Source: Roseobacter fucihabitans | GTDB taxonomy: Bacteria > Pseudomonadota > Alphaproteobacteria > Rhodobacterales > Rhodobacteraceae | Length of the DNA stretch: 64,000 nt | NCBI RefSeq assembly: GCF_014337925.2 | Contig: NZ_CP143423.1 | Span: forward strand, 526,501 to 590,500 | Reading direction: 5' to 3' | Shown: in pieces, positions 1 through 64,000 of the stretch | How positions within the stretch are numbered: position 1 is the first letter of the stretch | How the letters are laid out: each line of letters begins with the position of its first letter | The notes under the pieces: model-generated | The model's database searches: none | What the model saw: the letters and a program-made list of their open reading frames with translations, nothing else | What the model was told of the DNA's origin: nothing | Made by a program: the position numbers and the translations under genes

Positions 1-2
1 CG

Positions 3-80
3 GTCGTTGGCACCTGGGGGTCGGCGACCAAGCCGCAATCGCCCCAGATCACCCGTGAAATTGACGCGCTGCTGAACTGA
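3..80 (+). CDS. C-terminal end of an unidentified protein (partial)
   Basis: An open frame enters from the left edge and stops with TGA at 78-80. It gives about 25 residues ending in ITREIDALLN. The fragment is too short to assign a family. It is co-directional with the LysE gene but separated from it by the reverse-strand EamA gene. The 107 bases that follow hold nothing I recognise. Confidence 0.5.
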   Translation, partial: VVGTWGSATKPQSPQITREIDALLN

Positions 81-187
81 GCGCGGGCAGAGGTCCGGGC
101 ACTCAGCGATTGTTGGTTCTACGTGCGGGATGGCGCGCTGCCCTGGGGCCATTTGCGCGGGGGGTGCGCGCCCGCAAAATGATGATC

Positions 188-1057
188 CTAACGTTTGGGT
201 TGGCGCGACAGCTGCACCGCCAGGATCCCCAGAGCGATGATCAACACGCCCAGAACGTCGCGCGCGCCGAGGCTTTCGCCGAGCAACAGGGCGGCGATGG
301 CGACACCCAGAAACGGGTTGAGAAAGTGAAAGGTGGCCGCCCGCGTTGCCCCGATGCGGTTGACCAGCCAGAACCATACGAAGGTCGCAGCCAGCCCCGG
401 GATCAGCGTGGTATAGGCAAAGGCCGCTGTCAGCGCCCAGCTTGGTGTGAAACGGGGCGTCTCAAAAAGCGCGGTGGCGATGGCAAGCGCGACGCAGCCC
501 ACCAGCATCTGCAACCCCACGATCATCAGGAAGTTCCCCCCAGACGTGGCCCCGCGGACCGAGAGAGTGGCGACCGTCAGCGCCGCGACGCCGATGCCGC
601 AGAGCATCAGCCCAAACAGATCGACACCGCCATTGATGCGTGCGCCCATGATCAGCGCGACGCCTATGAGCCCCGCGACAAGTCCTGCGATGGCCAGCGG
701 TTTCAGCCCTTCTTTGAGGAATACCCACCCGGCAAGTGCTACGAGCAGCGGCATGGTGGAGGCGATGATCGCCGCCACCGAGGCCTCGATGGTTTGCATC
801 GCCACAAAGTTCAACCCGAGGTAAACCGCGTTTTGCAGCACGCCAAAGATGATCGTAGCGCGCCATTGTGCAGGTGTTAAATGCCACGATTGCCCCAGCA
901 TCCGCGCAATTGCGACGCCCAGCAGCCCCGAGATCAGATAGCGCAGCGTCAAAGCGGCCAGCGGGGTGGCATCCGCCACGATGATGCGCGCCGAGGTAAA
1001 GGCCGAGGACCACATGAGCGCAAAAGCAAGCCCCGCCAGAATCGCGCGTATGTCCAT
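188..1057 (-). CDS. EamA/DMT-family transporter
   Basis: This is a 289-residue inner-membrane protein of the drug/metabolite transporter superfamily, probably an exporter of a small metabolite. It shows about ten hydrophobic segments in two repeated halves, as is usual for EamA proteins; the first half begins MDIRAILAGLAFALMWSSAF. I chose the ATG at 1057 because homologs begin just before this first membrane segment. The open frame extends further upstream, but that extension is rich in H, R and Q and lies under the divergent LysE gene. The substrate cannot be told from sequence. It diverges from the LysE-type exporter with about 140 bases between start codons, which fits two independently controlled exporters. 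Confidence 0.85.
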   Translation of the reverse strand: MDIRAILAGLAFALMWSSAFTSARIIVADATPLAALTLRYLISGLLGVAIARMLGQSWHLTPAQWRATIIFGVLQNAVYLGLNFVAMQTIEASVAAIIASTMPLLVALAGWVFLKEGLKPLAIAGLVAGLIGVALIMGARINGGVDLFGLMLCGIGVAALTVATLSVRGATSGGNFLMIVGLQMLVGCVALAIATALFETPRFTPSWALTAAFAYTTLIPGLAATFVWFWLVNRIGATRAATFHFLNPFLGVAIAALLLGESLGARDVLGVLIIALGILAVQLSRQPKR

Positions 1058-1195
1058 GGATGTCTGTGCCTTCGCCTTGATCGCTCCGGCTGAGTCTTTC
1101 GCAATTCCGCAGGGAGGGCAAGCCGCTCTGGTCTGGGCGCAAGGGCTGGGGTAGGAGGGGGCGGGCCGGAAACACCGCGCCGATGGGAGCCTCAA

Positions 1196-1822
1196 ATGAT
1201 TGCACCGGACGTCATGATCGTGTTCATCACCGCCTCCGTGGCGTTGGCGCTTGCGCCGGGACCAGACAATATTTTTGTGCTGACCCAATCCGCGCTGCAT
1301 GGGCGCGTGGCGGGGATCATGGTGACGCTGGGCCTGTGTCTTGGCGTGCTGGTGCATACAAGCTTGGTGGCGCTGGGCGTGGCGGTGATCTTTCAGACCT
1401 CCGCGCTGTCCTTTGCCGTGCTGAAGACGGTCGGCGGGTGCTATTTGTTGTATCTGGCGTGGAAAGCCTTTGGCGCGCGGCCAGCCGTTATTAACGGGGG
1501 CAGGGGCGCGGGGCTTAGCCCTATCCGGCTGATCGGGCGCGGTGTCATCATGAACGTGACCAACCCCAAGGTCGCCATCTTTTTCCTGGCGTTTTTGCCG
1601 CAATTTGCCGATCCCGCGCGGGGTCCGGTGACACCGCAAATCTTCATTTTCGGCGGTGTCTTTGTTCTGAGTGCATTGGTGGTATTCGGTGCCATCGCCT
1701 GGAGCGCGGGATTTCTGGGCGCATGGCTGGCGCGCACGCCGCGCGCGCAGGTGGTGATGAACCGCATCGCCGGTGGGATTTTCGCAGCCCTAGCGCTCCG
1801 GCTTTTCCTGGCGCAGCGCTAG
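1196..1822 (+). CDS. LysE/RhtB-family amino-acid exporter
   Basis: This 208-residue membrane protein has the LysE/RhtB layout. An N-terminal hydrophobic segment is followed by the family motif ALAPGPDNIFVLTQS around residues 17-31, and then about five more hydrophobic stretches. The length is typical (about 205-210). The family exports amino acids or their analogues from the cytoplasm using the proton gradient; the substrate here is unknown. It is followed at once by the convergent HU gene and its terminator. Confidence 0.88.
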   Translation: MIAPDVMIVFITASVALALAPGPDNIFVLTQSALHGRVAGIMVTLGLCLGVLVHTSLVALGVAVIFQTSALSFAVLKTVGGCYLLYLAWKAFGARPAVINGGRGAGLSPIRLIGRGVIMNVTNPKVAIFFLAFLPQFADPARGPVTPQIFIFGGVFVLSALVVFGAIAWSAGFLGAWLARTPRAQVVMNRIAGGIFAALALRLFLAQR

Positions 1823-1833
1823 GGCCGTGGCAT

Positions 1834-1858
1834 AAAAAAAGGCCGCCCGAAGGCGACC
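1834..1858 (-). terminator. Rho-independent terminator of the HU gene
   Basis: On the reverse strand a 7-bp stem (GGTCGCC with GGCGGCC, one G-T pair) closes a TTCG loop and runs into seven T. It lies 24 bases past the HU stop codon. Confidence 0.85.
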
Positions 1859-1882
1859 CCTTGAAGTCGAGCGTTGCAGGCA

Positions 1883-2170
1883 TTAGCCGTTCACGCTGTC
1901 CTTGAGCGCTTTGGCGATGGTCATTTTGACCACCTTGTCCGCGTCTTTTTTGAATTGCTCGCCCGTGGCGGGGTTGCGCACCATGCGCTCTGGGCGTTCG
2001 CGGCAATAGATTTTGCCAACGCCGGGCAGGGTCACTGCGCCACCGCCGGAAACTTCCTTGGTGATCAGGTTGCAAACGGCTTCGAGCGCCGCGCCTGCGG
2101 ATTTCTTGTCGCCACCCATCTCTTCGGCCAGGGCCGCGACGAGCTGTGTCTTTGTCATTGGTTTTGCCAT
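1883..2170 (-). CDS. hup: HU-family DNA-binding protein
   Basis: This 95-residue nucleoid-associated protein is close to the usual 90-95 residues of HU. It shows the N-terminal helical dimerisation part (MTKTQLVAALAEEMG), the GxVTLPGVGKI-type saddle and the DNA-binding arm with RNPATGEQ around residues 66-73. It binds and bends DNA non-specifically as a dimer. It is a single-gene unit with its own terminator. The name hup is by family; I cannot tell an alpha from a beta subunit. Confidence 0.92.
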   Translation of the reverse strand: MAKPMTKTQLVAALAEEMGGDKKSAGAALEAVCNLITKEVSGGGAVTLPGVGKIYCRERPERMVRNPATGEQFKKDADKVVKMTIAKALKDSVNG

Positions 2171-2310
2171 GTTCTTATTCTCCTTCGCTGCCCGAACAGT
2201 AGGGCCTCATGTCCGAAATCTACCCGGATGTTGTGTATGAACACAACGATTAGTAGAGTAATGCAAGGAAAAACATGCAATATTAACCTATTTTATTGGG
2301 TTTTGGGCTC

Positions 2311-3774
2311 TCAGAGGAAGGCTGTCTCCTCAAAGGAGCGTAATTTCCGGCTGTGGATGCGTTCCAGCGGCATGTCACGTAGCCGTTCCATCGCCTGAAT
2401 TCCGATCATCAAATGGCGTGTAACTTGCGTTTTATAGAAATCAGACGCCATCCCCGGCAGTTTCAATTCACCGTGCAGCGGCTTGTCCGAGACACATAAC
2501 AATGTGCCATATGGCACACGAAACCGGTATCCATTGGCGGCAATTGTCGCACTTTCCATGTCGAGTGCCACTGCACGCGACTGGCTCAGGCGCTGCACCG
2601 GGCCGGATTGATCGCGCAATTCCCAGTTGCGATCGTCATAGGTGGCGACCGTGCCGGTGCGCATGATGCGCTTGAGCTCATAGCCCTCAAGGTTGGTGAC
2701 CTGCGCCACGGCCTGTTCCAGCGCGATCTGGATTTCGGCGAGCGCCGGGATCGGCACCCAAGGTGGCAGGTCATCATCCAGCACATGATCCTCGCGCAGA
2801 TAGGCATGGGCCAGCACGAAATCTCCCAGCGCCTGGGAATTACGCAGACCGGCACAGTGCCCGACCATCAGCCAGGCATGCGGGCGCAGCACGGCGATAT
2901 GATCGGTCGCGGTTTTCGCATTTGAAGGGCCGATGCCGATATTGACCAGCGTGATGCCGGAGCCATCGGCACGTTTGAGATGGTAGGTCGGCATCTGCGG
3001 TGTTTTGATCGGGGCCGCGAGCGGTTGATCCCCGGTGGTGATGGTTGCATTATCGGTCGACACAAAAGCGGTATAGCCGGAGGCCGGATCATCCAGCTGC
3101 GCGCGCGCGTAGGCTTCGAATTCCGACACATAGAACTGGTAGTTGGTAAAGAGCACGTGGTTCTGGAAATGAGGCGCATCCGTGGCAGTGTAATGCGACA
3201 AGCGCGCCAATGAATAATCCACCCGTTGCGCGGTAAAAGGGGCCAGTGCGCCGACCCCATCCGGGGACACATAGGTCCCGTTGACGATGTCATCGTTGGT
3301 CGTCGACAGATCCGGCACGTCAAAAACATCGCGCAGGGTAAATTCGGCGGCTCCTTCCTGGGGCACGGTGATATTGGCGTCATGGGCGACCGCAAAATGC
3401 ACCGGCATGGGGGTTTTCGAGGGGCCGATGCTGACCGGCTGGCCGTGGTTTTCAATCAACAGGCCGATCTGTTGCACCAGGTAGCTGCGAAACAAATCGG
3501 GCCGTGTGATCGTGGCGCGGAAACTGCCGGGTGCTGAGACATGGCCAAAGCTGAGGCGCGTGTCGACCTGCGCATAGCTGGAGGTTTTAAACAGCACTTC
3601 GGGATAAAACGCGCGGATGCGTTCGGCGGGCGCGCCGTTGGCAATTGCATCGATGAAATGCGAGCACAGAAAGTGCGTGGCTTGCGTGTAGAGCTCTTCG
3701 AGGCGCGCAACGGCGGATTTGGCATCATGGAACTGTTCCGTTGGCGGGGCATCGGGTGTTTTGATCTGTGTCAT
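2311..3774 (-). CDS. amn: AMP nucleosidase
   Basis: This enzyme hydrolyses AMP to adenine and ribose 5-phosphate in the cytoplasm. The 487-residue protein has the usual two parts: an N-terminal Amn-specific domain (about residues 1-180) and a C-terminal nucleoside-phosphorylase fold. Visible landmarks are GIGPSNAKTATDHIA and VGHCAGLRNSQALGDF near residues 281-318 and the nucleoside-binding ALDMESATIAANGYRF near 403. The start codon overlaps the adenine deaminase stop by four bases (ATGA), so the pair is one transcription unit and probably translationally coupled. The product of Amn is the substrate of the upstream gene, which supports both calls. Confidence 0.93.
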   Translation of the reverse strand: MTQIKTPDAPPTEQFHDAKSAVARLEELYTQATHFLCSHFIDAIANGAPAERIRAFYPEVLFKTSSYAQVDTRLSFGHVSAPGSFRATITRPDLFRSYLVQQIGLLIENHGQPVSIGPSKTPMPVHFAVAHDANITVPQEGAAEFTLRDVFDVPDLSTTNDDIVNGTYVSPDGVGALAPFTAQRVDYSLARLSHYTATDAPHFQNHVLFTNYQFYVSEFEAYARAQLDDPASGYTAFVSTDNATITTGDQPLAAPIKTPQMPTYHLKRADGSGITLVNIGIGPSNAKTATDHIAVLRPHAWLMVGHCAGLRNSQALGDFVLAHAYLREDHVLDDDLPPWVPIPALAEIQIALEQAVAQVTNLEGYELKRIMRTGTVATYDDRNWELRDQSGPVQRLSQSRAVALDMESATIAANGYRFRVPYGTLLCVSDKPLHGELKLPGMASDFYKTQVTRHLMIGIQAMERLRDMPLERIHSRKLRSFEETAFL

Positions 3775-5573
3775 GAAAGCGGCTCGATTACTGGTATGAA
3801 TTCAAAGCTGCGCACGTCGACCAATCCAAGGTCGGAAATGCGCAACTCGGGGATGACCACGAGGGCCAGAAGAGAATGTTGCATATAGGCGTTGTTCAGC
3901 GTGCAGCCGCAATCGCGCATGGCCTGCATCATCTGGTCTGCCTTAGCGGCGACCTCAGTTGCGAGACGGTCTGACATGAGGCCCGCGATGGGCAGTTCCA
4001 CGAGCGCCAGTTCAACGCCGTCCCTGAAGATCACGATACCGCCGCCGACCTCGTTGAGGCGATTGGCGGCCATCGCCATATGCGCGCCGTCGGTGCCGAC
4101 CACGATCATATGGTGGCTGTCATGCGCGACTGTGGAGGCCATCGCCATGGGGCCGTCATACCCAAAGCCCGACACGAAGGCATTGGTCACCGACCCGGTG
4201 GCGCGGTGGCGTTCGACCAGCGCGATTTGGCAGACTTCGCCTGTGGCCTGCACGCGGCCCTCTGTGACGGGGAGTTCGAATTGCAGCGCCTTGGTGGGTG
4301 CCTGATTTTCCACCACACCAATGACATTGGCGCGAACGGCATTTGCCCCCTTGGGCGCGGGGATGGTGAAATCCTCCGCCGCCAGCGTTTTGCCCATGTT
4401 GACAGTCTGGCGCGCGGTATCGGGCCAATTGTAATGTGGGCAATCCACGAGGCAGACGCCGTTTTCGGCCACGATCTGTCCGCGCGCGATCACGGTTTCA
4501 ATCGGCAGGGTGGTGAGGTCAGAGGTCAGGATCACATCCGCGCACCGCCCCGGCGTGAGCGAGCCAATCTCGCGTTCCAGTCCGAAATGTGTGGCGGTGT
4601 TAATCGTGGCCATTTGCAGGGCAATCAGCGGATCACAGCCACAGTTGATGGCATGGCGCACAACCCGGTTCATATGCCCGTCATTGACCAGCGTGCCGGA
4701 GTGGCAATCATCCGTGCACAGAATCATATTGCGCGGATCAAGGCCCTTTTCGGTGATCGCGGTGATCTGGGTTTCGACGTCATACCAAGCGGACCCGAGC
4801 CGGATCATTGACCGCATGCCCTGGCGCATCCGCGCAATGGCATCGGCCTCGCAGGTGCCTTCGTGATCATCCGCGGGACCGCCCGCCACATAGCCCGCGA
4901 AGGCAGGCCCAAGATCGGGCGAGGCATAATGCCCGCCGACGGTTTTGCCCGCGTGTTGCGTGGCGGCGATTTCGGCGAGCATCTTGGGATCGGCGTTTGA
5001 CACACCGGGGAAGTTCATCATCTCGCCCAGACCGATGATACCCGGCCAAGACATCGCCTCCGCGACATCCTCGGGAGATATTTCAAAACCCGTGGTTTCC
5101 ATACCCGGTGCGGAGGGCGCACAGGACGGCATCTGGGTGAAGATATTGACCGGCTGCATAAGGGCTTCGTCATGCATCATGCGCACGCCCGCCAGACCCA
5201 GAACATTGGCGATCTCATGGGGATCGGTAAACATAGAGGTCGTGCCATGCGGGATCACGGCGCGGGCGAATTCCGCCGGGGTCAGCATGCCGGATTCGAT
5301 GTGCATATGCCCATCACACAGGCCGGGGATCATATGGCGCCCATTGGCCTGGATGATCTGCGTGTCCGGGCCAATACAATGTGCGGCATCCGGCACCACA
5401 CAGGCGATGCGGCCTGCGATAATTGCGATATCGTGGTTGTCCAGAATTTCGCGGGTATGGACATTGACCCATTTACCGCCCTGTATAACGGTATCAGCGG
5501 GCGCGCGGCCTGTGGCAACGGCAATAAGTTGTGGTGCAGAGTCGGGCCATGTTGGAATAGAAGCTGTCGTCAT
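3771..5573 (-). CDS. ade: Adenine deaminase
   Basis: This enzyme deaminates adenine to hypoxanthine and ammonia. The 600-residue protein is an amidohydrolase-superfamily adenine deaminase of normal length. Metal-site motifs are seen: PGLCDGHMHIESGM in the N-terminal half and LCTDDCHSG near residue 290, followed by the TINTATHFGL region. The ATG at 5573 is preferred; an upstream ATG at 5588 would add five residues. It is the first gene of a two-gene operon with amn. Together they convert AMP to hypoxanthine and ribose 5-phosphate without passing through IMP. Confidence 0.93.
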   Translation of the reverse strand: MTTASIPTWPDSAPQLIAVATGRAPADTVIQGGKWVNVHTREILDNHDIAIIAGRIACVVPDAAHCIGPDTQIIQANGRHMIPGLCDGHMHIESGMLTPAEFARAVIPHGTTSMFTDPHEIANVLGLAGVRMMHDEALMQPVNIFTQMPSCAPSAPGMETTGFEISPEDVAEAMSWPGIIGLGEMMNFPGVSNADPKMLAEIAATQHAGKTVGGHYASPDLGPAFAGYVAGGPADDHEGTCEADAIARMRQGMRSMIRLGSAWYDVETQITAITEKGLDPRNMILCTDDCHSGTLVNDGHMNRVVRHAINCGCDPLIALQMATINTATHFGLEREIGSLTPGRCADVILTSDLTTLPIETVIARGQIVAENGVCLVDCPHYNWPDTARQTVNMGKTLAAEDFTIPAPKGANAVRANVIGVVENQAPTKALQFELPVTEGRVQATGEVCQIALVERHRATGSVTNAFVSGFGYDGPMAMASTVAHDSHHMIVVGTDGAHMAMAANRLNEVGGGIVIFRDGVELALVELPIAGLMSDRLATEVAAKADQMMQAMRDCGCTLNNAYMQHSLLALVVIPELRISDLGLVDVRSFEFIPVIEPLS

Positions 5574-5623
5574 GTCCCTAGGTGCCACGGGTTTCAGGGA
5601 TGTTCAAGCATAGAGGGTATATG

Positions 5624-6043
5624 ATGGACTATGAATCGGTCACAGCGGATGATTTCGGCAAAAGCCTGCACGGGATTGGTCTGAACCTGCTGGTGCGGGA
5701 TGTACGGGCGACGGCTGCGTTTCTGACGGGGGTATTTGATGTTGGGGTGCGCCGGCTGAGCGATGATTTTGCGATCATCACCTATGGGGCGGAAGTTTTT
5801 CAACTGCACAGCGATGGCACCTATGGCGCGAACCCGCTGTTAGGGATGCTGCCGGAAAACCCGCCGCGCGGGGGCGGGATCGAGATTCGATTGTATGATA
5901 CCGATCCCGAGGAGGCAGTGGCCAAAGCGGAAGCAAGGGGTGCGATGATCCTGCAAGCGCCGACAGATAAACCACATGGCCTGCGCGAAGCCTATATCTT
6001 ATGCGCGGATGGCTATGCCTGGGTGCCAAGTCGACCGCTCTAG
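5624..6043 (+). CDS. VOC (glyoxalase/bleomycin-resistance fold) protein
   Basis: This 139-residue single-domain VOC protein has the pattern HGIGLNLLVRDVRATAAFL then FDVGVRRLSDDFAII near its start and GIEIRLYDTDPEEAVAKA in the second half. The second ATG at 5624 is chosen because AGAGGG lies six bases upstream; the ATG at 5621 is only three bases from it. VOC proteins range from glyoxalases to dioxygenases and binding proteins, so the activity is not assignable. It diverges from the ade-amn operon and converges on the LysR gene. Confidence 0.75.
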   Translation: MDYESVTADDFGKSLHGIGLNLLVRDVRATAAFLTGVFDVGVRRLSDDFAIITYGAEVFQLHSDGTYGANPLLGMLPENPPRGGGIEIRLYDTDPEEAVAKAEARGAMILQAPTDKPHGLREAYILCADGYAWVPSRPL

Positions 6044-6046
6044 CGC

Positions 6047-6118
6047 GCAACACAGGTGGCCTGAAAGCCCACCCTACGACGTGCACCGTAAGGTGGGCTT
6101 TCAGGCCACCTGTGTTGC
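6047..6118. repeat. 27-bp perfect inverted repeat between convergent genes
   Basis: The arm at 6047-6073 (GCAACACAGGTGGCCTGAAA and seven more bases) is the exact reverse complement of 6092-6118, with an 18-base spacer. The right arm covers the last codons of the convergent LysR gene. It may act as a two-way transcription stop, but there is no T-run after either arm. A mobile palindrome is the alternative. Confidence 0.85.
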
Positions 6119-6970
6119 AAGCCCATGCCGCAGCCAATTGGAAAACGCTTGAGCGGCGGGCATCGCTTGGGCGCGCGGGGATTGGATCAGGTAATAGGCC
6201 TCCTGCATCCTTGCGCGGTGAGAAAACGGTACCGTAAGATGTCCCGCGTCGATCAGGCCCTGTGTAATGATATCATGCCCAAGCGCCATGCCACCGCTCG
6301 CCACCGCGACGGAAAGAGGGATAGAGTAAGTCGTGGCATAGGTCACCGGCGGTGCAGACCAGGGCAGGGCCTGCTCTTCGGCCCATACCGCCCAGGTCCC
6401 CATCATGTTGGCGCAATCATAGAGCGGTTGATCCGCGAGTGTCGCAAGCGTCACCGGATAGCCTGGCGCGCAGACCGGATAATAGTGATCCCTTGCCAGC
6501 AGTTCCGCGTGGACCTGATCCGAGGGACGCAGGGAATAGCGTATTTCCACATCGGCCCCTTCCGCCATATCCCGCGCCTCCCACAGCTCGGTCGATATGT
6601 TGACCTGAATATCGGGATGGGCGCAGCGAAACTGCGCCAAACGTGGCGCGAGCCATTGGATGGCAAAGGTCAGATTGCATTGGACTTGCAGCACATCATT
6701 TTCGTTACGCGTCAGAGCGCGGGTGCCATGGGCCAATGTGCGGAAGGCATCGCGCACCACAGGCAGGTAACTGATACCGGTCTGCGTCAATTCCAGCGCT
6801 CGCGTGCGGCGATGAAACAAGGGCCGTCCCAGAAATCCTTCTAGCGATTTAATCTGCTGGCTGACCGCGCTTTGTGTCATGTTCAAATCCCGCGCCGCGC
6901 CTGTGAAACTCAGGTTGCGTGCGGAGGCCTCAAAGGCGCGCAGCCAGTTTAGCGGGGGCAGATCGGCCAT
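6101..6970 (-). CDS. LysR-type regulator, GcvA-like subgroup
   Basis: This 289-residue transcription factor has the N-terminal winged HTH, read as NLSFTGAARDLNMTQSAVSQ (about residues 19-38) followed by QIKSLEGFLGRPLFHRRTR. The remaining 200 residues are the substrate-binding fold. The N-terminal PPLNWLRAFEASARNLSFT resembles GcvA-type regulators. It is divergently transcribed from the catabolic operon beginning at 7078, with a near-perfect palindrome between them, so it probably controls that operon and itself. The effector is unknown. Its last codons lie inside a long inverted repeat. Confidence 0.88.
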   Translation of the reverse strand: MADLPPLNWLRAFEASARNLSFTGAARDLNMTQSAVSQQIKSLEGFLGRPLFHRRTRALELTQTGISYLPVVRDAFRTLAHGTRALTRNENDVLQVQCNLTFAIQWLAPRLAQFRCAHPDIQVNISTELWEARDMAEGADVEIRYSLRPSDQVHAELLARDHYYPVCAPGYPVTLATLADQPLYDCANMMGTWAVWAEEQALPWSAPPVTYATTYSIPLSVAVASGGMALGHDIITQGLIDAGHLTVPFSHRARMQEAYYLIQSPRAQAMPAAQAFSNWLRHGLATQVA

Positions 6971-6978
6971 TATAACGC

Positions 6979-7001
6979 ATCCATTAGTTTAACTAATGGA
7001 T
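6979..7001. promoter_or_regulatory. Likely LysR operator palindrome
   Basis: ATCCATTAGTT and AACTAATGGAT form 11-bp arms around one T. The site lies eight bases upstream of the LysR start and about 76 bases before the divergent aldolase-like gene. An 11-bp dyad in a divergent promoter is the usual layout of a LysR-type autoregulatory site. Confidence 0.7.
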
Positions 7002-7077
7002 CACTTACGTTTTTTTCATTCGTCAAACAAGACGCATAGGTGTTGTCATATCGTCGACAAGAGCGAAGGAGTGACCC

Positions 7078-7833
7078 ATGTCCGTGACCGAAATGCGCCC
7101 CAATATGGATAACTGGCAGGAGCGCGTCGACCTCGCCGCCGCCTTTCGCTGGACGGTGCGGCTGAATATGCACGAGGCCGTGGCGAACCACTTCAGTCTT
7201 GCGATCAACGACAGTGGTACGCAGTTCCTCATGAACCCCAACCAGATGCATTTTTCGCGCATCAAAGCCTCCGATCTTATTGTGGTAGATGTGGAGGACC
7301 CGCAGGCGATGGAAGGGCCGGATGCACCCGATCCCACCGCCTGGGGGCTGCACGGCGGGATGCACCGGCATTGCGCGCACGCCCGCTGCGCGATGCATGT
7401 GCACTCACCCTATGCCACAGCACTTGCAACCCTTGCCGACAGCCGTTTGCCCCCCGTCGATCAGAACGCCTGCATGTTCTTTGACCGGGTGGTGGTGGAT
7501 GAAAACTACGGCGGGCTGGCTTTCGAGGAGGAGGGCGAGCGCTGTGCGCAACTCTTTGACGATCCGAAGAAAAAGGTCATGGTGATGGGCAATCACGGCA
7601 TCCTGGTGATTGGCGATACGGTGGCCGATACCTTCAATCGGATGTTCTATTTCGAGCGTGCTTGCCAAACCTATCTGCTCGCCCTGCAAACCGGGCGACC
7701 GCTGCGCGTGCTGCCGGACGATGTCGCCGAAAAGACCGCGCGCGAGATCGAAGAATACCCCGAACAGGACCTGCGCCATCTGGCTGAACTCAAGGCCATT
7801 CTGGATGAGGAAGGCTCGAGCTATGCCCAGTGA
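7078..7833 (+). CDS. Class II aldolase/adducin-domain protein
   Basis: This 251-residue protein has a class II aldolase fold. Seen are the N-terminal ANHFSLAINDSG, the zinc-ligand pattern HVHSPYATALATLAD near residues 105-119 and VMVMGNHGILVIGDT near 165-179. Members split or epimerise hydroxylated substrates with a divalent metal, and several have unknown roles. A GGAG-type ribosome site precedes the ATG. The gene heads a run of seven same-strand genes and overlaps the next by 11 bases, so it belongs to the LysR-controlled unit. The substrate is not known. Confidence 0.82.
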   Translation: MSVTEMRPNMDNWQERVDLAAAFRWTVRLNMHEAVANHFSLAINDSGTQFLMNPNQMHFSRIKASDLIVVDVEDPQAMEGPDAPDPTAWGLHGGMHRHCAHARCAMHVHSPYATALATLADSRLPPVDQNACMFFDRVVVDENYGGLAFEEEGERCAQLFDDPKKKVMVMGNHGILVIGDTVADTFNRMFYFERACQTYLLALQTGRPLRVLPDDVAEKTAREIEEYPEQDLRHLAELKAILDEEGSSYAQ

Positions 7834-8812
7834 CGCTGAGACCCGCGAGGCCGGACGCTGGAATTTCCGCCCCAAAACGCCGCTCGCACAGAACCCGCTG
7901 TTCCAATGGCCGCCAAACCCGCGCGCGATTTTCAAATGGTATGCTGCCTTCTGGCTGGAAATCTCGACAACCACCCTGTGCCTGGTGATCGCATTGCTCG
8001 CCTATTTCGCGATTCTGCCCGGCCTCTCAGAGATGCAGGTGCTGGCCTGGGGCTGGGTGTTCAAGGTCTGGCTCGCCAATCTGGTGCCGCAGGTGATCTG
8101 CGCCGGGACGCTGCATTACTGGCTGATCATGCGCAAAGGGCAGGGCGACAAAACCAAATACGACCCGCGCGATCAGGCCGACAATAACGGAACCTTCACC
8201 TTCGGCAACCAGGTGCATGACAATATGTTCTGGCACATCGCCAGCGGCATTACGCTGTGGACTGGCGCGCAGGTTCTGGTGTTCTGGGGTATGGCGAATG
8301 GTTATGCGCCCACTCTCTTGTTTCCCGGTAATCCCTTATGGTTTTTGACGTTTTTCGTTCTGATCCCGATCTGGTCGAGCTTTCATTTCTATTGGGTACA
8401 TCGGCTGTTGCACTGGCCACCGCTCTACAAAATCGCCCATTCTCTGCACCACCGCAATGTCAATGTTGGGCCGTGGTCAGGCATCTCGATGCATCCGATC
8501 GAACACCTGCTGTTTTATACCAACTTCGCGATCCATTTCGTTGTGCCGAGCCACCCTCTGCACGTGCTCTTCCACGGCTATGTGCAATCGACCCATCCGG
8601 TATTTTCACATTCCGGGTTTGAGGAACTGGTGATCAAGGACAAGCGCCAGGCCAAACTGGGCGTCTTCTTTCACCAATTGCATCACCGCTATTTCGAATG
8701 CAATTACGGCACGGTCGAAATGCCATGGGATCGTTGGTTTGGCAGCTATCACGACGGATCGGCCTGTGCGACGGATGAAACCCGCGCGCGCAAGAAGCAG
8801 ATGTATACATGA
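7823..8812 (+). CDS. Sterol desaturase/fatty-acid hydroxylase family membrane protein
   Basis: This 329-residue integral membrane diiron protein has the family histidine clusters: HFYWVHRLLH, then HSLHHRN and later HQLHHRYFECN near the C-terminus. Four or more hydrophobic segments lie between residues 40 and 230. The family oxygenates or desaturates lipids at the membrane using O2. The ATG at 7823 lies in the end of the preceding gene (11-base overlap); upstream starts would run through that gene. Its stop overlaps the acyl-CoA dehydrogenase start by four bases. A membrane hydroxylase inside an acyl-CoA degradation operon suggests it acts on the substrate or a precursor; that is inference. 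Confidence 0.85.
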   Translation: MPSDAETREAGRWNFRPKTPLAQNPLFQWPPNPRAIFKWYAAFWLEISTTTLCLVIALLAYFAILPGLSEMQVLAWGWVFKVWLANLVPQVICAGTLHYWLIMRKGQGDKTKYDPRDQADNNGTFTFGNQVHDNMFWHIASGITLWTGAQVLVFWGMANGYAPTLLFPGNPLWFLTFFVLIPIWSSFHFYWVHRLLHWPPLYKIAHSLHHRNVNVGPWSGISMHPIEHLLFYTNFAIHFVVPSHPLHVLFHGYVQSTHPVFSHSGFEELVIKDKRQAKLGVFFHQLHHRYFECNYGTVEMPWDRWFGSYHDGSACATDETRARKKQMYT

Positions 8813-9969
8813 ATTATGGATTAACCGACGAACACCAGATGATTGCGGATACCGTCCGCAGTTTCGTGGAAAAAGAGATCTATCCGCATGAGGCATTGGT
8901 CGAGCGTACTGGCGAGGTGCCGCAGGAAATCGCCGATGAAATCAGGCGCAAGACGATTGAATTGGGGTTTTACGCCTGCAACTTCCCCGACAGCGTGGGA
9001 TGCGCGGGGCTGAACCATCTGGAATTTGCGCTGGTTGAGCGCGAGTTGGGGCGCGGGTCCATGGCGCTCAACCACTTTTTTGGCCGCCCGCAAAACATCC
9101 TGATGGCCTGTGAGGGGGAGCAGGTCGAGCGCTACCTTATGCCTGCGGTGCGGGGCGCGCGTATGGACGCGCTGGCCATGACCGAACCGGGGGCGGGATC
9201 AGACGTGCGGGGCATGAAATGCGCCGCTGTGCGGGACGGCGGGGATTGGGTGGTGAACGGCACGAAACACTTTATTTCGGGTGCGGATCACGCCGATTTC
9301 ATCATTGTTTTCATCGCCACGGGCGAGGATCAGACCCCCAAAGGTCCCAAGAAACGCATCACCGCCTTTCTGGTGGATCGCGACACGCCGGGGTTCACGA
9401 TCCGTGAGGGGTATAAATCCGTCAGCCACCGGGGATATAAGAACATGATCCTCGATTTTGATGATTGCCGCTTGCCGGACGCGCAAGTGCTGGGTGCGGT
9501 CGATGGCGGGTTCGAGGTCATGAACACTTGGCTTTATGCGACGCGGATCACGGTGGCGACCATGAGCGTCGGGCGGGCGCGGCGCGTGTTTGATTATGCA
9601 TTGAATTATGCGGCCGAACGCGAACAATTCGGCCAGAAGATCGGCAAGTTTCAGGGCGTCAGTTTTCAGCTTGCGGATATGATCACGCAGATCGATGCCG
9701 CGGATTTGCTGACGCTTGCCAGCGCGGATCGCTTGGATCGCGGGCTGCCCGCCAACCGCGAAATCGCCAGTGCGAAACTCTATGCCTCCGAGATGCTGGG
9801 GCGGGTCACGGACGCTGCGATCCAGATCCACGGCGGCATGGGGTTGATGGATGATTACCCGCTGGAGCGGTTCTGGCGCGATGCGCGTGTGGAGCGGATT
9901 TGGGATGGGACGTCGGAGATTCAACGCCACATCATCAGCCGCGATCTGCTGCGCGCTTTGGGTGCCTGA
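8809..9969 (+). CDS. Acyl-CoA dehydrogenase
   Basis: This 386-residue FAD enzyme introduces a double bond at C2-C3 of an acyl-CoA. Family signatures are AMTEPGAGSDVRGMK near residue 123 and the C-terminal IQIHGGMGLMDDYPLERF with WDGTSEIQRHI. The length is typical. It starts four bases inside the desaturase gene, and the acyl-CoA synthetase gene follows after six bases. With the synthetase and the hydratase it supplies a beta-oxidation-like set: activate, oxidise, hydrate. Confidence 0.92.
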   Translation: MNYGLTDEHQMIADTVRSFVEKEIYPHEALVERTGEVPQEIADEIRRKTIELGFYACNFPDSVGCAGLNHLEFALVERELGRGSMALNHFFGRPQNILMACEGEQVERYLMPAVRGARMDALAMTEPGAGSDVRGMKCAAVRDGGDWVVNGTKHFISGADHADFIIVFIATGEDQTPKGPKKRITAFLVDRDTPGFTIREGYKSVSHRGYKNMILDFDDCRLPDAQVLGAVDGGFEVMNTWLYATRITVATMSVGRARRVFDYALNYAAEREQFGQKIGKFQGVSFQLADMITQIDAADLLTLASADRLDRGLPANREIASAKLYASEMLGRVTDAAIQIHGGMGLMDDYPLERFWRDARVERIWDGTSEIQRHIISRDLLRALGA

Positions 9970-9975
9970 GGTCTT

Positions 9976-12012
9976 ATGGCGCGGGCTCTGAGGCGTTTGC
10001 TCTCCCCTGATTCCGTGGTTGTGATCGGCGGTGGGGAGTGGTGCCGGCAAGTCTTGCACCAGCTTCTGGCGATGGGGTTTGCGGGTGACATCTGGCGGGT
10101 GCATCCCGATCCGACGCCGGTCGAAGGGATCCCCGCAGTTGCCACAATAGACGATCTGCCCGGCGTGCCGGACGCCGCTTTTATCGGGGTCAACCGGCAT
10201 CTGTCGATCAAGGCGGTGGCCGCCTTGTCACGGATCGGCGCAGGAGGGGCGGTGTGTTTTGCGTCGGGCTTTTCCGAGGCCATGTCCGAGGATGCGCAGA
10301 GCACGGATTTGGAGGCTGATCTTGTCGCGGCGGCGGGTGACATGCCCCTTCTGGGCCCCAATTGCTATGGGTTCATCAATGCCATGGAAGGCGCGCTTTT
10401 GTGGCCCGACCAGCATGGGTGCAGTCGCGTTGCGCGGGGCGTGGCGATCCTGACGCAAAGCTCCAATATCGCGATCAACCTGACGATGCAGCTGCGCGGG
10501 CTGCCCATCGCCCGTGTCGTGGCCTGCGGGAATATGGCGCAGACCAGCCAGGCGGAGATCGCCACGGCCCTGCTCGATGATCCGCGCATCACGGCGATCG
10601 GTTTGCATGTCGAAGGCTTCGGCGATGTGGCGCAGTGGCATGCTCTGGCGCGCAAAGCCCAGACCAAGGGCGTGCCGTTGATTGCGATCAAAGTCGGTGC
10701 CTCAGAGCAGGCGCGCCAGGCGACGGTGTCGCACACGGCCTCGCTGGCGGGCAGCGATGCGGGGGCGGGGGCTCTCCTGCGCCGGTTAGGCATCGCGCGC
10801 CTGTTTGATCTGCCAAGCTTTCTGGAGACGCTCAAGCTGCTGCATGTCAACGGTCCGTTGGAAAGCAACGCGCTGTCCTGCATCAGCTGTTCAGGCGGAG
10901 AGGCGAGCCTTGCTGCGGACACGGCGGCGGGTCTTCAACTGCGGTTCCCGCCGCTGAGCAGGGATCAGACATCCGCGCTGCGCGACGCGTTGGGGCCGAT
11001 GGTCGCGCTGTCCAACCCGTTGGATTATCATACATATATATGGGGCGATGCGGAGCGGATGGCGGCGGCCTGGTTACCGATGGCTGCGGCGCATATCGCG
11101 CTGGTGGTGGTGATCGTGGATTACCCGCATACGGACGCCAGCGCGTGGGATTGCGCCACCCGCGCCGCGATTGAGGTCCGCCGCGTCAGTGTACGCCCCG
11201 TGGCCGTGGTCGCGACCCTGCCCGAGTTGATGCCGCGTGACGTCTGTGAGCGGTTGCTGGGGGCTGATGTAACGCCGATCCATGGTCTGCGCGAGGCGAT
11301 GGTCGCGGCGCAGGCGGCGGGAAATGTGACGTTGCCACATAGGCTGCCGCCTTTGGGTTTGGGTCCTGCGGTGGCACCGCAGATGCTGAACGAGGCGGCG
11401 GCCAAGGCGCTGTTGCACGCGCATGGTCTCGACGTTCCACAGGGTGTTGTTTTGTCCTCGCGCGCCGATGCCAGCCCGGCCGGTGAATTATCGGCGCCTC
11501 TGGTCCTGAAGGGGCAGGGGCTTGCGCATAAATCCGAAGTGAGTGCGGTCCTGCTCAATGTATCCCACGGTGGGCTTGCCGCCGCACTGGAACGCATGAA
11601 AGCCGAGAGTTTTCTGGTCGAGGAGATGGTGCAAGGTACGGTCGTCGAATTGCTGATTGCTGTGCTGCGCGACGACGCCCATGGTTTCGTTTTGACGATT
11701 GCGGCTGGCGGCGTTTTAACCGAACTTTGGCAGGACAGGGTGTCCTTGCTTTTGCCAGTGACCCAAGATGATATCGCAGAGGCGCTGACGGGTCTCAGAG
11801 TCTATCCGCTGCTGACGGGATACCGGGGCAGGCCGGGCGCAGATATTGATGCCGTCATCGCTGCCGTGATGGCGCTGCAAGACTGCATTATTGCGCATAC
11901 AGCTGTGATCAGCGAGGTTGAGATCAACCCGCTCATCTGTACGTCCGAGCGCGCGGTGGCCGCTGATGCGCTGATCATGATGGCCCCGGAAATAGAACAA
12001 GAGGAAACATAG
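9976..12012 (+). CDS. NDP-forming acyl-CoA synthetase
   Basis: This 678-residue fused enzyme belongs to the acetate-CoA ligase (ADP-forming) type. The N-terminal CoA-binding domain includes LLGPNCYGFINAMEGALLW near residues 116-134. The middle ligase-CoA domain carries the phospho-histidine region VSHTASLAGSDAGAGALLRR near 250. The C-terminal ATP-grasp domain starts around residue 455 (PLVLKGQGLAHKSEVSAV). It interconverts an organic acid, CoA and ATP with acyl-CoA, ADP and phosphate. It abuts the hydratase gene with no spacing. The acid cannot be deduced, but the neighbouring carnitinyl-CoA-dehydratase-like protein makes a quaternary-amine acid a possibility. Confidence 0.85.
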   Translation: MARALRRLLSPDSVVVIGGGEWCRQVLHQLLAMGFAGDIWRVHPDPTPVEGIPAVATIDDLPGVPDAAFIGVNRHLSIKAVAALSRIGAGGAVCFASGFSEAMSEDAQSTDLEADLVAAAGDMPLLGPNCYGFINAMEGALLWPDQHGCSRVARGVAILTQSSNIAINLTMQLRGLPIARVVACGNMAQTSQAEIATALLDDPRITAIGLHVEGFGDVAQWHALARKAQTKGVPLIAIKVGASEQARQATVSHTASLAGSDAGAGALLRRLGIARLFDLPSFLETLKLLHVNGPLESNALSCISCSGGEASLAADTAAGLQLRFPPLSRDQTSALRDALGPMVALSNPLDYHTYIWGDAERMAAAWLPMAAAHIALVVVIVDYPHTDASAWDCATRAAIEVRRVSVRPVAVVATLPELMPRDVCERLLGADVTPIHGLREAMVAAQAAGNVTLPHRLPPLGLGPAVAPQMLNEAAAKALLHAHGLDVPQGVVLSSRADASPAGELSAPLVLKGQGLAHKSEVSAVLLNVSHGGLAAALERMKAESFLVEEMVQGTVVELLIAVLRDDAHGFVLTIAAGGVLTELWQDRVSLLLPVTQDDIAEALTGLRVYPLLTGYRGRPGADIDAVIAAVMALQDCIIAHTAVISEVEINPLICTSERAVAADALIMMAPEIEQEET

Positions 12013-12792
12013 ATGGACCCGATCAAGACCACCCGTAAAGGTGCCATTTTGCAGGTCACACTGGATAGGCCCAAGGCCAATGCTATCGACCTTGCGACCT
12101 CGCGGATCATGGGGGATGTGTTTGCAGCGTTCCGCGACGATCCCGAATTGCGCGTCGCCATCCTGACGGGGGCGGGTGAGAAGTTCTTCTGCCCCGGTTG
12201 GGACCTCAAGGCCGCCGCTGATGGCGATGCGGTGGACGGGGATTACGGTGTGGGCGGTTTTGGCGGGTTGCAGGAGCTGCGCGGCATGAACAAACCGGTG
12301 ATCGCCGCCGTCAACGGGATCGCCTGCGGCGGTGGGCTGGAACTGGCGCTGAGCGCGGATATGATATTGGCGGCTGATCATGCGACATTCGCGCTGCCGG
12401 AAATCCGTTCGGGCACGGTTGCGGATGCGGCCTCGGTCAAGCTGCCCAAGCGCATTCCCTATCACATTGCGATGGAATTGTTGCTGACCGGGCGCTGGTT
12501 TGATGCGCAGGAGGCCAAGGGCTGGGGGCTGGTCAATGAGATCGTTCCGGCCAGCGATTTGATGGAGCGGGCTTGGGCGCTGGCGGCAACGCTCGCCTCT
12601 GGGCCGCCGCTGGTTTATGCCGCCATCAAGGAAATCGTGCGCGATGCGGAGGACGCCAAGTTTCAGGATGCCATGAACCGCATCACCGGGCGGCAATTGG
12701 AAACTGTCGACCGGCTCTATGCCTCGCAGGATCAATTGGAAGGCGCGCGGGCCTTTGCCGAAAAACGCGATCCTGTGTGGAAGGGTAAGTGA
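12013..12792 (+). CDS. Enoyl-CoA hydratase/isomerase family, CaiD-like
   Basis: This 259-residue crotonase-fold protein shows the oxyanion-hole segments ILTGAGEKFFCPGWDLKAA near residue 52 and NGIACGGGLELALSADMIL near residue 100, followed by LPEIRSGTVADAAS. The WDLKAA and the R-E-pattern downstream resemble carnitinyl-CoA dehydratases. It hydrates or dehydrates an enoyl-CoA. It follows the synthetase gene directly (stop at 12012, start at 12013), so the two are surely cotranscribed. The exact substrate is inference. Confidence 0.87.
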   Translation: MDPIKTTRKGAILQVTLDRPKANAIDLATSRIMGDVFAAFRDDPELRVAILTGAGEKFFCPGWDLKAAADGDAVDGDYGVGGFGGLQELRGMNKPVIAAVNGIACGGGLELALSADMILAADHATFALPEIRSGTVADAASVKLPKRIPYHIAMELLLTGRWFDAQEAKGWGLVNEIVPASDLMERAWALAATLASGPPLVYAAIKEIVRDAEDAKFQDAMNRITGRQLETVDRLYASQDQLEGARAFAEKRDPVWKGK

Positions 12793-12838
12793 GGCGGCAG
12801 GGCTTGAACCTATGCGCGCGGGCGTCCAGATTGAGGGT

Positions 12839-13714
12839 ATGAAAACACTCCTCTCCATTGGTCACGGCTATAGTGCGCGCGCTTTGGCGGCCCGATTGTT
12901 GCCGCAGGGCTGGCGTATCATCGGCACGACCCGAAGCGCCGAAAAAGCCGCGCAGATTGCAGCCACTGGGGTTGAACCGGTGATCTGGCCTGGATGTGAT
13001 CTGTCTGCGGCATTGCAACAGGCGGATGCGCTGCTGGTTTCGGCCGGACCGGGGCCGGAGGGGGATCCGACCCTCGCGGCGATGCGCGCGGATATCGCGG
13101 CGGCGGCTCCAGGTCTGGATTGGGTCGGGTATCTCTCCACCACGGGCGTTTACGGTGATCACCAGGGCGGCTGGGTCGATGAAACATCCCCGCTGACGCC
13201 CTCGACCAAACGCGGCCTTGCCCGCGTCGCCGCAGAGACCGCGTGGCAGGCGATACCGGGTTTGAACCTGCATATTTTTCGTCTGGCGGGCATCTATGGT
13301 CCCGGTCGCGGACCCTTCGCCAAGGTGCGGGCCGGCACCGCGCGGCGCATCATCAAGGCGGGACAAGTGTTTTCCCGTATCCACGTGGAGGACATCGCGC
13401 AGGTGCTGGAAGCCTCGCTCGCGTGGCCCAATCCGGGCGCGATCTATAACCTGTGTGACGATGATCCCGCTCCACCACAGGACGTCATCGCCCATGCCGC
13501 GGAGCTTTTGGGGCTTCCGCTACCACCGGAGGTGGATTTCGAGACGGCGGATATGACCCCCATGGCGCGCAGTTTTTACGCCGAGAGTAAAAAAGTGAGG
13601 AACGATCTGATTAAGCAGGAGTTAGGTATTCGATTGCTTTTCGCGGATTACCGCGTCGGGCTGAACGCCTTGCTGGAAGAGGAAGAAAGAGATCGGAACG
13701 TCTCGGAGATATGA
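12839..13714 (+). CDS. NAD(P)-binding epimerase/dehydratase-like protein (YeeZ type)
   Basis: This 291-residue extended-SDR-like protein has an N-terminal nucleotide loop, SIGHGYSARALAARL at residues 6-20, and a YLSTTGVYGDHQGGWVDE region near 98-115. The catalytic YxxxK of SDR enzymes is not evident. The ATG at 12839 is chosen because TGAGGG lies just upstream. It follows the hydratase gene by 46 bases and may be a separate unit. Homologs are annotated as putative epimerases without known substrate. Confidence 0.75.
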   Translation: MKTLLSIGHGYSARALAARLLPQGWRIIGTTRSAEKAAQIAATGVEPVIWPGCDLSAALQQADALLVSAGPGPEGDPTLAAMRADIAAAAPGLDWVGYLSTTGVYGDHQGGWVDETSPLTPSTKRGLARVAAETAWQAIPGLNLHIFRLAGIYGPGRGPFAKVRAGTARRIIKAGQVFSRIHVEDIAQVLEASLAWPNPGAIYNLCDDDPAPPQDVIAHAAELLGLPLPPEVDFETADMTPMARSFYAESKKVRNDLIKQELGIRLLFADYRVGLNALLEEEERDRNVSEI

Positions 13715-13724
13715 CGATTGGCCG

Positions 13725-14300
13725 TTGACGCGCCTGCTTGACGCTGTGGACGGCGCGGCATCGGATGAAGATGAAACGGTGGCGGTCAGGGAGATCATAT
13801 CGGAGATCGGCAGCCGGACGGTCACACCTGTCATACTCACCGTGGCCCTATTGTTGATGTCGCCACTCTCTGCAATACCCGGTTTGCCTACGACCGGAGC
13901 GATCATCATTGTCATTCTGTGCGTCCAGGCACTATTGGGGCGCCGTTTGTCGCTGCCGCGCCGTCTGATGGAAGCAGAACTGGCGACCTCAAAGGTTGCA
14001 CATGCGACGGGCTGGCTGCGTCGTCCCGCAAAATGGGTCGATCGGGTGTCACAGCCCCGGCTTCATTTGCTGACGCGCGGGGCGATGCGGATCCTTGTTC
14101 TGGGGCTTTGCGCGGTGATTGCATTGTGGTTGCCGGCACTCGAGCTGATTCCTGGCGTCACGACAATAGGGGCCACGGCAATTGGCTTATTTGCTTTCGG
14201 CTTATTTGCACGTGATGGGTATTTTGTGATTGCTGGTTTTGTTTTGCTGATGATGATTGGTACGGGGGCTATTTTTCTGCTGAACGCTGCGGCAACCTGA
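13725..14300 (+). CDS. ExoD-family membrane protein
   Basis: This protein of about 191 residues resembles ExoD, a membrane protein linked in rhizobia to exopolysaccharide production and alkali tolerance. Visible are EIGSRTVTPVILTVALLLMS and PLSAIPGLPTTGAIIIV near residues 28-65 and further membrane segments to the C-terminus. No ATG is available. The first usable start is a TTG at 13725, and the nearest GGAG is 16 bases away, so the start is uncertain. It begins 11 bases after the preceding gene and converges on dxs. Confidence 0.75.
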   Translation: MTRLLDAVDGAASDEDETVAVREIISEIGSRTVTPVILTVALLLMSPLSAIPGLPTTGAIIIVILCVQALLGRRLSLPRRLMEAELATSKVAHATGWLRRPAKWVDRVSQPRLHLLTRGAMRILVLGLCAVIALWLPALELIPGVTTIGATAIGLFAFGLFARDGYFVIAGFVLLMMIGTGAIFLLNAAAT

Positions 14301-14302
14301 CA

Positions 14303-16225
14303 CTAGGCCCGCGCCTCGCCGATCTGCGCCACGCCCAGCACATTCAGGACCTTGCTCTCGATTTCAGCGGCGTTCATGCCCGCGACCGCGTACATATCTG
14401 CCGGGCTCGCCTGATCGATGAAGATGTCAGGCAGCACCATGGAGCGGTATTTGAGACCTGTATCAAACACGCCTTCTTCGGCCAGAAGCTGCGCGACATG
14501 GCTGCCGAAACCGCCAACAGCGCCCTCCTCAATGGTGATGAGAGCCTCGTGGTCTTCGGCCAGTTGCAGGATCATGTCGCGATCAAGCGGTTTGGCGAAA
14601 CGTGCATCCGCCACGGTGGGGGTAATACCGCGTGCTCTGAGCGCTTCGGCGGCTTTTTCGACCTCCGCCAGTCGCGTGCCGAAAGACAGGAGCGCAACCC
14701 GCGCGCCTTGAGAAATGATCCGACCCTTGCCGATTTCCAGCACCTCGCCGCGTTCGGGCATTTCCACCCCGTTACCTTCACCGCGCGGAAAACGAAAGGC
14801 TATGGGGCCTGCATCATATGCGACCGCCGTGGCCACCATATGTTTCAATTCCGCCTCATCGGCGGCGGCCATCACCACGAAACCGGGCAAGTTCGCCAGA
14901 TAGGCAACGTCAAAGGCACCGGCATGGGTGGCCCCATCCGCGCCAACCAACCCCGCGCGATCAATGGCAAAGCGCACCGGTAGGCGTTGGATCGCCACAT
15001 CATGCACGACCTGATCATACCCGCGTTGCAGGAACGTCGAATACATCGTGCAAAAGGGTTTCATGCCCCCCGCCGCAAGCGCCGCAGAGAAGGTCACGCC
15101 GTGCTGTTCGGCGATGCCCACATCAAAACACCGGCTCGGATAGCGTTCCGCGAAGAGGTTCAGCCCGGTGCCATCGGGCATGGCCGCCGTAACGGCACAG
15201 ATCTTGTCGTCCGCTGCGGCTTCCTGCAACAGCGTCTCAGCAAAAACGCGGGTATAGCTGGGCGCATTGGAGGGGGCTTTTTTCTGCTCGCCGGTCACCA
15301 CGTTGAATTTGGCCGTCGCGTGCCCCTTGTCGCGGGCGGTTTCGGCTGGGGCGTAACCCTTGCCCTTTTTGGTCAGCACATGGATCAGGATCGGCCCGGT
15401 CGCGCGGGCCTTGACGGTGCGCAATACGGGCAGCAGCTGGTCCATATCATGCCCGTCGATGGGTCCGATGTAGGAAAAGCCAAGCTGTTCAAACAAGGTG
15501 CCGCCGACGGCCATGCCCTTGAGGATATCCTTGGCCCGCTTGGCCCCTTCACGAAAGGGTTCGGGCAGAAGGCTGACCGCACCCTTGGCGGCGGCTTTGA
15601 AGTCCTGAAACGGCTCTTCGGCATAAAGACGGCTGAGATAGGCAGACATCGCGCCCGTCGGTGGGGCGATGGACATTTCATTATCGTTCAGGATCACCAC
15701 CAGGCGCTTTTTCAGATGACCGGCGTTATTCATCGCCTCATAGGCCATGCCCGCGCTCATCGAGCCGTCCCCGATCACCGCAATCGCATCGCCCAGACCC
15801 TCGGGCACCACGCCGCCCAGATCACGCGCCACGGCAAAGCCGAGTGCTGCGGAAATCGACGTCGAACTATGCGCCGCCCCAAAGGGGTCATAGGGGGATT
15901 CGGAGCGTTTGGTGAAGCCGCTGAGACCGCCCTTCATGCGCAGGGTGCGGATGCGGTCGCGCCGTTCGGTCAGGATCTTATGCGGGTAACATTGGTGGCC
16001 CACGTCCCAGATGATCTTGTCGCGCGGCGTATCAAACACCGCATGCAGGGCCACGGTCAGCTCGACCACACCAAGACCCGCGCCCAGATGCCCCCCCGTC
16101 ACCGAGACCGCAGAGATCGTTTCAGAGCGCAATTCATTGGCCAATTGCGTCAACTGGCGATCAGACAGGTGCTTCATGTCGGCGGGGCGCTGCACGGTGT
16201 CGAGTAGGGGAGTTTTGGGGGTCAT
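14303..16225 (-). CDS. dxs: 1-deoxy-D-xylulose-5-phosphate synthase
   Basis: This enzyme condenses pyruvate and glyceraldehyde 3-phosphate into DXP, the first step of the MEP isoprenoid pathway, with thiamine diphosphate. The 640-residue length is standard. The TPP motif is visible as [20 protein letters not shown] near residues 148-167. The transketolase pyrimidine domain follows around residue 320 ([31 protein letters not shown]). It lies downstream of ispA and xseB on the same strand, and ispA to dxs is ten bases, so the three form an isoprenoid operon. Confidence 0.96.
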
Positions 16226-16235
16226 GTCCTGCCTC

Positions 16236-17105
16236 TCAATGCGCGCGCGTGACGACGAAACGCGCAGCTTCTTTTAGGGTATCGGCGTCCGTTCCGTAAC
16301 CCGCCAGGCTGTCGCAGGCCTGATCCACCAGATCGGCGGCGCGTTTGCGCGCGGTGTCCAGTCCGAGCAGCGACACGAATGTGGCCTTGCCTGCCTCTGC
16401 GTCTTTGCCCACGGCTTTGCCAAGGGTTGCGCTGTCCCCGGTGACGTCCAGCACATCATCCGCGATCTGAAAGGCGAGCCCGAGGGCCTTGGCATAGGCT
16501 TGCAAAGCGCTGATGTCGGCGCGCGCCATGCAGGCCCCGGCGGTTGCGGCCCATTCGATCAAGGCGCCGGTTTTGCCTTGTTGTAAGGCGGTAATCTGAT
16601 CCAGTGTCAGGGGCGTGAGCGCGGTTTCGGCGGCGATGTCCAGCGCCTGACCCAGCACCATGCCCTTGGCCCCACTGGCACGTGCCAGCCGCAGGGCCAG
16701 CGTGGCGCGCACGTTTGCATCCGGGCTTGCCTCCTCGCGGCACACCATCTCAAAGGCCAGCGTTTGCAGCGCGTCACCGGCCAGAACCGCCGTAGCCTCA
16801 TCCCATTTGCGGTGAACGGTCGGCTGACCCCGGCGCAGATCGTCGTCATCCATGCAGGGCAGATCATCATGCACCAACGAATAGGCGTGCAGCGCCTCGA
16901 TCGCGGTGGCGGGCCAGATCGCATGGGTCGCATCGATGCCATGTAGCCGCGCGCTTTCGAGCACCAAAAATCCGCGCAGCCGTTTGCCGCCATGCGTCGC
17001 ATGCGCCATCGCCCGCACCACCGGGAGATCATCCAGCGCCCCAAGGACCCCGTCAAAATGCTGTTGAATGGCCTGAGCGGAGGCGCTCAGACGGTCGGCA
17101 AACAT
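16236..17105 (-). CDS. ispA: Farnesyl/geranyl diphosphate synthase
   Basis: This 289-residue prenyltransferase elongates DMAPP with IPP to farnesyl diphosphate. Both aspartate-rich motifs are present: [17 protein letters not shown] near residue 80 and [13 protein letters not shown] near residue 212. The upstream segment [14 protein letters not shown] is the conserved GK-R region. It lies two bases downstream of xseB and ten bases upstream of dxs, giving the order xseB-ispA-dxs common in proteobacteria. Confidence 0.93.
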
Positions 17106-17107
17106 GC

Positions 17108-17350
17108 TCAGAGCCCTTTGACCGGCGTGGCACCGGTGGGGTTGCCGTCCCCATCAAGCGTAATGGCGGCGACCTTTTCCTCGGCCTCTTTCAGCTTGGT
17201 CTCGCAGCGCGTTTTCAACGCAGCCCCGCGCTCATAAAGCGCGATGCTCTCATCCAGCGCCACATCGCCGCGTTCAAGTTGGCCCAACACTTTTTCCAAC
17301 TCGGCCATCGCCTGTTCAAAGCTCATCTCTTGCGTGGGTTTTTCGGTCAT
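17108..17350 (-). CDS. xseB: Exodeoxyribonuclease VII small subunit
   Basis: This 80-residue protein of normal length for XseB contains the conserved helical SFEQAMAELEKVLGQLERGD and LDESIALYERGAALKTRCE. It partners the large subunit XseA, which is not in this window, to degrade single-stranded DNA. It is the first gene of the xseB-ispA-dxs run. Confidence 0.92.
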   Translation of the reverse strand: MTEKPTQEMSFEQAMAELEKVLGQLERGDVALDESIALYERGAALKTRCETKLKEAEEKVAAITLDGDGNPTGATPVKGL

Positions 17351-17463
17351 GGCGCATCCTGTCTGCTGAGTGGCGCTTGTCTAATGGGTTTCGCGCCGAT
17401 GTGCCACCCCCGGAGCGTGGGATCCACCGCATAAAATGTCCAGGTGATGCCGGTCAGAGCCGC

Positions 17464-18165
17464 CTATTCCGGGGCCAGCATATAGCCCGCACCGCGCACC
17501 GTTTGCAGGTATCTCGGCTGTTTGGGGTCTTCCTCGATCTTGCGGCGTAATCTGGTGATCTGGACGTCCACGGCGCGTTCCTGGGCCTGGCCCCGGTCGC
17601 GTCCCAACTCCTCGACCAGCTTGGCGCGGCTTATGGGTTCGTTGCAGCTGGCGGAAAAAATCTTCATCAATTGCATTTCAGTGCCGGTCAGCCGTACCAG
17701 CTCTTCGCCCTGCCACATCTCGCCGCGTTCAAGGTCATAGCGGATGGCCCCGAGCGTCAGCACCTTGGGGGCGGCGTGATCTTCGGTGTTTTCGGGCATG
17801 CGGCGCAATATGGCGTTGATGCGCAGCAGGAGTTCCTTGGGCTCGAAGGGTTTTGGCAGATAATCATCCGCCCCCGCTTCCAGACCCTCGATGCGGTTGC
17901 CGGTCTCTCCCTTTGCCGTCAGCAGCAAAATGGGCAGGTTACGGGTTTCGCGCAGGGATTTCGTCAACGACACACCATCTTCGCCGGGCATCATCACGTC
18001 CAACACGATCAGGTCGAAATCCAGACCCGACAGGATGCGCCTCGCATGGGCTGCATCACGCGCCGCCGTGACTAAAAACCCATTCCGCATCAGGAATTTC
18101 TGCAACAGCGTGCGGATGCGTTCGTCGTCATCGACGATCAGCAGATGTGCATCCATGTCTTTCAT
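17464..18165 (-). CDS. petR: OmpR-family response regulator, PetR-like
   Basis: This 233-residue two-domain regulator has a receiver with acidic residues VDDDERIRT and phosphoacceptor LIVLDVMMPGEDG near residues 54-66. The output domain is an OmpR winged helix (about 130-233) ending QTVRGAGYMLAPE. Its start overlaps the MarR-type gene by four bases (ATGA). A MarR-OmpR pair of this kind is known in Rhodobacter as petP-petR, needed for cytochrome bc1 expression, and petABC lies about 12 kb away. The petR name therefore rests on gene pairing and is an inference. No histidine kinase gene adjoins it. Confidence 0.8.
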   Translation of the reverse strand: MKDMDAHLLIVDDDERIRTLLQKFLMRNGFLVTAARDAAHARRILSGLDFDLIVLDVMMPGEDGVSLTKSLRETRNLPILLLTAKGETGNRIEGLEAGADDYLPKPFEPKELLLRINAILRRMPENTEDHAAPKVLTLGAIRYDLERGEMWQGEELVRLTGTEMQLMKIFSASCNEPISRAKLVEELGRDRGQAQERAVDVQITRLRRKIEEDPKQPRYLQTVRGAGYMLAPE

Positions 18166-18674
18166 ATGCCGCTATCCTTTAACCGCTTGTAGGCAAAACG
18201 CATTTCGCCATCCATCATCGCTTCCAGCACTTGCCGGAACCCGGCAACGGCTTCGGGCCCGGCGTCGCGAAAGGCCATGCGCATCCTTGCGCGCTGCGCA
18301 TCTGAGAGCTTTTGTTCCAGAGCCTGACCCTCCGTGGTCAAAAACAAATGGCGCTCGCGTTTGTCGAGCTTGCCCACCTTGCTTTCCACCAGACCATCCT
18401 CGATCAGGGTGCGCAAGACACGGTTGAGCGATTGTTTCGTGACGCCCAGCAGGGAGAGCAGGTTATTGACCGTCGTTCCGGGCGCACGGTTGATGAAATG
18501 CACCGCACGATGATGCGCGCGCCCATAGGCCATATCCGCCAGGATACGGTCGGGATCTGCCGTGAAACCGCGATAGGCAAAGAACATCGCCTCGATGCCT
18601 TGCCGCAATTGCTCATCCGTCAGAAACAGAAGGTTTTCGCCACTGTGCGCTGTGGTGCTGCGCCCGTCCGCCAT
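18162..18674 (-). CDS. petP: MarR-family regulator, PetP-like
   Basis: This 170-residue winged-helix protein has the MarR core VNNLLSLLGVTKQSLNRVL, then LIEDGLVESKVGKLDKRERH near residues 69-112. It is translationally coupled to the response regulator gene that follows. The pair matches petP-petR of Rhodobacter species. The gene diverges from ilvE with 170 bases between start codons. Confidence 0.8.
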   Translation of the reverse strand: MADGRSTTAHSGENLLFLTDEQLRQGIEAMFFAYRGFTADPDRILADMAYGRAHHRAVHFINRAPGTTVNNLLSLLGVTKQSLNRVLRTLIEDGLVESKVGKLDKRERHLFLTTEGQALEQKLSDAQRARMRMAFRDAGPEAVAGFRQVLEAMMDGEMRFAYKRLKDSGI

Positions 18675-18844
18675 AACATGCCTCAGGTATTACAAATCAA
18701 TTCCGGATCAGCATACGTCAGTGTTGTTGACATTCCAAGGGTGAAGGGCTATCGAATCGCATCTTTTGCGCAACTTTATGTCCGAAACGGTCATATTGGA
18801 CGCAATAATTGCAAATTTTGAGACGCTCTTGGGAAGGAACGACA

Positions 18845-19714
18845 ATGGCAGGCGCTTATAATGATCGCGACGGTATGATCTGGATGAACGGTCAGATGAC
18901 CCCTTGGCGCGACGCCAATGTTCATATTTTGACCCATGCCATGCATTATGCCTCCTCGGTTTTTGAAGGTGAGCGGGCCTATAATGGCAAGATTTTCAAG
19001 AGCCGCGCGCATTCCGAGCGCCTGAAACGTTCCGCGGAAATGATTGATTTCGAAATCCCATATACCGTGGATGAGATCGAAGCCGCCAAGGTCGAGGTTC
19101 TCGCCGCGAGCGGTCTGCAAGACGCTTACGTGCGGGCCATCGCCTGGCGTGGTGCAGGCGAAGACATGGGTGTCGCCTCTGCGCGCAACCCGGTGCAACT
19201 GGCCATTGCCGCCTGGGAATGGGGTGCCTATTACGGGGACGCCAAAATGAAGGGGGCCAAGCTTGATATTTCCAAATGGAAACGTCCCAGCCCCGAGACC
19301 ATCCCCAGCCATGCCAAGGCCGCTGGTCTCTATATGATCTGCACCATGTCCAAACACGCTGCCGAGGCTAAGGGCTGTTCGGATGCGATGATGTTTGATT
19401 ATCGCGGCTATGTGGCCGAGGCGACGGGGGCAAACATCTTCTTTGTCAAAGACGGCGAGGTGCATACCCCCGATCCCGATTGTTTCCTGAACGGGATCAC
19501 ACGCCAGACGGTGATTGGCATGCTCAAGGAGCGCCAGATCAAGGTGCATGAACGCCACATCATGCCCGAAGAGCTCGAAGGGTTCGAACAATGCTGGCTC
19601 ACCGGCACAGCCGCCGAGGTGACGCCTGTGGGTCAGATTGGTGATTTTAACTTTGAAGTGGGCAGCATCACGCGCGAAATTGCACAAGGCTATGAGGTTT
19701 TGGTGCGCAGCTGA
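18845..19714 (+). CDS. ilvE: Branched-chain amino-acid aminotransferase
   Basis: This PLP enzyme performs the last step of valine, leucine and isoleucine synthesis. The 289-residue class IV aminotransferase shows HAMHYASSVFEGERAYNG near residue 34, the PLP-lysine region IPSHAKAAGLYM near 155-166 and EATGANIFFVKDGEVHTPD near 194. The ATG at 18845 has AAGGA just upstream. A GC-rich hairpin follows the stop. Confidence 0.93.
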   Translation: MAGAYNDRDGMIWMNGQMTPWRDANVHILTHAMHYASSVFEGERAYNGKIFKSRAHSERLKRSAEMIDFEIPYTVDEIEAAKVEVLAASGLQDAYVRAIAWRGAGEDMGVASARNPVQLAIAAWEWGAYYGDAKMKGAKLDISKWKRPSPETIPSHAKAAGLYMICTMSKHAAEAKGCSDAMMFDYRGYVAEATGANIFFVKDGEVHTPDPDCFLNGITRQTVIGMLKERQIKVHERHIMPEELEGFEQCWLTGTAAEVTPVGQIGDFNFEVGSITREIAQGYEVLVRS

Positions 19715-19746
19715 GGTCTGTGGCGGAATGCGCCGGTAACAAGGAG

Positions 19747-19767
19747 CGGGCCCATAAACCGGGCCCG
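19747..19767 (+). terminator. Possible terminator after ilvE
   Basis: CGGGCCC and GGGCCCG form a 7-bp stem around a seven-base loop, 32 bases past the ilvE stop. There is no clear T-run, so it could instead be an mRNA-stabilising hairpin. Confidence 0.45.
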
Positions 19768-19900
19768 TCTCGGGAACCTTGGATCTAGGGTTAATAGCCC
19801 TTTCTAAAATAGTTAATTGTATGTTAACCAATCGCTGTCGCAGCGAGCGGCTTATAACCAATGACTGAATTTTACGACGTCTGTTGAGAGGACATATAAT

Positions 19901-20569
19901 ATGAAAATTACCGGATTGGCTTTGGCCATTGCGATGACTGTGCCGTTTGCGGCCGGTGCTGCGACGATGAGTGCGACGAATTTGACGGTTAATATCTACC
20001 AGTCGGATAACACTGGCAATACTGGCAACACGGCAGATGCGATCTTGGCAAATGTGGGCCCTGCAAACTTCCTTGGAACGGCGTCCTTCACAGGGATTTT
20101 GGACTTTGACACGCAGGATTCCGCAGACACGTCGACCATCGATGACTGGCTCACAAGCAAGGGTGGCACCTATACCGAACTTGGTGCGGGATTCGATGAA
20201 ACGCTTAAAATCAGCTTCCCTGACATCGGCACGAACTCCGCCCGGACGACGTGGTTTGAATTCATCGGTGGAAGTGCATCGGTTTTCGATTTTACCGTGA
20301 AACATGACGATGGCGTGTGTTTTTACGAAAGCGGTGTGCAGGAAACCTGCTCGCAGACACCCACCCAGGTCGTAACGACAAATGGTTTTTCCTATGACGG
20401 CGGCGTTTTCCAACTGTTGTATGCTGCAACAAACGGCGATCCATCGGTTCTGAAAGTGACCAGCAATGACGACGTGACGCTTGAGCCGGTGCCGCTGCCA
20501 GCAAGCGCATTGCTTCTGATGGGTGGTTTGGCCGGATTGGGCATGATGCGCCGCCGTCGTAAATCGTAA
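19901..20569 (+). CDS. Exported protein with VPLPA-CTERM sorting tail
   Basis: This 222-residue protein has a Sec signal peptide (about residues 1-20, ending FAAGAA) and a long polar middle rich in T, N, D and S. The C-terminal tail is VPLPASALLLMGGLAGLG followed by a basic cluster. That tail is the Rhodobacterales variant of PEP-CTERM, processed by an exosortase-type enzyme, so the protein is probably surface-attached or released. The middle region matches no domain I know. No exosortase gene lies in the window. GAGAGG precedes the ATG, and a strong terminator follows, so it is a single-gene unit. Confidence 0.88.
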   Translation: MKITGLALAIAMTVPFAAGAATMSATNLTVNIYQSDNTGNTGNTADAILANVGPANFLGTASFTGILDFDTQDSADTSTIDDWLTSKGGTYTELGAGFDETLKISFPDIGTNSARTTWFEFIGGSASVFDFTVKHDDGVCFYESGVQETCSQTPTQVVTTNGFSYDGGVFQLLYAATNGDPSVLKVTSNDDVTLEPVPLPASALLLMGGLAGLGMMRRRRKS

Positions 20570-20592
20570 CCTGGCGTAAATTAGGTCTGACA

Positions 20593-20625
20593 AAGGCGGC
20601 CATTGTGCCGCCTTCGTGCTTTTTG
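20593..20625 (+). terminator. Rho-independent terminator
   Basis: AAGGCGGC and GCCGCCTT pair perfectly around CATTGT, followed shortly by five T. It lies 24 bases after the VPLPA-CTERM gene. Confidence 0.85.
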
Positions 20626-20928
20626 ATGGTCCATGTTTGAAAATGGATCGCACTACCAACCTCCAGTACCTTTTGCGATGCCGATCACACGGGTGAAGGC
20701 TTTGGCGCTCCGCTGGAAAGGGTTGCCTGGCCCGGCTGCGCGTTAAGGTCGGGACCTATGCCATTAGGCTTCGGAGGGGTTATCCGTTGCAATCGGGCAT
20801 ATCAGTATGAGCGCCTGCCCATAGCGCGGGGGCGAGGCGTCTGATATCAAAATAAGCGCAATGAGCAGCGCTGTTTTATCCGCAAATGCCTCAGACTTTG
20901 CAGGGTGCATTCCCAACCATTCGACGGT
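20626..20928. other. Intergenic stretch with nothing recognised
   Basis: About 300 bases separate the terminator from the cobO stop. I see no RNA gene or plausible coding frame. It could hold the 3' end signals of cobO. Confidence 0.4.
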
Positions 20929-21528
20929 CTAAAAATCAACACCGCGCTGTGCTTTTATGCCCGCCTTATAGGGGTGTTTCACTTCGGTCATCTCAGTGAC
21001 CAGATCGGCATATTCCATCAATTCGGGTTTGGCATTGCGTCCGGTTAAAATCACGCCGGTGCGTTTATTGCGGCTCTCAAGGCTTTCGATGACCTTATGC
21101 ACGTCCAGGTAATCATAACGCAGGGCGATGTTGATTTCGTCCAGGACGATCAGATCATACTCACCGCTCTGCATCATCTGCACGCCCTTGGCAAAGGCGG
21201 CTTGGGCGGCGGCGATATCGCGCTCCTTGTCCTGCGTGTCCCAGGTGAAGCCTTCGCCCATCGTATGCCATGTGACATCGCCCAGCTGGTCAAAAAACCG
21301 CTTTTCGCCTGTGATCCATTTGCCCTTGATGAACTGAACCACACCGACTTTCTGCTTCCACCCCAGCGCGCGGATGACCACACCGAAGGCGCTTGACGAT
21401 TTGCCTTTGCCATTGCCGGTATGCACCAGAATGAGCCCCTTTTCGGGGTCCTGAGCCGCAGCGACCTTCGCGCGGTGCTTGGCCTGCACCTGTTTCATCT
21501 CTGCCTTATGGCTTTCTGCGTCACTCAT
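20929..21528 (-). CDS. cobO: Cob(I)yrinic acid a,c-diamide adenosyltransferase
   Basis: This 199-residue enzyme transfers adenosine from ATP to cobalt in corrinoid synthesis or salvage (CobO/BtuR family). The P-loop is LVHTGNGKGKSSSAFGVVIR near residues 34-53. Conserved VVQFIKGKWITGEKRF and LIVLDEINIALRYDYLD follow. The length is normal. It lies alone; other cobalamin genes are outside the window. The next upstream gene is 38 bases away on the same strand. Confidence 0.93.
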   Translation of the reverse strand: MSDAESHKAEMKQVQAKHRAKVAAAQDPEKGLILVHTGNGKGKSSSAFGVVIRALGWKQKVGVVQFIKGKWITGEKRFFDQLGDVTWHTMGEGFTWDTQDKERDIAAAQAAFAKGVQMMQSGEYDLIVLDEINIALRYDYLDVHKVIESLESRNKRTGVILTGRNAKPELMEYADLVTEMTEVKHPYKAGIKAQRGVDF

Positions 21529-21566
21529 CGGTTTATCCTCGTGGTTCTGGTTTTGTCAAAAACGCT

Positions 21567-22541
21567 TTAGGGGGTTCCTGAGGGGGGCATATTGGGTTTT
21601 GATTTGCTGCGGTCCAGTCCCAATTGACGTTCGCGCCAAATGATCAGAATACCGCCGGCGATCACCAGGCTGGCCCCTAGTATGATGGGGCCGGTGGGTA
21701 CCTCGTCAAAGGCGACATAGCCGATGATGCTGGCAAAGATCATCGAGGCATAGTCAAAAGGCGCGAGCATAGAGGCCCCGCCGAAGCGATAGGACGCCGT
21801 CACCATGATCTGTGCCACGCCCCCGACCAGACCGGCCGAGATCAGCCACATCAAGACCGAAGGTTGCGGCCAGAGCCAGACAAAGGAGGGATGATCCACG
21901 ACCAACCCGATGGGCGCGGAAAGGAGCGCGAGGCAGGTGGCCGTCGCGGAGAAGTAAAAGACAATCGCCGCCGTGTGATCGGTCATGACCAGTCGACGGA
22001 CGTGGATTTGCACAAGCGCGCGCAGGATCGACGCAATAAGCACCATTATGGCCCCCAGCGTGGCGGCTTGCGACATTTCATCGGCACCGACGCTCAGGCG
22101 CGGGGCCATGACGATCATCACGCCGATCAGACCCAGCGCCACCGCAGAAAGGCGTATCAGCCTGACACGTTCGCCCAGGAACATCGCGGCAAAGATCACG
22201 GCGAACATCGGTGAAGCATAGCCTATCGCGGTCACCTCGGGCAGGGGCAGCAGACCCAGCCCGGCAAAGGTCAGACCCATGGCCGTCGTGCCGAACAGCC
22301 CACGCCAGACATGGCCCATGAGGTTTGACGGGATCAGCCCCTGGCGTAATTGTCCGCGTTGCCACAGCCAAAGCAGGATAATCGGCATGGCGCAGAGAGA
22401 GCGGAAGAAAACGGCTTCACCGGGGGGCACGTCGTCGGAAACGCTTTTGATGATTGCGGCCATGACCATGAATAAAAAGACCGCGCAAAGCTTCAAAGCA
22501 ATTGCGCGGCCCGGTCGATGTTGGGTGAGGTCCTGGGCCAT
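21567..22541 (-). CDS. EamA/DMT-family transporter
   Basis: This 324-residue inner-membrane protein has ten predicted hydrophobic segments in two EamA repeats; the first begins LCAVFLFMVMAAIIKSVSDD. It shows the conserved ALGLIGVMIVMAPRLS at the end of repeat one. The basic C-terminal tail (ERQLGLDRSKSKPN) is cytoplasmic by the positive-inside rule. Substrate unknown. It is co-directional with cobO and could share its transcript, but no functional link is evident. Confidence 0.85.
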   Translation of the reverse strand: MAQDLTQHRPGRAIALKLCAVFLFMVMAAIIKSVSDDVPPGEAVFFRSLCAMPIILLWLWQRGQLRQGLIPSNLMGHVWRGLFGTTAMGLTFAGLGLLPLPEVTAIGYASPMFAVIFAAMFLGERVRLIRLSAVALGLIGVMIVMAPRLSVGADEMSQAATLGAIMVLIASILRALVQIHVRRLVMTDHTAAIVFYFSATATCLALLSAPIGLVVDHPSFVWLWPQPSVLMWLISAGLVGGVAQIMVTASYRFGGASMLAPFDYASMIFASIIGYVAFDEVPTGPIILGASLVIAGGILIIWRERQLGLDRSKSKPNMPPSGTP

Positions 22542-22610
22542 GGGCGTTTCTTGCGCCCCTGCACGGGAAAGATCAAGCGCCGGGAAGGGGCGCTCGATCC
22601 TGTGTCAGCT

Positions 22611-22991
22611 TCAGTTCAATGCGGCGACGCCGAGGGGGACCGAGAACTTCAGGCACCAGATGTAGATTTCATTGTAATCGTCGATGTTTACGGAGGCGGG
22701 CACGGTATAGACTTGCTTGCCATTGAGGTTTTTGAGTTCACCAAGATCTGCCTCGGGCGCATAGCTGCCATCTTTGCCGAAGGCGACGCGGGGGTCCGGT
22801 GCGCCATCCAGCGAGAAGTTTTCGTCCAGTGTGACGGTCGCGGTGCCGTCCGCGTTTTTGACGATACTCACGTTGCCGGCCGTGATGTGGTCGCTTTTTC
22901 CGATGAAGCTGCCGGAGGGTTCGGCGGCGGCCCCGAAGGTTGCAAGAACGGTGAGGCTGAGGGCGAGGACGGCATTAACGAGGAATTTCAT
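22611..22991 (-). CDS. Secreted DM13-like domain protein
   Basis: This 126-residue protein has a signal peptide (MKFLVNAVLALSLTVLATFG, cleaved near AAA) and one compact domain. The domain pattern GSFIGKSDHITAGNVSIVKN, then DGAPDPRVAFG and YNEIYIWCLKFSVPLGVA resembles DM13, a domain proposed to take part in electron transfer or redox sensing. It carries one cysteine in YIWCLKF, as DM13 domains usually do. The gene is divergent from a TetR regulator across a 142-base gap with repeated motifs, so the regulator probably controls it. Confidence 0.75.
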   Translation of the reverse strand: MKFLVNAVLALSLTVLATFGAAAEPSGSFIGKSDHITAGNVSIVKNADGTATVTLDENFSLDGAPDPRVAFGKDGSYAPEADLGELKNLNGKQVYTVPASVNIDDYNEIYIWCLKFSVPLGVAALN

Positions 22992-23050
22992 GATGTCGGT
23001 CTTTCTGTTTGAAGCGGTTACGTATTGTGATGACCTGAATTTGTAGTTTG

Positions 23051-23114
23051 GAACCGATAGGTACAATACACGTTCGCGTGAGTTGTGTAACAGTCAGTTC
23101 CGAACTATATGTAC
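23051..23114. promoter_or_regulatory. Possible TetR operator pair
   Basis: GAACCGATAGGTAC (23051-23064) and GAACTATATGTAC (23102-23114) form an imperfect direct repeat in the divergent promoter between the DM13-like gene and the TetR gene. This is the expected place for an autoregulatory site; binding is not shown. Confidence 0.4.
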
Positions 23115-23133
23115 CACAACACAGGAGAGGTTT

Positions 23134-23727
23134 ATGGCACGACCCAGAGAGTTCGACCCCGAGGATGCGATCAAACGGGCGACGGGTGTATTTTGGCAAA
23201 AGGGCTATCTGGAGGCATCGCTTCCGGATCTGCTGGAGGGTATGGGACTGACGCGTGGCAGCCTCTACAAGGCCTTCAAGGACAAAAAGACCCTTTTTCT
23301 GCTGGTTCTTGCGCACTACCAGGATGAAGCGGTCGGGGCGGCTCAGGCGCGGCTGACCAATCCGCAGGTGCCTGATGGGCGGCTCAGGATCCTGAGCCTG
23401 TTTCAGGCGCTGGCCACGGCTGTGGCAGCGGGGGATGCGCGGGGGTGTCTGTTGTGCTCGGCGGCGGCGGGCTATGAAATGTCCGATCCGGAAATTGCGG
23501 CAGCCGTGGAGCAGGGTATGGAGGGCATCCGCGCCGGGTTGGAGGCGGCGCTGCGGGACTCACTGACACATGCGGACCAATCCAAGGAGGCACAGCGCGC
23601 CCTGGCAAACATGCTCCTGACGCAATATATCGGTCTGTGCGTTCTGGCCCGGTCGCGCATGTCGCTGGGCGTGATCGAGCAATGCACGGGCCATGTTGCG
23701 CAGTTATTGGGCCTGGAGCGCGCGTAA
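23134..23727 (+). CDS. TetR-family regulator
   Basis: This 197-residue repressor has the N-terminal HTH (EASLPDLLEGMGLTRGSLYK at about residues 26-45) followed by AFKDKKTLFLLVL. The C-terminal part has the GDARGCLLCSAAAGYEMSD pattern of AcrR-like members with a conserved cysteine. The ATG at 23134 has GGAGAGG upstream. It probably represses the divergent DM13-like gene. The ligand is unknown, though the CLLC cysteines could make it redox-responsive. Confidence 0.87.
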   Translation: MARPREFDPEDAIKRATGVFWQKGYLEASLPDLLEGMGLTRGSLYKAFKDKKTLFLLVLAHYQDEAVGAAQARLTNPQVPDGRLRILSLFQALATAVAAGDARGCLLCSAAAGYEMSDPEIAAAVEQGMEGIRAGLEAALRDSLTHADQSKEAQRALANMLLTQYIGLCVLARSRMSLGVIEQCTGHVAQLLGLERA

Positions 23728-23737
23728 CCGGCGTCTT

Positions 23738-24838
23738 TTAACCGATCTGGCCTTTGTTTTCCCCGACCTGACCCCGGTGCAACAGCAGGTGATCCAGCAG
23801 AACACAGGCCATCATCGCCTCCCCGACCGGCACCGCACGAATGCCCACGCAGGGGTCATGGCGTCCTTTGGTGATGATCTCGGTGTCTTCGCCGCTCCTG
23901 GTGATCGTCCGGCGTGTGGTCAGGATGCTGGAGGTCGGCTTCACGGCAAAGCGTACGACGATGTCCTGGCCCGTGCTGATCCCGCCCAGGATCCCGCCCG
24001 CATGGTTGGAAGAGTAAACCGGCCCCTCCGGACCCATGCTGATCTCATCGGCGTTCAATTCACCGGTCAGCATCGCCGCCGACATGCCCTCGCCAATCTC
24101 CACGCCCTTGACCGCATTGATGCTCATCATCCCCGCTGCGAGGTCCGTGTCGAGCTTGCCATAGACCGGCGCGCCCAAACCCGCGGGTACGCCGCGCGCG
24201 ACCACTTCGATGATCGCGCCAACCGAACTGCCCGATTTGCGCAACCCATCAAGGTATTGCGCCCACTCCTGCGCCGCCGCGGCATCCGGCACCCAAAACG
24301 GGTTCTGATCGATTTGGTTCCAATCAAACCGATCCCGGTTGATCTGATGCGGGCCCATCTGTGTCATGTACCCCTTGATCGCAACGCCTGGAACCAGCGC
24401 TGCAAGTGCGGCGCGCGCAAGACCGCCCGCTGCAACACGCGCTGCCGTTTCGCGCGCGCTTGAGCGACCACCGCCGCGATAATCGCGGATACCGTATTTC
24501 TGATAATAGGTGATATCCGCATGACCGGGACGGAATTTATCCTTGATATCCCCATAATCCTTGGAACGTTGGTCGGTGTTCTCGATCATCAACTGCACCG
24601 GCGTGCCCGTCGTGACCCCCTCGAATGTGCCCGATAGGATCCGCACCTCATCCGCCTCGCGTCGCTGTGTGGTGTATTTATTCTGACCGGGTTTGCGCTT
24701 GTCCATCCAGGTCTGGATCATCGCTTCGTCAATCGCCACGCCGGGCGGGCAGCCGTCAACGGTCGCCCCCAGGGCGGGTCCATGGCTTTCCCCCCATGTC
24801 GTGACGCGGAAAAGATGGCCAAAGCTGTTCATCGACAT
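23738..24838 (-). CDS. aroC: Chorismate synthase
   Basis: This 366-residue enzyme converts EPSP to chorismate with reduced FMN, the last shikimate-pathway step. Signatures are [18 protein letters not shown] near the N-terminus and [19 protein letters not shown] near residue 132, plus the C-terminal [18 protein letters not shown]. The length is standard. It stands alone, divergent from the thiamine transport operon. Confidence 0.96.
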
Positions 24839-24937
24839 TGCACAAACTCCCTTGCTTGCGGTGCTTAGCCGGGCAGGCGGGTCGCCTCAAGAGCTTATCG
24901 CTTGCCAATCACCCGGTCGCATATTAACCATCGCCCT

Positions 24938-25017
24938 ACCTCGGGGGGCCATTCCGGCTGAGATGTGTTGCACACGGACCCGTAGAACCTGAACCGGTTA
25001 AGACCGGCGGAGGGAAG
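24938..25017 (+). ncRNA. TPP riboswitch (THI element)
   Basis: The conserved THI core is readable: TCGGGGGGCC, then GGCTGAGATG, then GACCCGTAGAACCTGAACCG and the closing GTTAAGACCGGCGGAGGGAA. It sits just upstream of thiB, so thiamine diphosphate should lower expression of the transporter. Confidence 0.95.
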
Positions 25018-25068
25018 GTTGAGCTGATCATCCTCTTTCGCCGTTCGACGCATTTGAGAGGATTGATC

Positions 25069-26049
25069 ATGCGAAGAACTCTACTTGCCACCACGCTGCT
25101 GCTGGCCACACAGGCCGGGGCTGATACGCCCGTACTCACCGTCTATGCGGGGGATTATTTCACTTCCGAATGGGGCCCCGGCCCGATGATCGAGACGGGA
25201 TTTGAAGAAATCTGCGGCTGCGATCTGCAATTTGCCACCGGTGATCTGCTGCCGCGCCTGCTGCTCGAAGGAGAGCGGACCAAGGCCGATGTGGTCATCG
25301 GGCTGACCTCGGATGTGACGGCCAAAGCCCGCGAGACCGGGCTTTTCGCCCCACATGGGCAGGACAACAGCGCGCTGACACTGCCGATTGAGTGGACGGA
25401 TGATACCTTCCTGCCCTTCAACTATGGGCACACCGCTTTCATCTATAACGAAACGACCATGGACGCGCCCCCGGCCAGTTTTGCCGATCTGCTGGACATG
25501 CCCGATGACGTCAAAATCGTGATCCAGGACCCGCGCACATCGATTTCCGGCCTTGCTTTGGTCCTTTGGGTGCAAGCAGTTTATGGTGAGGAGGCGGGCG
25601 ACGTCTGGAGCAAACTCGCGCCCAAAATCCTGACCGTGACCAAGGATTGGTCCGCCAGCTACGGCATGTTCACGGACGGCGAGGTCGATATGGTGCTCAG
25701 CTACACCACCTCGCCCGCCTACCACATGTTCGCTGAAGAGGATTTCACCAAAAAGGCCGCGATCTTCCCCGAAGGTCACTATTTCATGGTCGAAACCGTG
25801 GGCAAAATTGCGCAGACGGACCAACCGGAACTGGCCGATGCCTTCATGGCCTATGTCCTCAGCAATGATTTCCAGCGCATGATACCCACCGCGAACTGGT
25901 CGCTGCCCTCGGCTCTGCCAGCGGATCAATGGCCCGAAGGATGGGCGCAATTGCCGCTGCCAGAAAAAGTGCTGTTTTATTCCGAAGACGAAGCAGCTGC
26001 CCTCAAGGATCAGGCGGTTGAGACATGGCGCAACGCGCTCAGCCAATAA
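25069..26049 (+). CDS. thiB: Thiamine-binding periplasmic protein
   Basis: This 326-residue periplasmic component of the thiamine ABC importer has a signal peptide (LLATTLLLATQAGA) and then PVLTVYAGDYFTSEWGPG, the usual start of ThiB. It also shows KDWSASYGMFTDGEVDMVLS with the conserved substrate-binding S-Y pattern. The ATG at 25069 has GAGAGGA six bases upstream. It follows the TPP riboswitch and overlaps thiP by 25 bases. Confidence 0.93.
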   Translation: MRRTLLATTLLLATQAGADTPVLTVYAGDYFTSEWGPGPMIETGFEEICGCDLQFATGDLLPRLLLEGERTKADVVIGLTSDVTAKARETGLFAPHGQDNSALTLPIEWTDDTFLPFNYGHTAFIYNETTMDAPPASFADLLDMPDDVKIVIQDPRTSISGLALVLWVQAVYGEEAGDVWSKLAPKILTVTKDWSASYGMFTDGEVDMVLSYTTSPAYHMFAEEDFTKKAAIFPEGHYFMVETVGKIAQTDQPELADAFMAYVLSNDFQRMIPTANWSLPSALPADQWPEGWAQLPLPEKVLFYSEDEAAALKDQAVETWRNALSQ

Positions 26050-27581
26050 TTGGCAAAACCGGGATCATCGCAGGCGGCTTTGTGCTCGCGGTGGTCTTGT
26101 TGGCCTTCCTCGGCATTGGGTTGCGTGCGGATGTCGGGCGCGGTCTTGGCCCGGCGGAATGGGCGGCAATCCGGTTCACATTGTTGCAATCGGCCCTTTC
26201 CGCGCTGATTTCCGTGGCCTGCGCGATCCCTCTGGCGCGCGCGCTTGCCCGGCGTCGGTTCATCGGGCGCGGTGTGTTGATCACACTGCTGGGGGCGCCC
26301 TTCATCCTGCCGGTCATCGTCGCCGTGCTGGGGCTTTTGACGGTTTTCGGGCGCTCCGGATGGGCCAATGTCGCGCTGGAAGCGGTGGGTTTGCCCTCGA
26401 TATCCATCTACGGGCTGCACGGTGTTGTTCTGGCGCATGTGTTTTTCAACCTGCCCTTGGCCACGCGTCTTCTCTTGCAAGGTTGGCAAAGCATCCCCGC
26501 CGAACGCTTCCGCCTTGCCGCACAGCTCGATTTGCCGCCAAAAATGATCCAGCGCACATTGGAACTCCCGTTATTGTTGCAGATCGCACCCGGCGCAACC
26601 GCGCTTATTTTCGTGATATGCCTGACCAGTTTTGCCGTGGCGCTGACGCTGGGAGGCGGTCCTCGTGCCACGACCATCGAACTGGCGATCTACCAGGCCT
26701 TTCGGTTTGATTTCGACCTGTCGCGGGCGGCTCTACTCTCCTTTATCCAATTGGGGCTGGCAGGCGGTGCAGCTCTTGTTGCGCTCTGGATTATTCCGAA
26801 CATCCCCGTCAGCGCGGGGCTGGATCGCGAGTTGCGCCGGTGGGACGCGCGCGGTGGTTTCCAGCGACTACACGATAGCGCCGTCATAACGTTGGGCAGC
26901 GCATTTTTGCTCCTGCCGCTCTTCGCGATCGTGCTTGCCGGGTTGCAGGGCCTGCCGCAAATGCCAACCGGTGTCTGGAGAACAGCAGGCAATTCGCTGG
27001 GTGTCGCCCTGCTCAGCATCGCCGTTCTGCTGATCATTGCACTGCCCATGGCCGGATGGATCGCTTCGCGCCGCGCCGGGGGGGCAGAGGCCATTGGCCT
27101 GATCGGGCTGTCTGCCTCTCCGCTCATGATCGGGACGGGCTGGTTCATCCTGATCAACCCCATCGCGGACCCGGTGCCGCTTGCGTTGCCCGTGACCGCG
27201 CTGATCAACGCGCTGATGGCGCTGCCTTTTGCGCTGCGGATTCTGGTGCCACCGATGCGGGATGTGCTGAGCACCTATGACCGCATCTCCCGCTCCTTGG
27301 GGCTGGCGGGGTGGTCCGCGTGGCGTTGGCTGGTGCTGCCGCGCCTGCGGGCGCAGATCGGGTTTACCGCGGGATTGACGGGGGCGCTGTCCGTGGGCGA
27401 CCTCGGCGTCATCGCGCTTTTTGCCGACCCGGATCGTGCGACCTTGCCGTTGCAAATGTATCGTTTGATGGGGGCTTACCGGACCGAAGCCGCGGCGGGG
27501 GCGGCTTTGCTGTTGTTGGCGATGGCGCTGGGGCTGTTCTGGATCTGTGACAAGGGAGGCCGCTGGCGTGCTGAGGCTTGA
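26025..27581 (+). CDS. thiP: Thiamine ABC transporter permease
   Basis: This 518-residue permease contains two fused BPD-type halves, as in ThiP. EAA-like loops are seen in LAAQLDLPPKMIQRTLELPL and in ISRSLGLAGWSAWRWLVLPR. About twelve membrane segments are visible. It overlaps thiB and thiQ at its two ends, giving one tightly coupled operon. Confidence 0.92.
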   Translation: MAQRAQPIIGKTGIIAGGFVLAVVLLAFLGIGLRADVGRGLGPAEWAAIRFTLLQSALSALISVACAIPLARALARRRFIGRGVLITLLGAPFILPVIVAVLGLLTVFGRSGWANVALEAVGLPSISIYGLHGVVLAHVFFNLPLATRLLLQGWQSIPAERFRLAAQLDLPPKMIQRTLELPLLLQIAPGATALIFVICLTSFAVALTLGGGPRATTIELAIYQAFRFDFDLSRAALLSFIQLGLAGGAALVALWIIPNIPVSAGLDRELRRWDARGGFQRLHDSAVITLGSAFLLLPLFAIVLAGLQGLPQMPTGVWRTAGNSLGVALLSIAVLLIIALPMAGWIASRRAGGAEAIGLIGLSASPLMIGTGWFILINPIADPVPLALPVTALINALMALPFALRILVPPMRDVLSTYDRISRSLGLAGWSAWRWLVLPRLRAQIGFTAGLTGALSVGDLGVIALFADPDRATLPLQMYRLMGAYRTEAAAGAALLLLAMALGLFWICDKGGRWRAEA

Positions 27582-28260
27582 AGACATCATCATAACGCAA
27601 GGCGATTTCCGGTTAAGGGCGGGTTTCGATATCGCGACAGGTCGCAAAACCGCTGTGATCGGGCCTTCGGGGTCGGGCAAATCCACCTTGCTGGCGGCCA
27701 TCGGTGGATTTCTGGAGCTTGGCGGGGGCCGGTTATGGTGGAACGACAGCGAAATCACCAACGCGCGTCCGGGCGCGCGTCCCATTGCCATGTTGTTTCA
27801 GGACAACAACCTGTTTCCGCATTTGAGCATTCGCAAGAACATCGGGCTGGGTATCCGCCCCGACTTGAAAGTGTCGCATGAGGATCAAACCCGCATCGAC
27901 AAGGCCCTGCAACGCGTGGGCTTGCAGGATATGGGGGATCGCAAGCCGGGACAATTGTCCGGCGGTCAACAAAGCCGCGCGGCACTGGCGCGGGTTTTGG
28001 TGCAGGGTAAACCCGTGATCTTGCTGGACGAGCCCTTTGCGGCTCTGGGGCCTGCGCTGCGCCAAGAAATGCTGGATCTGGTGCAGGATTTAAGCGCGGA
28101 AACCGGCGCGACGCTGTTGATGGTCACGCATGACCCGCAGGATGTCCGCCGCATCGCGGATGACGTGATCTTTGTCGAGGGCGGGCGCGCAGCGGCACCG
28201 CAACCGGCGGCGGCATTGCTGGAAAACCCGCCCCCGGCCTTGCGGGCCTATCTGGGTTAG
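27568..28260 (+). CDS. thiQ: Thiamine ABC transporter ATPase
   Basis: This 230-residue ABC ATPase has Walker A IGPSGSGKSTLLAAIGGF near residue 30, signature LSGGQQSRAALARVL and Walker B VILLDEPFAALGP, followed by the H-loop MVTHDPQD. A GTG start at 27568 is preferred because GGGAGG lies eight bases upstream; a GTG at 27547 is the alternative. Its stop overlaps the end of the convergent lumazine synthase gene by four bases. Confidence 0.92.
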   Translation: MLRLEDIIITQGDFRLRAGFDIATGRKTAVIGPSGSGKSTLLAAIGGFLELGGGRLWWNDSEITNARPGARPIAMLFQDNNLFPHLSIRKNIGLGIRPDLKVSHEDQTRIDKALQRVGLQDMGDRKPGQLSGGQQSRAALARVLVQGKPVILLDEPFAALGPALRQEMLDLVQDLSAETGATLLMVTHDPQDVRRIADDVIFVEGGRAAAPQPAAALLENPPPALRAYLG

Positions 28261-28700
28261 GCGGCCTTTGCGCGCAGCCCCGCGCGGGCCTTGAGGATGC
28301 CGAGAGCCGCCTGTGCCGCCTCGCGTCCTTTGGTGATGAAATGCGCCCGGTAGATGGCGTTATGGTGGTCGGTTTCCTGATAGTGGTGCGGGGTCAGGGA
28401 GACCGACAATACAGGTATGCCTGTATCAAGGCCGGCGCGCATCAATCCATCCACCACGCTTTGGGCCACAAAATCATGCCGGTATATGCCACCATCCACA
28501 ACAAAGGCGGCGCAAACCACCGCATGATATTGTCCGCTCGCGGCCAGATCGCGTGCCATCAGCGGCATTTCAAATGCGCCCGGCACGTCGAAAACATCGA
28601 CCTGTGGGGGTGGGATGGTTTGGATAAAACCCTCATAGGCGCGGTCCACGATATCGGCGTGCCACTGCGCTTTGACGAAGGCGAAACGGGTGTGTGTCAT
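28257..28700 (-). CDS. ribH2: 6,7-dimethyl-8-ribityllumazine synthase, RibH2 type
   Basis: This 147-residue protein joins the ribityl-pyrimidine and dihydroxybutanone phosphate in riboflavin synthesis. The fold is seen in FAFVKAQWHADIVDRAYEGF, DVFDVPGAFEMPLMA and the lumazine-synthase histidine region GIYRHDFVAQSVVDGLM. The divergent sequence (for example LTPHHYQETDHHNAIYRAHF) matches the type II enzymes of alphaproteobacteria. It stands alone behind an FMN riboswitch, which suggests a second, regulated copy in addition to a ribosomal-operon RibH elsewhere. That last point is inference. Confidence 0.88.
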   Translation of the reverse strand: MTHTRFAFVKAQWHADIVDRAYEGFIQTIPPPQVDVFDVPGAFEMPLMARDLAASGQYHAVVCAAFVVDGGIYRHDFVAQSVVDGLMRAGLDTGIPVLSVSLTPHHYQETDHHNAIYRAHFITKGREAAQAALGILKARAGLRAKAA

Positions 28701-28778
28701 AGAAATCTCCTTTGGTGTTCAGACACGTCCACCCAAGGCGATCACGATTGCGCACGGGCCAAAACCCGCGTGCCTCCG

Positions 28779-28930
28779 CATTCTCTTTCATCCGGACTAT
28801 GACCGTCGGCTCTGGCATCTCACCAGATCTGCTGGACCATCGGGCATCCGTCGGAAACCCCATGCGCTCGCGGGCTCGAAGGTCATTGCCCCCATACCGC
28901 CGGTGGGGAATTGCACCCCGCCCTGAGAAT
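28779..28930 (-). ncRNA. FMN riboswitch (RFN element)
   Basis: Read on the reverse strand, the conserved RFN blocks are present in order: TTCTCAGGGCGGGGTGCAAT, CCCCACCGGCGGTA, AGCCCGCGAGCGC, TCAGCAGATCTGGTGAGA and GACGGTCATAGTCCGGATGA. It lies about 80 bases upstream of the lumazine synthase gene and should reduce its expression when FMN is high. Confidence 0.95.
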
Positions 28931-28997
28931 AGGTCCAGCTTGCCAAGGCATGCCAAAGCCTGCAAGAGGAAATGCGACATAATCCGAGGCCAAAGCG

Positions 28998-29630
28998 ATG
29001 CATCCCAACCCGGTTTTCCACACCCAGGAAGACGCCACCAACCACGCCTATGCGCGCGATCGCGCATTTGGAGTGTTGGCGGTGAGCGGTGCGGCTGCGC
29101 CGTGGCTGTCGCATATCCCGTTTTTGCTGGATGAGGAGGGGGGGACCCTCTGGCTGCATCTTTTGCGTTCCAATCCGATTGCGCGGGCGTTGAAGGAGGG
29201 CGCGCTGCCTGCGCGGATCGCGGTGTCTGGGCCGGACAGCTATGTGTCGCCCGATTGGTACGGCGTGATCGATCAGGTGCCGACGTGGAATTATGTCGCC
29301 GTGCATGTCACCGGCACGTTGGAATTGCGCCCGCAGGAGGAATTGCACGCCCTGCTGGATCGCCAGAGCGCGTTTTTCGAAGACCGCCTGCTGCCCAAGG
29401 AGCCCTGGACCACCCCGAAAATGTCACCGGGTGTCATGGAAAAGATGATGCGCGCGATTGTGCCGTGCCGTATGGCCGTCACCGGCGTCGATGGAACCTG
29501 GAAGCTGAACCAGAACAAACCGGATGACGTCCGCCTGCGCGCGGCAGATCATGTCGAGGCCTTTGGGCAGGGCAGCGATCTTGCCGTCTTGGCGGCCCTG
29601 ATGCGGGGTGCCAATAGACAGGGCAAATAG
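28998..29630 (+). CDS. PaiB-like FMN-binding protein
   Basis: This 210-residue protein of the FMN-binding negative transcriptional regulator family (PaiB type) has a split-barrel fold. Visible are HIPFLLDEEGGTLWLHLLRS with the conserved NP that follows, and the SPDWYGVIDQVPTWNYVAVH block. Most members are uncharacterised flavin-binding proteins. Its start lies 68 bases from the outer end of the FMN riboswitch, which faces the other way, so the flavin link is only positional. Confidence 0.82.
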   Translation: MHPNPVFHTQEDATNHAYARDRAFGVLAVSGAAAPWLSHIPFLLDEEGGTLWLHLLRSNPIARALKEGALPARIAVSGPDSYVSPDWYGVIDQVPTWNYVAVHVTGTLELRPQEELHALLDRQSAFFEDRLLPKEPWTTPKMSPGVMEKMMRAIVPCRMAVTGVDGTWKLNQNKPDDVRLRAADHVEAFGQGSDLAVLAALMRGANRQGK

Positions 29631-29669
29631 CTCTGCTAGGGTCAAACCGAATCGCAAAAGGAAAAACCG

Positions 29670-30281
29670 ATGAAGCTTTTTCACTCTCCCGCCTCTCCCT
29701 TTGTGCGCAAGGTGGTGGTTTTACTGCATGAGCTTGAAAAAGCCGATGACGTCGAGCAGGTCGCAGTGAGCACAACCGCTTTTGCCTCCGATCCCGGTCT
29801 GGTGGCGATCAACCCTTTGGCGAAACTGCCTGCTTTGGTGCGTGACAATGGCACCACGCTTTATGACAGCCGGGTAATCACCGCTTTTCTGAACGATCTT
29901 TACGGGGGCAAGATGTATCCGACGGGCACAACGCGTTGGGAAAGCCTGACGCTGGAGGCGACCGGTGACGGGATCATGGATTGCGCGGTATCGATGGCCT
30001 ATGAAACGCGGCTGCGCCCGGTAGAGAAGCAGTCCGAGCCCTGGCTGGACGCGCAATGGGCGAAAATTGAACGCGCGGTATCGGTGTTGAATGCGCGCTG
30101 GATCAGCCATCTGTCCGGACCCGTTGATATGGGTCATATTTCGGTTGCTTGTGCGTTGTCCTATGTTGATCTGCGTCATGACGCGCGCAATTGGCGCGCG
30201 GGCAATGAAACGCTGGCCAAATGGCATGCGGAATTTGATTCGCGTCCGTCGATGGGTGCGACAAAGCCGCCAGTTGGATAA
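29670..30281 (+). CDS. Glutathione S-transferase family protein
   Basis: This 203-residue protein has an N-terminal thioredoxin-like domain (MKLFHSPASPFVRKVVVLLH) with a serine, FHSPASPF, at the usual active-site position and NPLAKLPALVRDNGTTLYDS for glutathione binding. A helical C-terminal domain starts around residue 85. The substrate is unknown. It precedes petA by 200 bases and is probably not part of that operon. Confidence 0.87.
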   Translation: MKLFHSPASPFVRKVVVLLHELEKADDVEQVAVSTTAFASDPGLVAINPLAKLPALVRDNGTTLYDSRVITAFLNDLYGGKMYPTGTTRWESLTLEATGDGIMDCAVSMAYETRLRPVEKQSEPWLDAQWAKIERAVSVLNARWISHLSGPVDMGHISVACALSYVDLRHDARNWRAGNETLAKWHAEFDSRPSMGATKPPVG

Positions 30282-30481
30282 AAAATTGTGGGAGTTAACT
30301 TTTTACACGTACGAAGTGCATAGAAAACAATGAGTATGGGGGTGCCTGCGACGGTTTGCGCGTGTTTGTTCACTGGACTGCACGGCGGCACGGCGCTACA
30401 TACCCGAAGATGATTGGCTGCGATTTTTGCGGCCGTGACATATATTTTGCCGAAAACCGGCCCTGGAAATGGAGTAAACCC

Positions 30482-31042
30482 GTGTCCCACGCAGAAGACA
30501 ACGAAGGCACCCGGAGGGATTTCCTTTATTACGCAACCGGCGGCGCAGGGGTCATCGTGACCGGCGCTGCCGTCTGGCCGCTGGTCAATCAAATGAACCC
30601 TTCCGCGGATGTACGCGCGCTTTCATCCATTCGGGTGGATATCAGCGAGGTTCTGCCCGGAACGCAATTGACAGTGAAATGGTTGGGCAAACCAGTCTTC
30701 ATCCGTCGCCGCACCGAAGAGGAGATTTCGGCAGCACGTGAGGTTGAACTGAGCGATCTGCCCGATCAGAACGCTGAGAATGCCAATATCGCCGCAGATG
30801 CTGATGCATCCGACGAGAATCGCGCGTTGGATGATACTGGCGAATGGTTGGTCATGATGGGTGTTTGTACGCATCTGGGCTGCGTGCCTTTGGGTGATGC
30901 TGGCGATTTTGGTGGCTGGTTTTGCCCCTGCCACGGGTCGCATTATGACACGTCCGGGCGTATCCGCAGAGGCCCTGCGCCTCGCAACTTGCCTGTACCA
31001 ACAGCAGAATTCGTGGACGAGTCCACGATCAAACTCGGTTAA
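30482..31042 (+). CDS. petA: Rieske iron-sulfur subunit of cytochrome bc1
   Basis: This 186-residue subunit transfers electrons from ubiquinol to cytochrome c1 at the periplasmic side. A Tat-type N-terminal anchor is present ([20 protein letters not shown]). The 2Fe-2S ligands lie in [11 protein letters not shown] and [12 protein letters not shown] near residues 129 and 149. The start is taken as GTG at 30482 because GGAG lies seven bases upstream and the length then equals the known Rhodobacter proteins. It is the first gene of petABC. Confidence 0.96.
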
Positions 31043-31054
31043 GGGAGAAACCTG

Positions 31055-32383
31055 ATGGCTGGAATTCCTCACGACCATTACGAACCGAAATCGAACGGCG
31101 AAAAGTGGCTTCACAGACGCCTGCCGGTCGTCGGTCTGATGTATGACACATTGATGATCCCGACACCCAAAAATCTCAATTGGATGTGGATTTGGGGGAT
31201 CGTGCTGACATTTGTACTGATCTTACAAATCGTCACCGGCATTGTACTCGCAATGCACTACACACCACATGTCGATCACGCTTTCGCTTCCGTCGAGCAT
31301 ATCATGCGTAACGTGAATGGCGGCTATATGCTGCGCTACATTCACCAAAACGGCGCGTCACTGTTCTTCGTTGCGGTTTATGCGCATATCTTTCGAGGGC
31401 TCTATTACGGCTCCTATAAGGCACCGCGTGAGATCACTTGGATCATCGGGATGCTTATTTACCTCATGATGATGGGGACTGCCTTCATGGGGTACGTCTT
31501 GCCTTGGGGGCAGATGTCCTTCTGGGGAGCCACCGTGATCACGGGTCTGTTCGGCGCGATTCCATTCATCGGAGACACTCTTTTGACCTGGCTGCAGGGC
31601 GGCCCAGCGGTCGACAACGCGACGTTGAACCGGTTCTTCTCGCTGCATTATCTGCTGCCATTCGTTATCCTGGCCCTTGCGGTCGTGCACATATGGGCAT
31701 TCCACACGACTGGGAACAACAACCCTACTGGCGTTGAAGTGCGCCGCACGTCGAAGGAAGAAGCAAACAAAGATACCTTGCCCTTCTGGCCCTATTTCGT
31801 GATCAAAGACCTGTTCGCGCTGGCGGTCATCCTTGCCGTGTTCTTTGCAATTGTCGGGTTTATGCCAAACTACCTCGGACACCCGGATAACTACGTCGAA
31901 GCAAACGCGCTTGTGACACCGTCGCACATCGTGCCTGAGTGGTACTTCTTACCATTTTACGCCATTTTGCGCGCTTTCACGGATGAGGTCTGGGTGGTGC
32001 AAATTGCGTCATTTGTGACCGGTGGCATTATCGATGCGAAGTTCTTCGGTGTTCTTGCGATGTTTGGTGCAATCGTCGTAATGGCGCTGGCGCCATGGCT
32101 GGACACATCGTCGGTGCGTTCGGGGCGTTATCGCCCGATGTTCAAATGGTGGTTTGCCCTTCTGGTCGTCGATTTCTTCGTATTGATGTGGGTCGGAGCG
32201 CGCCCAGCGGAGGAACCCTACAATACGATCTCGTTGATCGCGTCGACCTATTGGTTTGCGTACTTCTTGGTGGTCCTACCGCTTCTCGGCGTTATCGAAA
32301 AACCGATAGCTGCGCCGGAAACCATCGAAGATGATTTCACGTCTCTTCATCCAAAATCTACCAACGCCACACCTGCTGAATAA
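31055..32383 (+). CDS. petB: Cytochrome b subunit of the bc1 complex
   Basis: This 442-residue membrane subunit carries both b hemes and the quinone sites. It shows the heme-binding helices around [20 protein letters not shown] and [18 protein letters not shown] and the Qo-site signature [19 protein letters not shown]. Eight membrane segments are visible. It lies 12 bases after petA and 12 bases before petC. Confidence 0.97.
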
Positions 32384-32395
32384 AGGATAAGAGTC

Positions 32396-33184
32396 ATGTT
32401 CAGAACACTTACACTTAGTGCTGTGGCGGCTTTCGGGCTGGCCACGGCGGGTCTGGCAGCGGGTTCCTATGACACGCACATCGAGGATTTCGACTTCTCC
32501 TTCGAAGGCCCATTTGGCAAATACGACCAGAACCAACTGCAACGCGGCCTGCAGGTCTATACTGAGATCTGCTCAGCCTGCCACGGCTTGAAGTTCGTGC
32601 CGATTCGCTCCCTGTCCGAAGAGGGCGGGCCTTCGATGCCGGAAGATCAGATCCGGGCATATGCGGAGAACTTTGAAGTTTTTGACCGGGAGTTAGATGA
32701 CTTTCGTCCTGCGCGACCAGCTGATAATTTTCCCGAATCGGGTCTGGAAAACGCACCTGACCTGAGTCTGATGGCAAAGGCCCGCGCTGGATTTCACGGC
32801 CCCTATGGTCTGGGTATCAATCAATTCTTCAAGGGTATTGGTGGGCCGGAGTATATTGCGTCGCTTCTGACTGGTTATACTGGCGAAGAAAAGGAAGAAG
32901 CCGGTGTGACGCTTTACGCGAACACAGCTTTTCCCGGAGGTTGGATTTCAATGGCACCGCCGCTCTATGGTGAAGATGTCGACTATGCAGACGGACACGA
33001 GAACGACCTGCATCATATCTCCGAAGATGTTTCCGCTTTCCTGATGTGGACTGCCGAACCAAAGATGATGGCGCGTAAACAAGCTGGTTTTGTCGGGGTT
33101 GTGTTTCTTACTCTGTTGTCCGTTTTGCTTTATCTCACGAACAAGCGGCTCTGGGCACCGGTCAAGGGAAAAGACGCCGTTTAA
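32396..33184 (+). CDS. petC: Cytochrome c1 subunit of the bc1 complex
   Basis: This 262-residue periplasmic c-type cytochrome has a C-terminal anchor. A cleavable signal peptide is seen (residues 1-20, ending LATAGLAAG), with the heme site [15 protein letters not shown] near residue 59. A sixth-ligand methionine probably lies in [14 protein letters not shown] near residue 185. The membrane anchor is [17 protein letters not shown] near the end. It closes the petABC operon and is followed by a strong terminator. Confidence 0.96.
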
Positions 33185-33204
33185 GCGGCTCATCCACCAC
33201 AGTA

Positions 33205-33237
33205 AAAAGGCCCCCCTGCATAAGCATGGGGGCCTTT
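33205..33237 (+). terminator. Rho-independent terminator of petABC
   Basis: AAAGGCCCCC and GGGGGCCTTT pair perfectly around a 12-base loop. It lies about 20 bases after the petC stop and ends in T residues. Confidence 0.9.
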
Positions 33238-33471
33238 CTGTCTGTACCTTCAGTCACAAAGGCTAATAGCAGACCCTGGGGAGGATAAAATTAGGGAGGT
33301 TCAGAGAAACACGGTTAATTCGTCGCTAAAAGCGCCTTTCATCGTGAAGTTGTTCCTACCCCGGCATTAAAAATTTTCTTTACCAGATCGTAGGCCTTGT
33401 AAAATCAAGACCGTCACTCACCACCGGTCACCAGTAATGGGTTAACATTAGGTTAATAAAGAATCGCTGTA

Positions 33472-33487
33472 TGTGACCTGGATCACA
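33472..33487. promoter_or_regulatory. CRP-type binding site 1
   Basis: TGTGACCTGGATCACA matches the TGTGA-N6-TCACA consensus exactly. It lies in the petC-crp gap with no annotated gene start immediately after it. A Crp/Fnr-family gene is 390 bases away. Confidence 0.55.
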
Positions 33488-33853
33488 CAAAGAGAAGATC
33501 GTGCAGGAAACTCTGGTCCCACCGGTGATCGCAGGGAGGCTTCTGCAACGTAACAGCGGAATTGTAATCTGAGGGTGAGGACGCTTTTCATCTGCCTTGC
33601 CTCAAAACCGGTTATTCGTGTCATTGACCAGGGATTGGGCTGCGCGAAATTCACGCTCAGCCTTCAAAAGCCACGCGATGATCGCTTTGACTTTCGAACC
33701 GCTGGAGCTTGGTTTCGGAGTGTCGGTCTGGGGGTGGCTTTCTCTTGCCATGTCGTTGCGCTTTCTGTGGTGTCCCGGAAAATGCCGGAGATGTCAGGAT
33801 CGGACGATTTGTCCTTGAATGTTCCCAACATTGCGCAAAATATTACCGGCGTC

Positions 33854-33869
33854 TGTGACACGGTTCACA
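33854..33869. promoter_or_regulatory. CRP-type binding site 2
   Basis: TGTGACACGGTTCACA is a second exact TGTGA-N6-TCACA match. It sits eight bases beyond the stop codon of the Crp/Fnr gene, that is, downstream of it, so it is not a conventional autoregulatory site. Confidence 0.55.
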
Positions 33870-33877
33870 TGATACCA

Positions 33878-34552
33878 TCAAATCTGATGTAAATCCGCCA
33901 TGACCTGTAAAGCGTCCCGGTCGATGACCCGGACCCCACCGCGCGTCGCTTCGATAACCCCTGCACGTTTCCAAAGCGCCAGTGTTTTCGATACAGCCTC
34001 TCGGGTTGCGCCCACGAACTCGGCAAGTTCTGCCTGAGACAATGTCAACGTGGATAGTTGCTTTGATCCATCTATCGTCAAATACAGAATTTTTCGGGCC
34101 AACCGCGCGGGCATTGGTAAAAACACCTGTTCGTTTAACTGGCTGCTCATCCAACGCATGCGTTCACCGGCCAATTGGATCATGTCGATTCCCACATCCG
34201 GTGCGGCGCGAATGGCGCGTAACATATCCGCGTTCCTGACTCCTCGAAGCCGCGTGGGTTCCAAAGCGGTCACCGTTGCGGTTCGGGTTCCAGGATCAAA
34301 AAGAGCGATTTCACCAAAAAGAGCGCCAGGACGCATAACATCCAGTGAAAGTTTGCGCCCCTCACGTGAAAGCACGCTGAATTCAAGTGAGCCAGTGATG
34401 ATAGCATAAAGGGTATCCCCATCCTCGCCTTGTTCAAAGAGGGTCTCCCCAGAAGTGAGTTTGACCTCGGTTGCCACGGATGCCATGAGGTCGGACAGTT
34501 CTTTTGAGGCATGCGCCAAAAAACCGGTTTTGGGCAGTGTTACGGTGTCCAT
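33878..34552 (-). CDS. Crp/Fnr-family regulator
   Basis: This protein of about 224 residues has an N-terminal cyclic-nucleotide-binding fold (GETLFEQGEDGDTLYAIITG, PGALFGEIALFDPGTRTATV at about residues 38-95). The C-terminal HTH reads LAEFVGATREAVSKTLALWK near 168-187. The PGALFGEIALFDPGTRTATV pocket is close to cAMP-binding CRP sites. No Fnr-type cysteine cluster is seen at the N-terminus. Start codons at 34552, 34555 or the GTG at 34558 are all possible. Confidence 0.88.
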   Translation of the reverse strand: MDTVTLPKTGFLAHASKELSDLMASVATEVKLTSGETLFEQGEDGDTLYAIITGSLEFSVLSREGRKLSLDVMRPGALFGEIALFDPGTRTATVTALEPTRLRGVRNADMLRAIRAAPDVGIDMIQLAGERMRWMSSQLNEQVFLPMPARLARKILYLTIDGSKQLSTLTLSQAELAEFVGATREAVSKTLALWKRAGVIEATRGGVRVIDRDALQVMADLHQI

Positions 34553-34883
34553 CATCACTTCTTTCTGTTCTGACCCTATGTCGCATCAATGGCCTGCACC
34601 GTCGCTGCGATTTTGGGGGCAAGCTTGCTCGTCATAGCACAGGTGCCAAGCTGGCGTGTCCCGTCACAGAAAGCAACGACGCGTTAACGTTTTTTTCTAT
34701 CAATGACCTGAGCCCAGAAACATCCCTCACTTTGACATAGAGTTTCCGCATTTTTGCTGTGCCAGCCCAGGTATCCCCGGTCGGGATTAGGGTTTCCGCA
34801 CTTTGACCGCACAGGCAGACGGGATGCGTCTGGTGATTTCATCAGTGCTGTCGGGACGGCGCGTTCTTCGTTGGAGTCTCAAC
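34553..34883. other. Intergenic stretch upstream of the Crp/Fnr gene, with insertion-sequence debris
   Basis: It holds the upstream region of the regulator and two near-direct copies of a GTTTCCGCA motif (34744 and 34792). The second motif marks the edge of sequence that seems to belong to an IS remnant. No gene is visible. Confidence 0.4.
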
Positions 34884-34920
34884 CATTGCCCGGCAGTCGC
34901 TGCCTGTAGCGATGAAAGGG
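34884..34920 (+). repeat. Hairpin element, copy E (37 nt)
   Basis: It begins CATTGCCCGGCAG and ends GATGAAAGGG. Between these lies a stem TCGCT with AGCGA. It is the most divergent of the six copies. The flanking base before it is C, equal to its first base. It lies at the broken end of an IS3-type OrfA remnant on the other strand. Confidence 0.7.
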
Positions 34921-35115
34921 ACCGAGCCTCCAACTTTTCGGCAGTATTTTCAGGCCCATGAAGCAATGAGCGCTCAGACATCCAGCGGGACCAAAAAGCT
35001 CTCGCTTCAGAACAACCGGGCACATTTCCTTAACCAGTTCCAAGTCCGCAATGATCTTCTCCAGCCGCGATCTCTCATCTTCCAACTCACGCAACCGCTT
35101 CATGTCTGTTGGCAA
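34921..35115 (-). pseudogene. Remnant of an IS3-family OrfA
   Basis: The start of the fragment reads MKRLRELEDERSRLEKIIAD, the leucine-zipper-like end of an IS3-family OrfA, followed by ELVKEMCPVVLKREL. After about 65 residues the frame runs into hairpin element copy E. The upstream HTH part of OrfA is missing, so it cannot be functional. Confidence 0.6.
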
Positions 35116-35291
35116 CGTGCCTGCGTACCTCTCAGAGCGTTAAAATGGAGCGTTTCCCTGTACAAACCCCGCTCAGATGGCGTTTTTTCGCTGGCGCATT
35201 CCTGGGTGATCCGCCCACCCCTTGATGTGCTGCTGCGAGGTGATCTGAAGCAGGCTATTTTGCCGTTCTTTTTTGAACGGGAGATGGCCGA

Positions 35292-36376
35292 GTGAAGAGA
35301 TTGCCAATGCGGAAGATACGAGAGGCGTTGCGCCTGTCACATGGAGGTTTGTCGACGCGGGTGATTGCATCGAGCTTGGGCGTCGGGCGCACGACCCTGC
35401 GCGAGTATTTGAGTCGCGCGCGAGACGTGGGTTTGAGCTGGCCGTTGTCGAGTGAGCTCACTGACGCCGAGCTGGAACAGTTGTTGTTTCCACCGCGTCC
35501 AGTGGGCAGTTCTGACCTGATCCCATTGCCGGGTTGGGCTTACGTGCACGCGGAGTTGCGACGTAAGGGCGTGACGCTTTTACTGCTGTGGGAAGAGTAC
35601 CGAGAAGTTCGCCCCGAGGGCTACGGTTACAGCCGATATTGTGAGCTCTACACCCGATGGGAGGGCAAACTGTCGCCAGTGATGCGGCAGCGTCATCCAG
35701 CGGGCGAGCGATTGTTCGTGGATTATGCAGGCCACACCGTTGATGTCGTTGACCCGCAGACAGGTGAAGTGCGGACGGCTCAGATCTTTGTCGCGACCTT
35801 TGGTGCCAACCGCCGTGCTTTGTTCGAGACGTTGGACAAACCCGCGCTGAAACCGCTGCCTCGTGAGCCATATGTTTACGCCGAATGGAAGAAGTGCCGC
35901 GCCGGTCTTGATTACCACGTCGATATCGAGCGGCATTATTGCTCGGTGCCCCATCAGCTCCTGCGCCAAGAGCTCTGGGCATGCATCACAGCCCGCATCG
36001 TCGAGATTTATCATAAAGGTCAGCGTGTTGCAGCGCATCAGCGGATATCAGGCAACTGCAAACATTCCACGATCCGCGACCACATGCCTGCCAATCATCG
36101 GTATCAGACCGACTGGACGCCGGAACGCATCCGCACACAGGCCGCGCGTATCGGACCCAATGTTGAGACTTTTGTGGAGATGGTCATGCGCAAGCGCCGT
36201 CATCCCGAACAAGGCTACAGGACATGTATGGGCGTTCTACGACTGGCCAAAACATTTGGGGCTGCCCGCCTTGATGCAGCCCGCGATCACACATCCCGAC
36301 ATCCGTCACACCACAGGTGTGCCACTCCATGATTATAGCCCGCCTTTGGCGGGACGGGCAGGTTACTTTCATTGAA
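35292..36376 (+). pseudogene. istA: IS21 transposase IstA with internal deletions
   Basis: The N-terminal HTH (STRVIASSLGVGRTTLREYL) and the first part of the DDE core (ERLFVDYAGHTVDVVDPQTG) are present. The frame then jumps from IFVATFGA directly to NRRALFETLDKPALKPLP. The usual 130 or so residues that carry the second Asp and the Glu are missing, with the frame kept. A second deletion after AKTFGAARLDAA changes the frame and removes about 40 residues; the true C-terminal coding sequence continues to about 36376 in another frame. IstA is normally near 500 residues. The catalytic triad is lost, so it cannot transpose. Confidence 0.85.
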
Positions 36377-36387
36377 GAGGAAAATTT

Positions 36388-37189
36388 ATGCTTGATCACC
36401 CAACACTCGACCAACTCAAAACGCTCAGGCTCGACGGTATGGCGGAAGCCTTTGCCGAGATGCTAACACAGGACAGCAGTGCCGACCTGACCCACGCCGA
36501 CCTTACGGCAGATTTGCTATGCAAATCGCCTATCGGGTAATAAATGGCTGGGCTTGCTGATCGACCGCGAAGCCACCAGCCGCGAGACCAAACGATTTGA
36601 AAGCCGGATGCGCACCGCGCATCTGCGCCATGTCGGGGCTGCCCCCGAAGACGTGGATTACAAGACCCGGCGGGGCCTCGATAAATCGCTGTTTCAAAAT
36701 TTGCTGACTGGCAAGTGGATCAGGGACAAGCGTAACTTGATGATCACTGGCCCTTGCGGCGTTGGCAAAACCTGGCTGGCCTGCGCACTTGCACAAGCAG
36801 CCTGTCGCGAGGGTGTCACCGTGCTCTACAAACGCACGACTCGCCTGTTCGATGAGTTGGAACTGGCCCATGGTGACGGTCGGTTCCCGCGCATCTTTAA
36901 GGCGCTGACGAAGACCCAGCTGCTGATCCTTGATGGCTGGGGGCCAGACCGACTGGACGCCAACCAGCGGCGTGATCTCATGGAGATTGTCGAGGACAGA
37001 TACGGAAATGGATCAACACTGATCACCAGCCAGTTGCCGCTTTCAACCTGGCACGAGGTTATCGGCGAACCTACCTTCGCAGACGCTATCCTCGACCGGC
37101 TCGTACACAATGCCTATCGCCTCGAACTCGACGGGCAATCCTTCCGAAAGCAAGATGCTCAAGCAGGTGACGCCACAACCAAAAACTGA
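36388..37189 (+). pseudogene. istB: IS21 helper ATPase IstB, interrupted by hairpin element F
   Basis: IstB is the AAA+ partner of IstA. The N-terminus MLDHPTLDQLKTLRLDGMAE is intact to SADLTHA. A 43-nt hairpin element (36500-36542) then breaks the frame. The protein resumes as WLGLLIDREATSRETKRFES with Walker A MITGPCGVGKTWLA and runs to the normal C-terminus. Removing exactly 43 nt gives 759 nt, or 252 codons plus stop, with HAEWLG across the joint, which is the expected IstB sequence and length. Confidence 0.9.
36500..36542 (-). repeat. Hairpin element, copy F (43 nt)
   Basis: On the reverse strand it begins TATTACCCGATAGG. It then has the stem GATTTGC with GCAAATC around ATA and ends GCCGTAAGGT. 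It is two bases longer than the 41-nt copies because the stem has one more base pair. The base before it on that strand is T, equal to its first base. It splits istB. Confidence 0.85.
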
Positions 37190-37270
37190 TACCTAAAACC
37201 AAATGCCTCAAGGCAACGCGTCAAAGCTGGGCGGATACGTCGGAATACGTAGGGGACGCCCAATCAGGGA

Positions 37271-38527
37271 TCAGTACGCCAATAAAGCGTTCTTTGTGTG
37301 AGCATTGATGTCGGTCAGAATAATATCACCTTCTTGTCGGGGTCGATCAAAGTGCACTTCGCAGAATTGCTCTGTTCGACCCATTATCGGGCTTTCCATT
37401 AAAACGCGGTGGCTGCGTCCAATTTGTCGCTCAAGATGGCGCAAAACCTGGCCCGCTCCTGCTTCTCTCAATTGCCGCGCACGGTCCTTGATATTTCTAC
37501 CATCAACAGGGGGCATTCGCGCAGCAGGCGTGCCGGGGCGCGCGGAATAGGGGAACACATGCAACCAGGTCAGGTCACATTCTGCCACCAGATCCAGCGA
37601 GTTCCGGAACATCGCATCGGTTTCGGTCGGAAAACCCGCAATGATATCCGCCCCAAACGTCATTTCGGGGCGCAACTTGCGGGCGTGCTGGGCAAATGAA
37701 ATGGCATCGTCCCGCAGATGGCGGCGTTTCATCCGCTTGAGGATCATGTCATCGCCATGCTGAAGGGAAAGATGAAGATGCGGCATCAAACGGGGCTCCG
37801 TGGCGATCGCCAGCATCAGGTTATCGTCAACCTCGATACTGTCGATGGAACTGATGCGCAGCCTCGCCAGATCCGGGACCAACTTTAGGATACGCATGAC
37901 CAGATCACCCAGTTTCGGCGTGGCGGGCAGATCGGCCCCCCAGCTTGTGAGATCCACCCCCGTCAGCACGACCTCGTTATAGCCCTTGTCCACAAGCCGC
38001 TTGATCTGATCCACGACAACGCCTGCGGGGACCGAGCGTGAATTTCCACGCCCAAAGGGGATGATGCAAAACGTGCATCGGTGATCACACCCATTCTGGA
38101 CCTGCACATAGGCGCGGCTACGGGTTCCAAAACCATCGATCAGGTGACCCGCCGTTTCGGTCACGGACATGATGTCATCGACCTGCACAGTTTCCGTTTC
38201 ACCGATGAAATCCGCAGCGAGCCCTTGCCAGACGCTGCCCTGCATCTTTTCAACATTGCCGATCACGGCATCAACTTCGCTCATACCGGCAAAGGTTTCA
38301 GGTTCAGTCTGCGCGGCACAGCCCGTCACGATCAAACGCGCATCGGGATGTGCCCGGCGCAGTTTCCGGATGTCTTGTCGGGCTTTGCGCACCGCCTCGC
38401 GCGTGACCGCACAGGTATTGACGATCACGGCGTTTTCGAGTCCGGCCTGCTCTGCCAACTCTTTCATGGCTTCGGTTTCATAGGCGTTCAACCGACACCC
38501 CATGGTGGAAAAGATGGGCGCGCTCAT
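37271..38527 (-). CDS. mtaB: tRNA t6A37 methylthiotransferase MtaB
   Basis: This 418-residue radical-SAM enzyme converts t6A to ms2t6A at position 37 of ANN-decoding tRNAs. An N-terminal UPF0004 domain begins STMGCRLNAYETEAMKELAE. The radical-SAM cluster lies in NGCDHRCTFCIIPFGRGNSR near residues 148-167. A TRAM-like tail follows. The ATG at 38527 overlaps the dapF stop by four bases, so it is coupled to dapF; longer starts would run into dapF. The IS21 remnant begins just past its stop. Confidence 0.93.
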   Translation of the reverse strand: MSAPIFSTMGCRLNAYETEAMKELAEQAGLENAVIVNTCAVTREAVRKARQDIRKLRRAHPDARLIVTGCAAQTEPETFAGMSEVDAVIGNVEKMQGSVWQGLAADFIGETETVQVDDIMSVTETAGHLIDGFGTRSRAYVQVQNGCDHRCTFCIIPFGRGNSRSVPAGVVVDQIKRLVDKGYNEVVLTGVDLTSWGADLPATPKLGDLVMRILKLVPDLARLRISSIDSIEVDDNLMLAIATEPRLMPHLHLSLQHGDDMILKRMKRRHLRDDAISFAQHARKLRPEMTFGADIIAGFPTETDAMFRNSLDLVAECDLTWLHVFPYSARPGTPAARMPPVDGRNIKDRARQLREAGAGQVLRHLERQIGRSHRVLMESPIMGRTEQFCEVHFDRPRQEGDIILTDINAHTKNALLAY

Positions 38528-39357
38528 GCCAGCGCCGCCAAATATGCCGCGCTCAGCGTACCGTCGAAAACATGCGTCGTAGGACCGGTCATCCACACCC
38601 CGTCCTCGCGCCAATCCACATGCAATGTACCGCCGTCCAGATCAACCCTCACGGCGCGTCCTGTCAGGCCCCGGCGTGCGGCCGCAACGGCCGTGGCGCA
38701 GCTTGACGATCCGGATGCCAAGGTCGTTCCTACACCGCGCTCCCACACACGCATACGGATATGATCCTGGCCGATGATCTGCGCGATTTGCACGTTTGTG
38801 CGCTCAGGGTAGAACGGGTGATTTTCATGCCGCGCACCAAATATTTCCAGATCGATGGCCATCACGTCATCCATGAAGAAGGTGCAATGCGGATTGCCCA
38901 TACCGGTTGCGACCGGGCGACCTTCCATCGGGAGATCGGTTGTATCCATGTCCTGACTGAGAGGGATGTCGCGCCAATCCAGTTGAGGATGACCCATGTT
39001 GACTGCCGTCAAACCCTCGCCCGCGTCTCGGGCCTCCAGAACACCACGTTCGGTAGACAGGGACAATGCGCTTTGACCGGTTTCCTGCATGATCTGGCGC
39101 GCAATACAGCGTGTCGCATTCCCGCAAGTCCCTGACAGCGAACCATCCGCATTATAGAACGTCAGATGCGGCATGTCCGACCCTTGCGTGATGAGCGCGA
39201 GTTGATCAAAGCCGACCCCGCGGTGTCGGTCCCCCAGCGCCTGCGCGAGTGCCGGGGTGACAGTGATTTCGCGCACCCGTGCATCCAGAACAACGAAGTC
39301 ATTGCCCAGCCCATGCATCTTGGAAAAAGTTAAGTTATCGGTCGATTTACCATTCAT
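38524..39357 (-). CDS. dapF: Diaminopimelate epimerase
   Basis: This 277-residue enzyme interconverts LL- and meso-diaminopimelate for lysine and peptidoglycan. It shows KMHGLGNDFVVLDAR at the start and the first catalytic cysteine in DGSLSGTCGNATRCIA. The second catalytic position, normally ACGxGAC, reads TLASGSSSCATAVAA here, with Ser in place of the catalytic Cys. The ATG at 39357 gives a standard length. It is translationally coupled to mtaB, an order common in the Rhodobacterales. The rest of the protein looks intact. Confidence 0.9.
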   Translation of the reverse strand: MNGKSTDNLTFSKMHGLGNDFVVLDARVREITVTPALAQALGDRHRGVGFDQLALITQGSDMPHLTFYNADGSLSGTCGNATRCIARQIMQETGQSALSLSTERGVLEARDAGEGLTAVNMGHPQLDWRDIPLSQDMDTTDLPMEGRPVATGMGNPHCTFFMDDVMAIDLEIFGARHENHPFYPERTNVQIAQIIGQDHIRMRVWERGVGTTLASGSSSCATAVAAARRGLTGRAVRVDLDGGTLHVDWREDGVWMTGPTTHVFDGTLSAAYLAALA

Positions 39358-39463
39358 TTTGGCGATATAAGCCCATGCGGCAAAACTATCCAGTGGGTCC
39401 AGGCAAAAAGGGCCAATAGGGGCTTGACCCTGCTGCGCCACCTTTCTAAGTAACGCGCTTAGT

Positions 39464-39539
39464 GGGCCTGTAGCTCAGTTGGTAGAGCAACTGACTTTTA
39501 ATCAGTAGGTCTCCGGTTCGAACCCGGACGGGCTCACCA
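39464..39539 (+). tRNA. tRNA-Lys (UUU)
   Basis: The acceptor GGGCCTG pairs with CGGGCTC, and a CCA end is encoded. The anticodon arm is CTGAC TTTTAAT CAG with anticodon TTT, and the T arm is CCGGTTCGAACCCGG. It marks the left border of the accessory block that runs to about 53.6 kb. Confidence 0.97.
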
Positions 39540-39726
39540 CTTTCTTTTCATGTGACTAATAACGATAGTTGACCACTTTTCGTAGGATTCTGGTCACTTT
39601 TGTCGTAAAACTCGGTCACTCGCAGCTAAGACAGGTAATTCACCCTATATCGGTAAGTGATCCAGGTAGACCTGCAAAGTTTAGTTGACCCAAATTTGAA
39701 CACCACACAATGAAGTCGATCCCTAA
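39540..39726. repeat. Repeat cluster resembling a transposon left end
   Basis: Directly after tRNA-Lys come three related motifs about 20 bases apart: TTGACCACTTTTCG near 39570, TGGTCACTTTTGTCG near 39591 and TCGGTCACTCG near 39611. Similar GGTCA motifs reappear at 41331-41392 in the other orientation, past the TniQ-like gene. Regularly spaced end repeats are typical of Tn7/Tn5053-like elements. Confidence 0.45.
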
Positions 39727-39831
39727 TTTACAGTTGGTGGATCCTACTGCTACACAAGATGCAGACAAAGCGAGGAAATCGCGCATAGTCTCGCGGATCG
39801 TTACGGACTGGCGAGGACGACAGCTCGCAAA

Positions 39832-40647
39832 ATGATGCGAGCAATAGGTGGCGGTACCCATGCAGACGGGCGTTTGATCATGAAAGCCGGAACTATCATT
39901 CCTCAAATGGAGCGGTTTTCAAGTTCGCTGCCCCCATCGGAAGCAGCTATCAAGTTAGGCATTCCTGCAGAAATGCTGATGCAGCTGGTCAAAGCGAGAC
40001 TTACTGCGATCTGCCCACACATAACTGGAACGATCATGCGTTTCGACCCACAGGCGATTGTTTGCTTCAAGCAGCAGCTCTTTCGTGACAGTGAGGGAAC
40101 TGACTGTTTGAATGATGAATGGGTGTCTTTGAAGCGCGCAGGCCAAGTTTTTGGCTATAGTCTTGATCACGTGTGCGCGCTGATACTCGACGGCGAACTC
40201 AACCAACTTAGACACCGCCCAAATGCATTATCACTCTACGATCTACATCTAAATAAAAAGGAAGTCCTTGGGCGGATGTCAGATGCAGCGGCTATTGGGT
40301 GCTCAAAGGCTGATCTTAAGCAGATTCTTGGAATAAATGACCCGACCGTCGCCCAAATTGTCCGTAAGGGTATGATCGCGAGTTTTGGAGTAAAAAACCC
40401 CTTGAACCATAGAAAAATGATCCGTTTCACTTCAGAAGCTATCGATAGTTTTTTGCGAGAGTACCTGCCTCTGGGTCTTTTTGCCCGCAATGCCGGGATG
40501 CAACCGCGAGCTGCGATGCTGTACATCGAAAAACTGGAGTTGCATGCTCTGGATTGGCCACGAAAATTTAGCAGAGTATACCGACGTACTGGCTTACCTT
40601 CTGAGATTGCAAAAATGCAGATAGAATGGAGCCTCCCAACAGGCTAA
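39832..40647 (+). CDS. TniQ-like protein with repeated HTH segments, probably 5'-truncated
   Basis: This 271-residue protein contains several short HTH-like repeats, such as PSEAAIKLGIPAEMLMQLVK, DAAAIGCSKADLKQILGIND and LPLGLFARNAGMQPRAAMLY. This resembles the C-terminal part of TniQ/TnsD target-selection proteins. The reading frame is open upstream to 39727 and continues the same style (SLADRYGLARTTARK). The ATG used may therefore be internal and the N-terminal zinc-finger part of TniQ lost. No TniA/TniB genes are near. It sits beside tRNA-Lys between sets of GGTCA repeats. The call is tentative. Confidence 0.45.
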   Translation: MMRAIGGGTHADGRLIMKAGTIIPQMERFSSSLPPSEAAIKLGIPAEMLMQLVKARLTAICPHITGTIMRFDPQAIVCFKQQLFRDSEGTDCLNDEWVSLKRAGQVFGYSLDHVCALILDGELNQLRHRPNALSLYDLHLNKKEVLGRMSDAAAIGCSKADLKQILGINDPTVAQIVRKGMIASFGVKNPLNHRKMIRFTSEAIDSFLREYLPLGLFARNAGMQPRAAMLYIEKLELHALDWPRKFSRVYRRTGLPSEIAKMQIEWSLPTG

Positions 40648-40682
40648 ACCTATGCCTCCAAACAATTTTCATGGAGGTGTAA

Positions 40683-41153
40683 ATGAAACCCGATCCAATA
40701 GTAAAGTATCTCTTGGCCTGTGTCGCTGCGCTGAGCGCTGGCGTGGCCTTTGCTTTCAAGTTCCTTTTGGAGGCGCGCGACTACCCTGAACTCTCCCTCG
40801 TCATGCTTGCAGTTGTTGCCTTCGTGATTGGTACGATATGTCTGTTCGCGGCCTTGGCCGTTTGTGGCGTTCTCGGTTCTGCTTTTGCTGAAGCATTGAA
40901 AACGAAGCAAAACGGCACTGGCGATGCTGTCGAGGATGAAATCAATACCGCCACTGAAATTGAAACCGAAACGTTCACAAAAAAGGTGCCTAGTTTACCT
41001 ACCAAGATTATCCTCATCATCACAGGTTTCTTCGGGCTCTGCGCAGCGTTCGTTCTCTTGCTTATTGGTTTCGCCGCATTTCATTTCGCGACAGATCATC
41101 TAGGAAGTTCTCTGGGCATCTTTCGAGATCACCTTGAATCACAAATCAATTAA
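40683..41153 (+). CDS. Small membrane protein of unknown function
   Basis: This 156-residue protein has three or four membrane segments: YLLACVAALSAGVAFAFKFL, LSLVMLAVVAFVIGTICLFA and, after an acidic linker (about residues 78-98), IILIITGFFGLCAAFVLLL. GGAGG lies just before the ATG. It follows the TniQ-like gene by 35 bases and may share its transcript. I do not recognise the family. Confidence 0.65.
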   Translation: MKPDPIVKYLLACVAALSAGVAFAFKFLLEARDYPELSLVMLAVVAFVIGTICLFAALAVCGVLGSAFAEALKTKQNGTGDAVEDEINTATEIETETFTKKVPSLPTKIILIITGFFGLCAAFVLLLIGFAAFHFATDHLGSSLGIFRDHLESQIN

Positions 41154-41329
41154 GCACTGGGCTTAGCGCAGGTCACAGACGTGGCCTGCGCGTCAGATTG
41201 TGCTTTTATGTGTCGAAAGTTGCTGGGGAGTTGTCGTTTGAATTTCCCATACTTCATAAAATTACCGACTTAAGGTCTCAGAAATTACTCGAAGCGCTGT
41301 CTTTTAACACAGTGTGACGACTCGTGATG

Positions 41330-41392
41330 TTTGACCATTTGGGTCATGTTTTTGGTCATTCTAGGCACTAACTTTGGTCATTTGGTCATTTT
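41330..41392. repeat. GGTCA repeat cluster, possible transposon right end
   Basis: Within 63 bases there is one TTGACCA and four GGTCAT motifs (41342, 41354, 41376, 41384). The last is followed by TTTTCGAG, like the TTTTCG of the left cluster. Together with 39570-39620 it may bound a small degenerate element carrying the TniQ-like gene. The flanking 41154-41533 has no gene. Confidence 0.4.
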
Positions 41393-41533
41393 CGAGATTA
41401 AGTCACTGTCAGTAGACCATAAGAGTGCAGATTTGGAGCATAAGCTTGCTGATCTGCCTGTTTGGTCAACTTTCCACACCAATTTGATACTGAAATCGAG
41501 ATGACTCGTCGCTTTGGGCAAGCGGAGACAATC

Positions 41534-41608
41534 TCGGTGGATAGTTGAGTTGGTAAGGTAACGGTTCTTGGCACAGTGTACCGTAGGTTCGAATCCTACC
41601 ACCCAACC
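41534..41608 (+). pseudogene. tRNA-Gln (UUG) relic
   Basis: The D-arm AGTTGGTAAGG, the anticodon loop TCTTGGC with TTG, the variable GTACC and the T-arm GTAGGTTCGAATCCTAC line up with alphaproteobacterial tRNA-Gln. The acceptor stem is broken: GGTGG pairs only partly with CCACC and no CCA end is encoded. The anticodon stem has one mismatch. It may be a decayed tRNA carried by, or used as a target by, a mobile element; the IS3 remnant starts just after it. Confidence 0.6.
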
Positions 41609-41658
41609 GTCCTGCCAGCCGAAGACGGCGGTCTGACTTGGTCACGCTTGCGCACATC

Positions 41659-41694
41659 CATTGCCCGGCAGTGTATTGAAAATACATGAGAGGG
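41659..41694 (+). repeat. Hairpin element, copy A (36 nt)
   Basis: It starts CATTGCCCGGCAG, has a stem TGTATT with AATACA around GAA, and ends GAGAGGG. The stem sequence is unlike the other copies but is fully paired. Removing it joins LVTLAHI to KERSRLSPGSYGRP in the IS3 OrfB frame. Confidence 0.88.
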
Positions 41695-41852
41695 AAGGAG
41701 CGGTCCCGTCTCAGCCCGGGCAGCTATGGTCGACCGCGCATGACTGAAGAGCTGAAGGAGATCGGTCTGAATGTTGGCCATCGTCGTGTTGGTCGTCTGA
41801 TGCGTCAGAACGGAATAACCGTGGTCAGGACCCGTAAACACAAGGTCACAAC

Positions 41853-41893
41853 CATTGCCCGGCAGGCGATTGCACAGCAATCTGCTGAGAGGG
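41853..41893 (+). repeat. Hairpin element, copy B (41 nt)
   Basis: It starts CATTGCCCGGCAGGC, has a stem GATTGC with GCAATC around ACA, and ends CTGAGAGGG. Removing it rejoins KVTT and DSDHKFN in OrfB. The inserted length, 41, would otherwise shift the frame and cause an early stop. Confidence 0.92.
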
Positions 41894-42149
41894 GGACAGC
41901 GACCATAAGTTCAACATAGCGCCGAACCTGCTGGATCGGGACTTCACCGCAGATGCGCCAAATCAGAAGTGGGCTGGTGACATCAGCTACGTTTGGACCC
42001 GAGAGGGTTGGTTGTACCTGGCTGTCATCCTCGACCTGCATTCAAGGCGCGTCGTTGGTTGGGCCGTCAGTAATCGCATGAAGCGCGATCTGGCAATTAG
42101 GGCGCTGAAGATGGCGATTGCATTCCGGTTACCGCCGAAAGACTGCATT

Positions 42150-42190
42150 TATTACCCGACAGGCGATTACAAGGTAATCTGCCGAGAGGG
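42150..42190 (+). repeat. Hairpin element, copy C (41 nt)
   Basis: It starts TATTACCCGACAGGC, has a stem GATTAC with GTAATC around AAG, and ends CCGAGAGGG. Against copy B, the stem has a paired G-C to A-T change. Removing it restores [11 protein letters not shown]. The base before it is T, equal to its first base. Confidence 0.92.
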
Positions 42191-42304
42191 CACCACACGG
42201 ATCGCGGCAGCCAATATTGTTCTCATGATTATCAGAAGGTCCTGCGCCAGCATGGCTTCAAGGTATCGATGAGCGGCAAAGGAAATTGCTATGATAATGC
42301 CGCC

Positions 42305-42345
42305 CCCTCTCGGCAGATTGCTTTGCAATCGCCTGCCGGGCAATG
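42305..42345 (-). repeat. Hairpin element, copy D (41 nt)
   Basis: It lies on the reverse strand: starts CATTGCCCGGCAGGC, stem GATTGC with GCAATC around AAA, ends CCGAGAGGG. Removing it gives CYDNAAV in OrfB, but a deletion of about 50 codons begins two or three bases beyond the element. Confidence 0.9.
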
Positions 42346-42418
42346 GTACGCTTTTGAACGGAAAGTGGCTTAAACGAGCACCTGGGGCGGCACAAAAGCG
42401 CGACAGGTCCACTTGTTC

Positions 42419-42856
42419 TCATTGGCGACCCTCCGGGAACGCAGCGTGTCTGGAGACCTTCTCCAGACCAGATGCCCACGCGGGTTGCTCTGAGGCAAAT
42501 ATTCTTATCCGTTCGACCACATTAACCGGATCGCTCAGAGATCCAGCCGGAACGATCATCTTCGTCCCATCACCATTTGGCCAAGGAACTCCCGACCCGC
42601 AGACCCGACAGAACGACTTGGAGATATCCCGCCCCGGGACTTGGTAGCTGACGATCTCTCCCGTGCCCGCCAGCCAGTCGAACCCTTCGATGCTCACGAA
42701 CAGATTGGAAGCAAAAGCAGATCCGGTGATTTGGCGGCACTGTTCACAGCTGCACAGAAGCAGTTTTTCAAACGTGTTGATAACCGCGAACGAGACGACA
42801 CCACACAGGCAGCGGCCTTTGTTTTTATGGAACGAGTGGTTGTCTAAAGAGGTCAT
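42419..42856 (-). CDS. GFA (Mss4-fold, glutathione-dependent formaldehyde-activating-like) protein
   Basis: This 145-residue protein has the GFA zinc-site pattern GRCLCGVVSFAV, LLCSCEQCRQITGSAFASNL and the third cluster FCRVCGSGVPW. A bound zinc is expected from the cysteines. Family members are often called formaldehyde-activating enzymes, though that activity is doubtful for most. The ATG at 42856 is chosen because the domain begins soon after it. It is the last gene of a reverse-strand group with the glyoxalase-like and later genes, close to the IS3 remnant. Confidence 0.83.
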   Translation of the reverse strand: MTSLDNHSFHKNKGRCLCGVVSFAVINTFEKLLLCSCEQCRQITGSAFASNLFVSIEGFDWLAGTGEIVSYQVPGRDISKSFCRVCGSGVPWPNGDGTKMIVPAGSLSDPVNVVERIRIFASEQPAWASGLEKVSRHAAFPEGRQ

Positions 42857-42900
42857 CTGATGGGCCTTTCGAAGTGCATCGCATCGCCTAATTCTGCGCG

Positions 42901-43329
42901 CTACTTGATTGCCTCGATCAACTCGATGCTGTATCCATCGGGATCGTTCAGAAACGCGATGACTTCTTTTTGGCCAGTCTCGGTGGGCATAAGTTTCATT
43001 GGCCCTGCTGGCCTTGTCAACTCCACACCCATTTTTTCTAGACGCGTACAAGCCGCGTAAATGTCCGCGACCTCAAGTGCGATATGACCGTAACCGGTAC
43101 CTTGTTCGTAACCAGTTTCGTCCCAGTTCCAAGTCAATTCAATCGTCGACGCTGTTGGGCTATCTCCGTATCCCATGAAAACCAAAGTGAAGCGACCTTC
43201 AGGGAATGTCTCGCGCCGTGTTTCGTGCATGCCCAATGCGTCTGCGTAAAAGGCGATGGAGCGTTCAAGATCGCCCACGCGGAGCATCGTATACAGAATG
43301 CGGCTGGGAAGGTTGGTTAGATCAGTCAT
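42901..43329 (-). CDS. gloA: Lactoylglutathione lyase (glyoxalase I)-like protein
   Basis: This 142-residue protein closely follows the GloA pattern: RILYTMLRVGDLERSIAFYA, FMGYGDSPTASTIELTWNW, GYGHIALEVADIY and NDPDGYSIELIE. Glyoxalase I isomerises the methylglyoxal-glutathione adduct and uses a His-Glu-His-Glu metal site. Here the first His (normally LHTMLRV) is Tyr, while the other three ligands are kept. A single C-to-T change explains it. Activity may be reduced or altered. It is part of the small detoxification-like cluster. Confidence 0.85.
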   Translation of the reverse strand: MTDLTNLPSRILYTMLRVGDLERSIAFYADALGMHETRRETFPEGRFTLVFMGYGDSPTASTIELTWNWDETGYEQGTGYGHIALEVADIYAACTRLEKMGVELTRPAGPMKLMPTETGQKEVIAFLNDPDGYSIELIEAIK

Positions 43330-43405
43330 TCGGATTTTCCCTATGAGAGGTTAAGTTCCGACAAGCCGCAAAGCACAGCTTGTCGGTTAAAGAGCTAACG
43401 AAAGC

Positions 43406-43891
43406 TTATTGGCATACTTCGCCGCTATAGCGGACAAGCCCTTCAAGGCCATTGGGGTCCCGCAAGTCCACCAAGCCGTAGCTGTTGAAAGAGCCGTTGG
43501 CCCCTTCCATTGTGCCGCGTCCGGTGCCCTCTTGGATGTCGTAGGTGATCTCGATCATGAAACGTCCAGGCTTGCCTGGTACAGATGTCAAAATCCCAAG
43601 ATCTTTCGTCTGGAAGGCACCGCCATCGGCACGGCCAAAGTAATGCTCCATGTCCATTTCGAGGCCTGTTGCCGTTTCGCGCTGGCCAGTGATTTTGCCT
43701 GCGGCGTTTTGCACTGTGCCCGTCAACGTGGCGGAGATAATGATAGGATCGCCTTCACCTTCAGCGAAGAAATTCGGGACTGCGACGCCACCGATAGGTG
43801 CGCAGACACCGGTACCGGCGGACGCGCTTGTAGCGCCCGAAAGGGAGATACCGGAGGCGAGAGTCAGCGCAACAAGAGATAGTTTAATCAT
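43406..43891 (-). CDS. Secreted protein of unknown function
   Basis: This 161-residue protein has a signal peptide (MIKLSLVALTLASGISLSGA). The mature domain has a cysteine near each end (GTGVCAPIGG and RYSGEVCQ) that could form a disulfide. A central stretch is FFAEGEGDPIIISATLTGT. I recognise no domain. The ATG at 43891 has AGGAAA upstream. It belongs to the reverse-strand group 42419-45262. Confidence 0.65.
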   Translation of the reverse strand: MIKLSLVALTLASGISLSGATSASAGTGVCAPIGGVAVPNFFAEGEGDPIIISATLTGTVQNAAGKITGQRETATGLEMDMEHYFGRADGGAFQTKDLGILTSVPGKPGRFMIEITYDIQEGTGRGTMEGANGSFNSYGLVDLRDPNGLEGLVRYSGEVCQ

Positions 43892-44017
43892 GTTATTTTC
43901 CTTTGGTTTACTTGAGTTAAGACGTGGTCGTTTCGTTTGGATGCAACCATCCACTCCGTTGGCCCGCATATCAGGGCCAACGATATCTATTCATTTCGAT
44001 AGTGTTTTTTTGGTGGT

Positions 44018-44449
44018 TTAGGCGGCCTTGATGTCCATCACGCTTTGGATGTCGCCAAGCCGGAAGACCTGACCTGCGCCAGCCCAGCCACCGTCGGTCA
44101 CCTCATACAGCATGGCCCAGTGATTAAGCCTTTCCGCGTAAGGCCCGACAACCTCATCAACGATGCGCCCGATCTCGGCAACCAGGCGCGTTCTGGTCTC
44201 ATCGTTCAAAGCGCCCTGAGGTGTCGTCACAGCGATACGAAACGGAGGTTTCTCCAGCGACACTCCCCCGACGTAAAATGTGCCCTCAGGTTTTCCATTA
44301 AAGTGGGCCCAGACCAGCGATTGTGCACCTGCGCTTTCCAGTGGTGCACCCTCAGCCCTGAGTACGGCATTTGAAAGTTGCGACATCAGCGCATCTTGCT
44401 GCAATTTATCTAGCTCACCCTGTGGGGCGTCTACTTGAATGAGTGGCAC
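44018..44449 (-). CDS. Tautomerase-family protein
   Basis: This 143-residue protein begins with the catalytic proline MPLIQVDAPQGELDKLQQDA, as in 4-oxalocrotonate tautomerase and related enzymes. FYVGGVSLEKPPFRIAVTTP and a later EIGRIVDEVVG helix follow. The substrate is unknown. It lies between two exported proteins of the same strand. Confidence 0.78.
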   Translation of the reverse strand: MPLIQVDAPQGELDKLQQDALMSQLSNAVLRAEGAPLESAGAQSLVWAHFNGKPEGTFYVGGVSLEKPPFRIAVTTPQGALNDETRTRLVAEIGRIVDEVVGPYAERLNHWAMLYEVTDGGWAGAGQVFRLGDIQSVMDIKAA

Positions 44450-44479
44450 GAATGTTTCCTCTTCTCTGGTTAGGTTATG

Positions 44480-45262
44480 TTAGGTGTAATAGGGTGACTT
44501 AAGGCCACGGCTGGCGGCCTCAGTGGCGCTTGCATCAAACACACGGGTATAAAAGGCCGCGTTGAGCGTCGCTGCAGTTTTAGGGAAGTCGGCGACTGCG
44601 AAAGCTCGCGCATTTTCAACCGTATCGAATGCATCGACACCGCCAAGCGTATTAGTGTGCAACCCACTCAGCCAAAGCTTTGAAATCAAGCCCTTTTGCT
44701 GCTTTAGGACAGGGTTTCGATCCCGCCACGGCGCGTTTTGAAAAGGGACGTTGAGCTGCACTTCGGTGTAAACAAACGCGCCCGGCGGTTGTGTTGGGCC
44801 CGACCCGAACTGCGGTGACCCTATATCCCGGCTGGCATCCTCAACGACGCTGGCATCAAACACGCGGGTTGTCTGAGCGACGCCAAGGTTTCGGGCAACT
44901 GCAGGGAAAAAGGTGGTGCAATAGCGCTGCGCTGTCTCAACACTGTCAAAGCTGTAGATGCCACCAACTGAGTTATTCCCTACTCCCGAGAACCACGTCT
45001 TGTTTAGGAACCCTGGCTCATTTGCAATCTGGCCATTCAACTCTTGCCATGGGACATTCTCGAACGGCGTGGAAATTTGCAATTCTGTGTAGACGAATGC
45101 TCTGGGGGTCATGTGGTTTTCTCCGTGGTCAATTGCGGCACCGGCCATCGCCAGCTTGCCGCCTGGTGCAAGGTTGGCGGCGGTGGCCGCTGCTACCGCG
45201 CCCACAATAACTTTGCGGCGGCTAATCCCTGTTTCGGTCTGCGACTTTGTTTGGTGCTTCAT
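44480..45262 (-). CDS. Tat-exported protein with two YdhR-like (dimeric alpha-beta barrel) domains
   Basis: This 260-residue protein has a twin-arginine signal, ISRRKVIVGAVAAATAANLA. Two similar domains follow: RAFVYTELQISTPFENVPWQ near residue 54 and GAFVYTEVQLNVPFQNAPW near residue 157. Each is followed by a KTWFSG- or KLWLSG-type stretch and VGGIYSFDSVETAQ- or LGGVDAFDTVENARAF-type helices. This repeats the YdhR putative mono-oxygenase fold. It is the first gene of the reverse-strand group and faces TetR operator-like sites. Confidence 0.75.
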   Translation of the reverse strand: MKHQTKSQTETGISRRKVIVGAVAAATAANLAPGGKLAMAGAAIDHGENHMTPRAFVYTELQISTPFENVPWQELNGQIANEPGFLNKTWFSGVGNNSVGGIYSFDSVETAQRYCTTFFPAVARNLGVAQTTRVFDASVVEDASRDIGSPQFGSGPTQPPGAFVYTEVQLNVPFQNAPWRDRNPVLKQQKGLISKLWLSGLHTNTLGGVDAFDTVENARAFAVADFPKTAATLNAAFYTRVFDASATEAASRGLKSPYYT

Positions 45263-45322
45263 CGGGCTTTCCTTTGTGACAGTAGCACGCGGTTTGGTTG
45301 GTTGCGTTGCGGCTGAACTCAA

Positions 45323-45395
45323 TATATAACGATCACTATAATCTAACTATATAACGATCGCTATGTCGTCAAGAAAAAATACCGATCGCTATATA
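45323..45395. promoter_or_regulatory. Three palindromic operator copies between divergent genes
   Basis: TATATAACGATCACTATA (45323-45340), TATATAACGATCGCTAT (45348-45364) and TACCGATCGCTATATA (45380-45395) share an ATAACGATCGCTAT-type dyad. They lie between the Tat-exported protein gene and the TetR gene. They are very likely the binding sites of that TetR protein, controlling both directions. Confidence 0.75.
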
Positions 45396-45414
45396 AAAAT
45401 CGAAAGGACAGCGG

Positions 45415-45993
45415 ATGGCGCAGTTACCAACGAAGAAAGAGCAAACCCGCGCGCGCATTCTGAACGCTGCAAGCCAGAGCTTTAGAAGCAGTGGTTATGC
45501 GGGAACCGGAGTTGACGGCATTGCCAAAACTGCCGGTGTCACGTCAGGCGCATTTTATGCTCATTTCGGATCGAAAGATGGTGCGTTTGAAGCCGCACTG
45601 GCGGCTGGGCTGGACGAGGTGATTCAGAGCATTCCGAACTTTCAAGCTAAGTTTGGATCTGCTTGGGTTGGTGCCTTTGCCGATTACTATCTAAGTGAAG
45701 CGCATCGAAATGACCTCGCCTGCGGCTGTGCGATGACAACACTTTCACCCGAGGTTGCACGGGCTGATCCCGATACGCACATGGCTTATGAAGCGAAAAT
45801 GAACCGAATTGTGAGTCTGATTGCCGATGGTTTGACTGGCAACTCGCAGGAGGCTCGACACACACGGGCTTGGGCGATGTTAAGTACACTGATCGGCGGG
45901 CTAACGCTCTCACGCGCAGTTGCAAACCCCGACATCGCGAACAGGATCGCAGAAGCGGCCCACGTTGCTGCCTTGGCCGCCTCTATGGGCTGA
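45415..45993 (+). CDS. TetR/AcrR-family regulator
   Basis: This 192-residue repressor has the N-terminal HTH TGVDGIAKTAGVTSGAFYAH near residues 31-50, followed by FGSKDGAFEAALAAG. The C-terminal part, with DLACGCAMTTLSPEVARADP, resembles regulators of electrophile-stress genes, in which the cysteines may sense the signal. The adjacent reverse-strand genes (YdhR-like, tautomerase, glyoxalase-like, GFA-like) are its likely targets. AAAGGA precedes the ATG. Confidence 0.87.
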   Translation: MAQLPTKKEQTRARILNAASQSFRSSGYAGTGVDGIAKTAGVTSGAFYAHFGSKDGAFEAALAAGLDEVIQSIPNFQAKFGSAWVGAFADYYLSEAHRNDLACGCAMTTLSPEVARADPDTHMAYEAKMNRIVSLIADGLTGNSQEARHTRAWAMLSTLIGGLTLSRAVANPDIANRIAEAAHVAALAASMG

Positions 45994-46105
45994 AATTTCG
46001 ACCAAACCTGGCCGAGGCTGAGGTTGCTCCCAATCTTCCGTTGGACACTTTGCCTCTCGTCAGATCACCCGCCTCACCATTGTAATCTCGCATCGCCCAT
46101 GAACC

Positions 46106-46591
46106 TTGATAGGACATAATTCCATTGAAACCCGCTCACCGCTGCCGCCATTCACACGTGAAACTGCAATCCAAAAGGTGCGTCTTGCCGAAGACGGCTG
46201 GAACTCACGTGACGCCACCACAGTCGCCACGGCCTACACTCTCGACACCGGATGGCGCAATCGCGTGACCTTTGTAACCAACTGCGATGAGGCGGAAGCG
46301 TTCCTGAAAGCAAAATGGCTACGAGAACTCGACTACCGCCTGATTAAAGAACTCTGGGCCTTTAACAACGACCGCATCGCCGTCCGCTATGCCTATGAAT
46401 GGCACGATGACAGCGCCAACTGGTTTCGCTCATACGGGAATGAGAACTGGGAATTTGCCAAAAACGGTTTGATGCAAAACCGCTTTGCAAGCATCAATGA
46501 CCTGCCGATTGCTGAAGCCGACCGCAAGTTTCATTGGCAGCAAGGTCGCAGGCTAGACGACCATCTGGGGCTTTCTGAACTGGATTTATGA
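46106..46591 (+). CDS. DUF1348 (NTF2-like) protein
   Basis: This protein of about 161 residues has clear DUF1348 sequence: [59 protein letters not shown] and [17 protein letters not shown]. The fold is a small cone-shaped NTF2-like pocket of unknown role. The start is taken as TTG at 46106; no better codon is available. It follows the TetR gene on the same strand and may belong to the same stress-related group. Confidence 0.83.
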
Positions 46592-46732
46592 ATGCATGAA
46601 AATGGGTAGTTCGAGTAAAGTATCAGTGAGGGTAGATCAGCTACTGATCGGTCAGCGCATTTCACTCATCTGTTCACACCGCAAAATTGAATACCCCCAG
46701 CGCGAAGTTACAAATGCTCCGCAGCAAACCAT

Positions 46733-47120
46733 TTATAAGAAAAGCATCTCGACCTTTTTGCGTTTGGCCTGGGCCTTGGGGTTGAAGGAAGACTTGGCAG
46801 CCAGTCGGGCAAAGTCACGCGCGTCCTCATGTTCTTCGCGACCGATGAAGCGGGTGTTTGTGTTTGGGCAGCATTTTGGTTTCGACGGGCACGCATCGCA
46901 TATAGCTTTGGTGGCGCGGTATCTGCGCCGCCCAATTTTTGGCTCTTTCCTGCGCGGATCGGAGTAGTTCCGGCGGGACTGCAATAGGTGCTGACCTTCA
47001 GGGCAGGTATAGCGGTCATTGTCTTCGTCCCTCCGAGGTCGTTAAGCCGTTTGGAACCTCGCTCGCGGAATTCATCAGGGCCAGTGGAGGCAATGCCGAA
47101 ACATAAACAGGTCGGACAGA
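46733..47120 (-). pseudogene. Fragment of an IS1182-type transposase
   Basis: On the reverse strand the frame reads DRYTCPEGQHLLQSRRNYSD and continues RRRYRATKAICDACPSKPKC, typical of the zinc-ribbon-like part of IS1182 transposases. It runs to KKVEMLF and then stops. The N-terminal and C-terminal parts are missing, and the frame breaks upstream of about 47020. Confidence 0.7.
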
Positions 47121-47429
47121 CGACAGTACTGACGAAATGACCGCAAATATCGCCAGAAAACACTTGCAATGCAGGAGCCATCCACAGAGGACGTTCGACG
47201 ACTTATCGTGATGCTGCGTTTGCAGCCTACATTACCGACATTCGCCGCGTGTGCGAAATCTTGGGCTAGGAGAACTTACAGATGGCGGACAAAGCCGCCT
47301 TGCGCGGTCGCGGCTATTGCTGACGCAGCATTTCCTCACACTCGAGGCAGTTTTGTTGCTTCGATGCGGATTATATCACCAAAGCGGCCGTTCATTGGCG
47401 GTGACATGGTCACAGTCGAAAGCATCAAT

Positions 47430-47597
47430 TGGTGGGGGTGTTTCGCCCACCTCAAACGCATTCTCGGCCTGGGACGGCTCCGGCTTCGAGGGCCCTGCGG
47501 CGTACAGGACGAATTTACGCTCGCAGCAATCGCCCAGAACCTCCGAAAACTTGCAAAACTAAGACCCAAGACCGTCGAAACAAGGATCGCGATATGA
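47430..47597 (+). pseudogene. C-terminal fragment of a transposase
   Basis: The frame gives WWGCFAHLKRILGLGRLRLR followed by DEFTLAAIAQNLRKLAKL. This resembles the C-terminal tail of IS1182-like transposases. Its orientation is opposite to the fragment at 46733, so at least two insertions decayed here. No intact element remains. Confidence 0.55.
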
Positions 47598-47988
47598 TCT
47601 GAACCGGCAAAACGACAGACCAACAAGCCGCCCAGTACAACGGGCGGAACAATAAGCCCGCGACCAACGCCGCGAGGCGGCCAACTCCCCCCAAGTCACG
47701 GCGACTTCTCCAACAAAATAGGCCGATTCTTCAGAATTTTGGACGGCTTCGTTTGCCAATCAAGGCGGTGGATTTTGACCGTGGGGTCACCAATTGGGCG
47801 CGCTCCGTCAACTATTTTATGTGGATCTCGAATTGGGCGGAGTACCGCGCCGGAAATTTTTCTGAAATCTGAGTCAGTTTTATGCAATTGTATCAATGTG
47901 CACCTGCTTAACAGTAGCCGGTGGGCAGACAAAAACACAAAATCGGTCACTTCATCTCATGAAGAAAGCCGTGACAAGGAAGATACTA
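47598..47988. other. Stretch with no recognised gene
   Basis: About 390 bases follow the transposase fragment. They contain no convincing frame or RNA. The promoter and ribosome site of the BCCT-like gene lie at its right end. Confidence 0.4.
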
Positions 47989-49206
47989 ATGGCAGCAATA
48001 CTCACACTCATCATTTCCTTCGGGATACTGCTTGCGCTCGCGCTTGTGGTGTTCTGTGTCATCAAGTGGTGGGACATGCCCGTTATTGGGGTCACACCAG
48101 TGCCCTTGTTCACCTTCATCGCAATCTTGTTCACATCAGGACTGGATGTTGGGCTTATCATGTTTCCGTTGGGTGAGTTTCCAACCTACGCCGATACCGC
48201 AGGAAATCCAGAATACGGTTTCACCAATCCATTGGCGATCGAGTTTGGGTTCTGGGGCTTTCTGATCTGGGGCTTCTACTTCCTAACAAGCTTCTACTTT
48301 TGCGCCATTGAGCCGCGTGTCAAATTCTTTGATATCCCGGTCGTGCGGATCCTAAATAACATTGTTATCATTGGCACATGCGCCTTCACCGCAAGCTTGT
48401 TCCTTATTTATCTGCCATTCTACATCCCAGAAATCGGCGATGGTGAGACTGTTGTCGCGACGTTCTATTTGATTGTCTTTTGCGTCATTCTTGCTGCGGC
48501 TTACTCAAGCACTGATATCAAGTTTGTCCGCATATTGAGTGTTGGTTCAACCTTCCTCTTCTTGTCACTCATCGTTCTTATGTGGGCAGTTGGCGACCTC
48601 GGCATTTCTGGCCTGGCAGGTACTGCTTCAAATATCGGCGGGTATTTCTCAAACATCCATAAGTTCGTCATTCCGATCAACGCATACCATGAATTCTATC
48701 TGTTTTGGTGGTTTGCTTGGTCAATCATGATCGGACAATTCACATCACGCTTTGTTGGCGGATTGAAGACGCAGCACCTCTTGCTGGCGTTGCTGGTCAT
48801 TCCATCAATCCCACTGGCGATTTGGTTCTCGGTCCTCTTCCACTATTACGTCAATGAGATCAGCACAGCTGGGCTACTCAATATGGCAATGGTGGTCGTT
48901 GGCATCACATTCGTCATCAACTCTCTGGACAGCTTGATCCGGCTCTATTCGGACAACTTGAACCTTACGACCCGGCGGTTTGGCAAGTTGGGCTATATCG
49001 CCGGGAACGTGGCCGTTCTCTTCGGCCTAACCCTGCTGTTCAAAAGCCAGTGGTTGCAGATCCAGTGGATTGGAGCCGTAGTGGTGGCCATTTACCTAGC
49101 CTGCGTGATCTACATCTTGTTCCGACACCGCGACTGTGTCTTGTCGATCACCACCTCACCTGAAGAAAACGACCTTGATTTCGAAAAAATCAAAGTGTCG
49201 CACTAG
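47989..49206 (+). CDS. Short, divergent BCCT-like transporter
   Basis: This integral membrane protein of about 405 residues has ten or more hydrophobic segments. The stretch INAYHEFYLFWWFAWSIMIG with QFTSRFVGG resembles the conserved substrate-binding W-rich helix of betaine-choline-carnitine transporters. The N-terminal TSGLDVGLIMFPLGEF also fits. Usual BCCT members are 500-650 residues, so this is a reduced or distant member. The ATG at 47989 is chosen for the GGAAG six bases upstream; a longer start at 47959 is possible. It stands alone with its own terminator. The base composition is poorer in GC than core genes. Confidence 0.7.
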   Translation: MAAILTLIISFGILLALALVVFCVIKWWDMPVIGVTPVPLFTFIAILFTSGLDVGLIMFPLGEFPTYADTAGNPEYGFTNPLAIEFGFWGFLIWGFYFLTSFYFCAIEPRVKFFDIPVVRILNNIVIIGTCAFTASLFLIYLPFYIPEIGDGETVVATFYLIVFCVILAAAYSSTDIKFVRILSVGSTFLFLSLIVLMWAVGDLGISGLAGTASNIGGYFSNIHKFVIPINAYHEFYLFWWFAWSIMIGQFTSRFVGGLKTQHLLLALLVIPSIPLAIWFSVLFHYYVNEISTAGLLNMAMVVVGITFVINSLDSLIRLYSDNLNLTTRRFGKLGYIAGNVAVLFGLTLLFKSQWLQIQWIGAVVVAIYLACVIYILFRHRDCVLSITTSPEENDLDFEKIKVSH

Positions 49207-49219
49207 TTAAGACAGTAAA

Positions 49220-49246
49220 GCTGCGCCGGATCCAGAACGGCGCAGC
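49220..49246 (+). terminator. Rho-independent terminator
   Basis: GCTGCGCCG and CGGCGCAGC pair perfectly around a nine-base loop, followed by a short T-containing stretch. It lies 13 bases after the BCCT-like gene. Confidence 0.75.
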
Positions 49247-49373
49247 ATTTAGATGCTTGTTTTGCCTCTGCAGCCTTAACTGATCTCACGTTAGTGGGTT
49301 TTTGACGACAAAACCGGCCTTATGTATCAAACGCACCAAGCGCGTTGCGAATATCTTCTGGTAGGTTAGTAAT

Positions 49374-49880
49374 ATGGGATTGATTGCAACCTATAGTGAT
49401 TTCATGCGAAACGCCGACGCCTATCTCGAGATAAAACTAGACTTGACCGATCCTGTTGAGATTGGAGACTTTGCTGGTTTTGGCGCGGAGTTTGAAAAAT
49501 ATCTTTCAGACAATCACCCTGAGTCAGCAGGCACCGCCAAAATGTATGTTAGTGAGGTCCGCAAGGGTTCCGTGATCGCGGCTATGTTTGCTGGCATTCC
49601 CGATCTGATAGGGATGGCTGACGCTTCCTTAATCGCCCTTGGGTTCGGTGCCCTTTTCAACAAAAGGATCAGAGACTTTATTCAGGGCAAGCATCTAGGC
49701 GGTGCAAAGTAGTCTCAACTTTCTGATGTAGCGAAGACAGTTCAGGCACTTGCCAATGACAAGAATGGCAAGATGAGCATCAAGGGCCTGCGCCTCAAAG
49801 AGACTGAATACGAAACTGAGTTCGAAGCTGTCTTCACTGAGCGCGAAGCAAGAGATGCGCTGGTTACGATCAATAACTAG
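49374..49880 (+). pseudogene. Unknown gene interrupted by in-frame amber codons
   Basis: The first 112 codons form a soluble N-terminal part (MGLIATYSDFMRNADAYLEI) and end at TAG 49710. Protein-like sequence continues in the same frame: SQLSDVAKTVQALANDKNGK, then LKETEYETEFEAVFTEREAR to a TAG at 49878. The frame then reads KEELDER to a third TAG at 49902 and stays open to a TAG at 50037. No TAA or TGA occurs. Glutamine codons (CAG) mutated to TAG would explain it. I do not recognise the family. It may be a decaying gene or, less likely, one read through. Confidence 0.6.
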
Positions 49881-50061
49881 AAAGAGGAATTGGACGAGCG
49901 ATAGGTCAGAGTGCAAAGTAATGAATGCTTCTTGGCATGCGAATGTCGACTAGTATCTTCCGAGTACAACTGGGACACTTCTACGGGGGCCGTTCTCAGC
50001 CCCAGCACAGCGGTTAAAGTAGAAAGGTTAATCAATTAGCTGCCGCCGCGTAGCGACCGAT

Positions 50062-51675
50062 TTAAATCGGAAGTTTCCGATCGAGATATCCATCAAACTT
50101 TAGAAACTTCAAGTGAGGGTAAACGTATTGCACTGAATCAATATTTTCAGCGCTCTCAAATGCACCCGAAAATGCTGGGTGCAGGCAGAATTCATCACTT
50201 GGCGCGAATGACAATTGTCCGGGAATTCCGTATTCGAAGTCCGCATCTTTGTACATCGTAGTTTGACCAGTAACCTTACCAATTGCGCCGATCTCAGAGA
50301 GAACCTTTCGGAACCTATGAAAATCGATATCTTGGCGAGACTTAAGTGCACCTTTCCCAAATTTCGCATAAACGCTTTCCAGTCGATCCTGACTAAAGTA
50401 GCGAGGAAGTTTCTCGACGACTCGATCGCATAGGTCTTCACAAAAAGGAAACTTAGTTTGAAATGCGTTGAAGATATCTCCGCATATGTCTGGTTCAACA
50501 TTCCTTATTCCATCAACTACGTCCGCTGCATAGTTGAAGCCACCGTCCTCGGCGCTCTTATATATAGAGTTCAATGTCATGATGAATTGACGAGGTAGAA
50601 GTTGTGTGTGTCGAAGAACATAGGCCAACGTACCTTCGATCTTTTTCCCTCTATTTACTGTCGTGTCTTTCATGAAATCTGACAGCACAGAATGAACATC
50701 TTCACGCTTGCTTAAATCAATTGCCTCGAACTTATTTAGTCTCTGAATATGATTGTGGGCAGCAAGAAAAACTAAGTATCTCCACGCAGCAATTCTCATA
50801 AGTTCAATCGGACTCCAGTGCAATACGACCGCATTACCAAAGTCTTTCGTAGCATTCGATGATATCGCCTTTATTTCGAAAAAATGCTCGGCTGGGATGC
50901 ACAGCCTTATTTGGCGATACCTATTCCCAAATGTTCCAACGCACTTCAGCATTCCCTTCATGATCTCTTTTGTTTCACAATCATCAAGGTCGTATTGCTC
51001 CACATTATCCAATATTATAACTGACCTCGTATTCGATTCTTTTAGATAGTAGTCGAGGTCGCTCAGCGCTTCCTGATATCCGTGGGCGGAGTCTGCCAAG
51101 AAGTTCGTAATCGAGGCAAGCAATGGGCCGAGGCTATTGTTAAGCTCGACCCGGTTGCTTGCTCTGAATGCTCTTTTTAGATAGCTTTCCTCGCCCATTT
51201 TGGGCTTTCTGTCGATCGCTTCTAGGAAAGATGAAATTCGAGGGAAAGGCTCTGCAGGATTGCTGCGAACCACCTCGATCATGTGTTGTACATTCAATAC
51301 AAACGACCAATAGTCCGCACAACGTTCGGTACGGCCCAACTTAATTTGAGATTCTGAAAATAGCGCGTGGCTTACCTTTTCTGACAGTTTGGCCAAATCT
51401 GCAAAGATAATATACTTAAACTTGCCAGCGAGTTCAGTTCTGGAAACAACTGTGGTCTTTCCTGAACCACGCCTACCAACGATGATACTTGGGTCTTTTT
51501 GGTAGGACTTCCAAATCGAGTTTCTCGTGTTAAAAATAAGCGGTTGAACTAGCTCATCATCTTTGATGTCTTCACTGCTTCTTGGCCCAAATGGTTGAGC
51601 GGGGGTAAAGTATATTTTGATTTTCTGCTTCTGAAAATGACTGAGTTCTTGTAATACCTTGACATTTGGTTCCAA
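50062..51675 (-). CDS. Stand-alone P-loop ATPase of unknown function
   Basis: This 537-residue soluble protein has Walker A SIIVGRRGSGKTTVVSRTEL near residues 63-82 and Walker B TRSVIILDNVEQYDLDD near 216-232. In between and after are helical stretches. It resembles the Sll1717-type or STAND-like ATPases that often lie in variable islands, some in phage defence. No partner gene is adjacent. The gene is visibly poorer in GC than the core, which suggests acquisition. No effector domain is recognised in the C-terminal 250 residues. The function is unknown. Confidence 0.7.
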   Translation of the reverse strand: MEPNVKVLQELSHFQKQKIKIYFTPAQPFGPRSSEDIKDDELVQPLIFNTRNSIWKSYQKDPSIIVGRRGSGKTTVVSRTELAGKFKYIIFADLAKLSEKVSHALFSESQIKLGRTERCADYWSFVLNVQHMIEVVRSNPAEPFPRISSFLEAIDRKPKMGEESYLKRAFRASNRVELNNSLGPLLASITNFLADSAHGYQEALSDLDYYLKESNTRSVIILDNVEQYDLDDCETKEIMKGMLKCVGTFGNRYRQIRLCIPAEHFFEIKAISSNATKDFGNAVVLHWSPIELMRIAAWRYLVFLAAHNHIQRLNKFEAIDLSKREDVHSVLSDFMKDTTVNRGKKIEGTLAYVLRHTQLLPRQFIMTLNSIYKSAEDGGFNYAADVVDGIRNVEPDICGDIFNAFQTKFPFCEDLCDRVVEKLPRYFSQDRLESVYAKFGKGALKSRQDIDFHRFRKVLSEIGAIGKVTGQTTMYKDADFEYGIPGQLSFAPSDEFCLHPAFSGAFESAENIDSVQYVYPHLKFLKFDGYLDRKLPI

Positions 51676-52131
51676 ACTTGTCGACCTTTTGATGACCTAT
51701 GATCTAGCCGAGTGAAGTGCATTTGTCTTCTTTTTTCAAGAGCCTCTGAACATTTGTTGGGGACGGTGGCGCAGAACAAGAAATTCTAGTGAAAATCAAA
51801 TATGGATACGTTCTGTTAGCCTCTCTACAAGTCAATCATACCTTCGATACCGTTCATCGTTACGAAACCAAGCTTTTGTACCTCCGCCGCGAATTGTCAC
51901 AAAGTCCAGCTGGCCTATCATCTGGCGCTCAAATCCAACGGCAGCTCAGGACTGGGGTCCGGCCTGTCGGCTTCAAGGAATAGTAGCGAAAGTCTGGTTC
52001 GAAGCCTTCGGGATCAGTGTTGAACTCTACGTGAGCGTCCGTATCTTCATCCGTAGCTGCTAACTTTCCAGGCAAAGCGCCAAAATTTATGATATGATAG
52101 TAACCATAGTATCTATATTTTGGAGAAGAGA
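51676..52131. other. Stretch with no recognised gene
   Basis: About 455 bases lie between divergent genes. A 64-codon frame at 51789 has no family resemblance and is probably chance. The stretch holds the promoters of the ATPase gene and of the small exported protein. Confidence 0.4.
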
Positions 52132-52587
52132 ATGGCGATTTTTCGAGCCCAAATTTTCGTTTTGGTCATAGTCGCCGGCCCTAGTTTCGCGCAGGGGTAT
52201 GATTGGGTGAACGATCCCGAAGGATATCGGCAGCACCCCGAATATGTGAATCGTTTCAACGTGGTTGCGCCGAATTGCGTGCAGCAAGAGCTTACATATG
52301 TGAGCGATATTTTGGTGAATTACTCTATGTATATCCGGAATGTGCTTTCTAACCCTGAGTTGCTTGATCAACAGATTCTCGACTCGCTCACAACGCTGTC
52401 GCCTTTTTGTTTGCAAGCGACGCGATCAGTGGTTGAACCATATTTCAGCAGCGCCCTCGCCAGAAGCATGGGTGTTTTGATACCGCCTGGATACTCTTTG
52501 CCGCTAAGGCCATCCCCTTACCCGGATTCTCCCGTGATTGGTGGAGGCGGGGCGATTTGCGATGCAAGGACCTGCGTCATTCCGTAG
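52132..52587 (+). CDS. Small exported protein, unknown
   Basis: This 151-residue protein has a signal peptide (MAIFRAQIFVLVIVAGPSFA). The mature part has four cysteines (APNCVQQ, SPFCLQA, AICDA, TCVIP) and a proline-rich C-terminal region. GGAGAAGAG precedes the ATG at 52132. No domain is recognised. It is followed by two small membrane-protein genes on the same strand. Confidence 0.6.
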   Translation: MAIFRAQIFVLVIVAGPSFAQGYDWVNDPEGYRQHPEYVNRFNVVAPNCVQQELTYVSDILVNYSMYIRNVLSNPELLDQQILDSLTTLSPFCLQATRSVVEPYFSSALARSMGVLIPPGYSLPLRPSPYPDSPVIGGGGAICDARTCVIP

Positions 52588-52646
52588 TTTGTTGTGCCAG
52601 TGAATCTACTGCCGAGCTTTAAGAGCGCTTGAATTTGGAGGTTGAT

Positions 52647-52817
52647 ATGGATTGGGATTCTCCCGTGATCGACGTGTTAGCCGTGATCTTCACCGCATTG
52701 CTTGCGTACAACGTTGGCGCATCTGGAGCGGGCGCTGTCGGTCAGATGATTGCAGTTACGTTCCTTGTTGGTACCATTGCGCGCCTGCTCTGGTCGTTGA
52801 ATTACAAGGACGACTAA
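52647..52817 (+). CDS. Small membrane protein, unknown
   Basis: This 56-residue protein has two hydrophobic segments (VLAVIFTALLAYNVGA and AVGQMIAVTFLVGTIARLLW). GGAGG lies five bases before the ATG at 52647, which supports it as real; an in-frame start at 52629 has no such site. Function unknown. Confidence 0.6.
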   Translation: MDWDSPVIDVLAVIFTALLAYNVGASGAGAVGQMIAVTFLVGTIARLLWSLNYKDD

Positions 52818-52896
52818 TCGCACTGCTCCTCTCGCATCATCACTTTTAGTATTCATTTGTTGGACACTAACAGTCTCGTTTCATAGCGTACTCGCA

Positions 52897-53163
52897 ATGA
52901 GAAAACTCACGGGAGTTTATCTAGCGGAGTTTGAAAACACAGAGGATAAGGTTTCAGCTATTGTTGAAAAAGAAAGCCAAATCAATTTGGCGCAAATGAG
53001 ACTCCAACAAATGTGGCTCTTTGTTTTCTTCTTCACTGTTTCTACAGGTTTCTCTGCGGGGTTGGCATTAGTTGCTCTGATGCTATGCAGAGTACTTGGA
53101 ATTGATTTTGATTTTTTCGACATTTGGCGAACCGTGATTGGCCCACCGACATATGAAATCTAG
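52897..53163 (+). CDS. Small membrane protein, unknown
   Basis: This 88-residue protein has a charged N-terminal helix (residues 1-36) and then two hydrophobic segments, MWLFVFFFTVSTGFSAGLAL followed by VALMLCRVLG. It has no domain I recognise. It is last in a run of three small exported or membrane proteins. A GC-rich hairpin follows it. Confidence 0.5.
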   Translation: MRKLTGVYLAEFENTEDKVSAIVEKESQINLAQMRLQQMWLFVFFFTVSTGFSAGLALVALMLCRVLGIDFDFFDIWRTVIGPPTYEI

Positions 53164-53599
53164 CTCAGACACGTGCAAATCCCTTGGATTTGCAGCGCCC
53201 GAACCGCCCCCCCACGGGGCGGGCGCTTCGCTTTTCCCCGCCCCTCGGTTTCGGCGCGGTGCCATGCTGATACGTTTACGCATTTATCCCCGGCGTATTT
53301 CTTGCGAAATCCGCGTTCGACATTTCAATCCTGCCCCCGGAAAGCTTGATCTGGGCTGAGCCCAGACCATGCCTCACCCCCCTTGATCCGGATGCAGCCC
53401 CAAATTGAAAGAAAACCATATTTCTCGCTTCCCTCTAGGACTTATACCACTCAAGAGAGGTCGCCGGAGGCAACGAATACGGTCTAGCAACTACATTCAG
53501 GCTGCGGACGCCGCAGGCTTTATCGACAGCGGCTCAGCGTTGCAAGCAATTGCCCACGACCCTACGAGGGTGTTCCGTCCCAAATGGGGTCGTCGTCAT
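53164..53599. other. Intergenic stretch with a GC-rich hairpin
   Basis: An imperfect hairpin at about 53195-53226 (GCGCCC and CCGCCCC against GGGGCGGG and GCGC) is followed by TTCGCTTTTCC and could end transcription of the preceding gene. A 79-codon frame at 53405 is basic and unlike any family; I do not call it. Nothing else is seen. Confidence 0.4.
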
Positions 53600-53627
53600 A
53601 AAAACCCGACCGCTTTCGCAGGTCGGG
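53600..53627 (-). terminator. Rho-independent terminator of the entericidin-like gene
   Basis: On the reverse strand CCCGACC and GGTCGGG pair around nine bases and run into TTTTTA. It lies about 48 bases past the stop of the small lipoprotein gene. Confidence 0.8.
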
Positions 53628-53674
53628 CCGAGGATCAGAAATAGCCGATCCGATTTTTTCCATGGGCTTAGCGA

Positions 53675-53791
53675 TCAGATCGCACTGTCCAGCGCTTCAC
53701 CCGCATTTTGAACATCACGCCCAAGACCCTTGGTGGTTTCGCAGGCGGCAAGTGCAAGGACGGTAGTGAGCAAAATAGCAACTCTGAGCAT
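53675..53791 (-). CDS. ecnB: Entericidin-like small lipoprotein
   Basis: This 38-residue lipoprotein reads MLRVAILLTTVLALAACETT at the start, with a lipobox LAAC, then GLGRDVQNAGEALDSA. This is the entericidin A/B pattern of membrane-anchored bacteriolytic or stress lipoproteins. AAGGAAG precedes the ATG, and a terminator follows. The small size makes it easy to miss. Confidence 0.88.
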   Translation of the reverse strand: MLRVAILLTTVLALAACETTKGLGRDVQNAGEALDSAI

Positions 53792-54292
53792 GGGATCTTC
53801 CTTTGGTTGAGGTTATACGCCTAAGCCTTACCCAAATCGCCAGACCAGTTCACCCGAAAAATGGGTATCACCCGGTCAAGCCTCGTTTTTCTGCCCAACG
53901 CCCAAGGCTGTTCAAAGCGATCAATGTTCTTTCAACTCCATGAAATATTGTCCGATGCACTCGGCGGGTTTCAGTTCATGGACCATAAATGAAGACTTTT
54001 GAACAGGCCCCGCAGATGGCGGAATTCAACGGTATTGAGCTATATAGGAGCCGCTTTCCGGCATGTTTTCAATCTGGGTTTTGATAAACTCTGCCAAAGT
54101 GAAACGATTTAGAACCCTCGTTTAGAGCAGGGAGCCACCCGAGCGTCAGCCCGACGAACAGCTTGATGCGTTTGATATATAGGGCCGAAATTGAACGATC
54201 TGCTTGTGTTCCTCAAAGTCACCGCTTTGCAATTTAGCATCGATTTTTTGCGGCATCATAATACGAATAGAGCGACACCCCTGCAGCGGGCG
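53792..54292. other. Stretch with no recognised gene
   Basis: About 500 bases lie between the entericidin-like gene's promoter and the yidD stop. I see no open frame with a good start, no tRNA and no strong hairpin. A small RNA cannot be excluded. Confidence 0.4.
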
Positions 54293-54517
54293 TTATTCAT
54301 CGGGGACAGGGTCATATCCATCGCTGCCCCAGGGGTGGCAGCGCAATAGACGTTTGAGCGTCAAAACTGCCCCTTTGAACCCACCATGTTTTTGCAACGC
54401 TTCGAGCGCATAGGCGCTGCAAGTTGGCTGGAACCGGCAATTATGACCCACCCATGGGCTAAAAAACAAGCGATACGCATGGATCGGCAAGCAAAGCACG
54501 CGCGCCAGAAGGCTCAT
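54293..54517 (-). CDS. yidD: Membrane protein insertion efficiency factor
   Basis: This 74-residue protein of the YidD family contains YRLFFSPWVGHNCRFQPTCS, the usual Cys motif, then HGGFKGAVLTLKRLLRCHPW with GSDGYDPVP. It assists YidC-dependent insertion at the inner membrane. Its start overlaps the rnpA stop by four bases, giving the conserved order rpmH-rnpA-yidD. Confidence 0.94.
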   Translation of the reverse strand: MSLLARVLCLPIHAYRLFFSPWVGHNCRFQPTCSAYALEALQKHGGFKGAVLTLKRLLRCHPWGSDGYDPVPDE

Positions 54518-54927
54518 GTGGGCGTGCGGTGCAGCCTATCCACGGCCGTCCGAAGATCTGATTGCAATTGGTCAAAGGGCAGTGCCGCCGTGGCCGTACG
54601 GCGTCCGATGAGAACGTAATCCGATCCGCTTTGCCCATGCTGGAGCAGAACAAGGCGCGCGATTTCGCGTAACCGCCGTTTGGCCCTATTGCGGGCCACC
54701 GCATTGCCGACCTTCTTGGAGCAGGTGAAGCCAACGCGCACACCATCACCGTCATAGGGCGCGCGACGGCGCATCTGAACAATGAAACCGGGCATGGCAA
54801 CACGCGATGCCCGCGATGCCCGTTGAAAATCAGCCCGAAGGGCAAGGGTTTTCATACGTGAAGGCACCGCCAGAAGCGTTTCTCCGGCAGCACCCTGGCC
54901 GGTCGGAGAAGCTTGCGACGGTGTCAT
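54514..54927 (-). CDS. rnpA: Ribonuclease P protein component
   Basis: This 137-residue protein of RNase P matures tRNA 5' ends. The RNR signature is VGNAVARNRAKRRLREI near residues 83-99, preceded by VRVGFTCSKKVG. The ATG at 54927 is chosen; a TTG at 54945 would add six residues. It lies between rpmH and yidD. Confidence 0.94.
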   Translation of the reverse strand: MTPSQASPTGQGAAGETLLAVPSRMKTLALRADFQRASRASRVAMPGFIVQMRRRAPYDGDGVRVGFTCSKKVGNAVARNRAKRRLREIARLVLLQHGQSGSDYVLIGRRTATAALPFDQLQSDLRTAVDRLHRTPT

Positions 54928-54951
54928 CTGTGTCAAACCTGTCAAAAACGC

Positions 54952-55086
54952 TTACGCGCTTAGCGACTTCCGGCCTTGTGCGCGGCGTGCGTTAAGGATC
55001 TTTCGACCTGCTTTGGTCGCCATGCGTGCGCGGAAACCATGGCGCCGCTTGCGCACGAGGTTCGAGGGTTGAAAGGTGCGTTTCAT
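54952..55086 (-). CDS. rpmH: 50S ribosomal protein L34
   Basis: This 44-residue protein reads [20 protein letters not shown] at the start and ends AQGRKSLSA, the standard L34 sequence and length. It is the first gene of rpmH-rnpA-yidD. Confidence 0.97.
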
Positions 55087-55395
55087 CGCTCCGTCTCCAT
55101 GTCTGCTATCCAGCGGCGCGGAATCGCCGCGCTGTCTGGTGTTATTTCAGCCTCGTGCTCTAAAGGCCCCGGCGGCTCAAGTCAAACCCCACAGCCGCGT
55201 AATCTTTGAAAATTGCAACATTTTCGTCCTAAAACAGCGCGCAGGCGTCAAGTTGTTTCAGTTACCAGTATTTTGACGCCTTTGGGGTATCTAATCTGTC
55301 ACGGTGGATCAAGCACCCGTGATCACCCTATCGAAGGACGGGCAAAACGGTCATCTACTGTGACACCGCGAAATTGCGCGACGAAAGGACTTAGA
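55087..55395. other. Divergent promoter region of rpmH and the TVP38-like gene
   Basis: About 310 bases without a gene. It must hold both promoters. I see no further structure with confidence. Confidence 0.45.
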
Positions 55396-56133
55396 GTGTC
55401 GGAAATGACGAAAGATGCCAAACCAGGCCCAATGCGAAACCTCCCCTTGATCATCCTTCTGGGCGTTGCTCTGATCGGGGCTTTTACGTTGCGGGATTAC
55501 CTGAGCTTTGACGCATTGCGCGATAACCGTGAGGCGTTGATCGCTTTTCGCGACGCCAATATGGTTTTGACGGTCTTGGGATTCGTGCTGGCCTATGTGG
55601 TCATTGTCGGTTTTTCGCTTCCCGGCGCGTTGATTGCCACGCTGACGGGCGGTTTTTTATTCGGAACTTTCGCGGGGTCCCTGCTAAGCGTCACAGGGGC
55701 GACGCTGGGGGCTGTGATCATCTTTCTGGCGGCGCGCCATGGTCTGGGCGACAGGTTAAAGGCCCGCATGGATGCCTCAGAAGGCGTTATTAGCAAGATA
55801 AAAACGGGTCTGGATGAAAACCAATGGTCGATGCTGTTTTTTATCCGGCTCGTGCCTGCGGTGCCGTTCTTTGTGGCCAACCTGATCCCGGCGTTCCTGT
55901 CCGTACCACTTTACCGCTTTGTGATCTCCACCTTTCTCGGTATTATCCCCGGTTCGCTGGTCTATTCCTCGGTCGGGGCGGGTCTGGGAGAGGTCTTCGC
56001 ACGCGGCGAAAGCCCGAACCTTGGCCTGATCTTTGAGCCGCATATCTTATTTCCCATCTTGGGGCTGAGCGCGTTGTCTTTACTCCCCGTCATCCTCAAA
56101 GCCGTCACCGGCAAGAAAGACCTGACCAAGTGA
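55396..56133 (+). CDS. TVP38/TMEM64 (DedA-superfamily) membrane protein
   Basis: This protein of about 245 residues shows the family core: LPGALIATLTGGFLFGTFAG, then SVTGATLGAVIIFLAARHGL and VPAVPFFVANLIPAFLSVPL. Six membrane segments are likely. The GTG at 55396 has AAGGA seven bases upstream; an ATG at 55405 is an alternative. Its stop overlaps the start of the disulfide-oxidoreductase gene by four bases. This pairing with a mercuric-reductase-like flavoprotein recurs in bacteria and suggests a shared, still unclear role. Confidence 0.87.
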   Translation: MSEMTKDAKPGPMRNLPLIILLGVALIGAFTLRDYLSFDALRDNREALIAFRDANMVLTVLGFVLAYVVIVGFSLPGALIATLTGGFLFGTFAGSLLSVTGATLGAVIIFLAARHGLGDRLKARMDASEGVISKIKTGLDENQWSMLFFIRLVPAVPFFVANLIPAFLSVPLYRFVISTFLGIIPGSLVYSSVGAGLGEVFARGESPNLGLIFEPHILFPILGLSALSLLPVILKAVTGKKDLTK

Positions 56134-57548
56134 AACGCATCAAAACGGATATACTGATCATCGGTGCAGGCTCTGGCGGGCTGTCTGTGGCGGCCGGTGC
56201 GGCGCAGATGGGAGCGGATGTCGTGCTGCTCGAAGGCCATAAAATGGGCGGCGATTGCCTGAACTATGGGTGCGTTCCCTCCAAGGCGCTGCTGGCCAGT
56301 GGCAAGGCGGCTTACGGGCAACGCCACAGTTCGGCGTTTGGCGTTTCAAACGCGCCGGGCGCGGCCGATTACGCCGCCGCCAAGGATCATGTCGCAGATG
56401 TCATCGCGCAGATCGCGCCGGTCGACAGCCAGGAGCGGTTCGAGGGGTTTGGCATCAACGTCATTCGTGAATTTGGCCATTTTATTTCTCCGAGTGAGGT
56501 GCAGGCGGGAGAGAACGTGATCACGGCCCGCCGCATCGTCATTGCCACTGGGTCCTCGCCGCTGGTGCCGCCGATCCCAGGGCTCGAGACGGTGCCGTTT
56601 GAAACCAACGAAACCCTGTTTGATCTGCGGGACGCCCCCGAGCATCTCTTGATCATCGGTGGCGGCCCGATCGGGATGGAAATGGCGCAGGCGCATATCC
56701 GGCTTGGTGCGAAGGTAACGGTGATAGAAGGTGCCAAGGCGCTCGGCAAGGATGACCCGGAACTCACCGGGGTCGTGCTGAGCGCGCTGCGCGCCGAGGG
56801 CGTAGTGATCGAGGAAGACGCCAAAGCCGCCGAAATCAAGGGCAAGGCCGGTGCTATTGAGGTGGTCACGGAGGATGGCAGGTCGATCAAAGGCACGCAT
56901 CTGCTGATGGCCGTCGGGCGCAAAAGCAATACCGACAAACTGAACCTCGCGGCTGCGGGTATTGAAACAACGCGCACAGGGATCAAGGTGGACGCCAGCC
57001 TGCGCAGCACCAACAAGCGCGTCTATGCCATTGGCGATGTAGCGGGCGGGCTGCAGTTTACCCATGTTGCGGGCTATCATGCGGGCGTGATCATCCGCTC
57101 CATGCTGTTTGCGCTACCCTCAAAGGCCAAGACCGCGCATATCCCCTGGGCGACCTACACCGATCCGGAACTGGCGCAGGTCGGCATGACCGAAGCAGAG
57201 GCGAAAAAGGAACATGGGATCAACGTTGAGGTGGTCCGGTTCCCCTATCACCACAACGACCGCGCGATTGCCGAACGCAAGAGCAGCGGTTTCATCAAGG
57301 TGATGGTGGTCAAGGGACGCCCTGTGGGCGCGTCGATCGTCGGCCATCAGGCGGGTGAGTTGGTTAACCTCTGGGCGCTTGCTTTGGCAAACAAGATGAA
57401 GATGAGCCAGATCGCCGCCATGGTCGCGCCCTACCCCACCATCGGGGAGATCAACAAGCGCGCCGCCGGTGCCTATTTCAGCCCACGCCTGTTTGACAGC
57501 CCAGCGGTCAAGAAAATCGTAGGGCTTGTTCAACGCTTCGTGCCGTGA
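56130..57548 (+). CDS. FAD-dependent pyridine nucleotide-disulfide oxidoreductase
   Basis: This 472-residue flavoprotein has an N-terminal FAD loop IIGAGSGGLSVAAGAAQMGA and the redox-active cysteines in GGDCLNYGCVPSKALLASG. An NAD(P) loop LIIGGGPIGMEMAQAHIRLG lies near residues 172-191, and a C-terminal dimerisation domain follows. The active site matches mercuric reductase and dihydrolipoamide dehydrogenase, but no N-terminal HMA domain and no C-terminal vicinal cysteines of MerA are present. Mercury reduction is therefore unlikely. It is coupled to the TVP38-like gene. Confidence 0.88.
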   Translation: MKRIKTDILIIGAGSGGLSVAAGAAQMGADVVLLEGHKMGGDCLNYGCVPSKALLASGKAAYGQRHSSAFGVSNAPGAADYAAAKDHVADVIAQIAPVDSQERFEGFGINVIREFGHFISPSEVQAGENVITARRIVIATGSSPLVPPIPGLETVPFETNETLFDLRDAPEHLLIIGGGPIGMEMAQAHIRLGAKVTVIEGAKALGKDDPELTGVVLSALRAEGVVIEEDAKAAEIKGKAGAIEVVTEDGRSIKGTHLLMAVGRKSNTDKLNLAAAGIETTRTGIKVDASLRSTNKRVYAIGDVAGGLQFTHVAGYHAGVIIRSMLFALPSKAKTAHIPWATYTDPELAQVGMTEAEAKKEHGINVEVVRFPYHHNDRAIAERKSSGFIKVMVVKGRPVGASIVGHQAGELVNLWALALANKMKMSQIAAMVAPYPTIGEINKRAAGAYFSPRLFDSPAVKKIVGLVQRFVP

Positions 57549-57563
57549 AACGCTGCGCAGACC

Positions 57564-58997
57564 ATGTTTAATTCGCTCTCAGGACGGCTTGTTGTATTGA
57601 CCACCATCTTCGTGATGCTGGCCGAGGTGCTGATTTTTGTCCCCTCCATCGCCCGGTTTCGCGAAGATTACCTGATGAACCGGCTGGAGCGGGCGCAGAT
57701 CGCCTCGCTCGCCCTCTTGGCGGATGATATGATCGACCGCGAACTGGAGGCGGAACTTCTGGAAAACGCCGGCGTTTTCAACGTGGTGCTGCGTCGCGAT
57801 CAGGTGCGCCAACTGATGCTGTCCTCCGAACTGCCGCAACCGATTTCGCAGACCTTTGACATGCGTGACAACGGCGCGGCGGTGCTCATAAGCGACGCGC
57901 TGACCCAGTTTATCTCGCCCGATAACGAAGTGATACGCGTGATCGGCGCGCCGGTGCGCGACGCCGGATTGCTGATCGAAATCACCATGGAGACGGAACC
58001 TCTGCGCGCCGCCATGATCGATTATGGCATTCGCATTTTGATCCTCTCGGCTGTTATCTCCATTTTTACGGCGTTTTTGTTGTTTCTGGCTATGCGAGCG
58101 CTCTTGCTCAAACCCATCAAGGGCGTCGTGGGACATATGCAAAATTACGCCGCAGCGCCCGAAGACGCGCGCCGCATCATTACGCCATCGGCCAGTGTAA
58201 CCGAGCTGCGCGAAGCGGAGGAAGCCCTACAAAAGCTTGAAACCGACCTGACACAGGCCTTGCGGCAAAAAGACCGTTTGGCGCAACTGGGCAGTGCGGT
58301 GAGTAAGATCAGCCATGATTTGCGCAACATCCTGACCTCCGCACAGCTGTTTACCGACCGGATCGAGATGAGTGAGGACCCGACCGTCAAGCGCATGGCC
58401 CCCAAGCTGGTGGGGTCCATCACCCGCGCCGTACATCTGTGTGAAAGCACGCTGGCTTTTGGTAAGGCCGAAGAGCCGAGTCCGACGCTGACGATGTTAC
58501 CGCTTGCAGATCTGGTGGATGAGGTCGTCGAAAGCGAGCGGCTTGCCATTGGAGAGTTTGATCTGTCTTTTGCCTGTGATATACCGGATGAGATGAAAAT
58601 ACGCGCGGATCCCGAACAACTTTACCGTGTCCTCGCAAACCTCATCCGAAATGCGCGCCAAGCGATGATCACGAAGAAAATCACTGGCGAGATCAGCGTG
58701 AACGCGCGCGAGGATGACCTTGCGTGGTGGATCGATGTGATCGACACGGGTCCCGGCTTACCTGTTAAGGCCAGAGAGCATCTGTTCACACCTTTCCAGG
58801 GCGGTGTGAGTAAAGGTGGTTCCGGTCTTGGACTGGCAATTTCCGCGGAATTGATCAAAGGGCACGGCGGCACGCTGGAGCTGGCTGGAACCGGGACGTA
58901 CGGCACGCATTTTTCAATTTTCCTACCAAAGGGTGACGGCACGCTTGACGCATTTACGGATGTGCAGAGATCTCGCCAACAGGTTGGGCAAAGCTGA
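57564..58997 (+). CDS. Membrane-bound sensor histidine kinase
   Basis: This 477-residue kinase has an N-terminal membrane segment (VVLTTIFVMLAEVLIFVPSI), a periplasmic part to about residue 150, a second membrane segment and a HAMP-like linker. The H-box is SKISHDLRNILTSAQLF near residue 250. N- and G-boxes are NLIRNARQAMI, VIDTGPGLPVKAREHLFTPF and GSGLGLAISAELIKGHGG. No response regulator adjoins it. It lies 15 bases past the oxidoreductase gene and is probably cotranscribed. Confidence 0.9.
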   Translation: MFNSLSGRLVVLTTIFVMLAEVLIFVPSIARFREDYLMNRLERAQIASLALLADDMIDRELEAELLENAGVFNVVLRRDQVRQLMLSSELPQPISQTFDMRDNGAAVLISDALTQFISPDNEVIRVIGAPVRDAGLLIEITMETEPLRAAMIDYGIRILILSAVISIFTAFLLFLAMRALLLKPIKGVVGHMQNYAAAPEDARRIITPSASVTELREAEEALQKLETDLTQALRQKDRLAQLGSAVSKISHDLRNILTSAQLFTDRIEMSEDPTVKRMAPKLVGSITRAVHLCESTLAFGKAEEPSPTLTMLPLADLVDEVVESERLAIGEFDLSFACDIPDEMKIRADPEQLYRVLANLIRNARQAMITKKITGEISVNAREDDLAWWIDVIDTGPGLPVKAREHLFTPFQGGVSKGGSGLGLAISAELIKGHGGTLELAGTGTYGTHFSIFLPKGDGTLDAFTDVQRSRQQVGQS

Positions 58998-59103
58998 TTT
59001 GCGAACGTTTTTGGAGTATGGCACCGGGGCGATTGTGGCGGTGTCAATTTTCCGTCGAATGGGCTTGCAAACCTGCGCAGGCCCCACTAAACCCCGCGCT
59101 AGT

Positions 59104-59180
59104 GGACCGATAGCTCAGCTGGATAGAGTACTTGACTACGAATCAAGGGGTCGGGGGTTCGAATCCTCCTCGGTCCGCCA
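59104..59180 (+). tRNA. tRNA-Arg (ACG)
   Basis: The acceptor GGACCGA pairs with TCGGTCC, and CCA is encoded. The anticodon arm is TTGACTACGAATCAA with anticodon ACG. The T arm is GGGGGTTCGAATCCTCC. It is the likely integration site of the island that follows. Confidence 0.96.
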
Positions 59181-59205
59181 CTACCACGTTTTTCCGAATT
59201 TGAAT

Positions 59206-59229
59206 AGGTCGCCTTGGGCGGCCTTTTTC
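59206..59229 (+). terminator. Rho-independent terminator after tRNA-Arg
   Basis: AGGTCGCC and GGCGGCCT pair (one G-T) around TTG and run into TTTTT. It is 26 bases past the tRNA. The stem is nearly the same as the HU terminator. Confidence 0.85.
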
Positions 59230-59330
59230 TTTGCTTAATCGACGCTTACGTCATTTCATCATTGTCTTGAGTTTCTTTCGATGACGTCTATGTTCTTTTC
59301 TTGAGTGGTAGAGAATGTGGTATTGTTGAA

Positions 59331-60532
59331 ATGGCACTATCCGGTAAGCTGACAAAGAAACTGGTCTAGAACCTTGGCCCCGGTCGGCATGGCGACGGCA
59401 ACGGGCTTTACCTCGTGGTCGATCCGTCTGGCGCGCGGCGCTGGATCGTGCGGGTGGTGGTCAAGGGCAAAAGAACAAGAAGGGCGCGCCGTTGCGGACG
59501 GACTTTGGTTTGGGCGGCGCTGACATTGTAACGATCAACCAAGCGCGCGAGCGAGCGCTGGAATATCGGCGCATGGCCAAAACAGGCCTGAACCCGCGTT
59601 TCAACGCAAAACGCGATATTCCCACATTCGAAGAGTTTGCCAAACAGGTCCATATCGACCGGATGCCCACGTGGAAGAATGCCAAGCACGGCCAGCAATG
59701 GATCAACACGCTGCGCGACTATGCCTTTCCCAAGATTGGCCGCATGCCGATTGACAGTGTTGATCAGCCCGAAGTGATGATGTGCCTTGCCCCGATCTGG
59801 ACGGACAAACACGAAACCGCGAAACGGTTGGCGCAGCGGATCAAGACTGTGCTGGACGTGGCGCGCTCCAAGGGCTTCCGGTCTGGCGAGAACCCCGTCA
59901 CGGCGATCAAGGACGCGCAGGCGCTCCCCAAGGTTAAAGCTAAGGTCCAGCACCACAAGGCGATGCAGTGGCGCGACGTGCCAGCGTTTTACGCTAATCT
60001 GAAAATCCGCAAGGCGATGGCCGCCAAGGCGCTGATGTTCACCTGCCTGACTGGGTCGCGCACGGGTGAAGTGCTGGGGATGCAATGGGCTGAGGTTGAT
60101 CTGGATGCGCGCGTGTGGACCTGTCCGGCGGAGCGCATGAAAACGGGTGCCGATCACCGCGTCCCGTTGACGGATGAAATGCTGTCGATCATCGAACCGC
60201 TGCGCGCGATGCAGTCCGACTATGTGTTTGAGGGCCAGAAACGCCATAGGCCATTGTCGAACATGTCGATGCTGATGCTCTTACGTCGGATGCAGGTGGA
60301 AGGCGTCACGGTGCACGGTTTTCGCTCAACCTTCCGCGATTGGGCGTCAGAAGTCGCAAATGTGCCGCGTGAGGTGGCGGAGATGAGCCTTGCCCATCAA
60401 GTTGGATCAGATGTGGAACGGGCCTATGCACGGTCTGACCTGCTGGACAAGCGGCGGGAGTTGATGGAGCGTTGGTCAAATTTTGTTTCTAACACGCAAG
60501 CTAAGGTAATTGAGCTTCACAAAGTGCGCTGA
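59331..60532 (+). pseudogene. int: P4-type tyrosine integrase, broken near its 5' end
   Basis: The frame starts MALSGKLTKKLV and meets an in-frame TAG at 59367 where related integrases read Glu (VENLGPGRHGDGNGLYL). It continues to VVVKG at 59467. One base is then missing at about 59468, and the rest reads on in another frame as QKNKKGAPLRTDFGLGG to the end. The catalytic core is complete: Arg in TGSRTGEVLGMQW, HGFRSTFRDW, LAHQVGSDVERAYARSDLLD with the nucleophilic Tyr. Such integrases use tRNA 3' ends, and the gene follows tRNA-Arg. Two lesions make it inactive. Confidence 0.88.
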
Positions 60533-61493
60533 TGAAGACACCAAACCTAGAAACGAAGCACTATCGCAATTTTACGTGGACGTTATGGAAGATTTGCGGA
60601 TTGATGCTGATGAGCTCGAGATTGAATATGGAGTAAACCCATCTGAATACTACTTTTTTGACGTCCAAAATGACGAAATGTGCCCAATTGGAGAGTCAGG
60701 TTTTTCCCTTTATCGTCATCTAAGAGCCACTTTTTCTTACGAATGTACCTGCCTTCAATATGAGTCTGAAAAAGCTGGTTTTGCGCCAATTGCTGATATC
60801 GATCCGCTTAAATCCGATAGTGAAGATTGGTCGAACCGAGAGACTTCTGAAACGGACCGGATAGCTCCAAATTCAGAGGCTGAAGAGGCATTGATCTTGC
60901 TTTTGGAAGACTATTCAGCTTCGCAAAGACTTTTTAACGTAATGCTCCATGCCCACGGACTTTCACACGTTACCAATACACCTCGTACAGGCGCTCATTT
61001 TATCAAAACGTGGGCTGCGCCCTATTCGGATGACTGGTATGCCGCTGAATGTTTCGATCTTTTGTCGGCCATAATGAGGGAAAACAGGCTCGATGAGGTC
61101 TCGAGTATTTTAGCTCAAATGACCAAAGCGTATCGTCTGGGCCGTGCTAAATCCGACATGCTCTGGCGCAAACGACATTTTGAGACATCTCGAAGTGGTA
61201 AAAAACAATTAGATAGCCTGAAGGCTGCAACTCGCCGAGGGACGGATACAGCCAGCAAAAGAACCAAGACAAAGCTGGCCTGTCTTCAGAAGCTATGGCT
61301 GGCAATCTGCAAAGAAGATGAGCTGTTGAGGCGATACGACACGAAGGCAGCGGATACGCTCTTCGATTTCCTGAAGGCCAATTCAAGCGATGCTGCTTAT
61401 AAATCGCTGAAAATCAGGAAAACAGGAGAGCCAATCGGACAGGATGCAATCCGTCGGTTCATCAGAGAGTTGCGAGCCAGTGGTAAAATCTGA
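60510..61493 (+). CDS. Unknown island protein
   Basis: This soluble protein of up to 327 residues has an acidic N-terminal half (EDLRIDADELEIEYGVNPSE) and a basic helical C-terminal half (RSGKKQLDSLKAATRRGTDT, IRRFIRELRASGKI). I recognise no domain. The listed start is a TTG that overlaps the integrase end; a GTG at 60576 or an ATG at 60585 is equally possible. It sits where islands often carry cargo of unknown role. Confidence 0.6.
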   Translation: MSFTKCADEDTKPRNEALSQFYVDVMEDLRIDADELEIEYGVNPSEYYFFDVQNDEMCPIGESGFSLYRHLRATFSYECTCLQYESEKAGFAPIADIDPLKSDSEDWSNRETSETDRIAPNSEAEEALILLLEDYSASQRLFNVMLHAHGLSHVTNTPRTGAHFIKTWAAPYSDDWYAAECFDLLSAIMRENRLDEVSSILAQMTKAYRLGRAKSDMLWRKRHFETSRSGKKQLDSLKAATRRGTDTASKRTKTKLACLQKLWLAICKEDELLRRYDTKAADTLFDFLKANSSDAAYKSLKIRKTGEPIGQDAIRRFIRELRASGKI

Positions 61494-61583
61494 GAAATTA
61501 CGTCGTGTTTTCCCAAGTTGGGAAATGCCGATGCTTGTTCTCATGCAGCTCTATTCTCAACATGCAAAAAAGCTGAATATTGA

Positions 61584-61616
61584 GTGTCACCAAAGTAATT
61601 CTAAAGCAGGTGACAC
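61584..61616 (+). promoter_or_regulatory. Inverted repeat covering a ribosome site
   Basis: GTGTCACC (61584-61591) and GGTGACAC (61609-61616) are exact inverse copies, and the right arm ends directly at the ATG of the HTH gene. The AGGTGA inside it is the likely ribosome site. In mRNA the hairpin would hide it; on DNA the dyad could be an operator for the gene's own product. Confidence 0.55.
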
Positions 61617-61826
61617 ATGACAAACCTATTCGAGCAAAACCGAAATTACGTTCTGGGTGATCAGGACCTTGAAATCATCGGCGACCGGGACAAACTGGCG
61701 CAGTGGCGTCACAAGGGCATGGGTCCGGCGTTCTACAAGCTGGGCCGCAAAATCATCTATCGCGGGGCTGATCTCAACGCTTGGGTTGAGGCCCAGCGCG
61801 TCGATCCGAGTATTGAGTGCGCTTAG
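61617..61826 (+). CDS. AlpA/excisionase-like HTH protein
   Basis: This 69-residue DNA-binding protein has a MerR-like HTH: DRDKLAQWRHKGMGPAFYKL then GRKIIYRGADLNAWVEAQRV, the AlpA/excisionase pattern. Such proteins direct excision or regulate the integrase of islands. It overlaps the next HTH gene by one base. Confidence 0.8.
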   Translation: MTNLFEQNRNYVLGDQDLEIIGDRDKLAQWRHKGMGPAFYKLGRKIIYRGADLNAWVEAQRVDPSIECA

Positions 61827-62005
61827 TGTCTGGGCGTTTCAAGACGCGGGGGATCAAAGCGAACAAAGCCTATCAAGTTGACGAATTGGCCAATGCGGCT
61901 CGTGTATCTATCCCAACCGTTCGTAATTGGTTGAAGGCCGGGTTGCAAAAGGTGGATGCTGTGTTATATACAAACTTTCTTGGCCAGCTAAGACTCATCA
62001 GCTAA
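61826..62005 (+). CDS. Small HTH protein, probably truncated
   Basis: This 59-residue protein has an HTH, YQVDELANAARVSIPTVRNW, followed by LKAGLQKVDAV. After that the sequence ends abruptly in LYTNFLGQLRLIS. Similar island proteins are longer, so the 3' part is likely lost. The start is a GTG that overlaps the preceding stop. Confidence 0.55.
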   Translation: MSGRFKTRGIKANKAYQVDELANAARVSIPTVRNWLKAGLQKVDAVLYTNFLGQLRLIS

Positions 62006-62283
62006 ATCGATAATCCTTAGCTGCTTCGGGTGTGCCATCTTCAGCAATATTCAGGCTTTATTGGCTCAACAACGATTCAGTCGTAAGCGTTGCTTCAGGC
62101 TATGAAGTTCCATGGTAGGAGTTTTCCAATGTCCTGTTTTTATGTCCATGGACGATAGCTGTGAGGACGCCGGTCAGGTAACGTTGGAATGGATTAAGCC
62201 CAAGGCATTTTGTGCCGTTTTAAGGCTTTTCCATCCTGCTCTAATCCTGCATCAAGAATACTCGCAACTAGTGGATGATCCCT

Positions 62284-63453
62284 ATGACCGAAGAACAAAA
62301 AAAGAAGCTTGAACAAAAGCTCTGGGACATCGCCAATACCCTGCGTGGCAAGATGAACGCAGACGAATTTCGCGATTACATCCTTGGGTTCATCTTTTAC
62401 AAATACCTGTCTGAACGGCTTTATATCTATGCCAATACGGTCTTGAGCGAAGACGGTTTGGACTTCGCGGATGTGAATGAAGACTCTGATGAGGGGCGCG
62501 CCATTCTGGACGCAGTGGCGGAAGCGTCAATTGACGAACTTGGCTACTTTCTGAAACCTACCGAACTGTTCAGCGCAATTGCCAAGCGGGGCAGTAAGCC
62601 GGGCAATTTCATCCTCGAAGACCTCGCTCGCATTCTCAACAGCATCGAACGGTCCACCATGGGTGCGGAATCCGAGGACGATTTTGACGATCTTTTCTCG
62701 GACATGGACCTGACGTCGAACAAGTTGGGCCGCACCGAAGAGGCTAAAAACACCCTGATAGCTAAGGTTTTGACCCATCTGGATGAGATCGACTTCGAAC
62801 TCGACAAGATCGAAAGCGACGTGTTGGGCGACGCCTATGAATACCTCATCGGCAAATTCGCCAGCGGTGCGGGAAAGAAAGCGGGCGAATTCTACACCCC
62901 GCAACAGGTCAGCACCATACTGGCGCGGATCGTCACAACCGGGAAAACGCGGATCAAATCGGTCTATGATCCCGCCTGCGGGTCAGGGTCGCTGTTGCTG
63001 CGTGTCGCCAAGGAGGTCGCGGTGGGCGACTTCAACGGGCAGGAAATGAACCGCACGACCTATAACCTTGCGCGGATGAACATGATCCTGCACGGGGTGC
63101 ATTACCGCAATTTCGATCTGAAACAGGAAGACACGCTCGAACACCCGCAGCATGGGAATAAGCGGTTCGAGGCCGTCGTGGCCAACCCGCCGTTCAGCGC
63201 CAAGTGGTCGGCCAATCCGCTGCTATTGAATGATGATCGATATAGCCAATACGGGCGGTTGGCATCGGGGTCCAAGGCGGATTTCGCATTTGTCCAGCAC
63301 ATGCTGCACCAATTGGATGACAATGGCACCATGGCGGTGATCCTGCCCCATGGGGTGCTGTTCCGGGGTGCAGCCGAGGGGCAGATCCTTGACCGTGTCG
63401 TTTCCGCTGCGGCTCGCTTGAATGTCCGGATTTCCCGCCGCGCAGCGGCGTAG
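62284..63453 (+). pseudogene. hsdM: Type I restriction-modification methyltransferase HsdM, truncated
   Basis: This 389-codon frame matches HsdM from its N-terminal helical domain (LWDIANTLRGKMNADEFRDY) through the methyltransferase core. It has SAM motif I YDPACGSGSLLLRVAKE near residue 233 and the catalytic motif VVANPPFSAKWS near 298. After LPHGVLFRGAAEGQIL near residue 368 the expected RKYLIE... region is replaced by DRVVSAAARLNVRISRRAAA and a stop. Full HsdM proteins are about 500-540 residues. No hsdS or hsdR is in the window. The break at about 63395 looks like a deletion or rearrangement joint. Confidence 0.82.
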
Positions 63454-63831
63454 AGTTTTACGCCGTTGCAGCAAATTCCGCGCTGCGAGCGCACGCAGCC
63501 CAAAATCAACAGGTCCGGTGTGGGCTCACAGCCGCCTTGCGGCAGCGCAGCGCCCGGATTTCGAACTGAAAGCACTATTCACGCTCTTATTCTGGGCGGC
63601 CAGACGGCCGTTGCCAGCCCAAAGTTGACATCCGATCATGAGCCTGTGTGGCGGATGATCGGGGTCGTGCAGACCCACGATATGCTTCATTTACTGTCCA
63701 CTTTGAACAGAAACTGCCAATTTTAACTAAAAGTTAAATTAAATCGGCAGTCGGCTCGGTGCTCGGTTATCCTCTCTCTAACAAGTTGGCCAAGTGAAAA
63801 CCAAAGGCCAGGTTCACCGTCGGAGAAAGCT
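63454..63831. other. Stretch after truncated hsdM
   Basis: About 380 bases contain GC-rich, R- and A-rich sequence with no real gene, then a more AT-rich stretch with the promoter of the next gene. The left part may be debris from the event that cut hsdM. Confidence 0.4.
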
Positions 63832-64000
63832 ATGACTGAGCAACTGCATGAAATTCTACTGCGTGACATTGAGCAGTCGGTGGATTTGGGACCGTTGTTC
63901 GAAGATAAACATCGGCATGAAATGGTATTGGAGCGCATGCAGGCAGAAAGATTTCTGGCGGCATGCACGCTAGACAACGTGGGATCACTCGTCGACGTTT
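63832..64000 (+). CDS. Unknown protein, 5' end only (runs off the window)
   Basis: The ATG at 63832 has CGGAG six bases upstream. The 56 visible codons read MTEQLHEILLRDIEQSVDLG then LFEDKHRHEMVLERMQAERF, a helical, acidic start. The gene continues past the right edge. No family is recognised. Confidence 0.65.
   Translation, partial: MTEQLHEILLRDIEQSVDLGPLFEDKHRHEMVLERMQAERFLAACTLDNVGSLVDV

Follow-up and report, generated by a model that had tools for sequence, protein, structure and literature searches.

Within the 64-kb window under study (the whole stretch of DNA analysed, positions 526501-590500 of the contig), an earlier note had described six copies of a small hairpin, all of them in transposase genes or their remnants, and had proposed that it either inserts preferentially into transposases or survives only in dispensable DNA. 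The locus therefore raises the question of whether these hairpins are mobile units at all and, if so, what ties them to transposases. All six copies were present at the positions and on the strands claimed, and covariance-model searches of the whole genome returned these six, with identical limits, and no others in the window (Table 1). The claimed hosts, namely an IS21 istB gene, an IS3 orfB gene with four copies and an IS3 orfA remnant, agreed with Pfam and tblastn results; copy 1 is located 103 bp from the IS3 orfA-like tblastn match. Taking copy 2, which belongs to the T1/A5 subtype and has C at target +1, out of istB restored the frame (...DLTHA|EWLGLL...), and removal of copy 5 rejoined the reading frame of orfB. 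Copy 6 lies at the joint of the deletion in orfB, defined relative to intact relatives, between NCYDN(AA) and (Y)AFERK. The Pfam domains HTH_21 and rve were detected on a near-identical, element-removed copy of this four-element orfB, whose elements are common to seven other copies in the genome. Rfam cmscan of window positions 34000-43000 (E<=1) gave a tRNA and four sub-threshold matches, none of them a family match over the span of an element.

Table 1. Hairpin elements and their host genes, in window coordinates.
Feature	Position	Strand	Remarks
Element copy 1	34884..34920	+	37 nt, without bulge; model match
IS3 orfA-like remnant beside copy 1	35018..35140	-	limits approximate, ORF by eye
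IS21 istB broken by copy 2	36388..37189	+	Pfam IstB_IS21 on element-removed ORF
Element copy 2	36500..36542	-	43 nt with a bulged T, on the strand opposite to istB
IS3 orfB copy carrying element copies 3-6	41602..42373	+	5'-truncated, ~150 bp internal deletion
Element copy 3	41659..41694	+	36 nt, without bulge; model match
Element copy 4	41853..41893	+	41 nt; removal restores ...VTT|DSDHKF...
Element copy 5	42150..42190	+	41 nt; T1/A5 subtype, target +1 = C
Element copy 6	42305..42345	-	41 nt, antisense to orfB

The covariance-model search that had been proposed showed the observation to be larger than first noted. Two models gave 220 merged matches at E<=0.01 in the 4.85 Mb genome, 36-45 nt in length, which group into 75 clusters and represent 86 different insertion sites; because 150 candidates were scored per model, the 220 copies are a lower bound, as are the clusters and sites. 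The pattern ATTRCCCGRYAG with at most one mismatch occurred 386 times (214+172), and the reversed pattern, used as a control, 123 times (53+70); ATTRCCCGRYAG itself was present exactly in at least 48 places, with further exact occurrences on the reverse strand. A stricter pattern script, which recovers 177 of the 220 model matches, gave at a score <=1 no match in 1.39 Mb of shuffled sequence vs 16 in a 400 kb sample of real sequence taken at even spacing. In this 400 kb control, three of the six matches of score 2-3 lay away from transposase and appear chance-like; external sites scoring >1 were excluded, and of the external rows retained with a score <=1, at least two (L232 and L279) look chance-like by eye. 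The element was found in 37 of the 146 genomes searched, this one included, and is patchy yet widespread in one bacterial family. For the logo, one truncated element of this genome (32 nt) was dropped, leaving 85 of the 86 sites. For the comparisons between genomes, 284 own and external sites were merged to 237, groups 7, 36, 38 and 39 of this genome falling together with others, which left 82 own sites, any external site homologous to an own site being represented by the latter; short flanks led to the removal of one site from the target and covariation analysis (236 sites), and two were removed from the empty-site test (235 sites).

Related empty sites, which had been suggested as a check, were indeed found: at 103 of the 235 sites an element-free homologue aligned gap-free across the joint, with an identity of up to 94.6%, and insertion therefore takes place without target duplication. 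At the remaining 132 sites there was a gap at the joint, which in many of the rows listed is the query's own filled site. Removal of the element restores interrupted transposase reading frames, and an element-removed IS3 query, a composite of two near-identical copies with four elements taken out, aligned gap-free over 226 aa to 19 intact copies elsewhere in this genome (71% identity). The possibility that these segments are normal parts of intact IS3 or IS21 genes, named in the earlier note as one that would overturn its proposal, is ruled out by the element-free homologues and the 19 intact IS3 relatives. Among the 235 sites no filled/empty pair reached 95% identity; the pairs all being below this value, they do not demonstrate a recent move. 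MITEs derived from DDE transposons are marked by terminal inverted repeats and a target-site duplication; no such duplication is seen at the 103 gap-free empty sites. As judged from these alignments, the element is shown to be a real insert, placed with single-base precision and in both orientations. Its repeated, precise insertion can thus be demonstrated from sequence alone, for a DNA unit of very small size.

The logo of the 85 own sites displays two conserved blocks, YNYTRCCCGRCA and GAGAGGG, and the conserved fold comprises YNYTR, a lower stem CCC/GGG, an internal loop GGCA/GAGA, an upper stem often with a bulged T, and a small loop. The fold was tested on 125 distinct rows, which come from the 150 highest-ranking of the 183 matches found in 92 selected loci: 97.8% of cells were paired, both-side changes occurred in 11 of 13 pairs, and the covariation score was 0.400 vs 0.110 when shuffled and at most 0.034 when slid. 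In the same rows the lower stem CCC/GGG, which stands outside the model, was paired in 96.7%, and bases 1 and 5, a pair also outside the model, were CG in 113, UA in 11 and UG in 1. These compensatory changes support the fold, and the alignment shows the element to be conserved as a folded strand. The 1-5 pair prolongs the lower stem only if the element's two ends come together; it is the next step of that stem, so that in the fold the 5' and 3' ends lie side by side at a single nick.

We then turn to the target, whose consensus is weak, CATC|G. Element-target covariation tests were stratified by GC, with 3000 shuffles that take sites as independent, sites and subtypes being related by descent. 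Among the 82 own sites, C at +1 occurred with A5 in 9 and with G5 in 3, and where +1 was any other base, A5 was found at 2 sites and G5 at 68; base 5 and target +1 were complementary at 3 sites vs 10.8 expected, and none of the 3000 shuffles was as low. External sites alone gave 3 vs 4.1 expected (p 0.13, not significant), and the base 5 result rests on this genome because external sites were largely recruited by a pattern fixing T4 and G5. Exceptions to the +1 rule are L220 and L342 (TGTCA, +1 = G) and L326 (TCTCA, +1 = T). Base 2 and target -2 were complementary at 136 of the 236 sites vs 107.7 expected (0/3000 shuffles as high), and at 49 vs 41.9 in this genome alone (p 0.012); pairing of base 3 with target -3 was not significant in the GC-stratified shuffles. 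The counts thus show that the element and its target covary, to the left as well as to the right of the insertion point, which would amount to a testable recognition code of few bases. The suggestion that base 1 of the element repeats the target base to the left of the insertion was rejected: it fitted 6/6 copies in the window by eye but gave no signal over 85 sites.

Counting sites by host feature, as the earlier note had proposed, confirmed the tie to transposases in this genome: 59 of the 86 sites lie inside a transposase ORF and 6 more within 54 bp of one (tblastn), which excludes an even spread here. Of the remaining 21, 14 are 69-419 bp from a transposase match and 7 are without any match; among these, groups 28, 40, 59 and 85 have Pfam support for a mobile-element gene, group 84 overlaps the group 85 fragment, and groups 52 and 73 read, by eye only, as IS66 and IS256 remnants. 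These 21 sites look like insertion-sequence remnants. Hosts span many unrelated transposase families, and orientation is mixed, the element running in the direction of the host ORF at 30 of 65 sites and against it at 35. The statement that no copy lies in an ordinary region held for the assignable sites of this genome and did not extend to all other genomes, in whose records elements are also located outside insertion sequences; one such host is a phage DNA methylase gene (Pfam, L271; same site in L250 and L278). Outside this genome, transposase bias is strong, not exclusive. PLSDB features under the matches listed are mostly "none", and the PLSDB table omits pseudogenes. As for the two explanations proposed at the outset, the transposase half stood, whereas survival in dispensable DNA alone leaves unexplained why other dispensable DNA in the even 400 kb sample showed no good match; preferential insertion and hitch-hiking on insertion sequences are both possible.

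Hitch-hiking may in fact be sufficient to produce the bias: the element would land anywhere, at a low rate, be lost elsewhere, and be multiplied and passed between genomes with the copies of its insertion sequence, with no choice of target. Laden insertion sequences have multiplied, the 220 copies deriving from 86 sites; many are multi-copy, often 98-100% identical and others 68-95%, and insertion sites are shared between homologous insertion sequences of different genomes. The weak target consensus is also in its favour, as is the finding that, among the 19 intact IS3 copies, which multiplied recently, the 12 loci read have an element-free ORF (in 10/12 the ORF was located by a motif). However, transposase-like sequence makes up ~2.2% (a lower bound) of the even 400 kb sample, yet all 16 matches of score <=1, which are clustered, fall within 300 bp of it. 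Moreover, homologous sites with different elements suggest repeated use of one target; at one such position L205 (+1 = A, CACTG) and L222 (+1 = C, TGTTA) carry different elements that fit the change of the +1 base, with a flank identity of 0.79. We give this account of the bias a little under even odds; it addresses the bias only and is compatible with the explanation that follows.

Our preferred reading, to which we assign a probability of roughly 0.55, is that of a non-autonomous single-strand "peel and paste" mobile element, IS200/IS605-like and carried by insertion sequences. A putative trans-acting single-strand nuclease or transposase would recognise the fold, and a strand swap at the nick would join the flanks and close the element as a small dumbbell circle. 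The circle would then be pasted into a target resembling the consensus, chosen in part by base 2 against target -2, while the avoidance of pairing between base 5 and target +1 would keep the inserted copy from re-forming an active joint. Passive spread would come next, because the carrier insertion sequences are multiplied in trans by intact relatives. The multiplied IS3 is without ~150 bp after NCYDN, a region that we take to hold the DDE glutamate, and thus would have been moved in trans. Since it resides mostly inside genes that move other jumping DNA, the element looks like a "parasite of parasites"; mobile DNA would in this way be layered, insertion sequences both carrying a smaller element and serving as its graveyard, and many roseobacter transposases labelled as pseudogenes may be element-interrupted and multiplied in trans. 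A more far-reaching version, which we consider doubtful, depicts a self-contained mobile element of one hairpin, its two ends and its target recognised through base pairing within the nicked dumbbell. Adapted to life in transposase genes irrespective of family, it would be a sequence-programmable hyperparasite of insertion sequences, and its mover would belong to a class of enzymes so far not connected with elements of this kind.

No moving enzyme was found among the candidates compared, Y1 and Y2/IS91, by their presence across genomes. Taking genomes G000-G088 as the family, Y1 (PF01797) was detected in 9/37 element-positive vs 2/52 element-negative genomes (Fisher p 0.007), and Y2/IS91 in 10/26 vs 3/27 (G000-G052, Fisher p 0.028). 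A Y1 match was absent in 28 of the 37 element-positive genomes, and also in G016, a single-contig genome with 24 element matches; these presence counts do not support an obligatory Y1 or Y2/IS91 partner, and both associations may follow the load of insertion sequences. Movement of a REP-type element by a RAYT, or descent as a miniature of a resident IS200/IS605, is in our opinion unlikely: small size, a bulged hairpin, a conserved unpaired 5' block and insertion without target duplication would all fit, and 10 Y1 matches occur in this genome, open IS200-type Y1 genes among them, but the GTAG/CGTC tag is absent and so many element-positive genomes are without a Y1 match. In addition, the Y1 genes that were read resemble those of IS200 by eye, and among the 8 Y1 loci listed elements occur only inside the gene, in L044-L046, three copies that are themselves interrupted. 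Derivation from the resident IS200 was rejected, as the ends of the copies read (L041-L047) are by eye unlike the element.

Integron attC sites have a lower stem, an unpaired spacer and an upper stem with an extrahelical base, and their core consists of GTT/AAC boxes. The overall fold of our element is similar, which could suggest a hairpin substrate of a tyrosine recombinase; nevertheless, no GTT/AAC core appears in the conserved blocks of the logo, and we consider this reading improbable. Even less credit is given to a host defence system that would disarm transposase and other mobile-element genes by placing the hairpin in them; the hosts, many unrelated transposase families plus the phage DNA methylase gene, would agree with it, but laden insertion sequences kept multiplying and intact ones in the same genome were untouched in the loci read. 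Finally, the idea that the hairpin behaves like an intron, being cut out of the RNA or skipped during translation so that interrupted transposases would still work, is rejected with hardly any reservation. Insertion sequences bearing as many as five elements have multiplied, and taking the elements out restores their frames, but orientation is mixed instead of sense, 188 of the 220 copies are not a multiple of 3 in length, the multiplied IS3 host itself lacks ~150 bp and intact relatives exist in the same genome.

How, then, does the element compare with known systems? A literature search in which subscription journals were thinly covered, and hence weak evidence, found no publication on this element family. 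Cyanobacterial small dispersed repeats (Elhai 2008) are reportedly very small, precisely inserted and nested in other repeats, a likeness by description and not by sequence. The byp elements and GC clusters of yeast mitochondria are short mobile hairpins inside genes; our element differs in having no sign of translational bypass, a mixed orientation, and hosts that include dead transposases. The hairpin of IS608 carries an extrahelical base. From the parts of the sources available to us, IS608, of the IS200/IS605 family, inserts exactly, on the 3' side of a short motif in the left flank and with no target duplication; the bases that precede its hairpin on the 5' side pair with the cleavage site as a guide, and the +1 base matters (PMC5934647). 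The element shares the absence of target duplication, as far as the 103 of 235 sites show, and may resemble IS608 in the other respects; its guide-like signals, namely CCC/GGG compensation, base 2 with -2, and base 5 avoiding +1, are analogous although their geometry differs from that of IS608. It differs in being one geneless hairpin of 36-45 nt in all, whereas IS608 has a hairpin at each end, and in its weak rather than fixed target; the Y1 TnpA expected of the family has a match in only a minority of element-positive genomes, as counted above. REPs, as described in the portions consulted, are 20-40 nt palindromes in high copy, some bulged, with a conserved unpaired tag (PMC3733652, PMC8266576) of the GTAG and CGTC families (PMC3733652). 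A RAYT gene in a REPtron genome usually has the repeats on its flanks. Small size, high copy number, a stem bulge in some units and a conserved unpaired block are shared, but neither tag is seen in the logo of 85 own sites, no RAYT gene was among the 8 Y1 loci listed, which inform on present-day partners only, and single units insert, within insertion-sequence genes and not mainly between genes. On the best reading, the element works like IS200/IS605 or REP elements, yet its features place it outside both groups.

The 36-45 nt hairpin is a genuine, tiny mobile element, and its insertion can be read directly from its hosts. Host reading frames rejoin when the element is removed (IS21 istB, IS3 orfB, an IS200 tnpA and others), and 103 of 235 distinct sites from our own and other genomes have an element-free homologue, up to 94.6% identical, that crosses the joint without a gap; these comparisons showed no target duplication. 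An IS3 query with its elements removed, a composite of two near-identical copies, aligned with 19 intact copies from the same genome over 226 residues with 0 gaps and 71% identity. The length of the element is not a multiple of three in 188 of 220 copies, and among the 65 transposase-assigned sites of the R. fucihabitans genome its orientation is that of the host ORF in 30 and opposite in 35.

The six hairpin segments claimed in the earlier note were all found in their places, and covariance models returned the same limits and no further copies in the window. Model R1 rests on 21 copies that have a bulged T and R2 on 16 that lack the bulge; both were used with a cut-off of E<=0.01. In the whole genome at least 145 R1 and at least 124 R2 matches were obtained, merging into at least 220 copies in at least 75 clusters, lower bounds because scoring was confined to the 150 best candidates of each model; sorted by their flanks, the copies fall into at least 86 distinct insertion sites. 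A stricter script, recovering 177 of the 220 model-found copies, returned at score <=1 16 matches in 400 kb of evenly spaced own-genome sequence and 0 in 1.39 Mb of shuffled sequence. Lengths were 36-45 nt apart from one 32-nt copy, apparently cut by a later rearrangement inside its 3' block.

As to the hosts in this genome, 59 of the 86 sites lie inside a transposase ORF and 6 within 54 bp of one (tblastn against same-genome transposases); of the other 21, 14 are 69-419 bp from a transposase match and 7 have no match, four of these being Pfam-supported (Table). Among the host families that Pfam confirms are IS3 (HTH_21, rve), IS21 (IstB_IS21, rve, Mu-transpos_C_2), IS1182/IS5 types (DUF772, DDE_Tnp_1), IS66, IS110 and IS200 (Y1_Tnp), while the IS630 label was given by eye to a fragment with no Pfam match. 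Transposase-like bases make up at least 2.2% of the 400 kb sample, a lower bound because the measure is reference-based; all 16 score <=1 matches lay within 300 bp of such bases, clustered in 4 of the 20 stretches. By the same reference-based test, the window copy at 34884 had no transposase-like match within 300 bp. We also observed a degenerate tRNA-like sequence (window 41535-41605; Rfam tRNA 23.2 bits, gathering score 29) abutting the truncated 5' end of the element-laden IS3.

The element is widespread in one family, the Rhodobacteraceae, mainly within insertion sequences. R1 matches at E<=1e-4 occurred in 37 of 146 genomes, including our own, under stricter filters. Pattern scans returned 52 stretches from viral contigs and at least 119 from genome contigs, by title mostly Rhodobacteraceae; 80 of the 119 were put to the covariance models, which some stretches from other groups failed. 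Plasmid records, mostly of roseobacter-group genera, numbered 74 with the bulged consensus (43 from Pseudosulfitobacter) and 12 with the plain one. Of the external sites, 118 had a score <=1: 75 of them fall inside a transposase or no more than 60 bp from one, 13 are 61-600 bp away and 30 have no match; some of these 30 are nevertheless transposases, one of IS6 type by Pfam (locus L129) and more of IS630, IS91, IS3, IS5 and IS256 types by eye. Other hosts include a phage C5 cytosine methylase gene in viral contigs (Pfam, on a fragment of locus L271). Loci L250 and L278 share one site, with flank identity 0.81 and different stems, in what is by eye the same methylase gene (the L278 fragment has no Pfam match). 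Copies also lie in or at the start of RelE-like genes and, by eye, 3' of SDR-like genes (L148, L169). The transposase bias is therefore strong, not exclusive; it may come from targeting, hitch-hiking or both.

Copies of the element and hosts referred to in the text (L, loci read; groups, own-genome insertion sites; G000:C1, R. fucihabitans genome)
Feature	Location	Remark
Window copies	34884, 36500, 41659, 41853, 42150, 42305	
Truncated copy, 32 nt	G000:C1:3822110-3822141	Ends within 3' block
Interrupted IS200-type Y1 transposase gene	G000:C1:436966, 3626453, 3701035	Same site in all three
IS66 TnpB	Group 28	Pfam
Mutator-type transposase	Group 40	Pfam
Integrase N-terminal domain	Group 59	Pfam
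IS5-type DDE domain	Group 85	Pfam
Overlaps fragment of group 85	Group 84	
IS66 remnant	Group 52	By eye
IS256 remnant	Group 73	By eye; adjoins fragment resembling solute-binding protein
Phage methylase-like gene	L250:8880	
Phage methylase-like gene	L278:1527	
Phage methylase-like gene	L271:4549, 5556	Two copies in region
RelE-like gene, in or at start	L167:1346-1386	Amylibacter MAG; Pfam
RelE-like gene, in or at start	L264:1472-1512	Viral contig

Many laden insertion sequences are themselves multicopy, site 10 being common to 8 copies that are 100% identical over ~400 bp and others being 98-100% or 68-95% alike. In the window's laden IS3, ~150 bp are missing after NCYDN, a point from which intact relatives continue for ~50 codons; the missing stretch contains the DDE glutamate, so this copy is not expected to encode a functional transposase and was therefore multiplied in trans. 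Element 42305 sits on the joint of this deletion, which recombination between two elements would explain. Single elements with flanks from different insertion sites were seen by eye at G000:C1:2224311, 3777926 and 968089 and at window 42305; they look like two elements that recombined, with the DNA between them deleted or fused. At 12 loci of the 19 intact IS3 copies, 10 of them with the ORF located by motif, no element was found in the IS ORF; nothing here thus points to insertion after this IS had spread. The three copies of the interrupted Y1 gene share 100% identical DNA that includes an adjacent ORF, IS110-like by eye.

The element reads Y-N-Y-T-R-CCC-GRCA, a variable stem and loop, and GAGAGGG. 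Of 183 matches in 92 chosen loci the best 150 were taken, and the fold was studied on their 125 distinct rows: 97.8% of cells pair, both sides changed in 11 of 13 pairs, and the covariation score of 0.400 compares with 0.110 after shuffling and no more than 0.034 after sliding, the upper-stem part leaning towards structure because the alignment was fitted to that stem. The lower stem (96.7% paired) and the pair of bases 1 and 5 (100% paired; CG 113, UA 11, UG 1) were absent from the model used for alignment. Where the ends meet, base 1 comes after the last G, and base 5 comes before the lower stem; this pair therefore extends the lower stem by one step, so that both exchange points would meet at one nick in the fold. 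Joining the ends would close the fold into a dumbbell whose loop has three bases. From covariation we infer this geometry, and fold and covariations together suggest a single-strand exchange.

The element has its own recognition code. Targets follow a weak consensus (C A T C | G, 236 sites), and the base right of the insertion point (+1) covaries with element bases 1 and 5: at 82 own-genome sites, A5 occurs in 9 and G5 in 3 when +1 is C, and A5 in 2 and G5 in 68 otherwise. Treating sites as unrelated by descent, complementarity of base 5 and +1 is avoided in this genome (3 against 10.8 expected; as low in 0 of 3000 GC-stratified shuffles), and that of base 2 and -2 is in excess, both over the 236 sites (136 against 107.7; as high in 0 of 3000 shuffles) and in our own genome (49 against 41.9, p 0.012). 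External sites alone, where the recruiting pattern fixed G5 at many sites, gave no significant avoidance for base 5 (3 against 4.1, p 0.13). The same position in related genes can bear distinct elements (core identity <0.85, flank identity 0.67-0.81); in one such pair of loci (L205 and L222) both the +1 base and the base 1/base 5 subtype differ, as the +1 rule predicts, with loci L220 and L342 (TGTCA, +1 = G) and L326 (TCTCA, +1 = T) as exceptions.

As for a candidate enzyme, Y1 genes were found in 9 of 37 element-positive vs 2 of 52 element-negative genomes of the family (G000-G088), and none in G016, a one-contig genome with 24 element matches. IS91-type Y2 genes show a similarly weak link (10 of 26 vs 3 of 27; G000-G052), and both links may follow IS load only. 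IS608 is described as inserting precisely, with a guide on the 5' side of the hairpin that pairs with the cleavage sites and with an influence of the +1 base (PMC5934647), and REP elements are described as cut by TnpA-REP (PMC8266576; PMC3733652). The proposed mode of working of the element resembles that of IS608 and REP elements; the tag, the single hairpin and the missing partner set it outside both groups.
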